Source of the DNA: Norana najaformis
Taxonomy: Eukaryota > Annelida > Clitellata > Crassiclitellata > Hormogastridae
NCBI GenBank assembly: GCA_964023275.1
Contig: OZ029921.1
Location: 1,023,501-1,087,500 of the forward strand
Length of the DNA stretch: 64,000 nucleotides
Direction of reading: 5' to 3'
The notes under the pieces were generated by a model that saw only the letters and a list, made by a program, of their open reading frames with translations, did no database searches and was not told where the DNA came from. The position numbers and the translations under genes were made by a program. This document shows positions 1-64,000 of this stretch, piece by piece. Within the stretch, counting starts at the first letter, position 1; each line of letters opens with the position of its first letter.

Positions 1-240
1 ATCACGATTCTTCCTCTTTCCCTTATCTCACTTTCCAGTTCAGTTCCAAACATCACCACCACCACCCAATAGACGTCTGACTGTCTGCCTGCCTAAATCT
101 TGGATCTTGACCTGGAACCGAACCCTACTTGTCAGTCGATTTTGTTTTGACCGAACGCCTGTGAATAAGCTGGTTCCCGCAACTTAACTTTCGTTGGGCG
201 CTGTAGAAATCTCGAGCTTACGACTACGATTGCATACTGT
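1..240 (+). mobile_element. Non-LTR retrotransposon family B, 3' end (copy 1)
   Basis: The stretch has the family B 3' signature: TTGGATCTTGACCTGGAACC, a GATTTTGTTTTGAC block, GTGAATAAGCTGGTTCCC, then GGGCGCTGTAGAAATCTCGA and a GATTAC-like tail. The same blocks recur in this order at about ten other places in the window. It is 5'-truncated by the window edge. Confidence 0.75.
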
Positions 241-244
241 AGTC

Positions 245-625
245 GTCTATTATTCAAGCTGTAAACTCCCCCTAGAACTGCGACAGTTTTCTGACCAATC
301 ATACAAACTCATCGATGCTCCACCGCTTGCAATTTCTGCTTCGGTCTTTCACTCAAAACTCAAAACATTCCTCTTTCACAGATCCTATCCTGACACCCCG
401 TCTTCCTCTTATCTGTCTCTGCTCTCCAACCCCAAATACCACCCACCGTAGCTGCCACGCTGTCTCTCCGTCTGACTCTTGGATCTTGACCTGGAAAGAT
501 CTTGACCTGGAACCGAACCCTTTCGCCTATCGATTTTGTTTTGACTGAGCGCCTGTGAATAAGCCTGTTCCCGCGGCGCGGCTTTCGTTAGGCGCTGTAG
601 AAATCTCGGAATTACGATTACGATC
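245..625 (+). mobile_element. Non-LTR retrotransposon family B, 3' end with RT-ORF tail (copy 2)
   Basis: This is a longer family B copy abutting copy 1. It includes a coding remnant reading FHSKLKTFLFHRSYPD, the LKxxLF-type C-terminus typical of non-LTR reverse-transcriptase ORFs. The family B 3' UTR signature and GATTAC tail follow. It ends about 40 bp before the start codon of the death-domain/SH2 gene, so that gene's promoter or upstream exon lies beyond or inside this repeat. Confidence 0.75.
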
Positions 626-664
626 AGTGATTCTATTTCTTCTGGTAGCTCGCGAGACTGCACG

Positions 665-3600
665 ATGACCGTCGACTTCTTCTACGACCTGGACCACCTC
701 GTCCGCGAACTACCGGACACGGCGTTGAACGAAATCGGGCAGCAGCTGACGGGCACGATGCCAGGTCGTGACTGGAGGACGATGGGAGCCGAGCTGAACT
801 ACACGATGGCCCAGATGGACGTTTTTGCGCCCCTGCGGACACCCGGGTATCAACTGCTGAGGGACTGGTCGACGAGGGAACATACTACGATCAGAGTTCT
901 CCGATCAAAACTCATTTTGATTGGGAGATACGATCTCGTCACAATGCTCGACGATTTCAGACAAAGTAATACGCCGCATACGATTACATTAACTTTAAAC
1001 AGATGTACAAACAGGCGTTTAATATGTAATCCGTTGAGGCCCTGGCGATATCATGAATGTCCAAATCTGTTCTACATATAATCTTAGAACTTCTGTAGCG
1101 CCATTCTAATACTGAACGAGGCATCAGTCAGTGGTCGCTGTTCAGTTCAACTGATATGCATGCCGAGGCTTAGGGTGAGTCCAATCAAGTAAAGTATCCC
1201 ATATCACACAAGTGAGACGTAGGGGAGGTGCTCATTTCCTTTTCTTTAGGCCCTTGAGCCGGCAGTGGACGAATCCCAAGGTCCTGGACACGGGGTCAGT
1301 GCATCGCAGGACTTGCCGTTTACTTCCCAGTTTACACCGGTGCCAAATTACACCGCTTGGTGACAGAGGCACGGTGTGCGCAAACAACTTGCCCAGGAGT
1401 CGAACCCACAACCGCATGACCATTGACCAAAGGCATTACCGATAGACCACCGTGGCGCACAATCAATAGCCAAGAGGAAAATTCGAAAAGACGGAGGGAA
1501 TGACTCCATGGTTTCTTTCTAGATCCGATGAACCTGGATGTGGTGATCCACGATCGGGGTTCCCCGTTCTACACCGGAAGTGGCTATTCCCTCACACCGG
1601 AAATCAGAGGCCGAAAGGAATTGTGGGATGGACTGCTCCCATGCCTTAAAACCTACGTGTCCTCAGCGACGTGCCCGCGAAGATACATGTTCTTCAACCT
1701 GCGTGGATTTTCCTGGCAGAACCAGTGCTGTGATTACCGGGTGAGCTCACCATTGTTTTATTGTTTTATTGTTGTTAGTGTTATCAGCGTTAGTGTTATT
1801 AGCGTTAGTGTTATTAGTGTTAGTGTTATTATATTCTAATGTTAATTGTAATCTGAAACTGTGTAGCACCGTTTCAAGAGAAACTGATGACATGCGCTCT
1901 CTGTGCTGTAAATGTAAATGTACACGGCTTTATATAGCGACTGTATTAATCATCGTAAACTTGAGATTTCTACAGCGCCCAACGAAAGCTAAGTTGTGGG
2001 AACCTGCTTATTCACAGGAACTGAGTCAAAGCAAATCGATTAGCAGGTTCGGTCCCAGGTCAGTATCCAAGAGTCAGGCAGGCGAGCAGTCAGACGGCTA
2101 CGGTGGGTGGTGTTTTGGAATTGGATCTGCAGGATCGATAAGGAGAAGAAGAGAAATCAGGATAGGATCTGCAGAAGAGGAGTGTTTTCAGTTTCGAATG
2201 GAAGACCTGCGCAGGGATTGCAAGTGTTGAAATGACGGTGGATCAGATAATTGTCGTCATTCTGGTGGGAGTCTATTCCAGCGGGGTGAAGCTCGACTCT
2301 GCTCATCATTTTTGCAATGAATTAATTGTCGGGTGAGATCCTTCACCACCGCAGCCCGTTTGAATGGGCGCCACGCCGTTTAAGGTCCCCATATACGGAC
2401 CGTGCTAACCCGAGATTCAAGTCTCTGAAATAAGCCACGAATATGACTCAAATCTCCGATGGCTCACGAGGTTCCTGTGCTTTGGCAGTGGTCAGTGGTC
2501 AGTGAGTGTGCGTAGGTAGAATCGCATGGGAGGGAGAGTCCTTATTAACAGGGCGATTGATATTTGTTCAACAGGGTCAGCAAGTGGATATAGATGTCAG
2601 GCGCCAGGACACAACGGTAGGGGTTAGAAACCGGCTTCTTAGTATGCACGAATCGTGTCGTCGTCATCACTGTCATCGTTATCATCATTCATCGTCGACA
2701 TCGTCTTCATCATTGTGATCATCATCATCACCATTGTCGTCGTCTTCGTCGTCATCATTCATCATCATCAGTTATCATTATTATTATCATCAGCATCTTG
2801 GTTTTTGATTGGATTCCCATTGAATTTGTCTTCCATGCCTGTTTCTTCTTAGCTGCGACCATCGAGTGATGCCTTGAGCCTTATTACAGTGGCGCTATAG
2901 AAGTACTCGGGTTATTGTTACTTGAATATTTATTTCTGATTGCAGCCAGCAGGTTCTCCACCAGGTTTTGACGTCAGGCAAGTGGCGCCATCTTGGCATC
3001 TAATGAGCCCAACCCAACTGAGGTACACACGAACTGATGACGCACCGCAGAACGGCAGAGCGTCATCAGATGACGCCAAGGTTTCCTCAGGTGGCACCAA
3101 ATTCAACCCGAAAACCAAGACCACGTGGAGCGGAAGTCAAGAACCTGGAGCTGGATGGGAGTCAAGAAAGAGCAACAACCCTTTGACGAGGGTTACTCAG
3201 CACCCTACGCAGGAATCGGCTGCTTACGTGGACCCGAAAAGTTCGCAGAAGTCGACGAATCATGTGTATTTTTCTTGCATGAAAGAAGCTAATGGATGTC
3301 TCAATGAAAATAAAGGTTCCTTAACTCGCGAGTCTTTGACACTTGCTCTTGAGACTTCGAAACAATCATCTGCCATTGAACCTATGAAAGAGTCCCTTAA
3401 CCTTGACCTTAGAAGTATGGAAGATCCGTCTGATCCTCGGGAACTTCCTCAAGACGAAACCACAAGGCAGACAGCGCAGGTACATGACCTTGACCTCTGC
3501 AACACAGACAGGTCATCTGGACTCCAGGAGACTGACAAGGAACCTAGGTCCAAGCTTTCGACGATATGTCTCAGGAGTGAGGGTACTTCGCCGGACAATC

Positions 3601-6228
3601 AGAGGCCGGGGATTCGAGGCCAAGAGGGCTTCTCAGCTCTCATGGTTGCCATGGCACCGTCTTCGTCTGCTGGAGGACCTGGAGAGGGAGCTGAACAGGA
3701 GCTGGTGGAGCTGCGAGAGAATGATCCACTGCTAGAAAATGAGGACTCAGTGTCTGAAGGAAGAGCCGTAGAGGATCTTTTAGAACAGCAGCCGCATAGG
3801 TACGAATTACAAGATCAAATACAGGCGCTCCTATTGATCGATCGATCGATTGATTGAGTGATTGAGCGATTGATTGAGTGTTTGACTTATTTATTTATTG
3901 TTGTAATGGCTTGTTCACACGTTAGTTCGTTCGTTCTTTCATTGAGTGTTAAGTAATCATTACTCCATCTCTGCGTGTAACGGTAATTCTACGTGGTACA
4001 TAATCACCATATGATTTTACGTTACCTTACAATCGGTTACAATACATTACAGGGGCCATTGACTGTTTTCTGTAGACTCAGGAGACGTCACGTTTACTTT
4101 CTGCCCAAACTGGAAACCATCCTGAATCAATTTCCAGGATTGTCGGACTTACCCGGTTTTCATCCAAGGTTAAAACACAAAAGTAGTCTTGTAAGTATCA
4201 GCAAAAATATTAATATATTTATTAGGGCTGTTAACGATTAATTTAAATTTAATAGTTAACTTTTGAAAAATTAACGATTAATTAATAGTTAATTTCGATT
4301 AAAGCCAAAAATTAAAATTTATGGTGTCATAAGTAACATTTATTAAACGTACTTGTCGAAAATCGAAATAACACTGGAATGTCTCCTTCATATGTCATCT
4401 TTTAACCAACTACGCAAACAGACAAGTGTGTTGACATTATTTGGTTCAAGTGATGAGCGGGTCTTATTGCCACTGCTAGCAATCCAATTTGCAAGTGCCA
4501 CTTTAATATCACGCTGTAAAGTAACGCTGACTGGACGATCTGATGAACGACAAAAGTGACTCAAAGTACCCTGCTTCGAAGTAGATGAAGTAGATGATGC
4601 TGGTGTAGACTGTCTCAGCGGAAGTTTCTGATACTGTAGTGGATGTTTGGTTTGCAGGTGATAAGTAAGCGAAGTGTTAGAACCATGGTAGGCAAACGAT
4701 TTCTCACAATGGATACAATAAACTTTATCAACATTTTCAACATTCCCGTCAGTCAATAGTTTAAAACCAAAATGTTCGTGTAATCGTCCGGAAATTTGTT
4801 TATATTTCTCGGCCGCCATTTTTTTACTTTTTGACTTCCGGTACATTTGTAAGTGATGGGTCGATTAATCGTTAAAAAAAATTTAATCGTTAAAAAATTT
4901 TGACGATTAATCGATTAATTAATCGTTAACTTTTGCAGCCCTAATATTTATTACGAGTTTGTGTTGTGTAAACAAACATTAAATTTTTTGATTCAGCATC
5001 TAAATGCATGTCGAGAACTATTATTAGAAGCATTAGCGAAATAGTAATTGATTGAGAAAATAGGGGAAGTTGGAGTGGTAGCGAAACAAGAGAGGATATG
5101 GTGCATAAACCTCTTACGTAGCAAAATTTAAATGTAAATGTACACGTTTTTCTATAGCGACCGTGTGGCCTCGACGCTGCTCATTTTTCAGTGAATTCAT
5201 CGGGTGAGATCCTTCACCACCGCTGCCCGTTTGAATGGGAGCCACGCCATTTAAGGGACAAGAGTGGATCAAGAGGCCATGTTCCCCTCTCGATAAGCTT
5301 GTCCCCGCGACTTAGCTTTCGTTGGGCGCTATAGAAATCTCGAGCTTACGATTACGAAATCCACCTACAGGTATAACATCGCGTAAGCAGTAATTGTAAA
5401 ACTTCTGTAGCGCCAGTTCTGTTGTTTTGCGTTGTAGATACGCGAAGTGATGAAGCCGTTCGATAAGGCGGACGGTTGGTACCTCATCCGGGTCTTTGTT
5501 TCCGATGAGAACTTGGCCAAAGTCCACCTGGCACTCACCGTTACGTATGTATGCCTACCTGTCTGCTAATGATGCTTTATCAGGACTTCTATAGCGCCAC
5601 AGTGTTACTTTACAACGCATACATTTCAGTCACGTAAACGTCATCGTCATCGACGACATCATGATCAATAAATATCATCATTGTGACTCAGTGTAAATGA
5701 TCTGGTTTTCTGGATGCTGACTTGGCTGCGGCTTGGTTTTGGTGCGCCATCAGTTGATGCCTTGTGCATTAGAAACCAGCGCTATAGAAGTTACTGTCAT
5801 CGTCGTTGTCGTCATCATCTCCACCAGCATCATCATATAATAACAGTATTGTTTTTCGCATTTATATAGCTTCTGTACATTCTTTCTTATTGTTTCATTC
5901 ATTCATTCAGAGATTAATGCAGGATATGCCGATTGATGCTTAGTCATTAGGTAGTGGCGCTTAATAAATGCAAAAATTGTAATATCTTGTTCGCTTGTTT
6001 TTCTTGTGTAGGTATAAAGGCAAGCTGAAACACTTCGAGATTCTTCGTTACCCGGATTCGAATCCTCGCCACTATTTCCTCTTCAGTCGCGACTATGAGG
6101 CTAGTTCGATCTCGGACCTAATCGATCATTACAAAATCCATCCACTGGTTCCAGGAAGTTTGTCAGTCAGCGGAACAAATCTACCGAAACTCATCAATCC
6201 GGTTCCAAGTGACTCTTTCAACTATTAG
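665..6228 (+). CDS. Death-domain / SH2-domain adaptor protein, 7 coding exons, complete
   Basis: Exons: 665-965, 1523-1740, 2575-2616, 2946-3799, 4076-4190, 5438-5544 and 6012-6228. All have GT-AG boundaries and the phases join without a stop, giving 617 residues. Residues about 8-97 form a death domain of MyD88/IRAK type (DWRTMGAEL, then LLRDWST, then IGRYDLV). Residues 101-471 are a polar, Ser/Thr/Asp/Glu-rich linker with a YVDP site at Y281, a possible Nck/Crk/Vav-type SH2 ligand. Residues about 474-612 form an SH2 domain: GWYLIR carries the phosphotyrosine-binding Arg (R528), followed by YKGKLKHFEI and SSISDLIDHYKIHPL. The SH2 and its C-terminal place resemble SLP-76/BLNK adaptors, which have a SAM domain instead at the N-terminus. 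There is no kinase or enzymatic domain, so a cytoplasmic scaffold linking death-domain receptors or MyD88-like proteins to tyrosine kinases is inferred. The 42-nt exon 3 and residues 101-187 match no family I know. A possible acceptor at 647-648 suggests an upstream non-coding exon. Confidence 0.85.
1080..1135 (-). mobile_element. Family A retrotransposon tail fragment (intron 1)
   Basis: ACTTCTGTAGCGCC followed by GAGGCATCAGTCAG is the reverse complement of the family A 3' end (GATGCCTTGTGCATTA, then GCGCTATAGAAG). Only the last 50-60 bp are recognisable. Confidence 0.55.
1205..1462 (-). mobile_element. tRNA-derived SINE (type 2), copy in intron 1
   Basis: On the minus strand the element begins GCGCCACGGTGGTCTATCGG, a box-A-like RNA polymerase III segment, and carries GTGGGTTCGACTCC, a box-B-like segment, about 50 bp later. 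A family-specific body follows. A second copy in the same orientation lies at 31918-32180. The spacing and both boxes support a tRNA-derived SINE; I did not fold it as a functional tRNA. Confidence 0.7.
1766..1834 (+). repeat. 15-bp minisatellite
   Basis: About four tandem copies of GTTAGTGTTATTAGC with few differences, directly downstream of the exon 2 donor in intron 2. Confidence 0.85.
1960..2130 (-). mobile_element. Family B retrotransposon 3' end (inverted copy)
   Basis: GAGATTTCTACAGCGCCCAA, AAGCTAAG, TTATTCACAG and a degraded CCAAGAGTCAGGC block are the reverse complement of the family B 3' signature. It lies in intron 2 of the death-domain/SH2 gene. Confidence 0.75.
2270..2405 (+). 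repeat. Dispersed repeat family C, copy 1
   Basis: The stretch GGTGAGATCCTTCACCACCG followed by CCCGTTTGAATGGGCGCCAC recurs at 5155-5262 and, inverted, at 37125-37245. I see no coding potential or terminal repeats. It may be the 3' part of another retroelement. Confidence 0.7.
2655..2790 (+). repeat. Degenerate TCATCA/TCGTCG microsatellite
   Basis: Trinucleotide-like TCATCA, TCGTCG and ATTATC units fill part of intron 3, between the 42-nt exon and the long linker exon. Confidence 0.85.
3832..3888 (+). repeat. GATC/GATT tetranucleotide tract
   Basis: GATCGATCGATCGATT passes into GATTGAGT units just after the exon 4 donor. The open reading frame of exon 4 runs into it by chance, but the GT at 3800 gives the only downstream join in phase. 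Confidence 0.8.
4215..4951. mobile_element. Non-autonomous hAT-type DNA transposon with 8-bp target duplication
   Basis: The element spans 4223-4943 (721 bp). It starts TAGGGCTG and ends with the exact inverse, CAGCCCTA. It is flanked on both sides by ATATTTAT (4215-4222 and 4944-4951), an 8-bp duplication typical of hAT insertions. Inside the termini are AT-rich subterminal blocks built on TTAACGATTAAT in opposite orientations. The interior encodes a BED-finger remnant on the minus strand but no transposase catalytic core, so it must be mobilised in trans. It sits in intron 5 of the death-domain/SH2 gene. Confidence 0.9.
4388..4846 (-). pseudogene. BED-type zinc-finger remnant of a hAT transposase
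   Basis: The 152-codon frame contains a BED finger: CIHC supplies two cysteines and YHLQTKH supplies the H-x4-H pair, the order and spacing seen in ZBED and hAT transposase N-termini. A Ser/Thr-rich linker and a short helical stretch follow, then the frame stops well before any RNase-H-like catalytic domain. This is the N-terminal DNA-binding piece of a transposase kept in a non-autonomous element. Whether it is translated cannot be told from sequence. Confidence 0.65.
5120..5265 (+). repeat. Dispersed repeat family C, copy 2
   Basis: It shares GTGAGATCCTTCACCACCGC and CCCGTTTGAATGGGAGCCAC with the copies at 2270 and 37125. Upstream lies the shared TGTACACG, then TATAGCGACCGTG. Confidence 0.7.
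5290..5360 (+). mobile_element. Family B retrotransposon tail fragment
   Basis: AAGCTTGTCCCCGCGACTTAG followed by GGGCGCTATAGAAATCTCGA and a GATTAC tail: only the terminal 70 bp of family B. Confidence 0.65.
5570..5800 (+). mobile_element. Family A retrotransposon tails (intron 6)
   Basis: A minus-strand snippet at 5580-5600 (GACTTCTATAGCGCCAC) and a plus-strand 3' end at 5700-5795 (TGATGCCTTGTGCATTAG, then GCGCTATAGAAG) flank an ATCATC-rich segment. More ATCATC repeats continue to about 5840. Confidence 0.6.
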
Positions 6229-6231
6229 GAT

Positions 6232-6254
6232 CCTAACCCTAACCCTAATCCTAA
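6232..6254 (-). repeat. Interstitial telomere-like CCCTAA units
   Basis: Four consecutive CCTAA/CCCTAA units begin 3 bp after the stop codon of the death-domain/SH2 gene. They match the animal telomere repeat on the complementary strand and mark the 5' junction of the family B copy that follows. Confidence 0.7.
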
Positions 6255-6605
6255 ACTCCCACCAGAATTACGACAGTTATCTGATCCATCGTACGAACTC
6301 GCCATTGCTTCACCTCTTGCCATCTCTGCACAGGTCTTCCACTCAAAACTGAAAAGACTCCTCTTCCCGCAGGTCCTATCCTGATTCCCCTTCTTCCCCT
6401 TATCTATCCTGCAGATCCAATTCCAAACACCACCCACCGTAGCTGTCTGACTGCCTGCCTGTCAGATTCTTGGATCTTGACCTGGAAGCGAACATTTCTT
6501 GCGTATCGATTTTATTTTGACTGAGCGCCTGTGAATGAGCTGGTTCCCGCGACTTGGCTTTCGTTGGGCGCTGTAGAAATCTCGTGTTTACGATTACGAT
6601 TACTT
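6255..6605 (+). mobile_element. Family B retrotransposon 3' end with RT-ORF tail
   Basis: It has the same order as copy 2: a block beginning AAACTCCCACCAGAATTACG, a FHSKLKRLLF-type C-terminal coding remnant, the CTTGGATCTTGACCTGGAA block and GGGCGCTGTAGAAATCTCG, with a GATTAC tail. It probably supplies the 3' UTR or polyadenylation region of the preceding gene. Confidence 0.75.
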
Positions 6606-7075
6606 CAAGCAATAGGAATTGAGCAAAACATTTGAAGTTACCATACCTCACCTTTGTAGAACTGAGAGGTACTTAGATGGTCTGTATAAGTATCCAATTA
6701 CATAATTACATAATAAAATACATACCAACACCTTACCATACCATAATTTACCTTTGCAAAGCGTTTCTTATAGATTCCTTCCACCAATAGGAGACTCGCG
6801 TATCGGAATTACACTACACCCAACTGAAATTCATCTTTCTTTTAAAATAGGTTCTTTGAAATTCTATCTACCATTAGGAAACATACTATACCATACCTAA
6901 CTTTATTATTTATAATTAATCTTGCCCTGTCCGATGCATAGTTAAAAACTGTAAACTTCATAATCGTTTATTTACAGTTATTTGCAAATACAACCATTTC
7001 CGAAGTTGCAACTTTTGTCCGCAATTGTTAACAGGTCATTCAGATGTCGGTTAAAGGTCAAGGAGTCAAATGCGC
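6606..7075. other. No gene seen
   Basis: AT-rich spacer with loose CCTTACC/CATACC words between 6640 and 6900. No open frame with recognisable protein character and no terminal repeats seen. Confidence 0.5.
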
Positions 7076-7079
7076 AAGA

Positions 7080-7485
7080 ACTGGCAAGGCAAGGTATTAA
7101 GGTAAGGTATGCTAAGGCAATGTTAGCTAGAATAAGGTAAGATAAAGTAAGATAATGTAAGGTAAGATAAATTAGGATAATGTTAGCTAGAATAAGGTAA
7201 GATAAAGTAAGATAATGTAAGGTAAGAAAAATTAAGATAATGTTAGCTAGAATAAGGTAAGATAATCTATCTTACCTTTAAGATAATGTTAGCTAGAATA
7301 AGGTAAGATAAAGTAAGATAATATAAGGTAGTATAAGCTAAGGTAAAGTAAGGTAAGATAAGCAAAGGTAAGATATGCTATACTTACTTAAAGAAAGGTA
7401 AAGTCAGGTAAAGCATGGCAAATTAAGGTAAAGTAAGGTAGACTAAGGTAAGACAAGGTAAGGTAGGATAAACTAGGGTAAGCTG
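7080..7485 (+). repeat. AAGGTA/AAGATAATG minisatellite
   Basis: Pentamer-like AAGGTA words are interleaved with about four copies of a longer unit containing AATGTTAGCTAGAATAAGG. The opposite-strand motif (TTACC, CCTTA) forms separate arrays at 8440, 35290 and 42390. Confidence 0.85.
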
Positions 7486-7489
7486 AAGG

Positions 7490-7765
7490 ACTTAGTTTCT
7501 TTGGGCGCTGTAAAGTCTCATGTTTACGATTACGACTGAATTACGTGTAAGACTTGTTCATTTTCAGCCCAGTTCGTAGTTTTCATATCGTCAGTTATCC
7601 GAAACTATCACCTACTTAATTCGACGATATTTGCTTTTGCGTCCATCCACGTGAGACTTCCGTAAACTATTAGCACTGACGTCGGTCACGGAAGAGTCGG
7701 TGCAATTATAAGTCCAGGGTATTGATTAGGAATCGCGTAGTATTAAGGAGATATTGACAGAAAAC
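7490..7765. other. Family B tail snippet, otherwise nothing seen
   Basis: TTTGGGCGCTGTAAAGTCTC with a GATTACGAC end at 7495-7535 is a 40-bp family B terminus. The remainder is unremarkable. Confidence 0.5.
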
Positions 7766-8085
7766 TTAGACAGACAGACAGACATACAGGCAGGCAGGCT
7801 GGCCGGCTCGCTGACTGGCTGGCTGACTGACTGACTGACAGATATTGTGTATATAGATTGCCTAAGTATTTGATACCGTAGACATAGAGACTAACAGAAA
7901 GACAGACACATACACAGACAGACAGACAGACGAGTGGACAGATAGATTAACAGACAAGGAGATAGATAGATATAATATAATGATAAATAGATTAACAGAT
8001 AAGTAAGTATTAGATGCTGTAGTCGAGCAAGCAGACACACAGACATACACCAAGACATACAAACAGACAGAGAGAGACAGATTGG
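7766..8085 (+). repeat. GACA tetranucleotide region, imperfect
   Basis: AGACAGAC, GGCAGGCTGGC, CTGACTGA and AGATAGAT blocks are mixed with short unique spacers. Confidence 0.85.
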
Positions 8086-8435
8086 AGACCAGAAGCGGTA
8101 GGTCTAAGATCTGAGGAAGAACCATTCAGGCGAAACAGAACGGACGGAGGGGATCGGTTAAGTGTCGACCCGAGTTTCTCGGTCTCGGTACTTCTATTCC
8201 TATCGTCTCGGTTTCGTGGAATTTCACCGAAATAGATATGTTGATCGTGGCGAAAGCGAGGCCGATGTTGGGCCTCGCCGGAACTACGTCATCGCTCGGT
8301 GGAATTTCCCGTCGTAGTTCTCGGAGTCGTCACTAGGCGGTTCATTTGGCGCACTGCAAACAGTCAGAGAAATCGTTTATCTTAGTTGCAACGCATCCAG
8401 GATTTAAAATTCGATAGGAATATGTATGAGTGTGT
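8086..8435. other. No gene seen
   Basis: Moderately GC-rich unique sequence (TCTCGGTCTCGGTACTTC; short GGAATTTC repeats in both orientations near 8215-8310). No convincing coding or RNA feature. Confidence 0.4.
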
Positions 8436-8439
8436 GTCT

Positions 8440-8900
8440 TATCCTATCGTGCTTTGCCTTTGCCTAGCCTTATCTCGCCTTATGCTGTTTTACCTAGCCT
8501 TGTCTCACCTTATGCTGCCTTGCATAGCCTTATATCGCCTTATGCTTAGTCTTATCTCGCCTTATGCTGCCATGCCTAGCCTTATTTAGCAATTTCCTGC
8601 CTTGCCTATCTTTATCTCGCCTTATGCTGCCTTGCCCATCTTAATCTCCCTTTATGCTGCCTTGCCTATCTTTATCTTGCCTTATGCTGCCTTGCCTAGC
8701 CTTATCTCGCCCTATGCTGCCTTGCCTAGCCTTATCTCGCCTTGTGCTGCCTTGTCTATCTTAATCTTGCCTTACTTTTTACTTACGTCACCTAATTTTC
8801 TTTCATTGTGCGTCATCCTAGAATGAGTTTCACTTATTTTAGCAGTAAATTGCCTCGCGTTGCCTTTCGTTACTTTACCTCACCTGACCGTAAATCTGTC
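8440..8900 (+). repeat. CCTTATCTCGCCTTATGCTG minisatellite
   Basis: About ten imperfect tandem units combining TGCCTTGCCTAGCC and TTATCTCGCCTTATGC, about 30 bp each, decay into CCTTACC words at the right edge. Long open frames here are artefacts of the repeat. Confidence 0.85.
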
Positions 8901-9290
8901 AGATTCTGAAATAGTTTTCCCTTTTATCCAGTTCCCCTCCGCCCTCTTCTTAAGAACCCGTCGCAAATTGGACAGCTGAATAATTGTTTTCGCTCATAAC
9001 TCCTCTCCCCCTCCTTCCTCTGTCTCTCTGCCTCTCTGTCTTCGTCTCTCTCTTTGCCTCTATCCCTCTGTCTGTCTGTGTGTCCGTCTTTCTACCAGCG
9101 CTTCGAAATCGAATAACGAAGTCGGTCGCGAAGATCCAATTCGTCATCGAATTCCTTGAGCCATGCGTTACGATGGCTGCTGGCTACATGAGCCATATGG
9201 CTGTCGCCCGCCACGTCCAAGCCTTATGGCTATAGCCACAGGCAGTCGTTATACAACTGCTTGACGTAAATTCGCTACTTCTTCGCTGCA
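8901..9290. other. CT-rich tract and spacer
   Basis: 9000-9090 is a TCTCTCTGCC-type pyrimidine run. The remainder shows no recognisable gene. Confidence 0.4.
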
Positions 9291-9294
9291 AACG

Positions 9295-9510
9295 TCTTTG
9301 ATGAAAGAAGCGATGGATGGAGGGAAGGAGGAAGAGGAAGGAGGGAGGAAGACGAAGGCGAGAAGAGGGAATGTGAGAAAGAGGAAAGGAAGGAAAGAGG
9401 GAATGAGAGAAGAAGTGAAGGAGAGAAGGAGGGAAAGAAGGAAGAAGAAAAGGAGGGAAGGAGAGAAAGTGGGAAGATGGAAAGAACTGAAAGAGGAAAG
9501 AATGGACGTG
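9295..9510 (+). repeat. Purine-only GAAGGA tract
   Basis: Strongly strand-biased (GAAGGA, GAGAAGGAGG) sequence of about 215 bp, nearly free of pyrimidines. Its open frames have only Lys/Arg/Glu/Gly composition. Confidence 0.8.
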
Positions 9511-9733
9511 ATAAAAAGGAGTGAGAGAATTATGGTCAGTCTCCTCTACTGCCTTTGTCCTGCTTATGACGGCGGCCGAATGGTCATTTGTCCGAATGAT
9601 GGACTTGACACGGTCATCCGGTGACCAGCTGACCACAGACGGTCACTAGCTTATCCCTTCTTGGCCAATGACTTCCGCTGCCTATAACCTCACGTCACGT
9701 AGACCTTTGCGCACTCGCCTGGTCATTTAGCAT

Positions 9734-9751
9734 TGGACAGACAGACAGACA

Positions 9752-9816
<65 letters not shown>

Positions 9817-9872
9817 ACAGACAGGTAGACTATAAGTCATTAGATTAGATTGGATTAGATTAGATTAGATTA
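9734..9872 (+). repeat. (GACA)n-(GGCA)n compound microsatellite plus TTAGA run
   Basis: Five or so GACA units switch to about sixteen GGCA units and back to GACA (to about 9826). A short ATTAGATTAGATTAGATTAG run follows at 9842-9872. Confidence 0.95.
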
Positions 9873-9924
9873 CTTATTCCCTCGATTAATTACGAGCTCA
9901 ATCACTCATGCTCACTCGTTCTCC

Positions 9925-10035
9925 CACTCTTTCTATGTACCTCTCTATCCTTCTGCCGGTGTCTTTTTGTACCTGTCTGTGTGTCTGTCTGTGTCTGTCT
10001 GTCTGTCCGTCTTTCTGTCTGTCTGTCTGCTTGCC
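9925..10035 (+). repeat. TGTC microsatellite
   Basis: Imperfect CTGTCTGTCTGTG units. Confidence 0.9.
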
Positions 10036-10304
10036 TGAGACTTGAACCAAGCATGGACCTCGAGGACTAAAATCCGGCAGTGGAACAAAGCGTCCCGCAT
10101 CGCAAACCGGAAATTGTGCCTTTGAAGTTCCATAATTCAGTTTCACTTCCGCCGGAAACGGATTCTCCAGCAGACAATCGCCGACGGCGCATCCACCCCA
10201 CCCCAATTCCAGCCCACCCCCACTCCATCCCGGCCCCAGTTTCTTCAATCTTCAGTTGGCTTCTTTCTTTTCCTGCTCCTCATAATCCAGCCTCGGTATC
10301 TTCT

Positions 10305-10305
<1 letters not shown>
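10036..10305. other. No gene seen
   Basis: Unique sequence with C-rich words near 10190-10235 (CCACCCCACCCC). An open frame crosses it but continues into the CT repeat and has no recognisable domain. Confidence 0.4.
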
Positions 10306-10576
<271 letters not shown>

Positions 10577-10800
10577 TCTCGTTTGCTGAAGTCGGTGAAC
10601 CGTCGCCAGATGTCGTCCGATGCGTCATTGCGGACTAATTAATTATCAGAGACAGGTGCTAGTGAAGTCTAGGGTCTAAGAAGAGTCACCTAAACAAGGT
10701 CTTGCTTATAATGCATTGTCAGATATTCCCTCTACAAGATTCATCGCTATCACCTTTTGCTCCCAATGCACAGCCTATCATTGGCGTAAACTACCTTATT
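10577..10800. other. No gene seen
   Basis: Short unique spacer without recognisable features. Confidence 0.4.
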
Positions 10801-10804
10801 TATT

Positions 10805-11165
10805 GACAGTCCAATCACAATCCTTTCCTCAATCCCTGCACTATCCTGCCTTCCTATCCCCTGGCATTCCCTACCCTATCTCCCGTGCTTTCCCTTCCCC
10901 TGCTTTCCTACTTTTCCCAATCCTGGCTTCGATTACTCTACCTCCTGATATCCTCTGCCACACCCTGCCATGCCTATTTTTACCTGCTTTCCCAACCATT
11001 CATGCTTTCTATGCTCTGCCTCCTTGCTCTCCTCTACCTTGCATTTCCTACTCTGCCTCCCTGCTCTCCTATACCCTGCATTTCCTACTCTGCCTCCCTG
11101 CTCCCGTCAGCCCTGCTTAACCTATCCTCCTTCTTCATCCACAACCTTTCCTTCTCCTTTCCGCC
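10805..11165 (+). repeat. Pyrimidine-rich CCTGCTTTCC repeat
   Basis: Degenerate TACCCTGC, TTTCCTACTCTGCCTCCCTG units; two near-identical 35-bp copies lie at about 11040-11105. No coding signal beyond repeat-driven frames. Confidence 0.75.
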
Positions 11166-11329
11166 ACTCCATTACTATCTCCAAGACGTTTACATTTGCG
11201 AATAGGTGCCTGGCTATGGGTGTTGGTCCGTCTTAACGGTTCACATGGTATTGCAATCAACCCAGCCGACCTACCTCTGCTCCTTCCTCGGCCCTCACAC
11301 CAACAAATAGTGCACTCGATCGACAGATA

Positions 11330-11670
11330 CTTGACTCGCGTTGTGCCTCGTTAGGGGTCGGTGTTGGGCCGTCAGGCGTTTTCGGTGTATGGTCCATCCG
11401 AAGCTTTGGAATTCACTACCCAGTTATCTGCGTTTTGTCAGTTCCTCAGCGGTCTTATTCAGGCCTAATCTTAAAGCTCATCTGTTTCAACTTGCTTATC
11501 TGCAGTTGGTCCGACTTCTGGTTTCTAGGATCTACCGGATTTTCGCCAGGCTTCTCCAATGGATCATGATTTTTTAGTTTGATCTCACTTGAAGCTACCG
11601 TCGATTGATGCCTTGTGCATTAAGATAGCGGTGCTTTAGAAGTCGTTAGATTAGATTGGAGGGTTGAATA
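11330..11670 (+). mobile_element. Family A non-LTR retrotransposon, 3' end with RT-ORF C-terminus
   Basis: The frame at 11341-11577 reads PKLWNSLPSYLR, then LKAHLFQLAY, the conserved C-terminus of Jockey-superfamily (L2/CR1-like) reverse-transcriptase ORFs. A 3' UTR with GATGCCTTGTGCATTAAG and GGTGCTTTAGAAGTCG and a TTAGATTAGATTGG tail follows directly. This copy ties the short dispersed family A tails to a retrotransposon. Confidence 0.8.
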
Positions 11671-11689
11671 ATATTATAATTGTAAGAGA

Positions 11690-12020
11690 GCACTTGTATA
11701 TCGCCTTGTAAGCAAATGCCTGCCCCTTTATCTGTTGCTTCTCAGGTTTTCATTCAAAACTGAAGTCTCACCTTTTCACGAAATCCCACCTTGATTCATC
11801 GAATCCGCTGCCTTCCCATTTCTCTCAGCTTAAGCACAACCCACCCTAACAGCTCCTATCCCCCTTCTCTCTCTGGTCTTCTTGGCAACCGGACTTGGTC
11901 CTTGACATGGCATCTCTGGACAGCCCCACTAACCTGACGCAGCGCTCGTGAATAAGCTGGTGCGCTGCGCTTAGCTTTTAAGTAGTGCTATAAAATTTAG
12001 AGTTTACGATTAGGATAACA
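11690..12020 (+). mobile_element. Family B variant retrotransposon 3' end
   Basis: FHSKLKSHLF-like coding remnant (TTTTCATTCAAAACTGAAGT), then GACGCAGCGCTCGTGAATAA, GCTTAGCTTTTAAG and a TTTAGAGTTTACGATTAGG tail. It is a diverged subfamily also seen at 48095 and, inverted, at 35845 and 39165. Confidence 0.7.
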
Positions 12021-12179
12021 GACTTTTTCGTGAGAATGGAACTCAACAGGAGCAAAGAGCTAAATGGAGTGGATATCTCTGGGAAGATTATTCGATGATA
12101 AGACGCCTTTGAGTCACTGGCTTCAACTTATCTGCGTTCATGGGAACGCTTTGCTCATTCTCGTGTAGGAAATGGAGTG

Positions 12180-12620
12180 CGATTAGATGTATGGGTATAT
12201 GCGTGTATGTGTAGGCATGCATGTATTAATGCATGTATACATAAGATGTACGTATGTATGCATATATGTATGAATGTTTGTATGTCTGTACACATATGTA
12301 TGTATGTCTCTATTCATGTGTGTTTGTATGTTTGCATGTATGTATCTATGCATATATTTATGTATAAATCTATGTATATATGTGTATGTATGCATACATG
12401 CATGTATGTCTGTATTTATGTCTGTATGTATGTGTTTATGTATATATGTATGTATATATGCATGTATGTATGTATGTATGTCTGTATGTATGTGTTTATG
12501 TATATATGTATGTATATATGTATGTATATATGTACGTATGTATTTATGTATGTGTTTATGTATGTATATATGTATGTACGTATGTATGTATGTACGTATG
12601 TATGTATGTATTTATCCAAG
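12180..12620 (+). repeat. (GTAT)n/(ATGT)n microsatellite
   Basis: About 440 bp of TATG/TATATATG tetranucleotides in which the same 60-bp block (near 12415 and 12475) is duplicated. Tyr/Met/Cys/Val-only frames result. Confidence 0.95.
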
Positions 12621-12948
12621 TATGTACTACCTCCCTGTCCACCTAAACACCTCTATCTCAAACCGACTTCTCGCCGTTTCTTTCCTTCCATAGCGTGTGC
12701 TCAATTGCTCAGGTAATAGATGGGAGTTTTTCTATTGGCATGCCAACAGCCTAAATTATGATGATTTCATAGAGGTTTATGAGTTTGGCGCCGTCAGCCA
12801 AGACCTCTAATCGATATCAAAATATTCGAAATCGATGGCCTTGGACGACCTCTAAGTGTACGTGGAATTGGTAGAAGGGAGAGACGCCTACCTTCACTGG
12901 AGGCTGAAGGAGAACGCACCGGGGGAGGAAGTTCAAAGCCGGGCTTAG
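12621..12948. other. No gene seen
   Basis: Unique sequence of ordinary composition without a recognisable feature. Confidence 0.4.
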
Positions 12949-12949
12949 A

Positions 12950-13052
12950 TATGCAGGTGCGCTGCGAGGAATGGCTCTGCTAGGAGAGAGTAAGAGAGGG
13001 AAGGATGCAGACGGATGGAAATGGGTAGATGGAGTGGAAGAAGGAGTTAGCT
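12950..13052 (+). repeat. Left arm of a near-identical inverted duplication
   Basis: About 100 bp beginning TGCAGGTGCGCTGCGAGGAA are the reverse complement of 16315-16416. I see no mismatch over about 98 bp. The arms lie about 3.3 kb apart. Confidence 0.85.
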
Positions 13053-13074
13053 GCCAGATTAGATGTTGGATGAT

Positions 13075-13440
13075 GAATGGAGGGATTAATGGATGGGTGG
13101 ATGGATGGATATGGGTGGGTGTGTATGTGGAATGATGGATGAATGGACGGGTGGGTGGATAGATGGATGGATGGGTGGGTGGGAGGGTGGGTGGGTGGAT
13201 GCTAGATGGATGAATGGATAGATGGATATTTGGGTGTGTGGACTGATGGATGGATGGATCGTTGGGTGGGTGGATGGGTGGATTGATAGATGAATGGATG
13301 AATGGATGGATGGATGTATGGATGGATGAATGGATGGATGAATGGATGGGCGGATGGTTGCGTGGATGGATGGAAGGACTGATGCATGGGATAGTTGGTG
13401 AGTATATAGATTGATGGATTGAAGGGTGGACGGACGGACG
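13075..13440 (+). repeat. (GGAT)n microsatellite
   Basis: GGATGGATGGATGAAT/GGGTGGGTGG units for about 365 bp. The His/Pro/Ser/Ile-rich open frame on the minus strand is repeat-driven. Confidence 0.95.
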
Positions 13441-13539
13441 GTCGAAAGAATGAAACCAACAATGCATGAAGACACATTTAAAGACAGAAACACAGATATG
13501 CATACAAACTAAGCGTTCATAATAAACAAAAAAATAAAA

Positions 13540-13805
13540 GATAGACAGACAGACGGAGATAGACTGACAGACGGAGACAGACAGACGGAGATAGAGGAGA
13601 CAGACAGACAGACGGAGATAGAGGAGACAGACAGACAGACGGAGACAGAGGGAGATAGACTGACAGACGGAGACAGACAGACGGAGATAGAGAAATATAG
13701 ACTGACAGACGGAGACAGACAGACAGATGGAGATAGAGGGAGACAGACAGACATAGACAGACAGACAGACGGAGATAGAGGGAGACAGACAGACACACGG
13801 AGACA
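13540..13805 (+). repeat. GACAGACGGAGATAGA compound repeat
   Basis: ACAGACAGACGGAGATAGAG units, partly as higher-order copies of about 30 bp. Confidence 0.9.
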
Positions 13806-14019
13806 AACATATCCCCTCGGCTAAAATTCTTTCATGGTATCGGTTAATGATGGTTCGATCGATGGAACGGCGATCAAATTATTCTTCCAAAGTCTTTTCA
13901 GAAAGAAACTAATGGAGACACGAGGACAACGCACAGACGTCCACCCATCCAGGGACACAGACACACAGGCATCCAGACGGACTGACACAAACACTTGCAC
14001 AAATCCACTCTGACAAAGT

Positions 14020-14223
14020 CACAGACAGACAGACAGGAGAGAGACAGATAGACAGACAGACAGGTAGGAGAGACAGACAGACAGGAGAGAGAGACAGACA
14101 GACAGACAGGTAGGAGAGAGAGAGACAGGCAGACAGGTAGGAGAGAAAGACAAACAGGTAGTAGAGAGAGACAGACAGACAGAAGCAGACATACAGGAGA
14201 GAGATAGAGGGTGCGAGAGAGAA

Positions 14224-14260
<37 letters not shown>

Positions 14261-14268
14261 GTGCGATC
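14020..14268 (+). repeat. (GACA)n with GTAGGAGAGA interruptions
   Basis: GACAGACAGACAGGTAGGAG units repeat about six times. A pure GACA run lies at 14225-14262. Confidence 0.9.
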
Positions 14269-14524
14269 TCTAGATCTCTTCTTCACCTGTACAGAACTGA
14301 CCCCCGGATAACAATCTTCCCTGTCTGTGTATAAAAAACCGGGCCAAAGATTGGCTCATTAGCGACGGATGATTAATTGGACCGTTGACAATTAAAGCTA
14401 ATGAACCGATGTTGTTGTGTGCAAGTGGAGATGAACTCGTTCTCTATTGATTAGACCCGAAGCCATAAAGTAAATTAAAGGTACTTACAGAGTCCCTAAA
14501 CCCAGCCCTCAGTCCAGCCAATCC
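14269..14524. other. No gene seen
   Basis: Unique spacer. Confidence 0.4.
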
Positions 14525-14880
14525 ACTGACAATAATAGTAATGATAATTATAGTAATATTAATGATGCTAGTAGTAGTAGTAGTAGTGGTGGTAGTAATG
14601 GTAGTAGTAGTAGGAGTAGTTATAGTAACAGTAATAATAATAGGAATAATAATAATATTAATAATAATAATAGGAATAATAATAATAGGAATAGTAATAA
14701 TAGCAATAATAATAATAATGGGAATAATAATTAAAATATGAATAATACTAATAGAAATATTAATAATAGGAATAATAATAATAGGAATATTAATAATAGG
14801 AATAATAATAATAGTGTAGTAGTAGTACGAGTAGTAGTAGTATAGTAGTAGTATAGTAGTAGTTGTATTAGTAATGATAA
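14525..14880 (+). repeat. (AAT)n/(AGT)n trinucleotide region
   Basis: AATAATAATAGGAAT and AGTAGTAGTAG units over 350 bp. Confidence 0.95.
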
Positions 14881-14963
14881 TTCATTATCTTATCGGTTAC
14901 CTGTTCCGTTATCGTTATCTTAATGGCTTTGTTATCCGTTATCTTATCTGATTATCTAATCAT

Positions 14964-15260
14964 CTACCTACCGAGTTCGTCAATGTGTTCGGCCATTGAC
15001 AGACTGACGCCGACGAGTATCATGCTAGCGAGTATCATGAGCGTTGCCATGACGATGATGGCGCATCGCATTCGCTTGTACTGCGGCGGAAGGATTTCCA
15101 CGGGTTGCGACTTGACGACCCTCAGGTTGCTATGGTGACCCCGTCGGCAGTCGGCGCGGAAAGCGTTAAAGCTGACGTACGTAGTGCGATCGGCTGCTGG
15201 GTTACAGTCGCCGTGGTACGATATGATCTCGATGCTGTCGTCATAATGCAGTGACGTCAT
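14964..15260 (-). CDS. Putative single-pass membrane protein, first coding exon
   Basis: A 98-codon frame starts at ATG 15260 (MTSLHYDDSIEIISYHGD). It has a soluble Cys/Arg-containing segment of about 65 residues, a charged stop (QYKRMRC), then one clear hydrophobic span of about 21 residues (IIVMATLMILASMILVGVSL) followed by a short polar end. Balanced composition between repeat arrays is unlike the surrounding frames. The sequence CTCGGTAGGT near the 3' end could be a splice donor, so the protein may continue; no downstream exon was found before the AAT repeat. The topology suggests a type II (N-in) protein. I recognise no family. Confidence 0.45.
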   Translation of the reverse strand: MTSLHYDDSIEIISYHGDCNPAADRTTYVSFNAFRADCRRGHHSNLRVVKSQPVEILPPQYKRMRCAIIVMATLMILASMILVGVSLSMAEHIDELGR

Positions 15261-15394
15261 CGTTTTCGGTGCTCATGTTTTCATGACATCGTCGAATGAA
15301 ATGCCTCTACATGTATTGTAAATCCACTCGCTTAGGTTGCCAGTCAAAGGCACCTGTAAAGTAATGACGAAGATAGCTATACAATGCAATAGTT

Positions 15395-15600
15395 TTTAAA
15401 ATGTATGTATGTATGTATGTATGTATCCATGTATGTATATATGTATGTATGTATCCATGTATGCATGTTAGTATCCATGTATGTGCATGTATGTATGAAT
15501 GTATGCAAATATGTATTGATGGATAGTTGGATATATGTATACATGGATGGATGGATAAATGATGGATTGAAGGATGGATGGATGTATATTTTTTATGCTT
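15395..15600 (+). repeat. (GTAT)n and (GGAT)n microsatellite
   Basis: GTATGTATCCATGTATG units grade into GGATGGAT. Confidence 0.9.
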
Positions 15601-15646
15601 ATATGTAAGTATGTACTTATGTATACATGGTACTTAATAGATGGAG

Positions 15647-15650
15647 GAGA

Positions 15651-15690
<40 letters not shown>

Positions 15691-15691
15691 G
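15647..15691 (+). repeat. (AAT)n microsatellite
   Basis: Fourteen or so uninterrupted AAT units. Confidence 0.95.
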
Positions 15692-16105
15692 CCAGCGTTG
15701 TATAAAAACAGGTCCTATTGAATGACAATGTGTGTTTCTGAATATTGCAGATCAGCCGAATGAATAGAATTCTAGATTAACCGAAAGCTCTATCCTTAAG
15801 TCAGGTGTGCGCATGTCTGCGCATTCGGTGCTTAAGAAAAGCTGAATATTTTAGGGATTCATGTGGCTCTAGTCAATTTATGTGGCGCCAGTGTGTCTGT
15901 GTGTCTGTGACACGACGTCTTTAAATTTCATTAAATTTATATGCGCCTGTTTTGTCCAGCTGTCCTTTATCTAGCGCATTTATTGTGGAGTACTGAATAG
16001 TTGAAACTGTAGGCCTATAAGAGTCCTTAGTGACCGATACACAAGCTGTCGCCTGTCGCCATAGGTACGAAGGCGTCGTTAAACATCAGCTGAGCATCAT
16101 GAGCA
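15692..16105. other. No gene seen
   Basis: Unique sequence without recognisable feature. Confidence 0.4.
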
Positions 16106-16107
16106 AG

Positions 16108-16163
16108 CTGACTGACTGACTGACTGACTGACTGACTGACTGACTGACTGACTGACTGACTGA
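16108..16163 (+). repeat. (TGAC)n microsatellite
   Basis: About thirteen perfect GACT units. Confidence 0.95.
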
Positions 16164-16314
16164 ATGGTTGGTTGGCTTGATCAGGTCGTTGGGTGGCTGG
16201 CTGGCTGGTTGTGTGGCTGGCTATCAGATTAACTAGTGTCAGTTATGTGGCTGTTAGTACTAGTGCTGACGCTTGACGCTGTGAAGATCGGTAGAAGTAG
16301 CTCGTTAATGAAGG

Positions 16315-16416
16315 TGCTAACTCCTTCTTCCACTCCATCTACCCATTTCCATCCGTCTGCATCCTTCCCTCTCTTACTCTCTCCTAGCAGAGCCATTCCT
16401 CGCAGCGCACCTGCAT
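16315..16416 (-). repeat. Right arm of the inverted duplication
   Basis: Reverse complement of 12950-13052, apparently identical over about 98 bp and ending CGCAGCGCACCTGCA. Both arms end near a TGCAGGTGCG border. Confidence 0.85.
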
Positions 16417-16616
16417 AATGAAGGCTACGTTACTTTACGAAGGAAGGATAGAAGGATGAGAAGAAGGACATTCGAGGGACTGAGAGGCACAAAGAGAAAG
16501 GCAGCCGACAGAACAGAACGATTCAGAAAGAGACTTAGCATAGGGCAGGGAAACTTGAATTCAGGCTACGTTGGGTTAGCAAGTTGAGACACACAAGTCT
16601 TCGGTTTAGACCTGAA

Positions 16617-16900
16617 TAATTATTATTATTATTATTATTATTAATTAGCAACTTCTAATGCGCCAGTGTCTAATGCACAAGGCATCAACCGATGGCACAC
16701 CAAAACCAAGCCACAATCAGGTCGATATCCAGGAGGTCAGTCCGCACGACAGAGAGGCAGCCTATGGTGGATAAGCAATTTGAAACAGGTAAGTTTTAAG
16801 TTGAGAACGAAATGACAGGAGCGACTGAGCAGAACGAACAGACACAGGGAGGGAATTCCAAAATTCCAATAATAAGTTGAAGGAACTGATAGAAAGAGGA
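16617..16900 (-). mobile_element. Family A retrotransposon, 3' end with RT-ORF C-terminus (inverted)
   Basis: On the minus strand a frame reads EFWNSLPVSVRSAQSLLSF, then LKTYLFQIAYPP and a stop. It is followed by the 3' UTR with TTGATGCCTTGTGCATTAGA, GGCGCATTAGAAG and an AAT tail (16617-16643). It is the best-preserved coding end of family A here. Confidence 0.8.
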
Positions 16901-17050
16901 AGTAATGAAAGAAGGAAAGAAGGAAGGAAAGAGGAAAGAAAGGAAACGAAATAGTAAACGAAGGAAGTGATAAAGTCCAAGATATACATGAGCCCGAAGC
17001 GAGGTGTGTGTGTGTGTGCGCGTGTGTGTGGGTGGGTGTGGGAGGGACGC
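16901..17050 (-). repeat. GAAAGGAA tract and (GT)n tract
   Basis: Purine tract 16905-16950 and GTGTGTGTGTGTGCGCGTGT at 17005-17040. Confidence 0.8.
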
Positions 17051-17129
17051 AAATGGACGAACGTCGAGTATAATAATCTATTCTGACGGGAATTCATAAT
17101 TGCGCTGTTCCGTCATTGACGTTTGTTGG

Positions 17130-17260
17130 TCCCCCTCTCTGTGTACGTTTTTCTCTATTTCTGTGCCTCAGTTTGTCTCTCTATTTCTCTCTCTTTCTGT
17201 CTGTCTCTGTCTCTCTCTCCTTCTGTATTTCTCTTTCTCCGTCTCTCTGTCGTTCAGTGC
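17130..17260 (+). repeat. CT-rich repeat
   Basis: TCTCTATTTCTCTCTCTTTC units. Confidence 0.85.
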
Positions 17261-17325
17261 ACGACCATGAGCACCACTTCCGACATCAGAAACAACAAAC
17301 ACGACATGAAGCGTATGGCGGAAGA

Positions 17326-17327
<2 letters not shown>

Positions 17328-17364
<37 letters not shown>

Positions 17365-17412
17365 CATACACAGACACACACAGACACACAGACACAGACA
17401 TACAGACAGAGC
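17328..17412 (+). repeat. (GACA)n microsatellite
   Basis: Nine GACA units followed by CACAGACACACAGAC variants. Confidence 0.9.
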
Positions 17413-18290
17413 CTTCCAAATGAATGGCTCACAACTGATAAGAGATTCGATGAAGTCCTACGCTCAGACTGAAGATACCAGATTGAAAAGTTCTCTCGAC
17501 CGAACTCGCAGCCCTCTAGCGACGTTGAAGACGAACCCTTTCGACAATCACACACAATCAAGACCTCTCGATCCCCCAATCAACTGCCCGAAACAAACCG
17601 ATATACTGCCACCACTCTCATGAATCGCAAAACATCTTTATGTGTTGATAAATGCGCATAGATAGTATTATCTCAGTATGAGCGCAGATGGTGAGACGTT
17701 ATTTATGCGAATCCGGTCGAAAGGCTGAACGGTTTATCGGAACTCCTTTCATTTTACGGAATTACATAAACAGATATAGTTATGTGCATATAAATTGTAT
17801 TAATGTGTATGACATTGATATATATATATAATATAAATATATATATATCGTAAAGTTATATATCTACGTTGCTGAATCAGTGTATATCCACACTAGATGA
17901 TGGATATATCGTCAAACGATGCGTTATTCGTGAAAACAGACATTCATGTCCACCCAGTCACTGGATACGTTTGCTTGAAAGATACTCTGACGGTCTGTTA
18001 TTGGTATCTAAATGAATATATATCCATTATCCATGTATGCATGATAGTTACACACGCATATATATCTACACTGTTAACATATAAAGGAATTGCGGGCGTT
18101 TTAGTTGCTGTTGTTTAGGCCGAACAAGTTGAAAACAGAGCTGTTTTCATCAAGAACATTTGTCTACACGTCAACGGCCATTGATGCCATAAGATGTCTT
18201 CGAACTTCTGGTTTTTCTGCTGATAGTATAGGTCTATAATATGTGGCCCGAAATTTCGCCTTTTCAGGATTTCCAGCCAGACTTTCGTTT
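17413..18290. other. AT-rich intergenic DNA with a TA run
   Basis: TATATATATATAATATAAAT at 17818-17850 is a TA microsatellite. I see no gene in the remainder. Confidence 0.45.
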
Positions 18291-18294
18291 CAAT

Positions 18295-18672
18295 TTCCTC
18301 ACCCATCTGGAATGAACTCCGACTGGAATTACGACAATTATCTGACCCATCATACAAATTCACCAACACTTCACCTCTTGCAATTTCTGTGCAGGTCTTT
18401 TACTCAAAACTGAAACATTCCTCTTCCACAAATCCTATCCTGATTCTTACTGTTCCCCTTATCTCACTTCCCGGTTCAATTCCAAACATCATCCACCATA
18501 GCCATCAGACTGTCTGCATGCCTGACTCTTGGATCTTGACCTGGACCGAGCCCTTCCTGCCTATCGATATTTTTGACCGAGCACCTGTGAATAAGCTGGT
18601 TCCAAGACTTAGCTTTCGTTCGGCGCTGTAGAAATCTCGCGTTTACGATTACACACACACACACACGCACAC
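18295..18672 (+). mobile_element. Family B retrotransposon 3' end with RT-ORF tail and CA run
   Basis: AACTCCGACTGGAATTACG head, FYSKLKHSSS coding remnant, CTTGGATCTTGACCTGGACC, GTGAATAAGCTGGTTCC and CGGCGCTGTAGAAATCTCGC, with a GATTACACACAC tail. The tail has expanded into a CA repeat. Confidence 0.75.
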
Positions 18673-18884
18673 ACACGCATTTGTGTTGATGAGTGCATGT
18701 ATGCGTATGTTATGCGTGAATGTACCTGCCGATATTCGGAAAGTGTTGGATGTTCGCTGGACCGTTTATTGAAGGATATGAGATTGATTTGAGTGTTGAG
18801 TGGGCGTTGTGAGTTAGCGAGTTACATCCGTGCAGTTCGGTGTAGGGCTGTCATCGCTGCTACAGAAAGCGATCTATTGCTCCG

Positions 18885-19148
18885 TCTCTCTCTCTCTCCT
18901 TCTCTTTCTCTCTCTCTCTTTCTCTCTCTCTCTCTCCTTCTCTTTCTCTCTCTCCATCCCTCTCCCTCTTCCTTTCACTCTCACTTACTCACTCTGTCTC
19001 ACACACACACTCGTCTCATCTCCGTCCACACTATCTATCTCTCCATTAATGTGACTATCCGTCTCTCTCTATCCATCCATCCATCCACCCATCCATCCAT
19101 CCATCCATCCATCTCTCTCACTCTTTTTTTTTTCTCTCTCTCTGTCTG

Positions 19149-19208
<60 letters not shown>

Positions 19209-19218
19209 GCTCTCGCTC
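18885..19218 (+). repeat. (CT)n and (CCAT)n microsatellite
   Basis: TCTCTC runs, a CCATCCATCCATCCAT block near 19070-19112 and a pure CT run at 19155-19205. Confidence 0.95.
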
Positions 19219-19354
19219 TCTGTTTACCATTGCACCAGTATTCACTCATCGTCGGAAGTCCTGTTCATTACCCACTAATTTGCTTCGAGTTGTGTTCTCA
19301 ACATGTATCCACATAATTATTCGCTTAACGCCTCTTAAGAACCTTTAAGAACTC

Positions 19355-19450
19355 CCTGAGTTTTGACTGAATGCCTGTGATGAAATGGTTGCCGTGACTT
19401 AACTTCCTTTGGGCGCTATATAAATCTCGAGATTACGATTGCGATCTCAA
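19355..19450 (+). mobile_element. Family B retrotransposon tail fragment
   Basis: GTTTTGACTGAATGCCTGTG, then TTTGGGCGCTATATAAATCT with a GATTACGATTGCG end. Confidence 0.65.
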
Positions 19451-19659
19451 AGGAGATAGAGCACTTCTGTAGCACTTTCTGGCAAATTGAGCTAGGCGTG
19501 TGGCTTAACAAATGCATTGTTTGCTTACTTTATAGAAAATACGAAACCAGATGCTTGACCAGATCGATAGGCCTAAGCGTTGAAGAAAGTATCCGTTGTT
19601 CGATGCTCATTTCGAGTTTGATAAACTAATAGTGAATTTGCAGATTTTTGCAACGGTAG

Positions 19660-19800
19660 ATGCCTAATCTAATCCAACCTAATCTAAAGACTACTATAGC
19701 GCCGTTATCATAATACCCAAGGCATCAGTCGACAATCCAAAATCATAATCCGTTGGAAAAGCCGGGTCGATTTTCGATTGGCCAGAGAAACCAGAAGCCA
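19660..19800 (-). mobile_element. Family A retrotransposon tail (inverted)
   Basis: TCTAATCCAACCTAATCTAA tail, CTATAGCGCCGTTATCATAA, AAGGCATCAGTCGACAATCC and CAAAATCATAATCCGTTGG. The same subfamily recurs at 58965. Confidence 0.75.
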
Positions 19801-19827
19801 GGCTACTCTAGGTAAGCAAGTTGAAAG

Positions 19828-19925
19828 AGATGCGTCGGTGTCTAATGCACAAGGCATCAACCGATGGCGCATCAAATCAAGCCACAGTCAGGTCAATATC
19901 CACAAAGTCATGCACTAAGACAGAG
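19828..19925 (-). mobile_element. Family A retrotransposon tail (inverted, second copy)
   Basis: GTGTCTAATGCACAAGGCAT followed by CAACCGATGGCGCATCAAAT matches 16655-16740. Confidence 0.7.
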
Positions 19926-20638
19926 AGACGGCAATAGCACTAGCACCTCGTAAGCATTGCACTTCACTGCTGTAACTACACTCCATACTCCATATTGAAC
20001 TGGCATAGCTACAACTTCACGCAGGCGCCGGAATCGTTCATTTCGTAACAGTCAGTCGAAGCCCTCGACCAAAACACTAGGTTCGTACAGTCTAGAACAC
20101 TAAATCCACCAAACAATACGGTACACGACACCGGAAGCAAACATGGCTACAAGTCATCCTACCGGAAGCAGAAGCGCAGACGGCCTACCTGAGCCACGGT
20201 ACGGGTTCTTCCGGTACGTAGACTTCACTCGCTAACTACCTTGCGGTACGGTTCCAACGTACATCATGTGCGGTCTATATATGCCTGGCAATTTTCCTCT
20301 CTTCAGCAGCCCGGGTTTCGATGGGTTAACAGCTTACCCCAGTAAGATTAATCATCGCTCGATAGATGAACGCCTGTTTGATTTCTGATATGCCGACTAT
20401 GATAATTCATCTGGGCTTCGGGGTTCGTTTGGCTGGCACGGTGGCTCCACCTACTGTCTAGTGCGTCATTAGCGGATGGACGCTGCTTCTGCTGCTGCTG
20501 CTGTTGATCACGCAGATGAGCGGCAGGAAGGGATGGATGGATGCAGAAGGTGCATGAGGCTCATGGCTACGTTATGGGTTGCTGATGCAGAGTCTGCGAT
20601 GGCTTAAGACGCTGCAAAGGAGGCAGACTGTCACGGAC
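19926..20638. other. No gene seen
   Basis: Unique, CpG-containing sequence with repeated CGGTACG words around 20200-20255 and a short CTGCTGCTG run at 20490. No open frame of protein character. Confidence 0.4.
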
Positions 20639-20640
20639 AG

Positions 20641-20704
<64 letters not shown>

Positions 20705-20755
20705 GGAGAGGGGAAGGGAAAAGGGCTTGAGAGAAAGAAAGGGGAGACAGGGAGA

Positions 20756-20830
<75 letters not shown>
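20639..20830 (+). repeat. (GA)n microsatellite
   Basis: Two pure GA runs (20643-20702 and 20759-20828) around a GGGGAAGGGA spacer. Confidence 0.95.
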
Positions 20831-20831
<1 letters not shown>

Positions 20832-20834
20832 AAG

Positions 20835-21270
20835 AGAAAGAGAGACAAAGAGGGAGACAAAGAGGTAGGCGATATATGGGGAGGGAGGGAGAACTGAAGA
20901 GACAGAGTGTGACCATTATTTGGACACGCACGCAGAGAGACATACACAAACACAGACGCATAGAAAGACAGACACATCGGAAGACAGAACTTCAGGTAGT
21001 TAGAACAAAATAGCTAGATAAAGTGATTCACTTAAAAGCAGAAGACAGGGAGACACACAAACGACAATACAAAGACAGACAGACATACAGACACGGGTGA
21101 AAAGCAGGTCAGACAGACGGATAGAAGAGAAAGAAATGGAAATACGGTTAGATGTTCAGGTCAGAAAGACGGACAGAGAGAGATGAAAACACATGCATAG
21201 ACACATAGGCCTACATACATACGTACATACATACATACATACAGCCAGACAGACAGAAAGACATAGATGA
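20835..21270 (+). repeat. Imperfect GACA/ACAT repeats
   Basis: AGAGACAAAGAGGG, CAGACAGACATACAG and ATACATACATACATACA blocks with unique spacers. Confidence 0.8.
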
Positions 21271-21419
21271 AAGGTGTGTATTTAGTGATCCGAAAAGCAC
21301 CGCCTCGATTTCGTTAACTGAAATTCTCACTGGTCCTCGGAAAGAAGGGAATGCCGTTCTGTTTGCACTGGCGCTAAATAAACACGACCAATCAACGCTC
21401 AGATCATAAGGATAAGCAC

Positions 21420-21566
21420 GAAGGAGGGGAGGAGGATATGGAGGAGTAGGAGGAGGCGGAGGAGGACCAGAAGGATGAGGATTAAGACGAGCAGGAGAAA
21501 GAGCAGGAGAAAGAAGGGACAGGAGGAGGAAGAGGAGCAGAAGGAGGAGGAGGAGGAGGAGGATTT
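21420..21566 (+). repeat. (AGG)n-like purine tract
   Basis: GGAGGAGGATATGGAGGAG to AGGAGGAGGAGGAGG, strongly purine biased. Confidence 0.85.
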
Positions 21567-21839
21567 TCAAGAATCAACGACTTACTAAGGCTTAGACTAC
21601 AAATCTAATTGAACGTAATCGTAATTGCACACTTATATAGCACCTTTTAAGAAAACTACTCGGAAATGCTCTCCGATTGATGGAAGGAGGAATTGATGGA
21701 TAGACGAATTTATGGATGGGTAGATGGAAGGATGTATGAACGGATCCTTCATTTTCAGTATCAGGCAAATCCAAGACCCATTTCACACGCACAAGCACGC
21801 ACGCACACAATTTTACAGGTAATAAGGGCATCTATCTAG

Positions 21840-22180
21840 CACCTTTTTGCCACCGTTTTATTTACAATCCCAGGAATGCAGTATACTGCGAATGTATAAT
21901 TTACAGAGCGCCTATGTTATCCTTAATCGAAGTGCGTGTAGTAAAAGACAAAAACCACAAAAGATCCCTTTGGTCTTATCATTAGTCAGTTTATTACGAG
22001 CTTTAATCATGCATATCCGTGACCTTCGCAGAATCCACCCTATGCTTGACTTCAAAACAGTATTTACCATCGCCACATCCTTAGTCCACGCTAAACTACC
22101 CTACTGGATACAAGTGAAGATTTATAAAAGACTTATAATAGGCCTACACAAAACTCGTGACACTGCCGGATGATGCCGGT
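21840..22180 (+). mobile_element. Non-LTR retrotransposon reverse-transcriptase fragment
   Basis: The frame at 21847-22173 contains ALIMHIRDLRRIHPML, then FTIATSLVHAKLPYW. This corresponds to the HLRNIRRIRP...LVTSRLDYCNS region found near the end of L2/CR1-type reverse transcriptases. It is interrupted and 5'-truncated. The assignment rests on motif resemblance only. Confidence 0.5.
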
Positions 22181-22184
22181 CGTT

Positions 22185-23426
22185 CATTTGAAGTGCAAAC
22201 TCAAATAAATCGTAGAAAATAAAATCGGGGGATCGTTTGCGGAAGACGGGAATAGGGGCGTTGGGCTAATTATGTCAAGGGCTATCATCAGGTATCATTT
22301 CATGCCATTGGGGAACATTGGGTAAATCTTCATTCACATCCCGATGATGGTGGTTGGGTACATGAAAATTACCGATTAAATATTATTTTAAATTGGACTC
22401 GTCAGCACTATGTTGTTAGCGTAATCGTTTGAATACGACGCTGCCTATTTATAAGTACATATTTTTATAGCGCCTCTTCTAGAAAACTTTACAGTGATGT
22501 TTCTGACCGACAGAACAAGACTGATAGAATCTATTGGTCTTGTTATCAGTGCAGTCAGGGTGGGCAACGTCCAGAATTTAGTTGGTATTCAGTAATAGTT
22601 GTTTGATTTTTAAGTGCCATCCACAGATTACCAGACTATCTGGGCCAACTCAGCCTTCCATATTTTCCACTTCGGGAAATGAGTAGCGCGTAAAACGGTG
22701 TTCTGTTGTTTGATGGCTGTGGAGGTGTTTACTCTTCAACCGTGTGATTGATTAAATGCTAGGACCATGCTTCTGAGGCATTTGTATACAGATATGCAAC
22801 TGTTCGAAACAACTGTTGTTGGTGAAAGAGCTCTTTTGGTGGCTGGACCTAGATTTTGAAATTCTGTTCCTCGATCTGTTTATTCAGATCCAATTCAAGT
22901 GCATCCTTAAACTTAAACCACTATTGGCATTGAATAAAATGGCATCACTGACACTTGTCACAAGAAGGCAGACGCTTCATTTGAACCGAATGTATGTCAG
23001 ACCTTTTTAGATTTGTTAGCTAGCCATGTTCCACTATTCTGTCAGGTTCTCTAAAGGCACTATATAAATAACCAGATACATGCATTAACTCTTGACCTAT
23101 ATCTTAAATGGATCTTCTGTCTGGGTCAGCTCAAGCAAACATACTCTCTGCTTGTTGTGGCTTGTCTGTTAAGCAGCCAATTTATAAGTATGCAGCAAGA
23201 CACTTAACGTAATGCCTTTTAATGTTCACCTATCTTATAAAGCACTGCACATCTAAACAAGTGCATTTTTAAAGGCAATTTGTAAATGTACATTGAACAG
23301 AGTGAACTGCAACATGCTTTTGAGAACAGTTCTTTAAAGGCGCTGTGCGTCTCTCCGCGTGCATGCACTGATTGTGTTTTTCATTTGTTTCCATTTTTGT
23401 TGTTTTTCATGTATATTTGTTTGCAG
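22185..23426. other. AT-rich DNA, no gene seen
   Basis: Scattered TATAGCGCC and CACTATATAAATA words (22470, 23060) look like old retrotransposon tail relics. I looked here for upstream cullin-5 exons and found none. Confidence 0.4.
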
Positions 23427-24305
23427 GAATTTAGAATCAAGGACATATATTTGTACCAGCTGAGAAGGTTGGTACGGGATATGCAGATGAGCAAAGCTCT
23501 GAGCGAGCAACTCCATGAAGCTTGTAATCGCAACCGCAAAGGCTTTGCTGAAAACAAAAGTGCTAACATTTCAGGTAAGCTGTTAACCCATTTCCTCAGC
23601 TGTTGAAATTGACTTTAACCAGCAGCTTATATAGCCCTTTTATAAACATGCAGAAGGCATATGGCAGCATAATGATATTGCACTTAACAAAATCATACTG
23701 ATAAGTTGAGTAAAGCTTGCAAAGAGCACAGTTAACACTAACAGTTAAAGGGATATTATAACCGAGTTAACAGTCCAGTTAAACTTTTAATGGTCACAAC
23801 GTAGTAAAAAATAATTGATTACTGCAGTCATGCCCGTTAAAGTGTAATTTACCACTGTCAGTGATGGGTAAGTTACCTTGGGCAGTTATGCCTTAGTAAA
23901 CTGTAATTTACCGCTTGTACCACCCTGTATATGTCATCATACGTGTGTACATGAATGCTTATAAAGGCATGTTCCAGCAATTTGATGAGGTTTCTAAACG
24001 GTCCAGTACAAATTTCCAGATACACAGAAGAAAGTGCTGAAGTAATTATCTGTGTCAATTTTAGATTTCAATCTAAAGATGCTGAATGCCAGTGCAGGAC
24101 TGGGCAGGAATCATGCCTTGAGTTTTACGCCAAATCTTGACATTGAAGAGTCGTTGTTGCAAGTGGAAGAGATCTTCCACCAGAACCACAAAGAACGCAA
24201 TTTTGAGTGGCAGCATCATCTGTCGAATGGCATCGTCAGTAACTGATTGTTCTGTTTATTTGTATATATTTTAGCAAATTTATGCATTTTAGCAAATCTA
24301 TGTAT

Positions 24306-24522
24306 GTGGGACGTGGTGGTGTAGTGGTATGGTCGGTGCCATGTAACTGGATGGTCATGGGTTCGAATCTGCCTCAAGCCACTGTGTAGCGAGCTTGGAC
24401 AAGTTGCTCATCCACAATTGTTTGTGAGGAAGGCAACAGGAAACCACCTCACTCATCTCATCCCGGGTGGCATAAAGCCAATGGACCTGCCTTCGGTCAA
24501 GGAAATCATTATCATCGTCATC
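24306..24522 (+). mobile_element. tRNA-derived SINE (type 1), copy 1
   Basis: GTGGGACGTGGTGGTGTAGT with box A TGGTGTAGTGGTATGG and box B GGGTTCGAATCTG. The body contains GGAAACCACCTCACTCATCT and CCCGGGTGGCATAAAGCCAA and ends in ATCATCGTCATC. It is about 85 percent similar by eye to the copy at 49524 and lies in an intron of the cullin-like pseudogene. Confidence 0.85.
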
Positions 24523-25299
24523 TGTATAAAGTGAGAGGTGACTGTAGATATGAGGAATTGGAGTATTTTGTAAGTAATTTAATTAATTATTTATTGATAA
24601 ATGTAGGCATGTGATATTATGGACGATTGTCTCAATAATTCATTTATTTACTAATTACTTTGTTTATTGCCACTGTGTCAGGTATGGTGGAGGGCCTTTA
24701 TTTATTTGTTACAAGCATTCAATGTTTTTGTTTACTTACAGTATTTATACAGAAAGGCTTTATTGTGAGGGATTTGCTTTTGAATTGCTTTTTGCAGATT
24801 GCCTTTAACACTACCGCTGGAAGTTATGACCTCGAGATTGATGTCTTCCAGGCATCAATACTACTAGTCTTTAACAAGCTTCATAATCACAAGATCAATT
24901 TTGAGAACCTGAAACTGTTTACCAAATTGCCACACATGAAATTGAGGAGCACCCTTTATGTAAGTTGATCCATGCTTTTTCTTGTCTGCTGGCTCAAGGG
25001 CCTAAAAGAAAATTAAATGAGCGTCTTTCCTACTTATCACTTGTGGGATATGGGATGCTTTACGTTACTGAACGGGTGATGTGATAAATAACGGAACCAG
25101 AATTTTCTCTGGAGTATCGGTGACTACTTGTTCAGACGAAGCAAAGAGCAGTCCCTTAAGTTGGGCCCAGGAAGCAGCCATGGCTATGAATTGTTAGCAA
25201 TTTCATTTTCTGATCCTTGGCATATGAGGGCACGTGGCTAGACAGCCCTCTGCCTCACCGCCTGGTCTGCTCACAGTTATACTTGTTTTATAGGTGTAG

Positions 25300-25600
25300 G
25301 ATGCACTTATGTGGTGCAGTTGGATGGAGCAGAATTCTCAAAGCATCTGGAGTGAATTTGAACCCTGGATGTCTGGGTTGACTGCCCAGCTTGTCAACCA
25401 CTAGACTGTTATTATTTCTGCATTTATTAAATGCCGCTTTCTAACGATTAAGCATCAGTCGATGGAACTGAGCAATTGTGAGTGAAAGACTTGCTCAAGG
25501 CCCCTACACAGTAACCGTCTCTGGGGGGGCTCAAACCGTACTCTGTGCGTTACAAGCTGAGCACTCTCCAGTAGGCTACCATGCTCCACTGCACGTCCTA
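25300..25600 (-). mobile_element. Possible tRNA-related SINE remnant and family A tail
   Basis: On the minus strand CTAGTGGTTGACAAGCTGGG precedes CCAGGGTTCAAATTCACTCC, the order of pol III boxes A and B. To the right (25405-25600) lies a degraded AAGCATCAGTCGATGGAACT family A trace. Confidence 0.45.
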
Positions 25601-25910
25601 TTAAAAGGTGCTGTAAAATTAGTTGCATAATTGTCTGATCTAGACAAAGGGCAATACAACATATTTGGTATGTACTATAAGCATTTTAATATTTTGTGTA
25701 GAATGATTGTATATCTGCTGATGTTGTCTGTAAAATATAGTCCTGATGCTACTCATTGTTTTGATCAGTGTAGTTGACAGTTTTCTTTGCTTGTTTCTTT
25801 AGACAGTGCTTGCATGCCCTAATTTGGACCAGCAACTACTCCTATCTTTACCAGCGGTAGAGTTCCAAACAAATCGAGGACCACACAGTTTTCTGGGTGA
25901 ATGAAGACTT

Positions 25911-26052
25911 TAGCCGTATGTGAGTTTCATTGTCTTGTCATTTTTTAGCCGTATGTGAGTTTCATTGTCTTGTCTTTTTTTTAGCCGTTTGTGAGTTTCA
26001 TTGTCTTGTCATTTTTTAGCTGTATGTGAGTTTCATTGTCTTGTCATTTTTC
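25911..26052 (+). repeat. Four-copy 35-bp tandem repeat carrying splice-like motifs
   Basis: Units begin at about 25911, 25946, 25982 and 26017 and read TAGCCGTATGTGAGTTTCAT, then TGTCTTGTCATTTTT. The first unit overlaps the end of the VNEDFS exon remnant, so every unit reproduces a GTATGTGAG donor and a TTTTTTAG acceptor. Confidence 0.9.
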
Positions 26053-27394
26053 TTTGTTTGGTTAGGTGGGTGGTTCTCTGGCTGGATCACAGTGGGTTAA
26101 TTATCTGAAAATTTATATAGGACGAGCCTGTGCCAGTCAGATCATCTGCACGCTAGTTCGGCAATATGTCCCTTCTGGAGATATCTTGCAGAACTAGCGT
26201 GATCTGTTTTTTGCTCCTTCTCCCGCTCGCATCCCCTCCACCTTCTACCCCCTTCCCTTCCTGTCCTCCCTCTCCCACAATCTCTTTCCCTGCCCTGCTT
26301 CCTGGCCAAATGGAAAGAAATAACTGGACCAAGTGGATCAATGACCGACGGTCTAACTACCTCAGTCTTTTATACAATAGACATTATTTTCTTAATTGAT
26401 GGGATCGATTCGTTAATTGATACTGTTGATGTTAAATTTTGTAGGAAGAATGGTCAAGTTAAGACGGGTGGCAACGTCAGTGTGATAAATCGCCTTGGGA
26501 AGAAGAGGTGATGAGAGAAAGGACTGACCACTCTCCCCACACGCAGCGGCTGAGAAAATTCCGGCGCCACTTAACTCGTGGCTGCCTTTGGGGCTAGCTT
26601 AAAGGACTGCCCTTCTTCGTACAAGTACCAGTGAGAAACATTTGATATCAAAGGGAGAACATAAAAGAACAAAATTCCACTAGCAGGATCGCCCAGTTGC
26701 TATGCATTATTGTAAGGAAGCGGCCATATTCATTCACGATTTTACGAGTAGTTTCATGTTTTAAGTACAGTGCAAGTGTTTAGAACGGTTCACGTACAGT
26801 TTTTAAATTGTCCATGCCTTTTCTTCTGCCTCGTCTTATTATTATTATTATTCTTATTATCGTTATTATTACACGTGATTTACTTTGATTATAACATACA
26901 AATGCGTTAAAGTGTAATTTGAGTGTAATTTAACTTACATAAGTGCAATTTGTCTTGCAACAGGAGATGATCATAAAAATCGTCAAGATGCAACAGAAGA
27001 TCAGCTCTGCGGCCCTCAAGATGGAGCTCATCGGGATTCTGATGAAAATGTGTGTGCAGTCAATGAAGAGCAGATCAAGTGCCTTATTGAGCAAAAGTAC
27101 ATCTGTCGTGATGGTGAGAATTTTAGTCAGTTCTACATCGCTTAGAGTGTGCCTCGTCACTCAGTTTAAATGACAAAGGGAATTTGATTTTGGGAGATGG
27201 AGAGAGAGAGAATATGCCAAGGCTAAGAAAATGCCTTTGTATGTTTACATTTAATTGCTCACAATTTGTTTGGGAATGACTTAGATGAATGTTTCTGTTG
27301 CAGATTTTAGGCATTGTTTTTCAAACAGTTGTCCAGCTCTGACTGGGCTTCAACAGTCACTGATACAGCAAAGTCCACAGCAAAGGAAGTCAGA

Positions 27395-27448
27395 CCGAGA
27401 CAGACAGACAAACAGACAGACAAACAGACAGAGACAGACAGACAGTCA
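27395..27448 (+). repeat. (GACA)n microsatellite
   Basis: GACAGACAAACAGACAGACA units. Confidence 0.9.
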
Positions 27449-27935
27449 CTTTCTAAGTGCAATACCATCTGGTGGCAAATCAGTACAACTGCAATTTTTG
27501 TTGCATCACTCTAAAATTAGTTCAGAGTTGCACTTTCTGGTATGTCACTCACTTGTGTACAATAAGTGCAGGTGTAGTGATGTGTTAATTTGCATGCATG
27601 TATGCTCGTCATTGTGTGTAGGTGGGTGGTTGGGTATGTACATTTATAGCTTTACTTCTATGAAGTGCTAGATGAAGCATTAGCTATTTCATTGCTTCAG
27701 CAGCTGATCCTGGTTGAAGTTGTCTTATTGGTGCTACTGCATATTTGCTCAGCTTGACAATTCTAACAGCTGTGACTCATGTCATTCCCACAGCATATTT
27801 TCTGCTTGGCAACATTATCTAGTCATAATCCCAAATATAATACACATTTTTGTGATAGGATTGTCTGTTTTGATTTCAGACAGAAAATTCTGGTATTTCT
27901 GTGGTCAACTTTATTTAATGGCTTTGATTGTTGCC
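27449..27935. other. No gene seen
   Basis: AT-rich spacer 3' of the pseudogene; open frames are short and featureless. Confidence 0.4.
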
Positions 27936-27939
27936 AAGC

Positions 27940-28170
27940 AGAAATTTATAGTTTTTCTCTTGAGTATTCATCTTGCTTTTAAAAAAACAAATTGGATAAA
28001 ATCTGCAAGAATGATTCCTTAAAAATGATTACTCTAAAAAATAAACATTATAACCACTTGCTTATGCACCATTGGCTGCCTTTCTGGATATTGACCTGAT
28101 TGCAGTTTGGTTTTGGTGCACCATAGGTTGATATCATGTGCATTAGACACTGGGGTGCTAAATGTTACTA
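27940..28170 (+). mobile_element. Family A retrotransposon, 3' end
   Basis: Frame-broken coding remnant HYNHLLMHHWLPF (the HITPLLxxLHWLPV block of L2/CR1-type RT ORFs), then GGATATTGACCTGATTGCAG, TTGATATCATGTGCATTAGA and an AATTACAATTACA tail. Confidence 0.65.
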
Positions 28171-28280
28171 ATTACAATTACACAGATCACATGCTGGTTA
28201 CAGCAAACTACGTACGTTACATGGTATCTGGAACTTTCTGGTAGCCACTCCTGTAGTTTGGTCTCTTCAAGTTCCTTGAG

Positions 28281-28500
28281 CAGTGAGACAAATGTGACGA
28301 AGGATAGGATGGCCAAGAAGCAAGCCGTCACGTAGGCCCATTCGAGGATCTTGTCACTCCTGCAGTGCTCCCAGCGGCCCACGTTATGCAATCCAGCAGA
28401 AAGACGAATGTGATGAAGGCCAGGTAGGCCAAGAAGCAGGCCATCTCGTAGGCCCTGTTGAGGGTCTGCTCACTGCTGCAGCCCAGCGGCCCAAGTTATA
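28281..28500 (-). pseudogene. Tandemly duplicated membrane-segment exon remnant
   Basis: Two adjacent units of about 105 bp (28281-28388 and 28397-28500) are about 75 percent alike. On the minus strand each encodes N-x-GRW, a short polar stretch, then AYxxACFLAxLxFxTFVxLL, a hydrophobic span. The right-hand unit is out of frame between GRW and the hydrophobic part, so the pair does not form one protein. The pattern suggests a duplicated exon of a small membrane-protein gene. I cannot assign a family. Confidence 0.4.
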
Positions 28501-28576
28501 ATGTGTACCAGCATGAAGAAACCTAGAATAGAACCGAATAGCCTTACCACATAAACAAAACAAACAGTTTACAAGT

Positions 28577-28665
28577 ATGGTGTGGGCGATAGTCTAGTGG
28601 TGAGCATGCTGGATAGTCAACCTAGAGGTTGGGGGTTCAAATCCCCGCAAGGACAGAACAGATGG
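28577..28665 (+). mobile_element. tRNA-like SINE head
   Basis: GGGCGATAGTCTAGTGGTGA (box-A-like) and GGGGGTTCAAATCCCCGC (box-B-like, with self-complementary GGGG/CCCC arms as in a T-loop). The acceptor stem does not obviously pair, so a SINE head is more likely than a functional tRNA. Confidence 0.5.
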
Positions 28666-28744
28666 TTTGATGTTTCTGTGCTAATTGTGCCCCATAGCCA
28701 TTTCAGCTATAAATGAGTTCATTGACTGTACAGTGTCAGTGAGA

Positions 28745-28852
28745 AGAACAGGCTGACCATAAAGTTGACCAAATACTGACCACAAAGTTGACCAAATACT
28801 GACCACAGAGTTGACCAAATATTGAGCAGAGTTGACCAGCTACTCACCACAG
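28745..28852 (+). repeat. Tandem repeat of GACCACAAAGTTGACCAAATACT
   Basis: Four imperfect units of about 24 bp, just before and overlapping the start of the next ORF. Confidence 0.85.
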
Positions 28853-29215
28853 ATGAAAGTAGCAGCAGTGGAGATGAACACGAGTCTCCTGTCTTCCTGG
28901 AATTGTGTGAAGAAGGCACATCAGCTACATTCCCGACAGTTTTGAACTTTGCTGCTACCGAATACGTACACTTAATAAGCTGGCATGAAACGGACAGATG
29001 TGAATCACCTCTTACAAAGCTGCCGTCAGATGAAGAAATTCTGGAATTCATTAAGAACAAGAACATGACTGAAATCATTGCTGAATTTCCAATTTCCTTG
29101 CCAAACCCAAGCAACTGAAAGATGCATCGGACTGGTAACTGAAGCGTCAGCATCTGTGTGTTATGAGGATCGAAGAGATGGATTTATGTAGGTAAGTATA
29201 GAATCTAGAGACTTA
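28822..29215 (+). pseudogene. Transposon-associated uncharacterised protein, broken
   Basis: The frame at 28822-29118 encodes an acidic N-terminus, then FAATEYVHLISWHETDRCES followed by PLT and DEEILEFIKNKNM. After a frame break near 29105 the neighbouring frame reads LVTEASASVCYEDRRDGFM, then a stop. I recall the combination WHE-x-D...E-x-PLT and LVTEASASVCG...RDGFI from repetitive uncharacterised invertebrate proteins thought to belong to mobile elements. That is memory, not a search. The break and stop mark it as dead. Confidence 0.5.
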
Positions 29216-29890
29216 ATCAAAATGTTTGATAAAAATATCTGATTTTCAAGTAACGTAGGCACGACTGATACCAGACTGAAATAGCAATTTGACAGAAACA
29301 TTTTAATAAAACCAGTTTCAGTTAAACAACTTGCATTGTTTATGTGCCAGTAATTTTGCAAAGTTTAGTGGATTCGTATCCGTGGGTTTAGAGTATATGT
29401 GTACTTTCCGCAAATTCGCAATTTTTTTAATAACGATAGGTTCTGACAGTTGGTTACAGTAAGTGTAATAACAGTAATTATTATGCGTTCGCGGAAGAAT
29501 AATATTCAGGACCCCACAAGGACCGCTTCACAGATAGTGGTGTCGATCAGTGTCAAACATTGAGGGAACACGTCTTTCTCCTTTTAGTTTTTCCTCGGTA
29601 CTTCAGCCAGTTTTATGCCCAATATTTTTATTAGTAAAATCTGTGTTTTTTTTCGGAGCAAAAATCTTCAGACGTGCGTAAACACGAGAACATTCTTTTG
29701 CGAATGCAGTTGGTAATGACTCGTGTGGTATTAGATAAAATTTTCATTTGTAGTCGCCAGGGGCAGCACGTTTTTAAAAAACCCCGTTATGTAAAATTGG
29801 ACATTGGTTGTAATGTTGATGCAGGTCTCAGGCATTTTCCCAACGCAACACAACGGAATCAGACCAGCTTATTCGTCGGCGCCGTATCAA
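29216..29890. other. No gene seen
   Basis: AT-rich unique DNA. A 76-codon frame at 29674-29904 has no recognisable domain. Confidence 0.4.
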
Positions 29891-29894
29891 ATCA

Positions 29895-30140
29895 AATTAG
29901 TTAGAGCCAGCGCCCAACGAAAGCCAATTAGCTGGAACCAGCTTATTCACAGGCGCTCAGTCAAAACAAAATTTATAGACAGGAAGGTTTCGGTCGAGGA
30001 GTCAATCAGGCAGACGGCTTCGGGGGATGGTGTTATCGGATTGGAGCGGGGAGAGAGAGATAAGGGGAAGAGGAAGTACTATATTAAGATTTTTGGAAGA
30101 ATAATGTTTCGAGTGAAAGACCAGAGCAGAAATTGCCAGA
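29895..30140 (-). mobile_element. Family B retrotransposon 3' end (inverted)
   Basis: CAGCGCCCAACGAAAGCCAA, AGCTGGAACCAGCTTATTCA, then AGGCGCTCAGTCAAAACAAA are the reverse complement of the family B signature. The left end lost its GATTAC tail. Confidence 0.75.
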
Positions 30141-30159
30141 GGTGAAGTGCTGGTGAGTT

Positions 30160-30530
30160 TGTATGATAATGGTAATGATTTGCAGATTTATCCACATTCT
30201 GACCCCACAACCGGTCCTGCTTTAGTACCTCAAATATCGATCTGCGTGCAGGAATTACTGGAGTGGATGGCCAGCAACAGACTCTGTTTAAATCCATCAA
30301 AAACAGAAATAATCTGGCTTGCCTCTCGACACTATCTTAAGGATTGCCCACCTAATCCAGTGCTGCTATCTGATGTCTGCAGTATATTTTTACATATAAT
30401 ATATGTAAATATATTATATGTAAATATATATATATATATACGTATAAACGTATATATATATTGCCCCGTCAACCAGCGTACGCGACCTCAGAGTTCTAGT
30501 TGACAACCACCTATCGTTAATTTCATTGTT
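30160..30530 (+). mobile_element. L2/CR1-type reverse-transcriptase fragment split by a TA repeat
   Basis: LLEWMASNRLCLNPSKTEII (30247-30310) is the W-x3-N-x-L-x-LN-x2-KTE block downstream of the RT active site. After a TA-rich insertion at 30388-30462 the sequence resumes in another frame with STSVRDLRVLVDNHLSL, the SVRxLGVxLDxxLS block. The TA tract probably arose by expansion inside the element. Confidence 0.75.
30388..30462. repeat. TA-rich palindromic tract
   Basis: ATATAATATATGTAAATATA followed by TATATATATATACGTATAAA; near-symmetrical around ACGTATAAACGTA. Confidence 0.85.
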
Positions 30531-30539
30531 TTTTTCTTG

Positions 30540-30604
30540 TCTCTCTATCTGTTACTCTTCAGTCTTTGTGTGTCTGTCTGTGTCTGCTTGTGTTTGTGTG
30601 TGTG

Positions 30605-30649
<45 letters not shown>

Positions 30650-30652
30650 GAT
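30540..30652 (+). repeat. (TGTC)n microsatellite
   Basis: About ten uninterrupted TGTC units at 30606-30650, preceded by GTGTGTGTGTCTG. Confidence 0.95.
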
Positions 30653-30839
30653 GTCATTCTATGCTTCTTTGGACAGCATTGGAATCAAATTCATTCAGTT
30701 TTGGAGATTTCATAGGGTAACAACTACAGTATCACCCCAGGTTCGACGCCTGGTCAACTTCGAACAAATTAAAGGAAATTTTTAGAGGGAGGTGATCGTA
30801 TTTCTCAAGATGTGCATATTTCACCCTTAAACGTCTCAA

Positions 30840-31105
30840 ACTAACCCCACATAATCAATCCAGCAACCAACACTTTTCCACATTTACTGTAATGAATCCT
30901 CTTCTGGTCCATGTCTTTCACGCCGCTCCAATTCCAAACACCATCGACCTTATAGCAAGCAGTCTCTACCTGTCTGACCTTTCAATCTCGACCCGGAACC
31001 TAACCCACCCATATCATTTTGCTTTGACTGAGCGACTGCATTGTGCAAATAAGCTCAATCCACTGACTATATCCGGAGATTATAACCGAGGTTATGATTA
31101 AGAAT
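30840..31105 (+). mobile_element. Diverged family B retrotransposon 3' end
   Basis: CTTTCACGCCGCTCCAATTCC, TGTCTGACC, GACCCGGAACCTAACCCACC, TTTTGCTTTGACTGAGCGAC and a GATTATAACCGAGGTTATGA tail follow the family B order with many changes. Confidence 0.55.
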
Positions 31106-31750
31106 TCAGAAAACTGAAGATTTCAATTAAGGTTACATCTTCAGAAAACTGCCAAACATTCCTGGACCATTTCCGCGAGTTCTTCAAGAAAAACAGTCAC
31201 GGAATCGTATTCCAAGAGGCATATCAATCACATGCTGGTCAACCTATGTTTGTAGTATCCTTGCTCATCACTGTCGGCCATTTCCATGCCGTCGCCTTGC
31301 GCCAGGTAGGCCCTCCGATAGATCGCCCTTATGCCCTACGCAGCGGCAAGAGGCGACCGTTTAAGTCGCCTTCCAGCCTTCGTTTGCCATCGATGGAAAA
31401 CGGCTGTGAGCGGAGACTGGGCGATAATCAGCAACCGTCCTTTGATAGAAGCTGGAGAAAGACGGGGAGAAGAAGAGAGGAAAGAAAGCACTAGATAGAA
31501 CAGCCAAACGAAAATGAGTGCGTTAGTCGATGGCTTTGTTCTACGATGATGGTTGGTTAAGGTGTTGAATCTTGGTAAGTACGCCCCTGTGTTTGTATCT
31601 GTATCATTCGAGAATTCTCATCAGTATTAGGCCTAATTAAAGTTTCCGTATTTCTGTCTGTATCAATTTCAGTTTAAGTATCGGTATATTTTTAAATATT
31701 GCTTTAGCTCATACTTGTTTTTGCCACCAATCAGTAGAATTTCGTACCAG
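31106..31750. other. No confident gene
   Basis: An 82-codon frame at 31246-31494 begins with a hydrophobic stretch (MFVVSLLITVGHF) and turns Arg-rich. It has no recognised domain and no neighbouring exon signals, so I do not call it a gene. Confidence 0.35.
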
Positions 31751-31754
31751 CATT

Positions 31755-31900
31755 AGCTGTGAAGTAAGGGGCAAGCCTTGCAACGCACTGGCCCCGTGTC
31801 CAGGACCTTGGGATTCGTCCACTGCCCGTACAAGAGAACGAAGAGGAGGAAATGAGCGCCTCCACCACGTTCCACTAGGAACTTTGGAGCTTTACCGTAA
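31755..31900 (+). mobile_element. tRNA-derived SINE (type 2), 3' body, opposite orientation
   Basis: CACTGGCCCCGTGTCCAGGA, CCTTGGGATTCGTCCACTGC and GAGGAAATGAGCGCCTCC are the reverse complement of the body of the element at 31918-32180. It forms the left arm of an inverted pair. Confidence 0.7.
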
Positions 31901-31917
31901 GTAAAGCATTCCATATC

Positions 31918-32182
31918 CCACAAGTGAGACGTAGGGGAGGCGCTCATTTCCTTTTCTTTAGGCCTCTGAGCCGGCAATGGACGAATCCCAAGGTCCCGGA
32001 CACGGGGCCAGTGCATCGTATGACCTGCCGTTTACTTCCCTCCTTACGCTGGTACCAAATTCTACTGCTTGGTGACAGAGGCACGGTGTGTGCAAACTAC
32101 TTGGCCAGGGTCGTTACACGAATTCGAACCCGCAACTGCATGATCATTGACCAAACGCGTTACCAACAGACCACGTGCTGCA
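31918..32182 (-). mobile_element. tRNA-derived SINE (type 2), copy 2
   Basis: Matches 1205-1462 along its length (GACGTAGGGGAGGCGCTCAT, GGACGAATCCCAAGGTCC, GGTGACAGAGGCACGGTGTG). It ends in a minus-strand tRNA-like head with ACGTGGTCTGTTGGTAACGC and GCGGGTTCGAATTCG. Confidence 0.75.
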
Positions 32183-32427
32183 TTTTGAAACTTTACTTAC
32201 AACGCGCTCAAAGACAGTAAATCTGAATCTGAGACGGGGACAACTGTTCGCCCCGGGAGGTCAAGACGGGGTCAGGCAAAGGCCGGAGTAAAATAAGGTT
32301 TTTGACGAATGATTTAAATGACGACAGCGAGTTGGTAAGTCGGGCTTTTTTGGTAGAGGATTTCAAATACGATGTGGAATTGAAATAAATATTGTCAACT
32401 GCTTACGAACTACAGCACTAATCTCTA

Positions 32428-32428
32428 C

Positions 32429-32481
<53 letters not shown>

Positions 32482-32482
32482 T
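32428..32482 (+). repeat. (ATT)n microsatellite
   Basis: About seventeen ATT units. Confidence 0.95.
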
Positions 32483-32564
32483 TAAACTATATACCGTGAG
32501 TCCCTGATGCGCCCTAGTAAGGGCAACCCATGAGTTGAGTGTTCGACCATGCCCTCACAGACAC

Positions 32565-32740
32565 ACAACACAGACAGGCAGGCAGGCAGACACGAATTGT
32601 CACACGAACACATGCAGACAGACAGACCCATCGACAGACAGACAGACATACAGCCAAACAGACAGACACAGACAGACAGACGGTTAACAGACAGACAGAC
32701 AAATAGACAGGCACATAGACAAACAGACAGACATAACAGT
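32565..32740 (+). repeat. (GACA)n/(GGCA)n microsatellite
   Basis: ACAGGCAGGCAGGCAGACAC and CAGACAGACAGAC units with CATAC interruptions. Confidence 0.9.
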
Positions 32741-33105
32741 GGAGGCATGGCTCATCCTGGATCCGCCCTAGCTCCCTGGAGACCCGGAAACCCTCGCTTT
32801 GTTTATATTCCACTCCGTCAGTGGCAGATCGTCGATTCGCAATTAGAACTTGGTTCATCGCAGCGGCAGCAGCGGCGGCATCTTCCTTTGATCTCTTTGA
32901 TGTTTTCTCTTTGCCGGCTACCGATGCTTATCTTAGACCTGTGAAGTGCGCGCCGATCCTAAGCGCGACAGCACTTCGCTCCACATGAAGATTCTCTTTC
33001 TTTTTCCGTGTATGTGTCTTTATATAGCGCCAACGCATATGCCGGCGTCGGCATCTTCTTTCTCACCCCCATAGAGCAGTCAATGGTGGATATTTGGCAT
33101 CGGTC
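32741..33105. other. No gene seen
   Basis: Unique sequence; CAGCGGCAGCAGCGGCGG at 32860-32880 is a short GC-rich repeat. TATATAGCGCC at 33017 may be a family tail relic. Confidence 0.4.
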
Positions 33106-33107
33106 TG

Positions 33108-33436
33108 ATGCTTTTCCTAATTCTATCCCTTCTTTTTTCTTCCTTCTTTCCTTCCTTCCTCACTTTCTTCCCTCACGCCTTCATTCCTTCCATAGGTTCC
33201 ATACTTTCTAACGTCCTTCATTCCATCCTTTCTTCATTCCCTCATTCGTTCCTTTCATTCCGACACTTCTTCCTTCATTCCTTCTTCATTCCTGTTTTCT
33301 TTCTTCCATTCTTTCATTCCCTCCTGTCTTCATTCCCTCATTCCTTCTTTCCCTCATTCCTGCTTTCCTCCTTTCATTCTCTCTTTCCTTCCTTTCTTCC
33401 CTCCTACCTTTCCTCCTTCCATCCTTCATTCCCTGA
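33108..33436 (+). repeat. (TTCC)n-like pyrimidine tract
   Basis: TTCCTTCCTTCCTC, CATTCCCTCATTCCTTC units; Phe/Leu/Ser-rich frames are repeat-driven. Confidence 0.9.
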
Positions 33437-34235
33437 GATGGGGTTGTAGGGATGACGTAACTCACCGTCTCTTTTGTTGACCGGAGACAGAGCGAGCTGT
33501 TCCTATTACTCCTTCCTCTCGGCGCCGTTCCATCCTCCTCCCTCTCCCCGTGCCCTTCCGACTCCTTCTATCCTTCCTCCTCCGTCCTTCCTTCCGTCGA
33601 TCGGACCATAAGTCTGTCCACTTCCCGGACATAGTCCACTCGTCCGATGCAAAGGACCAAACGCATCGGGTAGAGTAAGATCCGCCATCACGTTTAAAAC
33701 GACCGAGGAGTTTCTAGGCCAACTAAACTTTCATTCGCTGCAGAGGAAGTATTTCGACACAAAATATTATTGTAATCGTTCAACGCCCTTAAAATCGTCT
33801 TCTTCACCTACGCTGCGTCAAAATAAAATTGGTAGGCAGACAAGACCAGATTCAGTTCCAGGTCAAAACCTAAGGGTCAGCCTGATCCTTGACAGTAAAA
33901 GCACAAAACGTCCAATCAAAAATATTAACCTAGCATAAGATGAAGAAAACTATAGATTAACACGAACCTTAGCAGAACACAATAACCAGCATCGATTTTC
34001 AACCTCAAACTCGCTCGCCTCTTTAACAATAACGTTAATAAATCCTTAGAAAACACCCTTACTTAACCCGATGCGATGGTCCCCTTGCCTCCGAACGATA
34101 CGTTTTTCCATTGGACGGACACCGACGACAGATGTCTCGCCATGAGCGCCACCGTCACTTCAACGACGTCAACGACGCTCTATGCTCCACTTAAACCATT
34201 GTCCGCCCCTTATATATTATATATATATGGACTAA
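33437..34235. other. No confident gene
   Basis: 33500-33600 is pyrimidine-rich. 34075-34200 has balanced codons in a plus frame (MVPLPPNDTFFHWTDTDD) and an opposing minus frame. Neither has a recognisable family or clear splice context. Confidence 0.35.
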
Positions 34236-34322
34236 TTATATATATAAGCATCGTCATCACTACCATCATCATAATAATCATCATCACCACCATCATCATT
34301 GTCGTCATCGTCATCAGTCAGT
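34215..34322 (+). repeat. TA and (ATC)n microsatellites
   Basis: TTATATATTATATATATATG at 34208-34240, then ATCATCATAATAATCATC units. Confidence 0.9.
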
Positions 34323-34780
34323 CTTCGAGCCATAAGCCGCGACTGGCGCCACCGTGCGGCTGCTGACTAAAATTAGACTACAGCGGCGTACATCCGAAAC
34401 AGACGGCGCGTGAAAGTGTCGCTATAAAATTGAGTTACGTCTCGCTTCCGGTCCGTGGGGCGAGGGGTGAGGGAGGACGAAGGAAGTGGCGGCGGGTGAG
34501 ACAGTGGGTGAAAGGGAAATAACGGGGGTGAGGGAAAATTACGGACTTACTGGCAATCTTCGTCGACCCAAAGCACCTAGCTTATGGAATTCGCAGCGTA
34601 CGGCGTGCAGTTGTCTTGAAAGGGGTAAATAGCACCGGGTGGGGAAAGAGTTACATCGCGGCGCCAGGTTTCATGTAAATCTATTCTAATCTATCTGCCA
34701 GCTAGACTTCCTTCTTTTCGTCCATCAGTCTATGCCTCCCTCCCTCCTTTTCCCCCGCCGTCGCTCTGTCCTTATGTCCA
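34323..34780. other. No gene seen
   Basis: GC-richer unique DNA with GGGTGAG repeats at 34455-34535. Confidence 0.4.
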
Positions 34781-34784
34781 ATCG

Positions 34785-34935
34785 CACCTGTGTTTGTCTG
34801 TCTGTCTGTCCATCTCTTTCTCTGTCTGTCTGTCTCTCTCTGTCTGCCTGTCTCTGCCTGTCTGTCTGTCCATCTCTTTCTCTGTCTGTCTGTTTGTCTG
34901 TCTGCCGGCATGTCTGTCTGTCTGTCCCTGCGTCG
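34785..34935 (+). repeat. (TGTC)n microsatellite with 60-bp duplication
   Basis: CTGTCTGTCCATCTCTTTCT occurs twice, about 60 bp apart, within TGTC units. Confidence 0.95.
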
Positions 34936-35092
34936 GTGGGTGGTCAGCGCCATTCGTAGTCATTCGTTTGACGATGCATGTGGCGCTGTCTGGTCCTCTT
35001 CGACAAGAAAGCTTTAATCAGAGGCTGATGTCCGCTGCTGACGACAGATTTCCCCTCTCAGCTACGACGAAGAGTGAGAGTCTAGCGTTCCA

Positions 35093-35227
35093 GAGACAGA
35101 CAGACAGACAGATAGACAGACATGCAGGCAGACAGGCAGGCAGGCAGACAGAGAAAGAGATGGACAGGCAGACAGAGACAGACAGACAGACAAACATATG
35201 GGCAAGCGGACAGACAGACAGACAGCA
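35093..35227 (+). repeat. (GACA)n/(GGCA)n microsatellite
   Basis: GACAGACAGACAGATAGACA and GGCAGGCAGGCAGAC units. Confidence 0.95.
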
Positions 35228-35284
35228 AGGTATACAGAGAAGCAGAAAGACTACAGCTAAAGTGTTTTATTTTGTAACAATAGG

Positions 35285-35480
35285 TTTAAATTGGTTTAAT
35301 TACCTTACCTTAACTTAACTTACCTCACCTAATTTTACTTTGCCATACCTGAACTTACCTAATTTTTACCTTACCTTATCCTTCTTGCTACACCTTACCT
35401 AATTTACCTCATCTCTTTTACCTTACCTTGCTTTTCTTACCTAACCTTGCCTTTTATTACCACAGTTTACATTACCTGAT
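35285..35480 (+). repeat. CCTTACC/TTAACTTACC repeat
   Basis: Degenerate TTACCTTACCTTAACTT words: the complementary-strand counterpart of the 7080 array. Confidence 0.75.
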
Positions 35481-35765
35481 CTTGCCTCTGCTTACGGTAA
35501 CTACTGGTACTTTGCAGATGCGCTAGATAAAGTCCGCAGATACCTCTGGCCATACTGCATCAGTGGTTTTCGGCTGGTAGTACCTTCCACATACCTATCA
35601 GCAGTTGTACCACTGACGTGAAGTGGCAGACGATCCCACCGCCTTGACTGAGCACGAATCACAGCTGCAGGTGATTCGAATCAGATGCATCTCCGGTCAG
35701 CGAACCACTGTGGAAGTTCAACGTCCTTTTCTCATCCTCGGCCATCCTATGGCTCTCTATAAATC
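35481..35765. other. No gene seen
   Basis: Unique spacer. Confidence 0.4.
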
Positions 35766-35767
35766 AT

Positions 35768-35768
35768 C

Positions 35769-35804
<36 letters not shown>

Positions 35805-35850
35805 GTAAATATTAATAATAGTGATAGTAATAGTAGTAGTAATAATAATT
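35768..35850 (+). repeat. (AAT)n microsatellite
   Basis: Eleven AAT units followed by AGTAATAGTAGTAGTAAT. Confidence 0.95.
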
Positions 35851-35945
35851 CATGAGCGCTGCGTCAAGTGAGTGGGGTTGTCCAAAGGTGCCAGGTCAAG
35901 GCCACAAGGATGGCAGAGGTCACCGAAGACCTTGTCCTTCATCAG
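35848..35945 (-). mobile_element. Family B variant tail (inverted)
   Basis: ATTCATGAGCGCTGCGTCAA followed by GGGGTTGTCCAAAGGTGCC is the reverse complement of the 11690 variant end. Confidence 0.6.
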
Positions 35946-36159
35946 TTACAGATGTATCCATGGCAACCAGCTCTGAGCGATAAAAGAGGAGTGTATCAGG
36001 TGACCACATCGATTCGCTGAGGGGGTGTCTGCAAGGGGCGCTTAGGACAGATTCGGTTACCCTCGGGAAGAGGACGAAGGGGTTGGGTTGCTGGAGGGTA
36101 AACAGTAGGGGGAGAAAGCAAAAGACGATGGAAGGTAACGAGCTGAGGAACGACGGATG

Positions 36160-36600
36160 GAAAGATGGATGGATTGATGGAGGGATGGAGGGATGGAGGG
36201 ATGATATGCACGATAGGATACACACTTAAGAAGCTCCGGCACGCGCGTCCTTCTAGGTATGCGTGTAAATGCCTACATGTGTGTGTCTCTGCATGCCTGT
36301 GTCTGTGTATATGCATATGTATGTATATGCATGCATGTATGTATGTATATGTGTATGTATGTTTGTATATTTGTATGTATGTATGTGCATGCATGCATGT
36401 ATATGTGTCTATGTATGTATGTATATGTATGCATGTAAGTATGTTTGTATGTATGCATGTATGTGTGGATGGATGGATGGATGGATGAATGGATGGATGG
36501 ATGAATGGATGGATGAATGGATGGATGGATTTATGGATGGATGGATGTGCGATTATATATGTATGTGTATGTAAGTACGTAGGGAGGTGGGTATGCATGT
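36160..36600 (+). repeat. (GGAT)n and (ATGT)n microsatellites
   Basis: GGATGGATTGATGGAGGGAT at 36155-36205, TGTATGTATGTATATG units at 36290-36465 and GGATGGATGGATGAAT at 36468-36550. Confidence 0.95.
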
Positions 36601-36687
36601 ATGTATATGAATAATTGTATGACGCATGTTAAGAACAAATTAAAGGTGCTATACAAATATCTGTTTGCCTCTTTCTGTGCTCCCATG

Positions 36688-36701
36688 CCTGTCTGTCTGT
36701 C

Positions 36702-36780
<79 letters not shown>

Positions 36781-36783
36781 TCC
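36688..36783 (+). repeat. (TGTC)n microsatellite
   Basis: About nineteen uninterrupted TGTC units. Confidence 0.95.
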
Positions 36784-37120
36784 TGTTCACGACATTGCGT
36801 GACTCTTTCTATGGAAACCTCAAAGACTTGGACACCAGCGACGGAGAGAAAGAGGGAAGGGTAGAAGAAGAATGAGTAGAAAGAAGCACCTGCGTTCTCC
36901 CGCTTTTCCTGGGAGTGGGGGGTTGGAGGATGGACAGGTGAAGGAATGATTCACAGGTGACATATATCAGCCTCCAAAGCCGGACTATTAAGAGAGTCAC
37001 GCCCCGTTTACAGGACTTAAACTCATACAGGTTAGAAAAGGACAGGTATGACGAGTTAAGATTTCTATTCTAATACGTTCCAATACATCTAATCTAATCT
37101 AATCAAACGTAGCGCAATAT
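36784..37120. other. No gene seen
   Basis: Unique DNA; TCTAATCTAATCTAATC at 37089-37105 is a family A-type tail relic. Confidence 0.4.
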
Positions 37121-37124
37121 AACA

Positions 37125-37245
37125 AATGGCGTGGCGCCCATTCAAACGGGCAGCGGTGGTGAAGGATCTCACACGATTAATTCATTGAAAATGAACAGGG
37201 TCTAGGGCACACGGTCGCTATAGAAAACCGTGTACATTACAGTTA
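37125..37245 (-). repeat. Dispersed repeat family C, copy 3 (inverted)
   Basis: GTGGCGCCCATTCAAACGGG, CAGCGGTGGTGAAGGATCTC and GGTCGCTATAGAAAACCGTG match 2270 and 5120 on the other strand. Confidence 0.75.
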
Positions 37246-37560
37246 CAAGGTTTACAGATCGTTCAGAAGACATAATATATTTGTTGGCGCCACAGCAAAT
37301 TAAAGTCAGAACTCGAAACGAGAGCTGAAAGGCAGGCATAACATCAGTCTACCACTAGGCTTTCCCCTCGAAGGGTTGGGTAGAAATTCATTGATAAAGC
37401 AAGTTCAAAGAAAGTAGCCAACTGCGCTGTTTACGTTAAATAGAAATGAACGACACCTAGCGAAAAACCGTGACTCAACGCTTCATGGAATTTCCAGTGA
37501 ACTACAGACATCTGGCGAATGAATGTGAAACTGCCGGCTACCTGGATTAACTGATTCTGT
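37246..37560. other. No gene seen
   Basis: Unique spacer. Confidence 0.4.
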
Positions 37561-37584
37561 TAAGTTCATTCAGTCTTTCGTTTA

Positions 37585-37668
37585 CATATGCATACATACT
37601 CATGTATGCACGCATGTATGTGTGTATGTATGGATGAATGCATGTATGTATGAATGCATGCATAAATG
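37585..37668 (+). repeat. (ATGT)n microsatellite
   Basis: GCATGTATGTGTGTATGTAT and GAATGCATG units. Confidence 0.9.
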
Positions 37669-37699
37669 CATTGAATGGAGCCTTTTATTTAATACTATT

Positions 37700-37978
37700 A
37701 CTACAGGTCTTTCACTCGAGATTGAAAACACTTCTTTTCCAAAAATCTTATCCTGATTCTTCCTCTTCCACTTATCTCTCTTCACGCTTCAATTTCAAAC
37801 ACCATCCACCGTAGCCGTCCGACTGTCTGACTCCTGGATCTTAACCTGGAACTGAACCCTTTTGCCTATCGATTCTGTCTTGACTAAGCGCCTGTGAATA
37901 AGCTGGTTCCCGCGACTTAGCTTTCGTTGGGCGCTGTAGAAATCTCAAGTTTACAATTACGTTTACGATTACAAACGC
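37700..37978 (+). mobile_element. Family B retrotransposon 3' end with RT-ORF tail
   Basis: FHSRLKTLLFQKSYPD coding end (from 37708), CACCATCCACCGTAGCCG, CTCCTGGATCTTAACCTGG, GTGAATAAGCTGGTTCCCGC and GGGCGCTGTAGAAATCTC with a GATTAC tail. One of the most complete copies. Confidence 0.8.
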
Positions 37979-38187
37979 CGTAGATGGCAAACGAGTGCAA
38001 ACAGTTTTCCCCCTAAAGAAGTTCAGACGAGCGAGGGTTAGGTTGCAATAGAAGATGTTCTGCGCCTCTTATGAGAGTTTAAGTCCGCGGATCAAGGCTA
38101 CTAATAGATCGATCGATCTTTTACAAAGGCTGATCGATTACCGGGATTATCGACTGACATCGATTTAAATTGCTCTAGTGCAACGCT

Positions 38188-38304
38188 TTGTCTGTCTGTC
38201 TGTCCGTCCGTCCGTCCGTCCGTCTGTCCGTCCGTCCGTCCGTCTGTACGTCCGTCCGTCCGTCCGTCTGTACGTCCGTCCGTCCGTCCGTCCGTCCGTC
38301 TATT
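38188..38304 (+). repeat. (TCCG)n microsatellite
   Basis: TGTC units at the left edge change to about twenty CCGT units with CTGTACGT interruptions, apparently a CpG-bearing derivative of the TGTC repeat. Confidence 0.95.
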
Positions 38305-38479
38305 TGGACGGTGACTGGTTTTCGAAGGAATTTTTGGATGGTCCCTCTTTTATAGACCATAGATCGAGTCTTTGAAGACGAATGAAGTCTTCGTCTGAAA
38401 CAGGCGCTATATAAATGTGCAACGCAGCGTAAAGGCTCCTAAGGCGGTTTATCTATGCTATGATGTGTCTCTATGTCTT

Positions 38480-38703
<224 letters not shown>

Positions 38704-38921
38704 GGCACTAATCATATTCTGAAACATCATCAATTGACGCTTCGTGGCTGTTTAAAAACGTTAATTCCTGCGCTTAAGTCATTTCTTCTAATCGCATACA
38801 AAAGGCTGCCTCGCTGAACCATTCGCTCAGCCTGATTTACTTCGACGGAACCTGTCTCTCGTCGTTTGAGTTTTTCTAGCGCTGTAACAATTTATCAGCT
38901 ACCGCATTCCAAAAGCTACAA

Positions 38922-38954
38922 GATGATACATACCTTTGCAAGGTATGTATCATC
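38922..38954. repeat. Perfect 15-bp inverted repeat with 3-nt loop
   Basis: GATGATACATACCTT, loop TGC, then AAGGTATGTATCATC: every base of the arms pairs. A partial third copy (ATCAAGGTATGTAG) follows at once. Confidence 0.9.
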
Positions 38955-38994
38955 AAGGTATGTAGATCTCTGTGCCTAACAAATAACACATCAT

Positions 38995-39165
38995 GTTTCT
39001 ATGTATGTAAACGATGTTTCGATGTAGGTATATATGTATGTATGTCTGTCTGTGTGTATGTAGGCCCCTATGTATGTATGCATGTAAGTATGTATGTATG
39101 CATGTACGTATGAATATATACCTGTATGTATGTATGTATGTATGTATGTATGCATGTATGTGATC
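38995..39165 (+). repeat. (GTAT)n microsatellite
   Basis: TATGTATGTATG units. Confidence 0.92.
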
Positions 39166-39268
39166 GTAATCTCGAGAATTTCTAAGGCGATGCTCTAAAG
39201 CTAAGCTCAGGGCACCAGATTATTCACGAGCGCTGCGTCAAGTCGTAGGGGTTGCCCAAAGATTCCAT
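39165..39268 (-). mobile_element. Family B variant tail (inverted)
   Basis: TCGTAATCTCGAGAATTTCT, GCTAAGCTCAGGGCACCAG and ATTCACGAGCGCTGCGTCAA: reverse complement of the 11690-type end including its tail. Confidence 0.7.
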
Positions 39269-39274
39269 AGTTTG

Positions 39275-39375
39275 TATGTATGTACGTACATACGTGCGTG
39301 CCTATGTGTGCAAATGTGTGTAAGTAGGTAGGTGTACACATGTATATGTATGTATGTATGCATGTGTTCATAATT
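39275..39375 (+). repeat. (GTAT)n microsatellite
   Basis: TATGTATGTACGTAC and GTATGTATGTATGCATG units. Confidence 0.9.
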
Positions 39376-39502
39376 TCAGAATGCCTGATAAGCCAAGAAC
39401 TGGGTCAGTTCAGAGAACTTTCTGTGCTCCGACCCGTAAACCCAAAAGCTACAATCCCTTCACAAGCTCAGCGCAGCACATCGTAATATTACGGCGTCAC
39501 GC

Positions 39503-39516
39503 GTTGCCGTGGCAAC
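39503..39516. promoter_or_regulatory. RFX X-box-like palindrome
   Basis: GTTGCCGTGGCAAC fits the RFX/DAF-19 X-box consensus GTNRCC-N(0-3)-RGYAAC in both half-sites. It lies in a CpG-rich 200-bp stretch that also holds GCGGCCATTTTAG, a YY1-like element, at 39676-39688. A 47-codon minus frame (39540-39683, starting MAAGVSVARRFNFHARRY) lies between the two, but I cannot show that it is a gene. Predicted from sequence only. Confidence 0.5.
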
Positions 39517-39794
39517 GTTCTGAGTCAACGTAGATGTCGCTAACAACACGACGACGCGCGTTGCCTGTCGGGAGTAATGGAGTCTGTCAAATAAACGAAT
39601 AAAGCTCCAGGATTCATTACAGCTGAGAGATAGCGTCGAGCATGGAAATTAAATCTTCGCGCAACGCTGACGCCGGCGGCCATTTTAGTGCTACGCGGTT
39701 GCGCAGGAAGTTTGCTAGCTGAAGAAAAATATAAGATCCGCCAATATCTTGGCATCGAACAACCCCGGGCTGAAAGTGACGACTGTAAACAATA

Positions 39795-40112
39795 CATACG
39801 ATGTGTGTGTATGTATGTGTGTATGCATGCATGTATGTATGTATGTATGTATGTATGCATGTATATATGTATGTATGTAGGTATGTGTGTATGTGTGTAT
39901 GTATGTATGTATGTATGTATGGATGTATGTATGTGTGTGTATGTGTGTGTGTATGAATGTATGAATATTATGTGTGTATGTATGTAGAGGTGTATATATG
40001 TGTGTATCCATGAATGCATGTATGTTTGTATGTATACATGTAGGTGTGTACGTATGTATGTATATGCTATATGTATGTATGTATATATATATACTATGTA
40101 TATATGAATGTA
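39795..40112 (+). repeat. (GTAT)n microsatellite
   Basis: About 300 bp of TATGTATG/TGTGTATG units, ending in TATATATATATACTATG. Confidence 0.95.
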
Positions 40113-41515
40113 TGTGTCGACATGAACTACGAGCGAAATAACCCTACTCTTGAATTATTGTTAAATCAACTCTCTATGTATTCTTATCTTTAGATCAATA
40201 AAATTAAAACTGTTTCTATCGTAAATATTACAGCAACTAAATTAAAAAATAAACAGACTGCTAAAAATAGCTTCACAATGACGTCATCTGTAAAACGTAT
40301 CGTTTCAAAATGGCGAACAACTTGCAATCGGTCCTGTTAAAAGTCAGTGGCCTGAATCCCTGAGGTCTGTTTTTTAGGTCGGAGGAGAACATTTCGCACA
40401 TATATTCTAATTAAAATGCAGCTAAATGAAATCTTTAATTATTTAGCTAAAATATTTATATTTTGGATGAGACTTGTATACTGATATCGATTATTTATTG
40501 AGGTAGTTCTAGGGCTTCGTTTATATTTTCGCAGTGTATATCATTTATATAGATCCAATATACCAAATTGTCTTGTTTGAATAGGTTTTCAAATTGTCGA
40601 GGCCTTAAGGAAATTCAACCAGAACATTCTGGAATGTCAGTTGGAATGTTACTGCTAGCGATTAAAACGCTATTAAGAAATGAATTACTGCAATTTCAAT
40701 CAAGGCCTAAAACAAATCAATTATTTTTAACCGTTGCCGTTAACAAGGCTTTCAATGGCATTCCGGTCCAGAACAGATGAAATTGCTGACGGGCAGCCTA
40801 TCACAGAAGAAGAAGAAACACAGATAAAGAATTATAAAACACGATAATAAACTTGAGATAAGACTGAGATAAGGTGTTCGACTAGAATGTCAATCATTAA
40901 TTGCGGCTGTGATCTGGGTGGAGTGAGCCAGAGCCGTGTTCCCAACGGGTTGAAAGATCTTAAGACCGAGGCGTCGAACCAGAAGCGATCTATCAGAGCG
41001 GAGAAATTTTCCGCGCCTGTTATGTTCCTTGAAAAAGATTAACATCAAACGTAGCATCTGAATGCAAATTAATCACCAATGTTGACGAAATTTGGCCCTT
41101 CTCTCGTCCGTTTCTACGTCTTCTACTTTCACTCGTTTCCAATTAGGTCAAACTCTTCTTACTTCAGATCAGTCTGCCCGGTCACATGTAACCACGAAGA
41201 CGGATTTTTCACAACACCCGCAAGAAAGGATCCGTTTGCACGCGATGTTCCTCATGAACAAAGTATTCCTAACTGGAGCCGGATTTCCGCAGGCCGTCTG
41301 AAGCGACTATTACGTCTATTATGACTTTTTCACGGCTTATAAGACATAACAATATTATTTTTCTAAGGAAGATATTATCCTCGGGATTTCAAAACTTATT
41401 GGAGAAAGACGAAGAAGAACATCGCGAAAGGCAGCTTCGCGTGAAGTTCTTGCACGAAGTGGGTGTTGCGTGCTATTATTGTTTTGTTTTTTATTATCCG
41501 AGGTGCATATAGTCC
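40113..41515. other. No confident gene
   Basis: AT-rich at first, then ordinary composition. Frames of 60-80 codons at 40568-40780 and 41079-41324 have balanced composition but no domain, no conserved motif and no convincing splice partners. Confidence 0.4.
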
Positions 41516-41534
41516 ATCGAGACTTACAAAAAAG

Positions 41535-41762
41535 TTATTATTATTATTTTTTTGCCTGAGGTACCTACGATCCCACGGGGCTTATAAAATAGCCTTCGGA
41601 GAGATAAACTCTCTGGGTTGGCTAAATGTCAAGTTTTGACAGAGAGTAAGTGCTGCGAAAGGCGACAGCATTTATTATTATTTATTTTTACTTGAGGTAG
41701 AAATTATTATTATTATTATTTTTTTACTCGAGTTAGAAATTATTATTATTATTATTATTAGA
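41535..41762 (+). repeat. ATT runs
   Basis: ATTATTATTATTTTT at 41537-41550, 41706-41722 and 41740-41760; the phrase ACTCGAGTTAGAAATTATT is duplicated. Confidence 0.8.
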
Positions 41763-42190
41763 CACTTGTGAGAACTTTCCAAGCGCTTTAGTATCATAAG
41801 CATCTCGTCGGCAATTATTGATAGCCATTTTCGAGGTCTCTAGTCTTTGGATTTGTGAGAATGACGTTATTTTACGGTTACCGCAATTTTTTATATGCCC
41901 CTGGAGTTTTACGTGCAAAATAATTTCGGTTTATAGACGGAAGGCTGCCAAATCCCACGGCGTGTCGGTCGGGACCCAGCAGTAGATCGCTAGTCATGTT
42001 GATAGATCGGGAGAAATCACCTCTGGCCAGTAAATCGTTTAGCTGCCCGGGCAGTGCGATAACTGGAGTTTATGCAGCCAAAATTTACAGCTCAGTAAAT
42101 GTGGTTTCAGGTCCATAAAACGCATAATTTGTCTGGAAATGTGTCGAGCAACGTCCGCTTTTAAGGAACCGCCGGGAACTGATGCCAATA
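41763..42190. other. No gene seen
   Basis: Unique spacer. Confidence 0.4.
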
Positions 42191-42194
42191 GACC

Positions 42195-42392
42195 AAATCG
42201 TTCCAATTCCAAACACCACCCACCGTAGCCGTCTGACTGCCTTTCTGCCTGACTGCCTGCCTGACCCCTGGATCTTGACCTGGAACCGAACCCTCATCGA
42301 TTTTGTTTTGACTGAGCGCTTGTGAATAAGCTGGTTCCTGCGACTTAGCTTTAGTTGGGCGCTGTAGAAATCTCGAGTTTACGATTACTATT
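42195..42392 (+). mobile_element. Family B retrotransposon 3' end
   Basis: CGTTCCAATTCCAAACACCA, TGGATCTTGACCTGGAACCG, GTGAATAAGCTGGTTCC and TGGGCGCTGTAGAAATCTCG with a GATTAC tail. Confidence 0.8.
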
Positions 42393-42668
42393 CCTTATTA
42401 CCTTCCTTACCATGCGTCACCTTCCTTACCATACTTTATCGTACCTTCATTACTTTACCCTAGTATTCTACATTGCATTAACTTACTTTCCCTATCTTAC
42501 CCTACGTATCCTATCTTCCTTATTACCTTCCTTATCTTGCCTTACCTTGTCTTCACTGAATGTACCTTCCTTACCTTGCCTGATCATACCTTTTCACCTT
42601 GCCTTACCTATCGAACCTTACCTTGCCTTAACTTTACCTCGGCTTACTTTACCTACCCACCTACCGGT
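42393..42668 (+). repeat. CCTTACCTTGCC repeat
   Basis: Degenerate CCTTCCTTACC/CTTACCTTGCC words grow directly from the end of the family B tail. Confidence 0.75.
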
Positions 42669-43560
42669 TGTTATGTCCAACAGCTAAACACTTGTGTCTA
42701 TTTCAGGAGGCCTCACGTTCGCAGTCCACATAAATCTTTCCGAATACCAACGAATTCAGCATTAATTTCAAGACATGGACTGTTCTGTTAAAACCCGCGT
42801 AAGTCTAAAGCGTGGATCGTTTCAATAAACCTCTCTATAATCGCTGAGAATAGCAATGGATTCTAGATTAGTCTGCAGCAACGAACGCTCTTAATAAACC
42901 TCGCATAAATCTATCTGTACCATGGTAATACCAGCACGTTTCACATTAATGCCTATAAGTGAACTCAAATTTTGTCTATGGTCGCACCGCAGTGCCTGAG
43001 TTTCATAGACACTTAGTCGGCCCACACTAATTTTTCTCTCATTTTATTTGTAAAGAGATTATTTGACAGAATAAACAGAATAAGATGAGCTTCCTCTAAA
43101 GAGCGGGACGAGGATTCGACCCCAAAGATAATAAACACCGAAGAGAATTGCTTTTTTTGGGAGTAAGGCAAACTTACCCCACTGCGGCATATAATCGAAA
43201 GTTTATGGCTGAGTTCATTCTGTCAGTCTGTCTGTCTGTCTGTGTGTCCGTCCGTCTGTCTGTCCGTATATTGGGCCTGTAGTGTATGCACTTGCATAGT
43301 GTATATATGGGTACTTTGGTAACAGAGAGGCTCGTACTGGAGCTATATAAAACCCATATACATTACGCTACACTGCTGAAATCTGTTCTTGTTGTGGACG
43401 TGTGTTCGACAGTGTGCGTGTCTGTGTATATGCTTATGTGTGTGTATGTGTGTGTATCTGTGGGTGTATCCGTGAATGTATCTGCCTGTATGTGTAGTTG
43501 TTTTCGTTGTTTTGCTGAGTTTATGTAATTACTGGCCCTAAAACAACTCAACTTAAGTTA
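42669..43560. other. No gene; short TGTC and GTGT tracts
   Basis: (TGTC)n at 43225-43265 and TGTGTGTATGTG at 43410-43480. The remaining sequence is unremarkable. Confidence 0.45.
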
Positions 43561-44085
43561 AGTATCATATCGTCAAGTGCTCGAGTTCTTGTAACTTGTG
43601 CGTTGTCAAGTGGCGTTGCGCATGCGTGTTTATCCATTTTCTGCGGGGCTGTTTACGGGTCCGGAAGTGCACTGAACTATGGGTTATCTGGGAAAATGAT
43701 CCGTGACACAAAAATTCGGAGCCCCTGTCCCTGTGCACGATCCAGTTCTGGTTGCGTGATTTGAGCTCAAGTCGAAGGCGGTTGGACAAAGGGCTTTGTC
43801 TAATTATTTCGGGCTGACTTAATGAATTGATGGATATTTTTGTCGGCAAGTTGAAAGCGCTCGTTAATGAGCGAGTTGATGGATTGGAATGACGACTAAA
43901 ATGTTTTCTATCGAAAAACGCATACAACAAGCGCATATGTCTGTCTATTTGTCTGCTTGTATGTTCGTCCATGTCTGTCTGTCTGTCTGACTGCTATATA
44001 TAGGCCTATATTTGCACATAAGCATGTACTCAACATGTAATATACAATCATGGCTAAAGTTAGCGACCATACACGTTTGGACACG
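43561..44085. other. No gene seen
   Basis: A 135-codon minus frame at 43565-43972 lacks recognisable motifs and ends in a TGTC tract (43940-43990). Confidence 0.4.
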
Positions 44086-44176
44086 TTAACCTATGTATAT
44101 ATATTCACATATATATTCATATATATATTTTATATATATAAATATAGATATATATTCATATATATATTCAGTTCGT
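44086..44176. repeat. ATATATTCAT palindromic AT repeat
   Basis: Four ATATATATTCA-type units around TTTTATATATATAAATATAG; near self-complementary. Confidence 0.85.
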
Positions 44177-44925
44177 AATGTAAATAAATCTAGTTATTTA
44201 GTATACGGGTCTGTCAGCATAAGACCTCCCCCATAAGCGACATGGTCCTGTGGATGTTGAAAGAAGTTTTGGCTGAAGCGCAGACACGACACAGTAACCA
44301 TACAAAATCTTTGCTTACGAGTTTCGTGGGTTGACAGATGGCGTCACAATCATACGGGTTTCGAATATCGGACGCAGAGCTTAAAGTCAAACACATCAAG
44401 CACTCAGATCCTATTGCATTTTGGTTTTTTATAAGATATTATTCATCTTTTTGAGAAAGAAACAAATTCTGTCAGTTCTCTCTGAAAGGTTTTGTTTTCA
44501 TTCGATAAAACTAATCTCGTAACTCAATTCCATCTCCCTTATCAGCAAATCGCTATTGATTGCGTCACAGCGGAAGTTACGTCAGCCTCCTGGCAATCAG
44601 AAGCAGACGATCGTTATGAAGGACGGTGCGAAGAAAGAAAACTCCCCGTGATAATATCAGCCAGATTGCTAAACAGCCATACGCATGGATGGATGGACGG
44701 AAGGATGTAGGTCTACGAATGGAGGAATAACTGATACGGTCTGTATACACACAGTGTACAGACATGTTTAATTGATGTTTGCAAATGCTCAAAATTTACA
44801 TCCTTCAGTCTTTGGATGCAGTTGCGGAGGGCAGTTTCAGAGCAGAGTGTCAGTTCTGCTCTCGGTTGAGGGTTCGACAGAAACTGACCCAACACAAGAT
44901 TTCCAAGTGCTACGGAATTGAGAAA
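44177..44925. other. No confident gene
   Basis: Short frames of balanced composition in both strands with no recognisable domain. Confidence 0.4.
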
Positions 44926-45055
44926 TGGACAGAGAGATGGAAGGAGGGAATGGAAGGATGGATGGGGAGAGAGAGCGAGTGAGAGACAGAGAGAAAAGAG
45001 AGAGAGACAGACAGACAGATAGACAGACAGACAGACCGAGACGGAGAGACGATTG
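44926..45055 (+). repeat. GA/GACA repeat
   Basis: AGAGAGAGCGAGTGAGAGAC and GACAGACAGACAGATAGACA units. Confidence 0.9.
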
Positions 45056-45124
45056 GGTGCATAGGGAGGGAGGGGAAGATGATTCTAGATAAATTAGTCA
45101 ATAGAACAATAACCTCGTATCTAA

Positions 45125-45351
45125 TGTCTGTCTCTGTCTGTCTTTCTGTTTGTCTGTTTGTCTATCTGTGAGTCTGTCTCTCCGTCCGACCGTCCCTACG
45201 GCTGCCTGTGTGTTTGTCTGTGTGTTTGTCTGTCTGACTGTCTGTCTGGTTATATATCCGTCTGTCCGTCTGTCAGTCAGTCTGTCTGTCTGTCTGTCTG
45301 TCCGTCTGTCAGTCAGTCAGTCAGTCTGTCTGTCTGTCTGTCCGTCTGTCA

Positions 45352-45431
<80 letters not shown>

Positions 45432-45432
45432 C
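45125..45432 (+). repeat. (TGTC)n microsatellite
   Basis: Long TGTC array with CAGT and CCGT variants, pure for about 80 bp at 45348-45431. Confidence 0.95.
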
Positions 45433-45660
45433 GTCATTTGCCATCCAGCCGTTTATCTGTAGAACTCTCCAATACGGTGGTTGTGTATGAAGAGGCATCG
45501 AAATTAGGCCTATCTGTTTTCATCTACTTTGATTGCAAATTATTATTACTATTAGCCGGCGCCGCGATAAATTGGTTGGCGACGCCATCGTTTAATATCG
45601 ACCGGAAATGGCTGAGAACGAAGGAATTTACGATGCACTTATGTTGCGCAAGATTATAAT
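45433..45660. other. No gene seen
   Basis: Unique spacer. Confidence 0.4.
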
Positions 45661-45689
45661 TGAGTCTTCAAATCAATTGAATCCAGAGA

Positions 45690-46355
45690 CTAATATATAC
45701 ATATACATATATACATATATACATGAATACATTACGTACTTCAAATACTTTATGTACTTCAGCGAGAAACGCTTCCACGAGGTAATTAGAAGGCGCTATA
45801 AAATGATCAGTTATATTATATTGCATACATTCGCAAGCACTCGCACACACGTTCATTTATACATACAACGCAAATATGCATACAGTGCATGAATGAACAG
45901 TGAATCTATGTATTGTATGTTTACATGTATTGTATGGATGTATTATGAATGTATAATTTTGTGAATAGTTGTACTAGATCATACATACACGCATGCATAC
46001 ATACATACATGCATACACGCTTGCATCCATGCAGACACAGACAGACAGACAAACATACATACATACATACATACACATACATACAAACATGAATATATGC
46101 ATACAGGCATATACGCATGCTTACATATAGACGTATACATACGTACACACGTGCATGCATGCATGCATACATACACACATACATATATACATGCGTACAT
46201 CATACATGCATACATACATATATTCATTTGGACATGCATTCATACAGACATACACACGGACAAACATACATACACATACATACATTCATACATGCATACA
46301 TAGACACACACATACATACACGCATGCATATATGCATACATACATACATCCATTA
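45690..46355 (+). repeat. (ATAC)n microsatellite
   Basis: ATACATACATAC/ATACATGC units, densest at 45980-46350, with CAGACAGACAGAC at 46034-46050. The opposite strand of the GTAT repeats elsewhere. Confidence 0.92.
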
Positions 46356-46639
46356 ACATATACCGGTTTCCAACAACCGCCCCATTCCGCGCCTCAGATT
46401 CAGATTTACTGACACACCGCGTGTTATAAGTGCCTTAAATAAAAAAAATTAAATAAAATTAATTAACTAGTATGGGGAAGCTGACCCTTTGTTATTACAA
46501 GTCAGTTTGTTTCTGATCCTTCAGTGGCCAGAGAGACCACAGCAGTGTCTGGATTAACCCATCAATTGTCTAATTAGAGGTTGTATTTCACGAGTGACTG
46601 CTATAGCGTTTCGCACAAGTATCAGTTTATAGCGCTACA
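46356..46639. other. Spacer 3' of the GPCR gene
   Basis: Lies downstream of the GPCR stop. On the minus strand I see no clear AATAAA close to the stop; TTTATTTAA-type AT-rich sequence at 46437-46470 could hold a polyadenylation region. Confidence 0.35.
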
Positions 46640-47740
46640 TCAGTAGATCTCCACGCAGTTTGACACACCAGCTCGCGTCGTCAGCGTGGCCTTAAGGAAT
46701 GGCTTCGACGACTGACGGCATCGGTTGAGACAGACATCTCGAAAAGTCTTTCGAAACTGTCGACTCATCGTGCAGTAGAGAACGAAATTGATCGCGCTGT
46801 TCAGCAATCCGAGGAGGTCCCAGATGTCCCCGAGAGGGACGTAGACCTCCTCGAAGACGGCCGTGTCAATTCCGCTGAGGAAGGCCAGAACCCCCTGCGG
46901 CAGTTCGGCAAGCACGAAGCACAGCACGACGGCTACGAGCATGGCCGTCGTGCGGCAGTGTTCGTTGGCTCGCTCGGACTCGTTCTTCCGACCGAGGGAC
47001 ATGAGTCTTCGCCGCTTCCGGTCGGCTGTCCTCATGGCCTGGATGAGCAGGGCGCTGAGGACAGTCAGCAGGACACACGGGGCCACCTTGAGGACGACCC
47101 CAAACAACCAGAAGTTGAAAGCCGTGTATGCGTTGCCGACAAAGGCGTTCCACTCGAACCAGTATCCGCCTTCGCTGCGCAATACCAGCCGGTACTTGAC
47201 GTAGTTCGGTACGCAGACGATGGGAGTGGCAGCGTAGACTGCCGCAATTGTCAGCCGGGCACGGCGGACGTTGCAGAGGCGCGACCCGAGGGTGTGGTGA
47301 CAGACTGTGATGTAGCGGAAGACCGCGAGGGCCACCGTAAGCCACATGGCGATGGTGTGCGTCGTGATAGTGAAGTTAACGTTGAAGAGCATGTAGACGA
47401 TCCAGCCCTTCGGGTGCTTGAAGGTGGCGTCTGGAACGGCCAGGCAGTTGAAGTAGACGGCGTAGGGCAGATAGGAGAGCATGGTCAACGCGTCGGCGAT
47501 AGCCAGGGCCGTCAGTAGATGGTTCGTGGGAGTGGCCATGTTCTTCCGGGTCAGAACGACGATGTTCGTGAGATTCGAGGCGATCCCGAAGAGGCACAGA
47601 GCCACGCTCAGGTATCCGTGTACGCCCTGGTACCAGAGACTGAACCGAGTCAGGACAGGAACCCATTCCACCCCGTCGTCCTTTCCTTCCATCTGTCCAT
47701 CAAGAATTTCGCCACACGTCGTCAAGTTCTCGTCGGTCAT
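46640..47740 (-). CDS. Peptide GPCR, dmsr-1 / myosuppressin-receptor-like, single exon, complete
   Basis: A 366-residue rhodopsin-family (class A) receptor of the plasma membrane. N-glycosylation site NLT lies at residue 5. TM1 (about 43-63) has the N-x-L-N-IVVLT motif. The first loop reads MATPTNHLLTALAIADALTM, typical of the dmsr/FMRFamide/sex-peptide-receptor group. TM3 ends in FRY (141-143) in place of DRY. TM6 has CFVLAELPQGVLAF (274-287), where the family has ELP instead of CWxP. TM7 ends NSAINFVLYC (314-323), replacing NPxxY. C94-equivalent and ECL2 cysteines are C99 and C176. The likely ligands are myosuppressin or FLP-like neuropeptides, with Gi/o coupling in described relatives; that is family knowledge. 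The start ATG is the first in frame. The 1.1-kb high-GC frame has no introns and stands out against AT-rich surroundings. No neighbour shares its function. Confidence 0.9.
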   Translation of the reverse strand: MTDENLTTCGEILDGQMEGKDDGVEWVPVLTRFSLWYQGVHGYLSVALCLFGIASNLTNIVVLTRKNMATPTNHLLTALAIADALTMLSYLPYAVYFNCLAVPDATFKHPKGWIVYMLFNVNFTITTHTIAMWLTVALAVFRYITVCHHTLGSRLCNVRRARLTIAAVYAATPIVCVPNYVKYRLVLRSEGGYWFEWNAFVGNAYTAFNFWLFGVVLKVAPCVLLTVLSALLIQAMRTADRKRRRLMSLGRKNESERANEHCRTTAMLVAVVLCFVLAELPQGVLAFLSGIDTAVFEEVYVPLGDIWDLLGLLNSAINFVLYCTMSRQFRKTFRDVCLNRCRQSSKPFLKATLTTRAGVSNCVEIY

Positions 47741-48094
47741 TGTTGGGTCTTAGGTGAACAGCAGGCTGGGCGATAGTAGCTGGATCAGCGGAGCGGTTCG
47801 TATGGAAGTCAACATTTCTTACGATTCAACCTGTAATGTAATCATAGACGTAAAGTAGTTTAAATAGCCCATGTGAAAAGCCTGAAATTAGTGCAGATGT
47901 AATGCAAAGGAGAATTTGCACGATATCACTTGCCAAAACAGCTTCAGAGGCATTAGCTAAGGGATGCAGCAAGTGGAATTACCAGTGATCTCTCGCTTCT
48001 TTTGATCCGTATATATGAGGAGAGGTTTTCCGATTGTTAAACTGATGCCTTTTTTGCGCTTCAGCTTACATATCCTTCCTTTCGTATATCTGCC
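47741..48094. other. Upstream region of the GPCR gene
   Basis: Should contain the GPCR 5' UTR and possibly upstream exon or promoter. No TATA box or clear splice acceptor identified. Confidence 0.35.
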
Positions 48095-48200
48095 AACCCC
48101 TCTGACTTGACGCAGCGCTCGTGAATAAACTAGCCCCCTGCACTTGGCTTTTAAGAAGCGCTTCGAAACGCACAGATTACGACTAGAATTCTTCTGAATC
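48095..48200 (+). mobile_element. Family B variant retrotransposon tail
   Basis: CTTGACGCAGCGCTCGTGAA, TAAACTAGCCCCCTGCACTT, GGCTTTTAAGAAGCGCTTCG and CAGATTACGACTAG: the 11690 subfamily. Confidence 0.7.
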
Positions 48201-48925
48201 AACTTCTATGAACTATTAAGCCGATAAACTTACTTAAACACCGAACTTCTACAAAAAATAGTTCTGTGCCGCACTCTTCGAAATCATGGCTGTTACGAAC
48301 ACCACAGAATCACAGGATTAAAACAACTAAACGCCGATAAAATTAAACAAAACTTCGCTAAATCGTGTACAATAAAATAGCCTCAACTTCGCTGCTACGG
48401 TAACGCTCCTTCAAGAATCCTGCTCAGAAAACTGTCAAGTTTTATACGCGCAGCTTTTCAGCGTAGAATAACTTCTCGAAAATACAGATAGCTGCGAAAT
48501 TAACGACTTTGTCGACTGTTACGGTTTTACTGCCACACCTTCTGCGCATTCTCTTTTCGCGGAGCCCACGTGGGTGCAATAAAACACCAGCACAATTACA
48601 TGCTACATCTGCCCGTCGTTGCTGAACTGTTTCAAGATAAAACGCGCCCACTCTATACAGCTGCACCTCTTCCTAGCCCGCATGCATTTCTCACGAGCGG
48701 CATCTACTGTGAGCTTATATATAATGTGGCTTAGTAGCTCAATAATAATGACACATTAAAACGTAAGGTGTCGCTAGATGCAGCGGTCCTGGGCTATGTA
48801 GGGCACTATTTACATTTGCAATTACGTTGTGTTTGTAATCACGCTGCATTTAAATTTGTAAATTGTAAATACATTTAAAGTAACATCTGTACTGTTTCGT
48901 AGTCGTTGTGATAATTGTAAACTGG
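48201..48925. other. No gene seen
   Basis: Unique DNA; an AAATTGTAAATACATTTAAA AT-rich patch lies near 48855. Confidence 0.4.
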
Positions 48926-48929
48926 AGAT

Positions 48930-49082
48930 TTTTACAGCTGTCTGACTCTTGGATCTTGACCTGGAACCGAACCCTTCTTACCTGTCGATTTTGTTTTGAC
49001 TGAGCGCCTGTGAATGAGCTAGTTCCCGCTACTTTACTCTCTTTGGACGCAGTAGAAGTCTCGAGCTTACGATTACGGTATA
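48930..49082 (+). mobile_element. Family B retrotransposon 3' end
   Basis: CTTGGATCTTGACCTGGAAC, CGATTTTGTTTTGACTGAGC, GTGAATGAGCTAGTTCCC and GTAGAAGTCTCGAGCTTACG with a GATTAC tail. Confidence 0.75.
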
Positions 49083-49264
49083 GGATTATATTTTCCGATG
49101 TCTCTATTTGCAAATCATCAAGCAGCCCATGCCAGCATCGCTGCGTCTAGCGACATCTATTCAATTTTCCACGAACCACGTGATCCTCACTTTACTGTGT
49201 ATCAGCTTAACGCACTACTTCACACAACAGCCGGCGATATGTATTACGTGTTAGAGATATTAGG

Positions 49265-49522
49265 GAGATATATGTATGTAGGCCTACTGTGTATGCATGT
49301 ATGTACTTGTGTATCTATGTATGTATCTATGCATGTACGCGTGTGTATGTATGTATCTCTGTATGTATGTTTGTATCTGTATGTGTGCATGTTTCTACAT
49401 ATGTATATATCTATATATGTGTGTATCTATATATGTATATATCTATATATGTGTGTATCTATATATGTATGTATCTATATATGTGTGCATCTATATATGT
49501 ATGTATCTATATATGTATGTAT
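49265..49522 (+). repeat. (GTAT)n / (TATATATGT)n microsatellite
   Basis: A higher-order unit TATCTATATATGTGTG of about 24 bp repeats about six times at 49400-49520. Confidence 0.92.
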
Positions 49523-49523
49523 C

Positions 49524-49738
49524 TGTGGGACGCGGTGGTGTAATGGTATGGTCGGTGCCTCGTAACAAGAGGGTCGCGGGTTCGAATCTACCTTAGGCCA
49601 CTGCGTAGCGACCTTGGACAAGTTACCGACCCACAACTGTCTGTTAGGAAAGCAACGGAAAACCACCTCACTCATATCATCCCGGGTGGCATAAAGCCAA
49701 AGGACCTGCCTTCGGGGAGAGAACTCGTCATCATCATG
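49524..49738 (+). mobile_element. tRNA-derived SINE (type 1), copy 2
   Basis: GTGGGACGCGGTGGTGTAAT, box A TGGTGTAATGGTATGG, box B CGGGTTCGAATCTACC, then CAAGTTACCGACCCACAACT, AACCACCTCACTCATATCAT and TCCCGGGTGGCATAAAGCCA, ending in a CATCATCAT tail. It is inserted within a GTAT microsatellite, which resumes at 49739. Confidence 0.87.
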
Positions 49739-49825
49739 TATGCATCTATGTATGTGTGCATGAAAGTATGTATGTATGTATGTATGTATGTATGTATGTA
49801 TGTATGTATGTATGTATGTATAAAT
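49739..49825 (+). repeat. (GTAT)n microsatellite
   Basis: Pure GTAT units at 49768-49820, a continuation of the array interrupted by the SINE. Confidence 0.95.
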
Positions 49826-49929
49826 CTATATATGTATGCATCCAGTGCAGTTTTAACTACCTCTCGAAGACGTTGCACGCATGACAATTTAATTGCCATA
49901 GTTCGTCTGATCAGATGCGACGTAAGATT

Positions 49930-50460
49930 TGGTTAAAAATTACAGCCGAACCGAGAATAAAATGAAACATGGCGGACATCACACATCTTCTTTACGATTG
50001 TCAACATCTGACAACACTCGACAACGGTTGTCTTTCATTAGCAGAAGCCAGTTCTGACAACGTCCCTTTGTATGCAGAATCGGCGCTTCCGTGTTTTGCG
50101 GACGGCATATAGATGTGTTTTCGCATCGGTCGTAACGGGTAGTTAGTGCAGCGATTGTGCAGATGTCAACGTTTCCGTGATGGCAACATTTCGGACTCCC
50201 AATTCAGCCACTTCGGGCGGTCTTATGAGAAAGAGGAGAGGACAGGCGGATCGTGTGATATCAAATACAAGTCTTTCGACGTTGAAACATCGGGTTCGGC
50301 GACAGCTTTAAATCCTCCAATTTCTCTCAGACGGATTGTAACAAAACGCCGGGAAGACTGGCTGGCATTTGAGGCAGGAGCAACGGCGGAGATGAAGTAA
50401 CAGCCGAGTCCACCACGCAAAGGAGCATCGAGTTCCTCAATATTAAGCTACTTTGGGCAG
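49930..50460 (+). other. CpG-richer stretch with two short plus-strand frames, possible 5' gene region
   Basis: AACATGGCGGACATC at 49967 is a strong vertebrate-style ATGGCGG start context heading a 47-codon frame (49969-50112). A second frame (50180-50311) begins MATFRTPNSATSGGLMRKRR. Codon composition looks protein-like, CpG is higher than around, and no repeat family matches. I could not connect either to a downstream exon, so this is at most a candidate first exon. Confidence 0.25.
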
Positions 50461-50569
50461 TCAACTGTTATCTAGAAATGTCTTCTCTGTTACGACTTCT
50501 ACACGATTCTTTATCAGGATATTACACGATGTATCATCATGATCGTCGTTGTTATAATCATCATCTTCA

Positions 50570-50940
<371 letters not shown>

Positions 50941-51269
50941 CCGTAATTGATTCGAACCGAATAACCTTATGCTTGGTGGGAACTGCTCGCTGTCGAAGCG
51001 GATGAAGAATCCGTCATTGTTTATGGGCGAAAACGGCAACAGATGGCGATGTAAACAAGCAAGATAGATGCTGCAACTTATTCAGTAAAAATCTACACAG
51101 GGCAAATCCATGGACAGATGGCGCTGGATAAGCGATTAAATGCGTGCGAAGGAATCCACATCGGGAGATTTCCACTAAACAGAAGAACAACATTGGAGTT
51201 AACAAATGATCTAAAAACTGAATGTATTCGTCTGTACTTTTCGCCCGCAAACATGCCGCCCAGGAAGTG

Positions 51270-51279
51270 TTGTTGTTGG

Positions 51280-51329
<50 letters not shown>

Positions 51330-51535
51330 GTGATAACGACAGCGATGGTGACGATTATGATTATGACGACGGTGATGATGACATGTATGTCAGTATGTAT
51401 GCATGTCTGTCTGTATGTATTTATGTATGTATGTTTGCATGTATGTATGTATGTTTGCATGTATGTGTGTATGTATGTATGTATTTGTGTATGTATTTAT
51501 GTATGTATGTTTGTATGTATGCATCAAAATATATA
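51270..51535 (+). repeat. (GATG)n-type trinucleotide and (ATGT)n microsatellites
   Basis: ATGATGATGATG at 51276-51330, then TATGTATGTTTGCATG units to 51520. TATATATAGCGCCTTTTCAG at 51531 follows. Confidence 0.95.
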
Positions 51536-51985
51536 TATAGCGCCTTTTCAGAAATTCTCGAAAAGCGCTAGACGCATGATTCAAATTGCATAGCAATCCA
51601 TTGTATTCGACGACATTACCTTAGATTAAATTGGCAAAATCCCGGTGGACGGTCAATCGTGAACGGGTGTGGACGCCTTTGGCAGCGGCTTAGAGGAGGA
51701 AGAACCCCCCCCCCCACAGTCTGCTAATCTCTATAGACATTCAGGTCTCCCCTCAACCATTCACGTGGCCAGAAGCCCCGTGGGCGGACCGTGAAATAAT
51801 GGTCTCCCTTTGGCATTCAACGTGGGAGTTAGACCACCATTTTGAATTAGGATTATGGGGTTCCTTTCGTTCCGGAGAAAAGGATATGTATCGCTAGATG
51901 TAGCGCTTTTCTTATAAGCGCTACAGGATGATTTTCTTAATATTATTATTGTCAAGGATAGACTCAACAGATATCCCACTAGGGG
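51536..51985. other. No gene; family tail relics
   Basis: AAGCGCTAGACGCATG and GTAGCGCTTTTCTTATAAGC look like degraded GCGCTATAAAA-type tails. A CCCCCCCCCC run occurs at 51705-51715. Confidence 0.4.
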
Positions 51986-51986
51986 C

Positions 51987-52415
51987 TTGTTCCAGTGCTG
52001 CTCCGAGCATGCTCAGAGTGTACTCGGAGTACGTTCCGTGTCGTCGTGGAACAACAGCGAATAGCACGAATAGAGTAAGCAGAGCAAAGCGTAAAACGCA
52101 CAGGGTTTTGTTACAGGGTAAAAATCTCGGACAGAAGTACTTTGATTTAACTGCGACTATTACTTCACATGATTTATTTGTGCCTGTATTTTTATAAACA
52201 ATTTTACCATGACGAAATGAAAAAAACGGAGAAGGCGAAAGGTATTGTATTTGCCAATAAAAATTCAGATTGGTAATTAGCGGAACATTGCGTCGTGAAA
52301 GGCCACGTAGTTAAGCTGGCCAAGCATAGCGGATTAGCTCTGCTCGCTGGTGTTCCACATCTGAACGAAGTATACACAGAGTAAACTCCGATCATGCTCT
52401 GAGCAGTGGTGGTTT
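51987..52415. mobile_element. MITE-like element with long imperfect terminal inverted repeats
   Basis: The left end (CCAGTGCTGCTCCGAGCATG, then CAGAGTGTACTCGGAGTA, then GTGGAACAACAGCG) matches the reverse complement of the right end (CCACTGCTCAGAGCATGATC, then GGAGTTTACTCTG, then GTGGAACACCAGCG) over about 75 bp with scattered mismatches. The 280-bp interior has no coding remnant. I could not fix a target-site duplication, so the superfamily is open; PIF/Harbinger-like MITEs are one option. Confidence 0.6.
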
Positions 52416-52990
52416 ATGGTGAATGTACGGCAGAGATGTCTGAAAAGTTTCATTCCACTTTAAACGCTTCCCGCCATAAAATCTCACAAGCCCTCTTGAC
52501 CTGCCCAAACTACTGAGCCTAATCTAAAAACTGGGTTTCCTCACTATAAAACTTAACTCTTCCGGTTTATTAAGAGTTATTAATGTTTCCTGTTCTCCGG
52601 CTTCAATGGGCACTTCTGAACTTTGTACTAAGGATAATTATTGTTAAACAACACTTCCCTTGATCGAAAACTGATAGGTGAAAGGTTACGACTGTGTAAT
52701 GATTGCTGGCCGCGTTCAAGCAACGGAAGGGGTTTCTTTTAAAATAAAATTGATCTGTCTTGACTGAATCGAGTTTACCTGATCAAATTCTTGCAAGCGC
52801 TCAATCAAGGCAGCCATGGAATATCAAGAGGCAGAGGTTAATACATAAACGCAGTTGTTAATGCACATGTTTTGCTATAGCGACCATTTGATTTATAGAC
52901 TATGTCAACACACAATTGAAATGCAATTTTCCAATAGATAAACTCTGTAGTCATCTGATATTGGGTTTCCTTATTATGAAATTTTCGGAT
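52416..52990. other. No gene seen
   Basis: AT-rich DNA upstream of the PNISR-like gene; promoter elements not recognised. Confidence 0.4.
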
Positions 52991-52995
52991 TTTAG

Positions 52996-53100
52996 GCAAA
53001 CCGGAAACAGCTCCGTGTTGCGCCGCCATACTGCGAAAGTGATGCAGAAGTTAGAAGATTCGTACAATTTCTTGATGAGACGCGCGAACTACGTTAAGAG
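52996..53100 (+). other. Candidate 5' leader exon of the PNISR-like gene
   Basis: Ends in a consensus donor AAGAG/GTAAGA at 53101. It is GC-richer than its surroundings and contains CGCCGCCATA (53021-53030), a YY1-type element common near housekeeping start sites. A TTTTAG acceptor-like sequence precedes it. It could splice to an acceptor at 53191-53192 (TTTGTGTTTTAG), placing the PNISR start codon in exon 2. A short frame through it (MQKLEDSYNFLMRRANYVKR at the end) might instead be coding for an unrelated protein. Confidence 0.4.
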
Positions 53101-53347
53101 GTAAGATTGTAGAAAATCTGAAGAATTATTACGAATGTAACTTAATAAATCGCTTATTCGTTGTCATGGTTAATGTTGGGTTTGTGTTTTAGAGGATTTA
53201 GAAAGCTTTTTGAACGGCACGAGTCAATTGCTAGGCTACACTGTATTCGACTTCTAGACTGTTCTGCCTTGCTTGTGTGTTGACTGTTTCCAGCTTGTTT
53301 TGGTACTGAACGTGTTTTCCATACACTTTGGCTGAAAAAAGGAGACG

Positions 53348-56300
53348 ATGTGGGACGGCGGTAATAACTGGGGCTACTGGCCCATGCAGCAATCAGCCTA
53401 CAGTAATGTTCCGTCAGAACAAGGCAAGTCATTTTCCAATCTTATCTGGAAGCTTCTATAGCGCCGTTATCACAGTGCACTAGACATCTATCCATGGTCG
53501 CATGAGAATTCTAAAACTATTAAAAATATAAAATTAATGAATAATAGGTAAAACTGTATTAGGTTTACGGAAAAACTGATTTACTAGAGCATGTTATGAT
53601 AGCTTGTGTTAACTGTAGCAACATTAATGTATGTATAGCGGTATCCGGCATTTATGTAGCACCTTTTAACAACTTCGTAAAGTAGCTGGAATGTTGCATA
53701 TTTTGAATGACAGAATCCCGTTTAATAATTGAGTAACTTGTTATTTGTGATGCATCGTTATTCTTACAAAACCTTCCATCTTGCCTGTCTTTGCAGTTGA
53801 TTGGGCCATGTTGGCCAAACAGTGGATAGCACAGCGTGGAATGGTAGGAATGGGGCCATCGGAATATCCCCAACCTCCTGGAACGGCCCCTCCACCGCCG
53901 CTTCCTCCCGTCAAGCCAGAGCCGCCACCTGGACCAATTGGCGAAGTGTCATCCGGAGTAGGTGGGAGCACGTCCCAGCCGCCTCCCCAGTCAGTGATTA
54001 GCTGTGATATGGAGAACTCCAATTCGCAAGGTATGTACTATGGGTTTGCGTGAATATGTTGTCATCATTGGTGTTGTGCTTGATTCTTTTTTAGTTGTCA
54101 ATGACGATTGTGATTACGATTATGATGGTTATTATGATAATGATGATGGCAAAGTTTCTTCCTCAGTAACAATTCAAGTGGTTGCCTTTAAGGATTTTGA
54201 CCCCAATTCCGATGATAATAATGTTTTTCACTCGAGTGTGATTGTTGTTAATGAAGGCAAATATGATTACAGTGATGACTAAATGATGACTATAATTGTC
54301 GATGATGATAGAGGTTATGAGTACAATGATGATGACATTATCTGTTGAGATTTATACAATTCATGGTTGGAAAGAAATTCATGGTAAGTAATAGAACGAG
54401 TTGCTATATAAATTTCTGTTATGGCTACATCACACAAAAGCCTCCTTTTACCATCCAGTTCGGTAACTTGATGTGTATTACAGTAAGTTCGCTGTGAAAG
54501 TTTCCAGATGTGACTTCGTGGTCAGGATATAAATCTCAGAGATTGAATTGTTACTGAACCTCATTTTAATGAGGTGCTTGTGACAGCCAAAGTTAGCATT
54601 ACACATTGGTTTAAGGGGAATGCTAAAGCATTCTCTTTAATTGTGAAGAATTGTGAGTTGAAGCATGCTGATTATTTTCGTATGACGAACTTCAGTTCGC
54701 TTCCAGCTTCTGCTCTTGTCTTGGTGTAGAATAAAGACATAATTTAAAAGGTGCATGTTCTCTTTTTTGTTTATGCTATTTCCATTTCAAACCATTTGCT
54801 GACTAGACATACTGTAGTGGAGTATTTCTTCAGTAGCTGAAGTTCAGACTCTTATAAGGGCAACATTTTTTCTGAAAAAAATGAACAGGATTCTTTTTTG
54901 CAGCTTCATGTCTCTGAGATTGACTGCGTATTGCCTGGTATGCTGGGCTTTCATTGCTATATTTCGAGATTTGAGTCCCAGTGCACCGAGTCCAAAATGT
55001 AATCATTTGAGCCAGAAAATCTATTCTGAATATTTGTTGAATTATTATTTTGATGTACGTACTTTGATGTTTTCAGATTCGAACTACTACCAGTCGAGTG
55101 AACCAGAGCAGGTGTCAGCAGAGGGGTGGAGTAATTGGAATGGAGCAGCCATGCCTGCTTGGGCTGTTCCGCCACCCCCACCGCCAATGGATGAAGCACG
55201 GGTATGTGAATAAATTATTGTTTAACTTATTATTATAAAATATTGCATTTTGCTGTATATTGTACAGGTATTCCTTTTTCCTGCTATTGGCATCGTGCTA
55301 TCCCTTTTCCAGATGTTAACTTCACCTATCTTTCTCCAGCTGTTAGCATCATATTATCCCTTTTTCAGCTGTTAACATAACATTATCCCTTTCCAGCTGT
55401 CAACATAACATCCCTTTTCAAGCTGTTAACGTCACATCCCTTTTCCATCTGTACAAAAATTGTTTACCGGATGATGATACTCATAACTTGAGGCTGGCAG
55501 TTAGCACCTTATAAAGGCTCTACATAAATTTAAAGTTACATTACATAAATGAAGACAGAGTACGTTTCTGTGTTTTACAGGGTAATGCCGTGTCCGAGAT
55601 GCCATACGGTGGGGATGCTGGCCAGTTCATGGGACCTTCATTTGGCTTCAGCCAGCCTTCAGGCTTCAACCAGCCTTCAGAAGATATGTACATGGGACCG
55701 GTAGGGTTGTTGTCATTCGTTGCATGTTGCTGTGACAGCTGGATGCAACGTCTTTTTAGAAGCGTTTTATTCTTTTTTGCTGGATTTAATTAGGGATTGT
55801 AAGAGATCATTAAATTATAAATCGTCTTAATACAGATTTATGAAGTGGAGCAGAAATCCAATGGGAAATGATAAAACTAGGTTGCTGAAATGGTTGAGTA
55901 GTGTGTATGAATGGATTTATGGATTTTCTCGTATCAAATTATGTCATCTGAGGTTTCACTCTTGGTTGACAAATGGAACAAACCCAAGTCACAAGCGAAA
56001 TGGCGATCTATTAGCTGCTCAATGACCGTCGCATCTCTCAGAGTTTATACCATCGAAAATAAAGTGATAAAAAAGCTGCCAAAATCATTTCATAATTGTT
56101 ATTTTCTGTGCTCTGGCGCCCTTCGTATTCTGGCAGCCTATGATTCTTCACTCAGCCGATGGGCACAGGATGTGTTAACAAATGCCTTACTGGCTGACTT
56201 ACTTACTTTGTAGTCTGGCTTTGGTTTCTCAGATGTATAAGATTTCGACTGGGTTACTCCAGCGGGTTGGAATTTTTGCCAACGATTTGATATGAAGCGA

Positions 56301-59300
56301 CCATCAATTGATGCTTTGGACATTACAATAATAATGACATTGCAGAGTCATTAGATTAGATTAGATTAGAACTGTTGTACAATGACAGCATTACATTAGT
56401 GGATGGTGCTAAGATTGCACAGTGTAGAATGTGTTTGCCTGTTTTTTCTAGTATGAGCACGCTGGATTTCCACAGTTCTGGAACCAGGGCCCAATGCCCG
56501 GTCAGCCGATGATGGCCCAGAAACCATTTGGGTCCGTCCGGGAAAACCTCGAGTACAGAGCCGCACCGAAACGTGGCGCGGTTAGGGCGGCTTGGCCTGC
56601 GATGGGTGACATACCTCCGCTGATGGATGATTCTGGAATAGGTAATCACTCATCTAAGTTTTTACTGGGTATGTTTCTTCATTTTTTTGCAGTTATGTTA
56701 AGCATGAGGTGATTTAAAGAAAATGAGCTATGTCAGTTGCTGGTTTTTTACTTTACAGTTTTCTGGTTCCAAGTGTAAAATATCAGTATAAGTATTTTTA
56801 TCATTAATTAATTAATATTATATTAATATTAATTTGCTAATTTAGTGCATTTTGAGTTCTCCCTTGACACCTGCTAATAAACAAATAAAAGTTACTTCAA
56901 TTTAATTAATATTTTTATTTTTACCCAAGGTAGCAATGATCCCTCAAGATTTTGAAAACTTAAATTATTATTATTGATACTTATTACGAATTGTGCAAGT
57001 TACTGTTGAACTTTGACCTTTTTATTCTCTGTGGAAATCTGATTATTGCTGAAACTTATTGCTAAGTTTTGCCACGTTCAGACTGAAGGGAATTTACGAT
57101 TTATTGTTAAATCATACGATTACATCCATCATTCAGTAATTATCCTCGTCTGTCCCACGGCGACCTAATCATTCGGTTTTTGCTAGAACATTGAAAGTTA
57201 TTAAATTTTCATGAGAGCAAGATTGCCTTTTTGATCGATGCGGGTGATGAGAAGGTCTGGTGATTAGGCCAGTGGGCTGCTTCACCCCCGGGTCATGAGT
57301 TCAAAACTTGGCCGGACCAGATAGATATTGTGAAATTCATTTTCCCCTGAAACGTTGAAAGGTGGCTGATTGATGGTGCTTTAGTGTTGTAACTTTGTGT
57401 TCAGGGTTTGATCCCTGCTGATGTTGAGGGTGATTTTCTGAGCTGCAACAACAATAAGGGAAGGGTGCTGGATTCTAATCGAATCTAGAGACTCGGCCGG
57501 ATTTCATCTAGACTCCTCCAGCAGATTGCGTTTTTGATTAAGTGAAAAGGCATAATGCATTTTTGACTGATGCATTGGGTGTTATGATGAGGGTGCTTGG
57601 GCCTACATATCTGGACAGTCACGTGGGGATTGTACATTTACAATTACAATTACATTTATGGACTGTTTGTGGAATACAAAATTTTTTATTGTGGCTGCCT
57701 AACTATGTTATTGTTACTGCTGACCTACTTGTGTGCCAATCACAAGCTTCAAAATGCAACACAATGTTGACCTACTTGTGAATCCGTCAAAAGCTTGATT
57801 ATTGTAATAGGGTAACTCAATCTTGAATTGACATTTATATATAGCCCTTTTTAATGTAACTAAAGTGCTGCTTAATGAGCTATTTATTACCTTACTTTAC
57901 ATCAGTGTATCTCCGTAACGAGAACTGATTGGTTTCAGATGCTGCTAAGAGGCGCCAGCTGCCGCTCTGGATCCGTGAGGGCCTGGAGAAGATGGAGCGA
58001 GAGAAACAGAGGCAGATGGAGAAGGAACGGCATGAGCAGGCACTGCAGAATGCCAAGAAGGCGAGGGAGGAGGCAGAGAAAGAGGGGGCCGACCAAAAGG
58101 ACGGACCCCTGACGGTTGTCAAAAGCATATTTGTAAGTAGATGTATTCAGTTGTTCATTCAGTGGGTTTATATGGAGCCGCTACGAGATATCTAACCAGG
58201 GGCACTCCTAGCCTTGATGAAAGTGAGCGTTATGTATTGGAATGCGTGATAATCCAGAAGTTAGGTTTAGCCTGGCTTTGGTTTCCTTAATCTAGCAAAT
58301 TTCAACTGGGCTTTCCCAATGGATTACAATCTATGACTAGTTTCTCTTGATGCGAAATTGAATGATGGCTTTTGCGTTATAATAATAGCGCTATTTAAGC
58401 ACTTAGATTAGATTAGATAAGACAGAACCTTGAGTGTTTGTTAATCACACTTGTCCCTGATTGGCCAAGTGGTCTATGAACCCCAACTGTACAAGGCCTT
58501 TCTCTGCCCAAGGCCTTTATCAAGTTTATAATTGTGCTGTTTAAATTTTAGGATTCAGATGATGAGGATTCAGCAGCAGCTGAACCGAACATCACTCGTC
58601 AGGCGCCTTTTTCCCAAACGGTCAGAAACAGTGGAGAGAGTGAGCGTAAAAAATCTCCATCACCTGTGAAACGGCAGGTGGAAGAGGAGGAGGAGGAGGA
58701 AGAAGAGGAGCCTCTGTCAGAGGAAGAGAGACTTGCTCGCATGGTACAGAGATTATTTCTGTGTTGCTTAGTTGGTCCCGCCAAATCTTAGCCGGAATTT
58801 CAATATCTGGGTCACGGTGGTGAGGTGAGGCGTTGGTCTTGTCCATCGCATCCGGAGTTCGAATTCCAGGGCTTCATGGATGTTCAGCAAATCCACTATG
58901 AACTTGTTAACCATCTCCACTGGGGTCACGCTGTGTGAGCTCAACCCAAGGACCTGATCTAATCTAAAGACTTCTATAGTGCCGTTATCATAATGGCCAA
59001 GGCATCAGTTGATGGTTGCTTCAAGTTAAAATTGCCCATCCAAAATCATAATCCACTCTGATAGGACCGTAAGAAAGCTGATGGGCTGAGGTGGATTTAG
59101 CCCCTGAGAACTGGAAGAGAGGTCATGCGGTAGACACAGAACTGTGGCAACCAGAACTTTTGTAAAGGATTTGGAATGACATGCATTCTTGTTGCGTGCT
59201 GCAGAAGGAAAAGGTCCAAGTCAAGTCTTGCCAGTGTCTCATTGACATGGCTAAGTGTAGTTGGTGTCAACCTGGAGAGAGATTGCTGCTGTGTATCAAC

Positions 59301-62300
59301 TTGTGGAAGAGCCGTGAAGACAGTTTTTTGGGTATGCATTAGCACCAAAGATTTGTACTTTTGGATAAACTGATTTTTTTCTGATTTTTCAGATGTTGAA
59401 AGTTCGTCAGATGATGACAGAAATTCTTCTCGAAGTGACGAGTCGCGAGATGGTGGAAGTGGCTCAGTCAGTTTATGCCAGTGCAAAGCGCCAGCAAGCT
59501 AAAGGTATTTGGATGGCGCACTTTGCTTTGCTGAAGAGCCCAATGCAGCTGCTGATATATGAATATGGTGCCGACGCCGAAGTTAGACTCGTGGCAGTAG
59601 AGTCAAATTCACTCACCACTTGAGTTTTGAGTTTTTGCCTAAAAATGTTTGTACACATATATCGTCAGCACCAAGGCAAGGAAAGCTTATTCTGCCTCTT
59701 TTTTCATGTTGTTTTGATGGCTGTTTGAAGCTGTGTTGGGCTTTCACAATGGCAAATGGGGTTTAAATCCCTTTTGGTAGTGCGAAATCACTGCTAGTAG
59801 GGTGCCCGAAAACAAATGGCACATTGATTGTAATGGTCGTATGCCCTGGACGAAGGGTTTCCGTTTGTCTCATTTTGGCTGAGGCCTTATGATGAAGAGA
59901 TGAACATCTGATGTCCAAGGCACAGTGCTGCACACTGATTAATGTTTCAGTCTGTTTAAAAAATTGGACTCATTGGCTTTTGAGTATGACAGAAGTTAGC
60001 CAGGCATAGAATGAAGATGACGATTTTGCTGAGATGTATAATTTCTGTTTTATTATGCGTGGCATGAGTTTGTTCAACAAATTAATGTAGTTATTGTAAA
60101 TGTTTTTATAATGTTATTTCAGTGGATGTTAATGAAGTTGTCTTAATGTTGCTTTGGCTCTAGTTTAGCAAGAATTTTAACTGAGTTTCAGCAAGAGTAA
60201 ACGAATTGTGAAAAATATTTTTGTGATGTTATTCCATTAGAAATTAACGCATTGGTATTAATGTCATTTTGGTTGTAGCGCAGTGATGGTTTAAATTAAT
60301 TTTTATTGCTAAATAATTTTTTATTAAATTTAATTTAATTAAGATTCCATAGAAGAAAGTAAACTGTCTGATTTAAAGAGTGCTGCTTATAAGATGGCCG
60401 GTTCAAGAATGCAGTAGTAATGTATATGTTTTCGCTATGTTGTATGTGTTGTGTATGGGAGTTCTTGGATATTATGTCAGTTTTGCAGGGATTCTGCACT
60501 TGGTGACGTCGGTGATTCACCCGACTAGGTGGTGCCATTGACACTGCTGTGTTTCTGTGACTAATGTGTTTGTATTATTTATAAAAAACAAAGCTCCTGC
60601 AAGGCAGTTAGCCAAGTCAACAGCCTTGGCCTCTATAACGTCACTCGGTAAGTCTTCGGTTTTTACGACATTTTTAGGTTTTCCGCCGAGCGTCGGCTTT
60701 TGTACATTTGTAAGTTGACTCTTAAGAGAAGGGCATGTTTGGCCATGTTCACCGGGGTTTTCTGGACTGTGGGAGGAAGTTTTCCTGGTTTTTTTGGATT
60801 GGCCGTAACCGATGAGGTTCGGCGTATTGGTGGACACCTTCTTGGAGATACTTCTGGGTTTTTGAGTGTCAGAAATGGCCACTTTAGAATGCTGAGACTA
60901 CAGAGCATGCTATTATTTTGGGTTTTCCCACACCCCTTTTTGGGAAGCACATTTTGGGAAATTCCTATTTCCAGCTTATTCTGTGGTTTGAGCTGCCAGC
61001 TGTTGAAGAGTCATGTTTTGATTGCTGCTGTAACTAGGGAAATTGACAACTGTTTTTATGGTATATATATATATACTTTTGTCATGTTTGTATTAACTTG
61101 GTAATTACATTACCCATTTTACATTACAAATACAAATACAGCACAAACTTGGAAAAATAGTCAGATTAGCTCTTGAATGATGTTAAAAATAGTGTATGGA
61201 GCCCAACAGTCGTTTACTTTATGATACAATTCTAACTATGATCAGATGTCACATTAACAACTTAATCTCACATAGTACAACCTGGTAGAAATATTGTATG
61301 CTCTGCTGTTCTGTAAAATTGCTGGTTTGCATACATGGGATACAGTGGAGAGTAGTGAAGAGTGACTGCCCGTGCTGAATGCAGACGATGTGGCCCAAGA
61401 TCTGTGGTACAAACTCTATGTTTCAGATACGTGTAGTACAACCATGGGTCTCCATTGTTTACTGATTTATCTGTTGTGTGTATCATAACAATTAGCACTT
61501 TTTTAGTACATCTCCAAATATTTACTAATTTATAGCACTTATTATGCATGCAGTGTCAATAAGTAAGTAAACCTAAGTCAGAGGGGTTGATGTATGTTCA
61601 AATTACATTACGGCGTTATGCTAAACAATTGAACAAGATCCTATGCAGGGACGACATTCTTAAGGTTAGCACTAAAATGCAAGTGCTTGACTAAAGCAAC
61701 ACTGTGGCGATGTAGTGACTCTTGACCCATGACAGTAAAATACAATACAACTGAAATTTGATACTACTTTACAAAGTTCAGAAGTGCGCACTTAATGCTG
61801 AGCAAGAGGAAATATTAAGAACCATAAAGAGACTGGAAAAAGACTGACAGGACTTATCTCCATATCTGACCATTCATGAGTTTGGCGCTTGATTGGTTGG
61901 TCTCGATAGGGCTTGGCTACGGATCGGAAAGCAGCGACGAAGACGGCAGTGATGACGATCGACAATCACCAAATGAGGAATCGGACAACACGGATGACGA
62001 GGCGGTTCTGCATCAGCGAATTCTCCAAAAGAAGGCTGATTTTGAGCGGAAAATGCGAGACATGGAAGAAAGGGAAAGAGAGAGTGGTAAGTTTTGATTT
62101 ACAACAGCTCATTCATACTTATTCATTCTATTCATACTTACTTTGGGATTAATAGCCGTCAAACTGCTACTGTATTAATAGGTGACCCTAATTGAGTGTT
62201 CCTTTTTCTTCCCTTGCTTCTATACAGCATTTGTAAGATGTATCATTCTGACTTGGGTTCAATAAAAGGTGATGATGACGAAGTATCACTATTGGGTACT

Positions 62301-63900
62301 TGCAAGCAAATACTCAGAAGCATCTGTGCACAAGTACCTATTAACAAGTAATTGTGCAATGGGCTTTTTCAAGAAACAGGTCAGTTTTCAGTCCAAATAG
62401 CAGGAATTAAATGCCAGAGGCAAATGTGTCTTTGAAATGACGTCATCGAAGCCAGTGGGGTATAATCATGGGGAAATAAATGGAGACATATCTTTAACTG
62501 GAGATCATTTGAACCAGTGAGGGGGTGCACTACCTGCATGACTGAAATTTATGAGGAAATTTATCTTCAACAGAAGGTTGTCTGAAATGTCAATTTGCAA
62601 CCAGTCGATCTTTAATTGGAGTGTGGTCGCTTCTTATTTTATGACCTAACACGTTTAGTGACAAACAGCATTGACCATGCGGTCGATTGTGGATAGCCAC
62701 TGCAAGCACGTCTGCCTCACCATACTTCAGCTTACTTGTTTTGTAGAAATGGAGAAAAGGCGGCTTGCAGAGGAGCACATGAAGCCACAGAAGAACACCA
62801 GGGATGCAGAATCCTCAGATGAAGCACCGGCCTTTGTAGCAGAAACTGACGAGGCCCCTAGTAGGAAGGATAAGGAGACTGCTGACAAGCAGGCAAAGGC
62901 TAATGAAGACAGATCGAAGAAAGACGAAAAGAGAGCTCCAGAAAGAAGCCGGTCTGACAAGAAGGAACGGAATAAGAAGATTGAGGAGGAGGAGGAAGAA
63001 ACGAGCGAGGATACCAGCAGCAGTGGGTCGGAAAGTTCGAGTGAGAGTGGAAGCAGCGACAGCAGCAGCTCATCGTCCTCACGGTCGAAAAAGTCGCCAC
63101 CCAAGTTGAAAGAATCGAACCGTGGCAGGATCAAGTCGCAGGTGAGCGACGAAGCACAGGAGAGAAAGAGGGAAACCGATGAGACAGGACGAAAGAAGAT
63201 AGATGAACGCGAATCGAAGAGAAGTCGGCAAGAAAGCGGGGCGAGCCGGAAGGAACGGGAGAAGCAGAGGAACGAGCAAAGGGTAGAGGAGGAGGACCAG
63301 GACGAAGAGAGACGAAGGAGGAAGAAAAACTCGAGGCATAACAGCGAAGAAGATGAAGACGAGAAGGCCAATCAGAAGAGGAGACGATCGACGAAGGACG
63401 ACGAGCGACTGCGATCGGACGAGGCCAGGTCGAGACGAGGACAGGCGGTCAAGACTGATGACAGGGACAGTACGCGAGGACACAAGGACAGTCGAGGCCG
63501 TGGGAAGCGCAGTCGAGACGATCAGATTCGATCAGAGGACGATGACCGACATGACTACACGACTAAGACGCATGACTATGACGAGGATCAAATGTATAGG
63601 TCACAGCACAAAAAGGCCAAACGCTCTAGTTCGCAGTCGTCGTCCCGCGAGCACCCACGATCACGTCGGAGTCATGACAAAGATTCGCCTACCCCTGATC
63701 GAAGACGATCTGTGAAAGATCGACGATCATCTGATCATTATCGGGAGCGTCGGTCTTCAAGAGACAGAGATCGAGATCGGCGGTCATCAAGAGATCGAGA
63801 TCGGCGGTCTTCAAGGGATCGAGATCGGCGGAAGGAGGCGAAAGACAGGTCTGGTAAGAAGGATCGAGCCAGAGGCAGATCCAGATCGCGGTCGAGGTAA
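53348..63900 (+). CDS. PNISR: PNISR-like SR-related nuclear protein, 11 coding exons
   Basis: Exons: 53348-53423, 53797-54030, 55077-55201, 55581-55700, 56452-56641, 57939-58132, 58552-58743, 59393-59504, 60594-60647, 61910-62086 and 62747-63900. All join in phase, giving 875 residues (human PNISR is about 805). Family landmarks in order: MWDGGNNWGYWPMQQ; VDWAMLAKQWIAQR (26-39); Pro-rich and Gly/Met-rich segments; AAKRRQLPLWIREGLEKMER with a following coiled coil; an acidic SEEERLARM; LTEILLEV-like MTEILLEVTSREMV; APARQLAKSTALASITSLG (exon 9); LGYGSESSDEDGSDDD; and a 385-residue Ser/Arg/Glu/Asp-rich tail with SRDRDRRSSRDRD repeats ending RSRSRSR. PNISR is a nuclear-speckle protein associated with pre-mRNA splicing; its molecular role is unsettled. 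Intron 1 uses a GC donor. Intron 2 of 1 kb and intron 9 of 1.3 kb are unremarkable. The stop TAA overlaps a GTAAGA donor-like sequence, so a longer isoform past the window edge is possible. Confidence 0.93.
53448..53512 (-). mobile_element. Family A tail fragment in PNISR intron 1
   Basis: GGAAGCTTCTATAGCGCCGT followed by TATCACAGTGCACTAGACAT. Confidence 0.55.
55268..55452 (+). repeat. Minisatellite of TCCCTTTTCCAGCTGTTAAC units in PNISR intron 3
   Basis: Six to seven imperfect units of about 28 bp, each with a pyrimidine run followed by CAG and GCTGTTAACAT. The real acceptor at 55579-55580 lies 130 bp downstream. Confidence 0.85.
56212..56372 (+). mobile_element. Family A retrotransposon 3' end in PNISR intron 5
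   Basis: AGTCTGGCTTTGGTTTCTCA, TTTCGACTGGGTTACTCCAG, CATCAATTGATGCTTTGGAC and a TTAGATTAGATTAGATTAGA tail. Confidence 0.75.
57235..57335 (+). mobile_element. tRNA-like SINE remnant in PNISR intron 6
   Basis: TGATGAGAAGGTCTGGTGAT, then CACCCCCGGGTCATGAGTTC AAAA, then GGCCGGACCAG. The box-B-like GAGTTCAAAACTT is degraded. Confidence 0.4.
58255..58425 (+). mobile_element. Family A retrotransposon 3' end in PNISR intron 7
   Basis: AGCCTGGCTTTGGTTTCCTT, TTCAACTGGGCTTTCCCAAT, AATAATAGCGCTATTTAAGC and a TTAGATTAGATAAGA tail. Closely related to the copy at 56212. Confidence 0.75.
58800..58962 (+). mobile_element. tRNA-like SINE remnant in PNISR intron 8
   Basis: GGGTCACGGTGGTGAGGTGA (box-A-like), then CGGAGTTCGAATTCCAGGG (box-B-like). 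Confidence 0.55.
58963..59082 (-). mobile_element. Family A tail in PNISR intron 8 (inverted)
   Basis: ATCTAATCTAAAGACTTCTA, TAGTGCCGTTATCATAATGG, AAGGCATCAGTTGATGG and CAAAATCATAATCCACTCTG match the copy at 19660. Confidence 0.75.
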
Positions 63901-64000
63901 GAGTCGTTGTGTGTGGTTGCTTATAGGAAAGCGATGGAACTCTTGCTTATGGGTTTGAATCCTGGTGTCCCTGGGAGTCGTGGCAGATTTGTTTTGAGTC
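63901..64000 (+). other. 3' flank or intron of the PNISR-like gene
   Basis: Begins GAGTCGTTG after the stop (or continues an intron after GTAAGA). GCTTATGGGTTTGAATCCTG near 63945 looks like another tRNA-type box B. Confidence 0.4.

Follow-up and report, generated by a model that had tools for sequence, protein, structure and literature searches.

Near the beginning of the window (the whole 64,000-nucleotide stretch of Norana najaformis DNA analysed here) a chain of seven exons on the forward strand splices into a predicted protein of 617 amino acids (Table 1). All seven exons are open, the six introns all have GT-AG ends, and the spliced reading gives phases of 1, 0, 0, 2, 0 and 2 following exons 1 to 6. 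The start codon has an A at position -3 and is, as judged by eye, the sole in-frame ATG of the open reading frame (ORF) 563-1081. Skipping exon 3 keeps the frame and yields 603 amino acids, and an additional exon may lie further upstream, where 20 kb were surveyed as a list of ORFs only. The seven-exon chain spliced in frame to 617 residues, as put forward in the original prediction, is confirmed at the level of the DNA, in which both domains and the exon bounds are present.

Table 1. Coordinates of the predicted gene and of other features, numbered from the first base of the window
Feature	Position	Strand	Description
Possible 5' UTR segment of exon 1	649..664	+	Acceptor-like AG at 647-648, 0.95 percentile
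Exon 1	665..965	+	Residues 1-100, with start codon and death domain; Pfam Death 29.7 bits alone
Exon 2	1523..1740	+	73 residues, kind unclassified; open frame; splice sites at 0.98 and 0.97 percentile
Exon 3	2575..2616	+	42 nt, 14 residues, phase 0-0, optional; GT-AG bounds
Exon 4	2946..3799	+	284-codon linker rich in Ser, Glu, Pro and Thr, inside a 305-codon stop-free frame
Exon 5	4076..4190	+	Start of SH2 (LPGFHPRL); frame fits exons 4 and 6
BED zinc-finger ORF	4391..4864	-	Inside intron 5; PF02892 31.7 bits
Exon 6	5438..5544	+	SH2 strand with FLVR-type Arg (R528), a column invariant in 7 aligned SH2
Exon 7	6012..6228	+	Remaining SH2, C terminus and stop; sole window ORF matched by the SH2 profile
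Telomere-like CCTAA repeats	6230..6253		Immediately 3' of the stop codon
First AATAAA 3' of the stop codon	6712..6717	+	Hexamer scan, bases 1-9000
26-mer repeat copies	189, 583, 1962(-), 5317, 6559, 18614, 37922, 42350		At most 3 mismatches
GPCR ORF	46643..47749	-	369 codons, Srw/rhodopsin type; PF10324 111.5 bits, PF00001 71.7 bits
PNISR-recalling ORF	53751..54050	+	By eye
PNISR-recalling ORF	62662..63897	+	By eye; Arg/Ser-rich

Splice sites were scored with a splice-site matrix, and the percentiles refer to all GT and AG dinucleotides within bases 21-8000. By this measure the 12 splice sites of the chain lie at 0.83-1.00 percentile, the weakest donors being those of exon 1 (0.84) and exon 6 (0.83), and the top 5% is reached by four of the six acceptors and one of the six donors, this class comprising 17 acceptors and 5 donors in the region as a whole. 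Splice scores alone are therefore insufficient to select the seven-exon chain. Codon usage lends the exons no support either, since the frame that is read ranks first of six in just two of the seven. For exons 5-7 we compared 3969 combinations of neighbouring GT and AG sites, 166 of which remain open. The predicted chain ranks third of these 166 by SH2 score (23.3 bits vs 25.7 for the best), and the ten top-scoring splicings all join base 5544 to base 6012 (exons 6 and 7), so that the junction between exons 5 and 6 is the less certain one. The matching junction phases had also been presented as an argument against chance; the phases are as described, but they carry less weight than was given to them, because frame agreement at the weak join of the chain, that of exon 2 to exon 4, is expected in one third of cases by chance, given the open ORFs.

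The N-terminal death domain is supported. Pfam Death (PF00531) scores 25.2 bits on the spliced protein at residues 33-95, against a curated cut-off of 22.6 that is also exceeded with exon 1 alone, and a 3-sequence death-domain profile retrieves just one of the 1272 stop-to-stop ORFs of at least 30 aa in the window, namely that of exon 1, with an E-value of 2.4e-14 (search at E<=10, profiles built from other proteins). The type of the domain is another matter, the MyD88/IRAK-type assignment of the original prediction being unsupported by our comparisons. With exons 1-2 as query, the top matches in the PDB set are NRADD (E 7.2e-8) and p75NTR (E 3.2e-6), the next ones being a designed protein (E 0.0026) and ankyrin-3 (E 0.0089), and BLASTP aligns the query to NRADD with 26/83 identities. 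MyD88 is absent from the 13 PDB matches at E<=10 although it is in the set (3mop, 6i3n), and BLASTP returns no alignment to it; IRAK, which may or may not be in the set, is likewise absent from these 13 matches. As a query MyD88 matches p75NTR at E 0.05-0.09, and the two death-domain classes are therefore distant kin. By sequence comparison, the domain encoded in exon 1 is nearest to p75NTR/NRADD, not to MyD88. A match of the same exon to HetR_C (E 0.07-0.18, far under the cut-off) was disregarded. A structure model of exon 1 alone, with strands plus helices and no clean helical bundle, had a mean pLDDT of 44, a confidence at which it is uninformative.

The C-terminal SH2 domain with its phosphotyrosine-binding arginine, R528, is borne out as well. 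On the spliced protein Pfam SH2 (PF00017) reaches 21.5 bits at residues 519-586, a thin margin of 0.5 bits over the curated cut-off of 21, and the fragment of residues 472-617 gives 24.6 bits; both Pfam families expected in the spliced protein are thus found above their curated cut-offs. Among the 1272 window ORFs a 6-sequence SH2 profile matches exon 7 (E 0.0066), its score rising from 13.0 to 20.4 bits upon splicing, and the matches to the two profiles lie on the same strand (+) and less than 5.5 kb apart. R528, the last residue of the stretch WYLIR (residues 524-528), falls in the FLVR-arginine column, the KHF histidine is common to five of the seven aligned SH2 sequences, and the exon 5 stretch LPGFHPRL aligns with WFHG, the sequence at which other SH2 domains begin. 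On the other hand, the usual first Trp of SH2 domains is Gly here and the helix-A Arg found in all six other aligned SH2 domains is replaced by His, so that phosphotyrosine binding may be altered or lost.

The best matches of this SH2 domain in the PDB set, SH2B1, GRB10 and PLCG1 (N-terminal SH2), are weak (E 0.005-0.03) and stand among 16 matches at E<=10 that include unrelated proteins, and for this reason no family is assigned. Identities amount to 24% with SH2B1, 27% with GRB10 and 25% with the C-terminal SH2 of PLCG1, the 16% shared with BLNK being the lowest of the six compared. The proposed likeness to SLP-76/BLNK finds no backing in these data, in which BLNK alone represents that family: BLNK (2eo6) is in the PDB set yet absent from the 16 matches. 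In the search that located BLNK in the set, the SLP-76 SH2 is absent among the 60 of 97 matches listed, and it was probably outside the comparison.

Between the two domains, exon 2 has no Pfam match at E<=10 and its best PDB match is at E 1.5. A TRADD-N identity for this exon was considered and rejected in the lack of any Pfam match, TRADD-N being found neither in residues 1-173 (E<=1) nor in exon 2 (E<=10) by a search in which a faint match could be lost to the HMMER filters. The linker encoded in exon 4 is probably flexible: amino acids classed as disorder-promoting make up 78% of it. It contains three tyrosines in 284 residues, and it shows no Pfam match and no motif clearly above shuffled sequences. 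On the whole protein, Pfam at E<=1 finds nothing beyond Death and SH2, and specifically no SAM, TIR, kinase or TNFR domain; NCBIfam gives 0 families, and there is no membrane-like stretch, the peak 19-residue hydropathy being 0.82. The layout is accordingly adaptor-like, as had been proposed, in the sense that no enzyme domain is found by Pfam.

The surroundings of the gene deserve a brief description. The 26-mer listed in Table 1 occurs in eight copies in the window, where 0 are expected, and several of them lie around and inside the gene. The BED zinc-finger ORF is probably a transposon remnant. Further away lie the ORF of a putative GPCR and two ORFs that recall PNISR, for which Pfam returned nothing at E<=0.01. 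An Rfam gathering search of the window gave 0 matches.

At the scale of the genome (608 Mb in 17 contigs), an SH2 profile retrieved 131 matches; the SH2 domain described here is missing from them, as is expected for a domain split over three exons. Paralogues were sought with tblastn, using three pieces of the protein against 30 loci. Of these, L001-L008 and L011-L030 take in 37 of the 131 SH2 matches, with L018, located between two matches, holding none, and L009 and L010 represent the 20 kb upstream. No clear paralogue appeared in these 30 loci, the best matches outside the window being at E 0.74 for exons 1-2 and E 0.11 for the SH2 exons. The exon 4 linker matched L025:8284-8532 at E 0.004 (26% over 85 residues) with composition and low-complexity filters off, a match that possibly reflects composition only. 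In the same set, CSK-like SH2 exons recognised by eye at L001, L002, L003 and L008, on three contigs, suggest an expanded family, and the six SH2 matches at L011-L016 (C8:30.38-30.62 Mb), which cover the second half of the profile only and lie on both strands within 0.25 Mb, could represent a local expansion.

The reading that we favour, with a probability of about two in three, is that the locus holds one gene for a cytosolic adaptor, in which a p75NTR/NRADD-class death domain, the 73-residue segment, the long linker and the SH2 domain would together serve kinase-linked death-domain signalling. For its first element, that exons 1-7 form one gene, the odds are put at roughly three in four, given that all exons share a strand, that their frames are compatible, that the long linker is open and that no poly-A hexamer lies in 665-3309. 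Neither AATAAA nor ATTAAA occurs in that interval, the gap 1741-2945 included; by our estimate this gap of 1.2 kb should hold about 1.3 of them, and their absence is therefore weak evidence.

Of the competing explanations the best placed, though unlikely, is that two genes lie side by side: exons 1-2, perhaps with exon 3, would encode a short death-domain protein, and a separate SH2 adaptor would start in or before exon 4. Frame agreement is the sole link over 1741-2945, an ATG is located 20 codons into exon 4, exon 3 is without independent support and too short for a test of its own, and codon usage is of no help in the matter. Nonetheless, the two parts share strand and compatible frame across just 1.2 kb, this gap is free of both hexamers, and the acceptor of exon 4 stands at 0.95 percentile. 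Considerably less probable is a decayed or unexpressed fusion, either a pseudogene or an assembly join, in which a working adaptor would have been lost. The repeats within and nearby, with five of the eight 26-mer copies in the first 6.6 kb, the BED zinc-finger ORF in intron 5, the weak SH2 score and the unusual SH2 residues would all fit such a history, but the seven exons are open, the six introns have GT-AG ends and R528 is kept. Finally, a swap that brought a death domain of Toll type (MyD88/IRAK) together with an SH2 of the SLP-76/BLNK kind is very improbable, for although both general domain types are present and the MyD88 match to p75NTR reveals distant kinship, the nearest death domains are those of NRADD and p75NTR, the nearest SH2 domains, weakly, those of SH2B1, GRB10 and PLCG1, and MyD88 and BLNK are both in the PDB set with neither matched.

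Two signalling networks that are usually linked via several proteins have SH2 domains and death domains as their respective hubs, and a protein with both domains would directly wire tyrosine-kinase signals to death-domain signalling. For the single-gene adaptor that we favour, the most likely first step would be the docking of the SH2 domain on an activated receptor or scaffold that carries a phosphotyrosine. The death domain, tethered by the long flexible linker, would then bind other death domains at that site by homotypic assembly, and a tyrosine-kinase event could in this way start or tune death-domain signalling, be it apoptosis, NF-kB or receptor crosstalk. The single transcript, phosphotyrosine binding, the partners and the output of the protein are what we infer in this proposal. 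According to PMC2575513, which cites the original work, tyrosine-kinase signalling can be rerouted to apoptosis by chimeric adaptors that pair a DED with SH2 or PTB, and these engineered proteins indicate, as far as that mention goes, that such wiring can work. It is tempting to speculate, although we consider it doubtful, that a death domain of the p75NTR class has left its receptor and, by union with an SH2 domain, provides a natural one-protein shortcut, by which receptor or Src-family kinase activity would nucleate death-domain signalling in an invertebrate lineage. If true, the protein would be a natural counterpart of the engineered DED-SH2 chimeras, it would show that the p75NTR-class death domain, the tail of a vertebrate receptor, is usable as a mobile adaptor module, and it would make testable the idea of invertebrate domain shuffling as a source of kinase-gated death or immune signalling.

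Several known systems resemble parts of this architecture. MyD88 is a cytosolic adaptor with an N-terminal death domain, a position shared by the protein described here, which differs in having no TIR domain besides the missing matches reported above. SLP-76, BLNK and CLNK combine an N-terminal interaction domain (SAM), a long linker and a C-terminal SH2 domain; the general layout is alike, but a death domain takes the N terminus here and SAM is not found. The proteins of the weakly similar SH2 domains, SH2B1, GRB10 and PLCG1, carry PH, RA or lipase domains, whereas none of these is found here (Pfam, E<=1). To p75NTR (TNFRSF16) and NRADD the likeness lies in the death domain, which matches theirs best in sequence. 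In these membrane receptors, or relatives of such receptors, the death domain is intracellular, and the receptors have a transmembrane segment and a cysteine-rich ectodomain; the present protein has its death domain at the N terminus, no membrane-like stretch, no TNFR match at E<=1 and an added SH2 domain. According to PMC2772990, p75NTR with a death domain exists in the protostome Daphnia, and p75NTR is also present in Lottia and Capitella.

Invertebrates are on record as having new arrangements of death-fold domains, described for amphioxus in PMC2575513 and also in PMC8195603. In the literature covered, with most subscription papers outside its scope, a p75NTR-class death domain combined with SH2 and without TRADD-N was not found, and phrases naming both domains together returned no papers, even though SH2 tails on sponge proteins with Death-like domains are in print (PMC8195603). 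In that paper the Amphimedon TRADD-N proteins are described as having Death-like domains, with a tail that varies and is SH2 in some of them. They differ from the present protein in the TRADD-N that follows their death domains, none being found here, but they likewise place the Death-like domain at the N terminus and, in some cases, SH2 at the C terminus (PMC8195603). The occurrence of a Death-like and an SH2 domain in one protein therefore has a precedent in a sponge.
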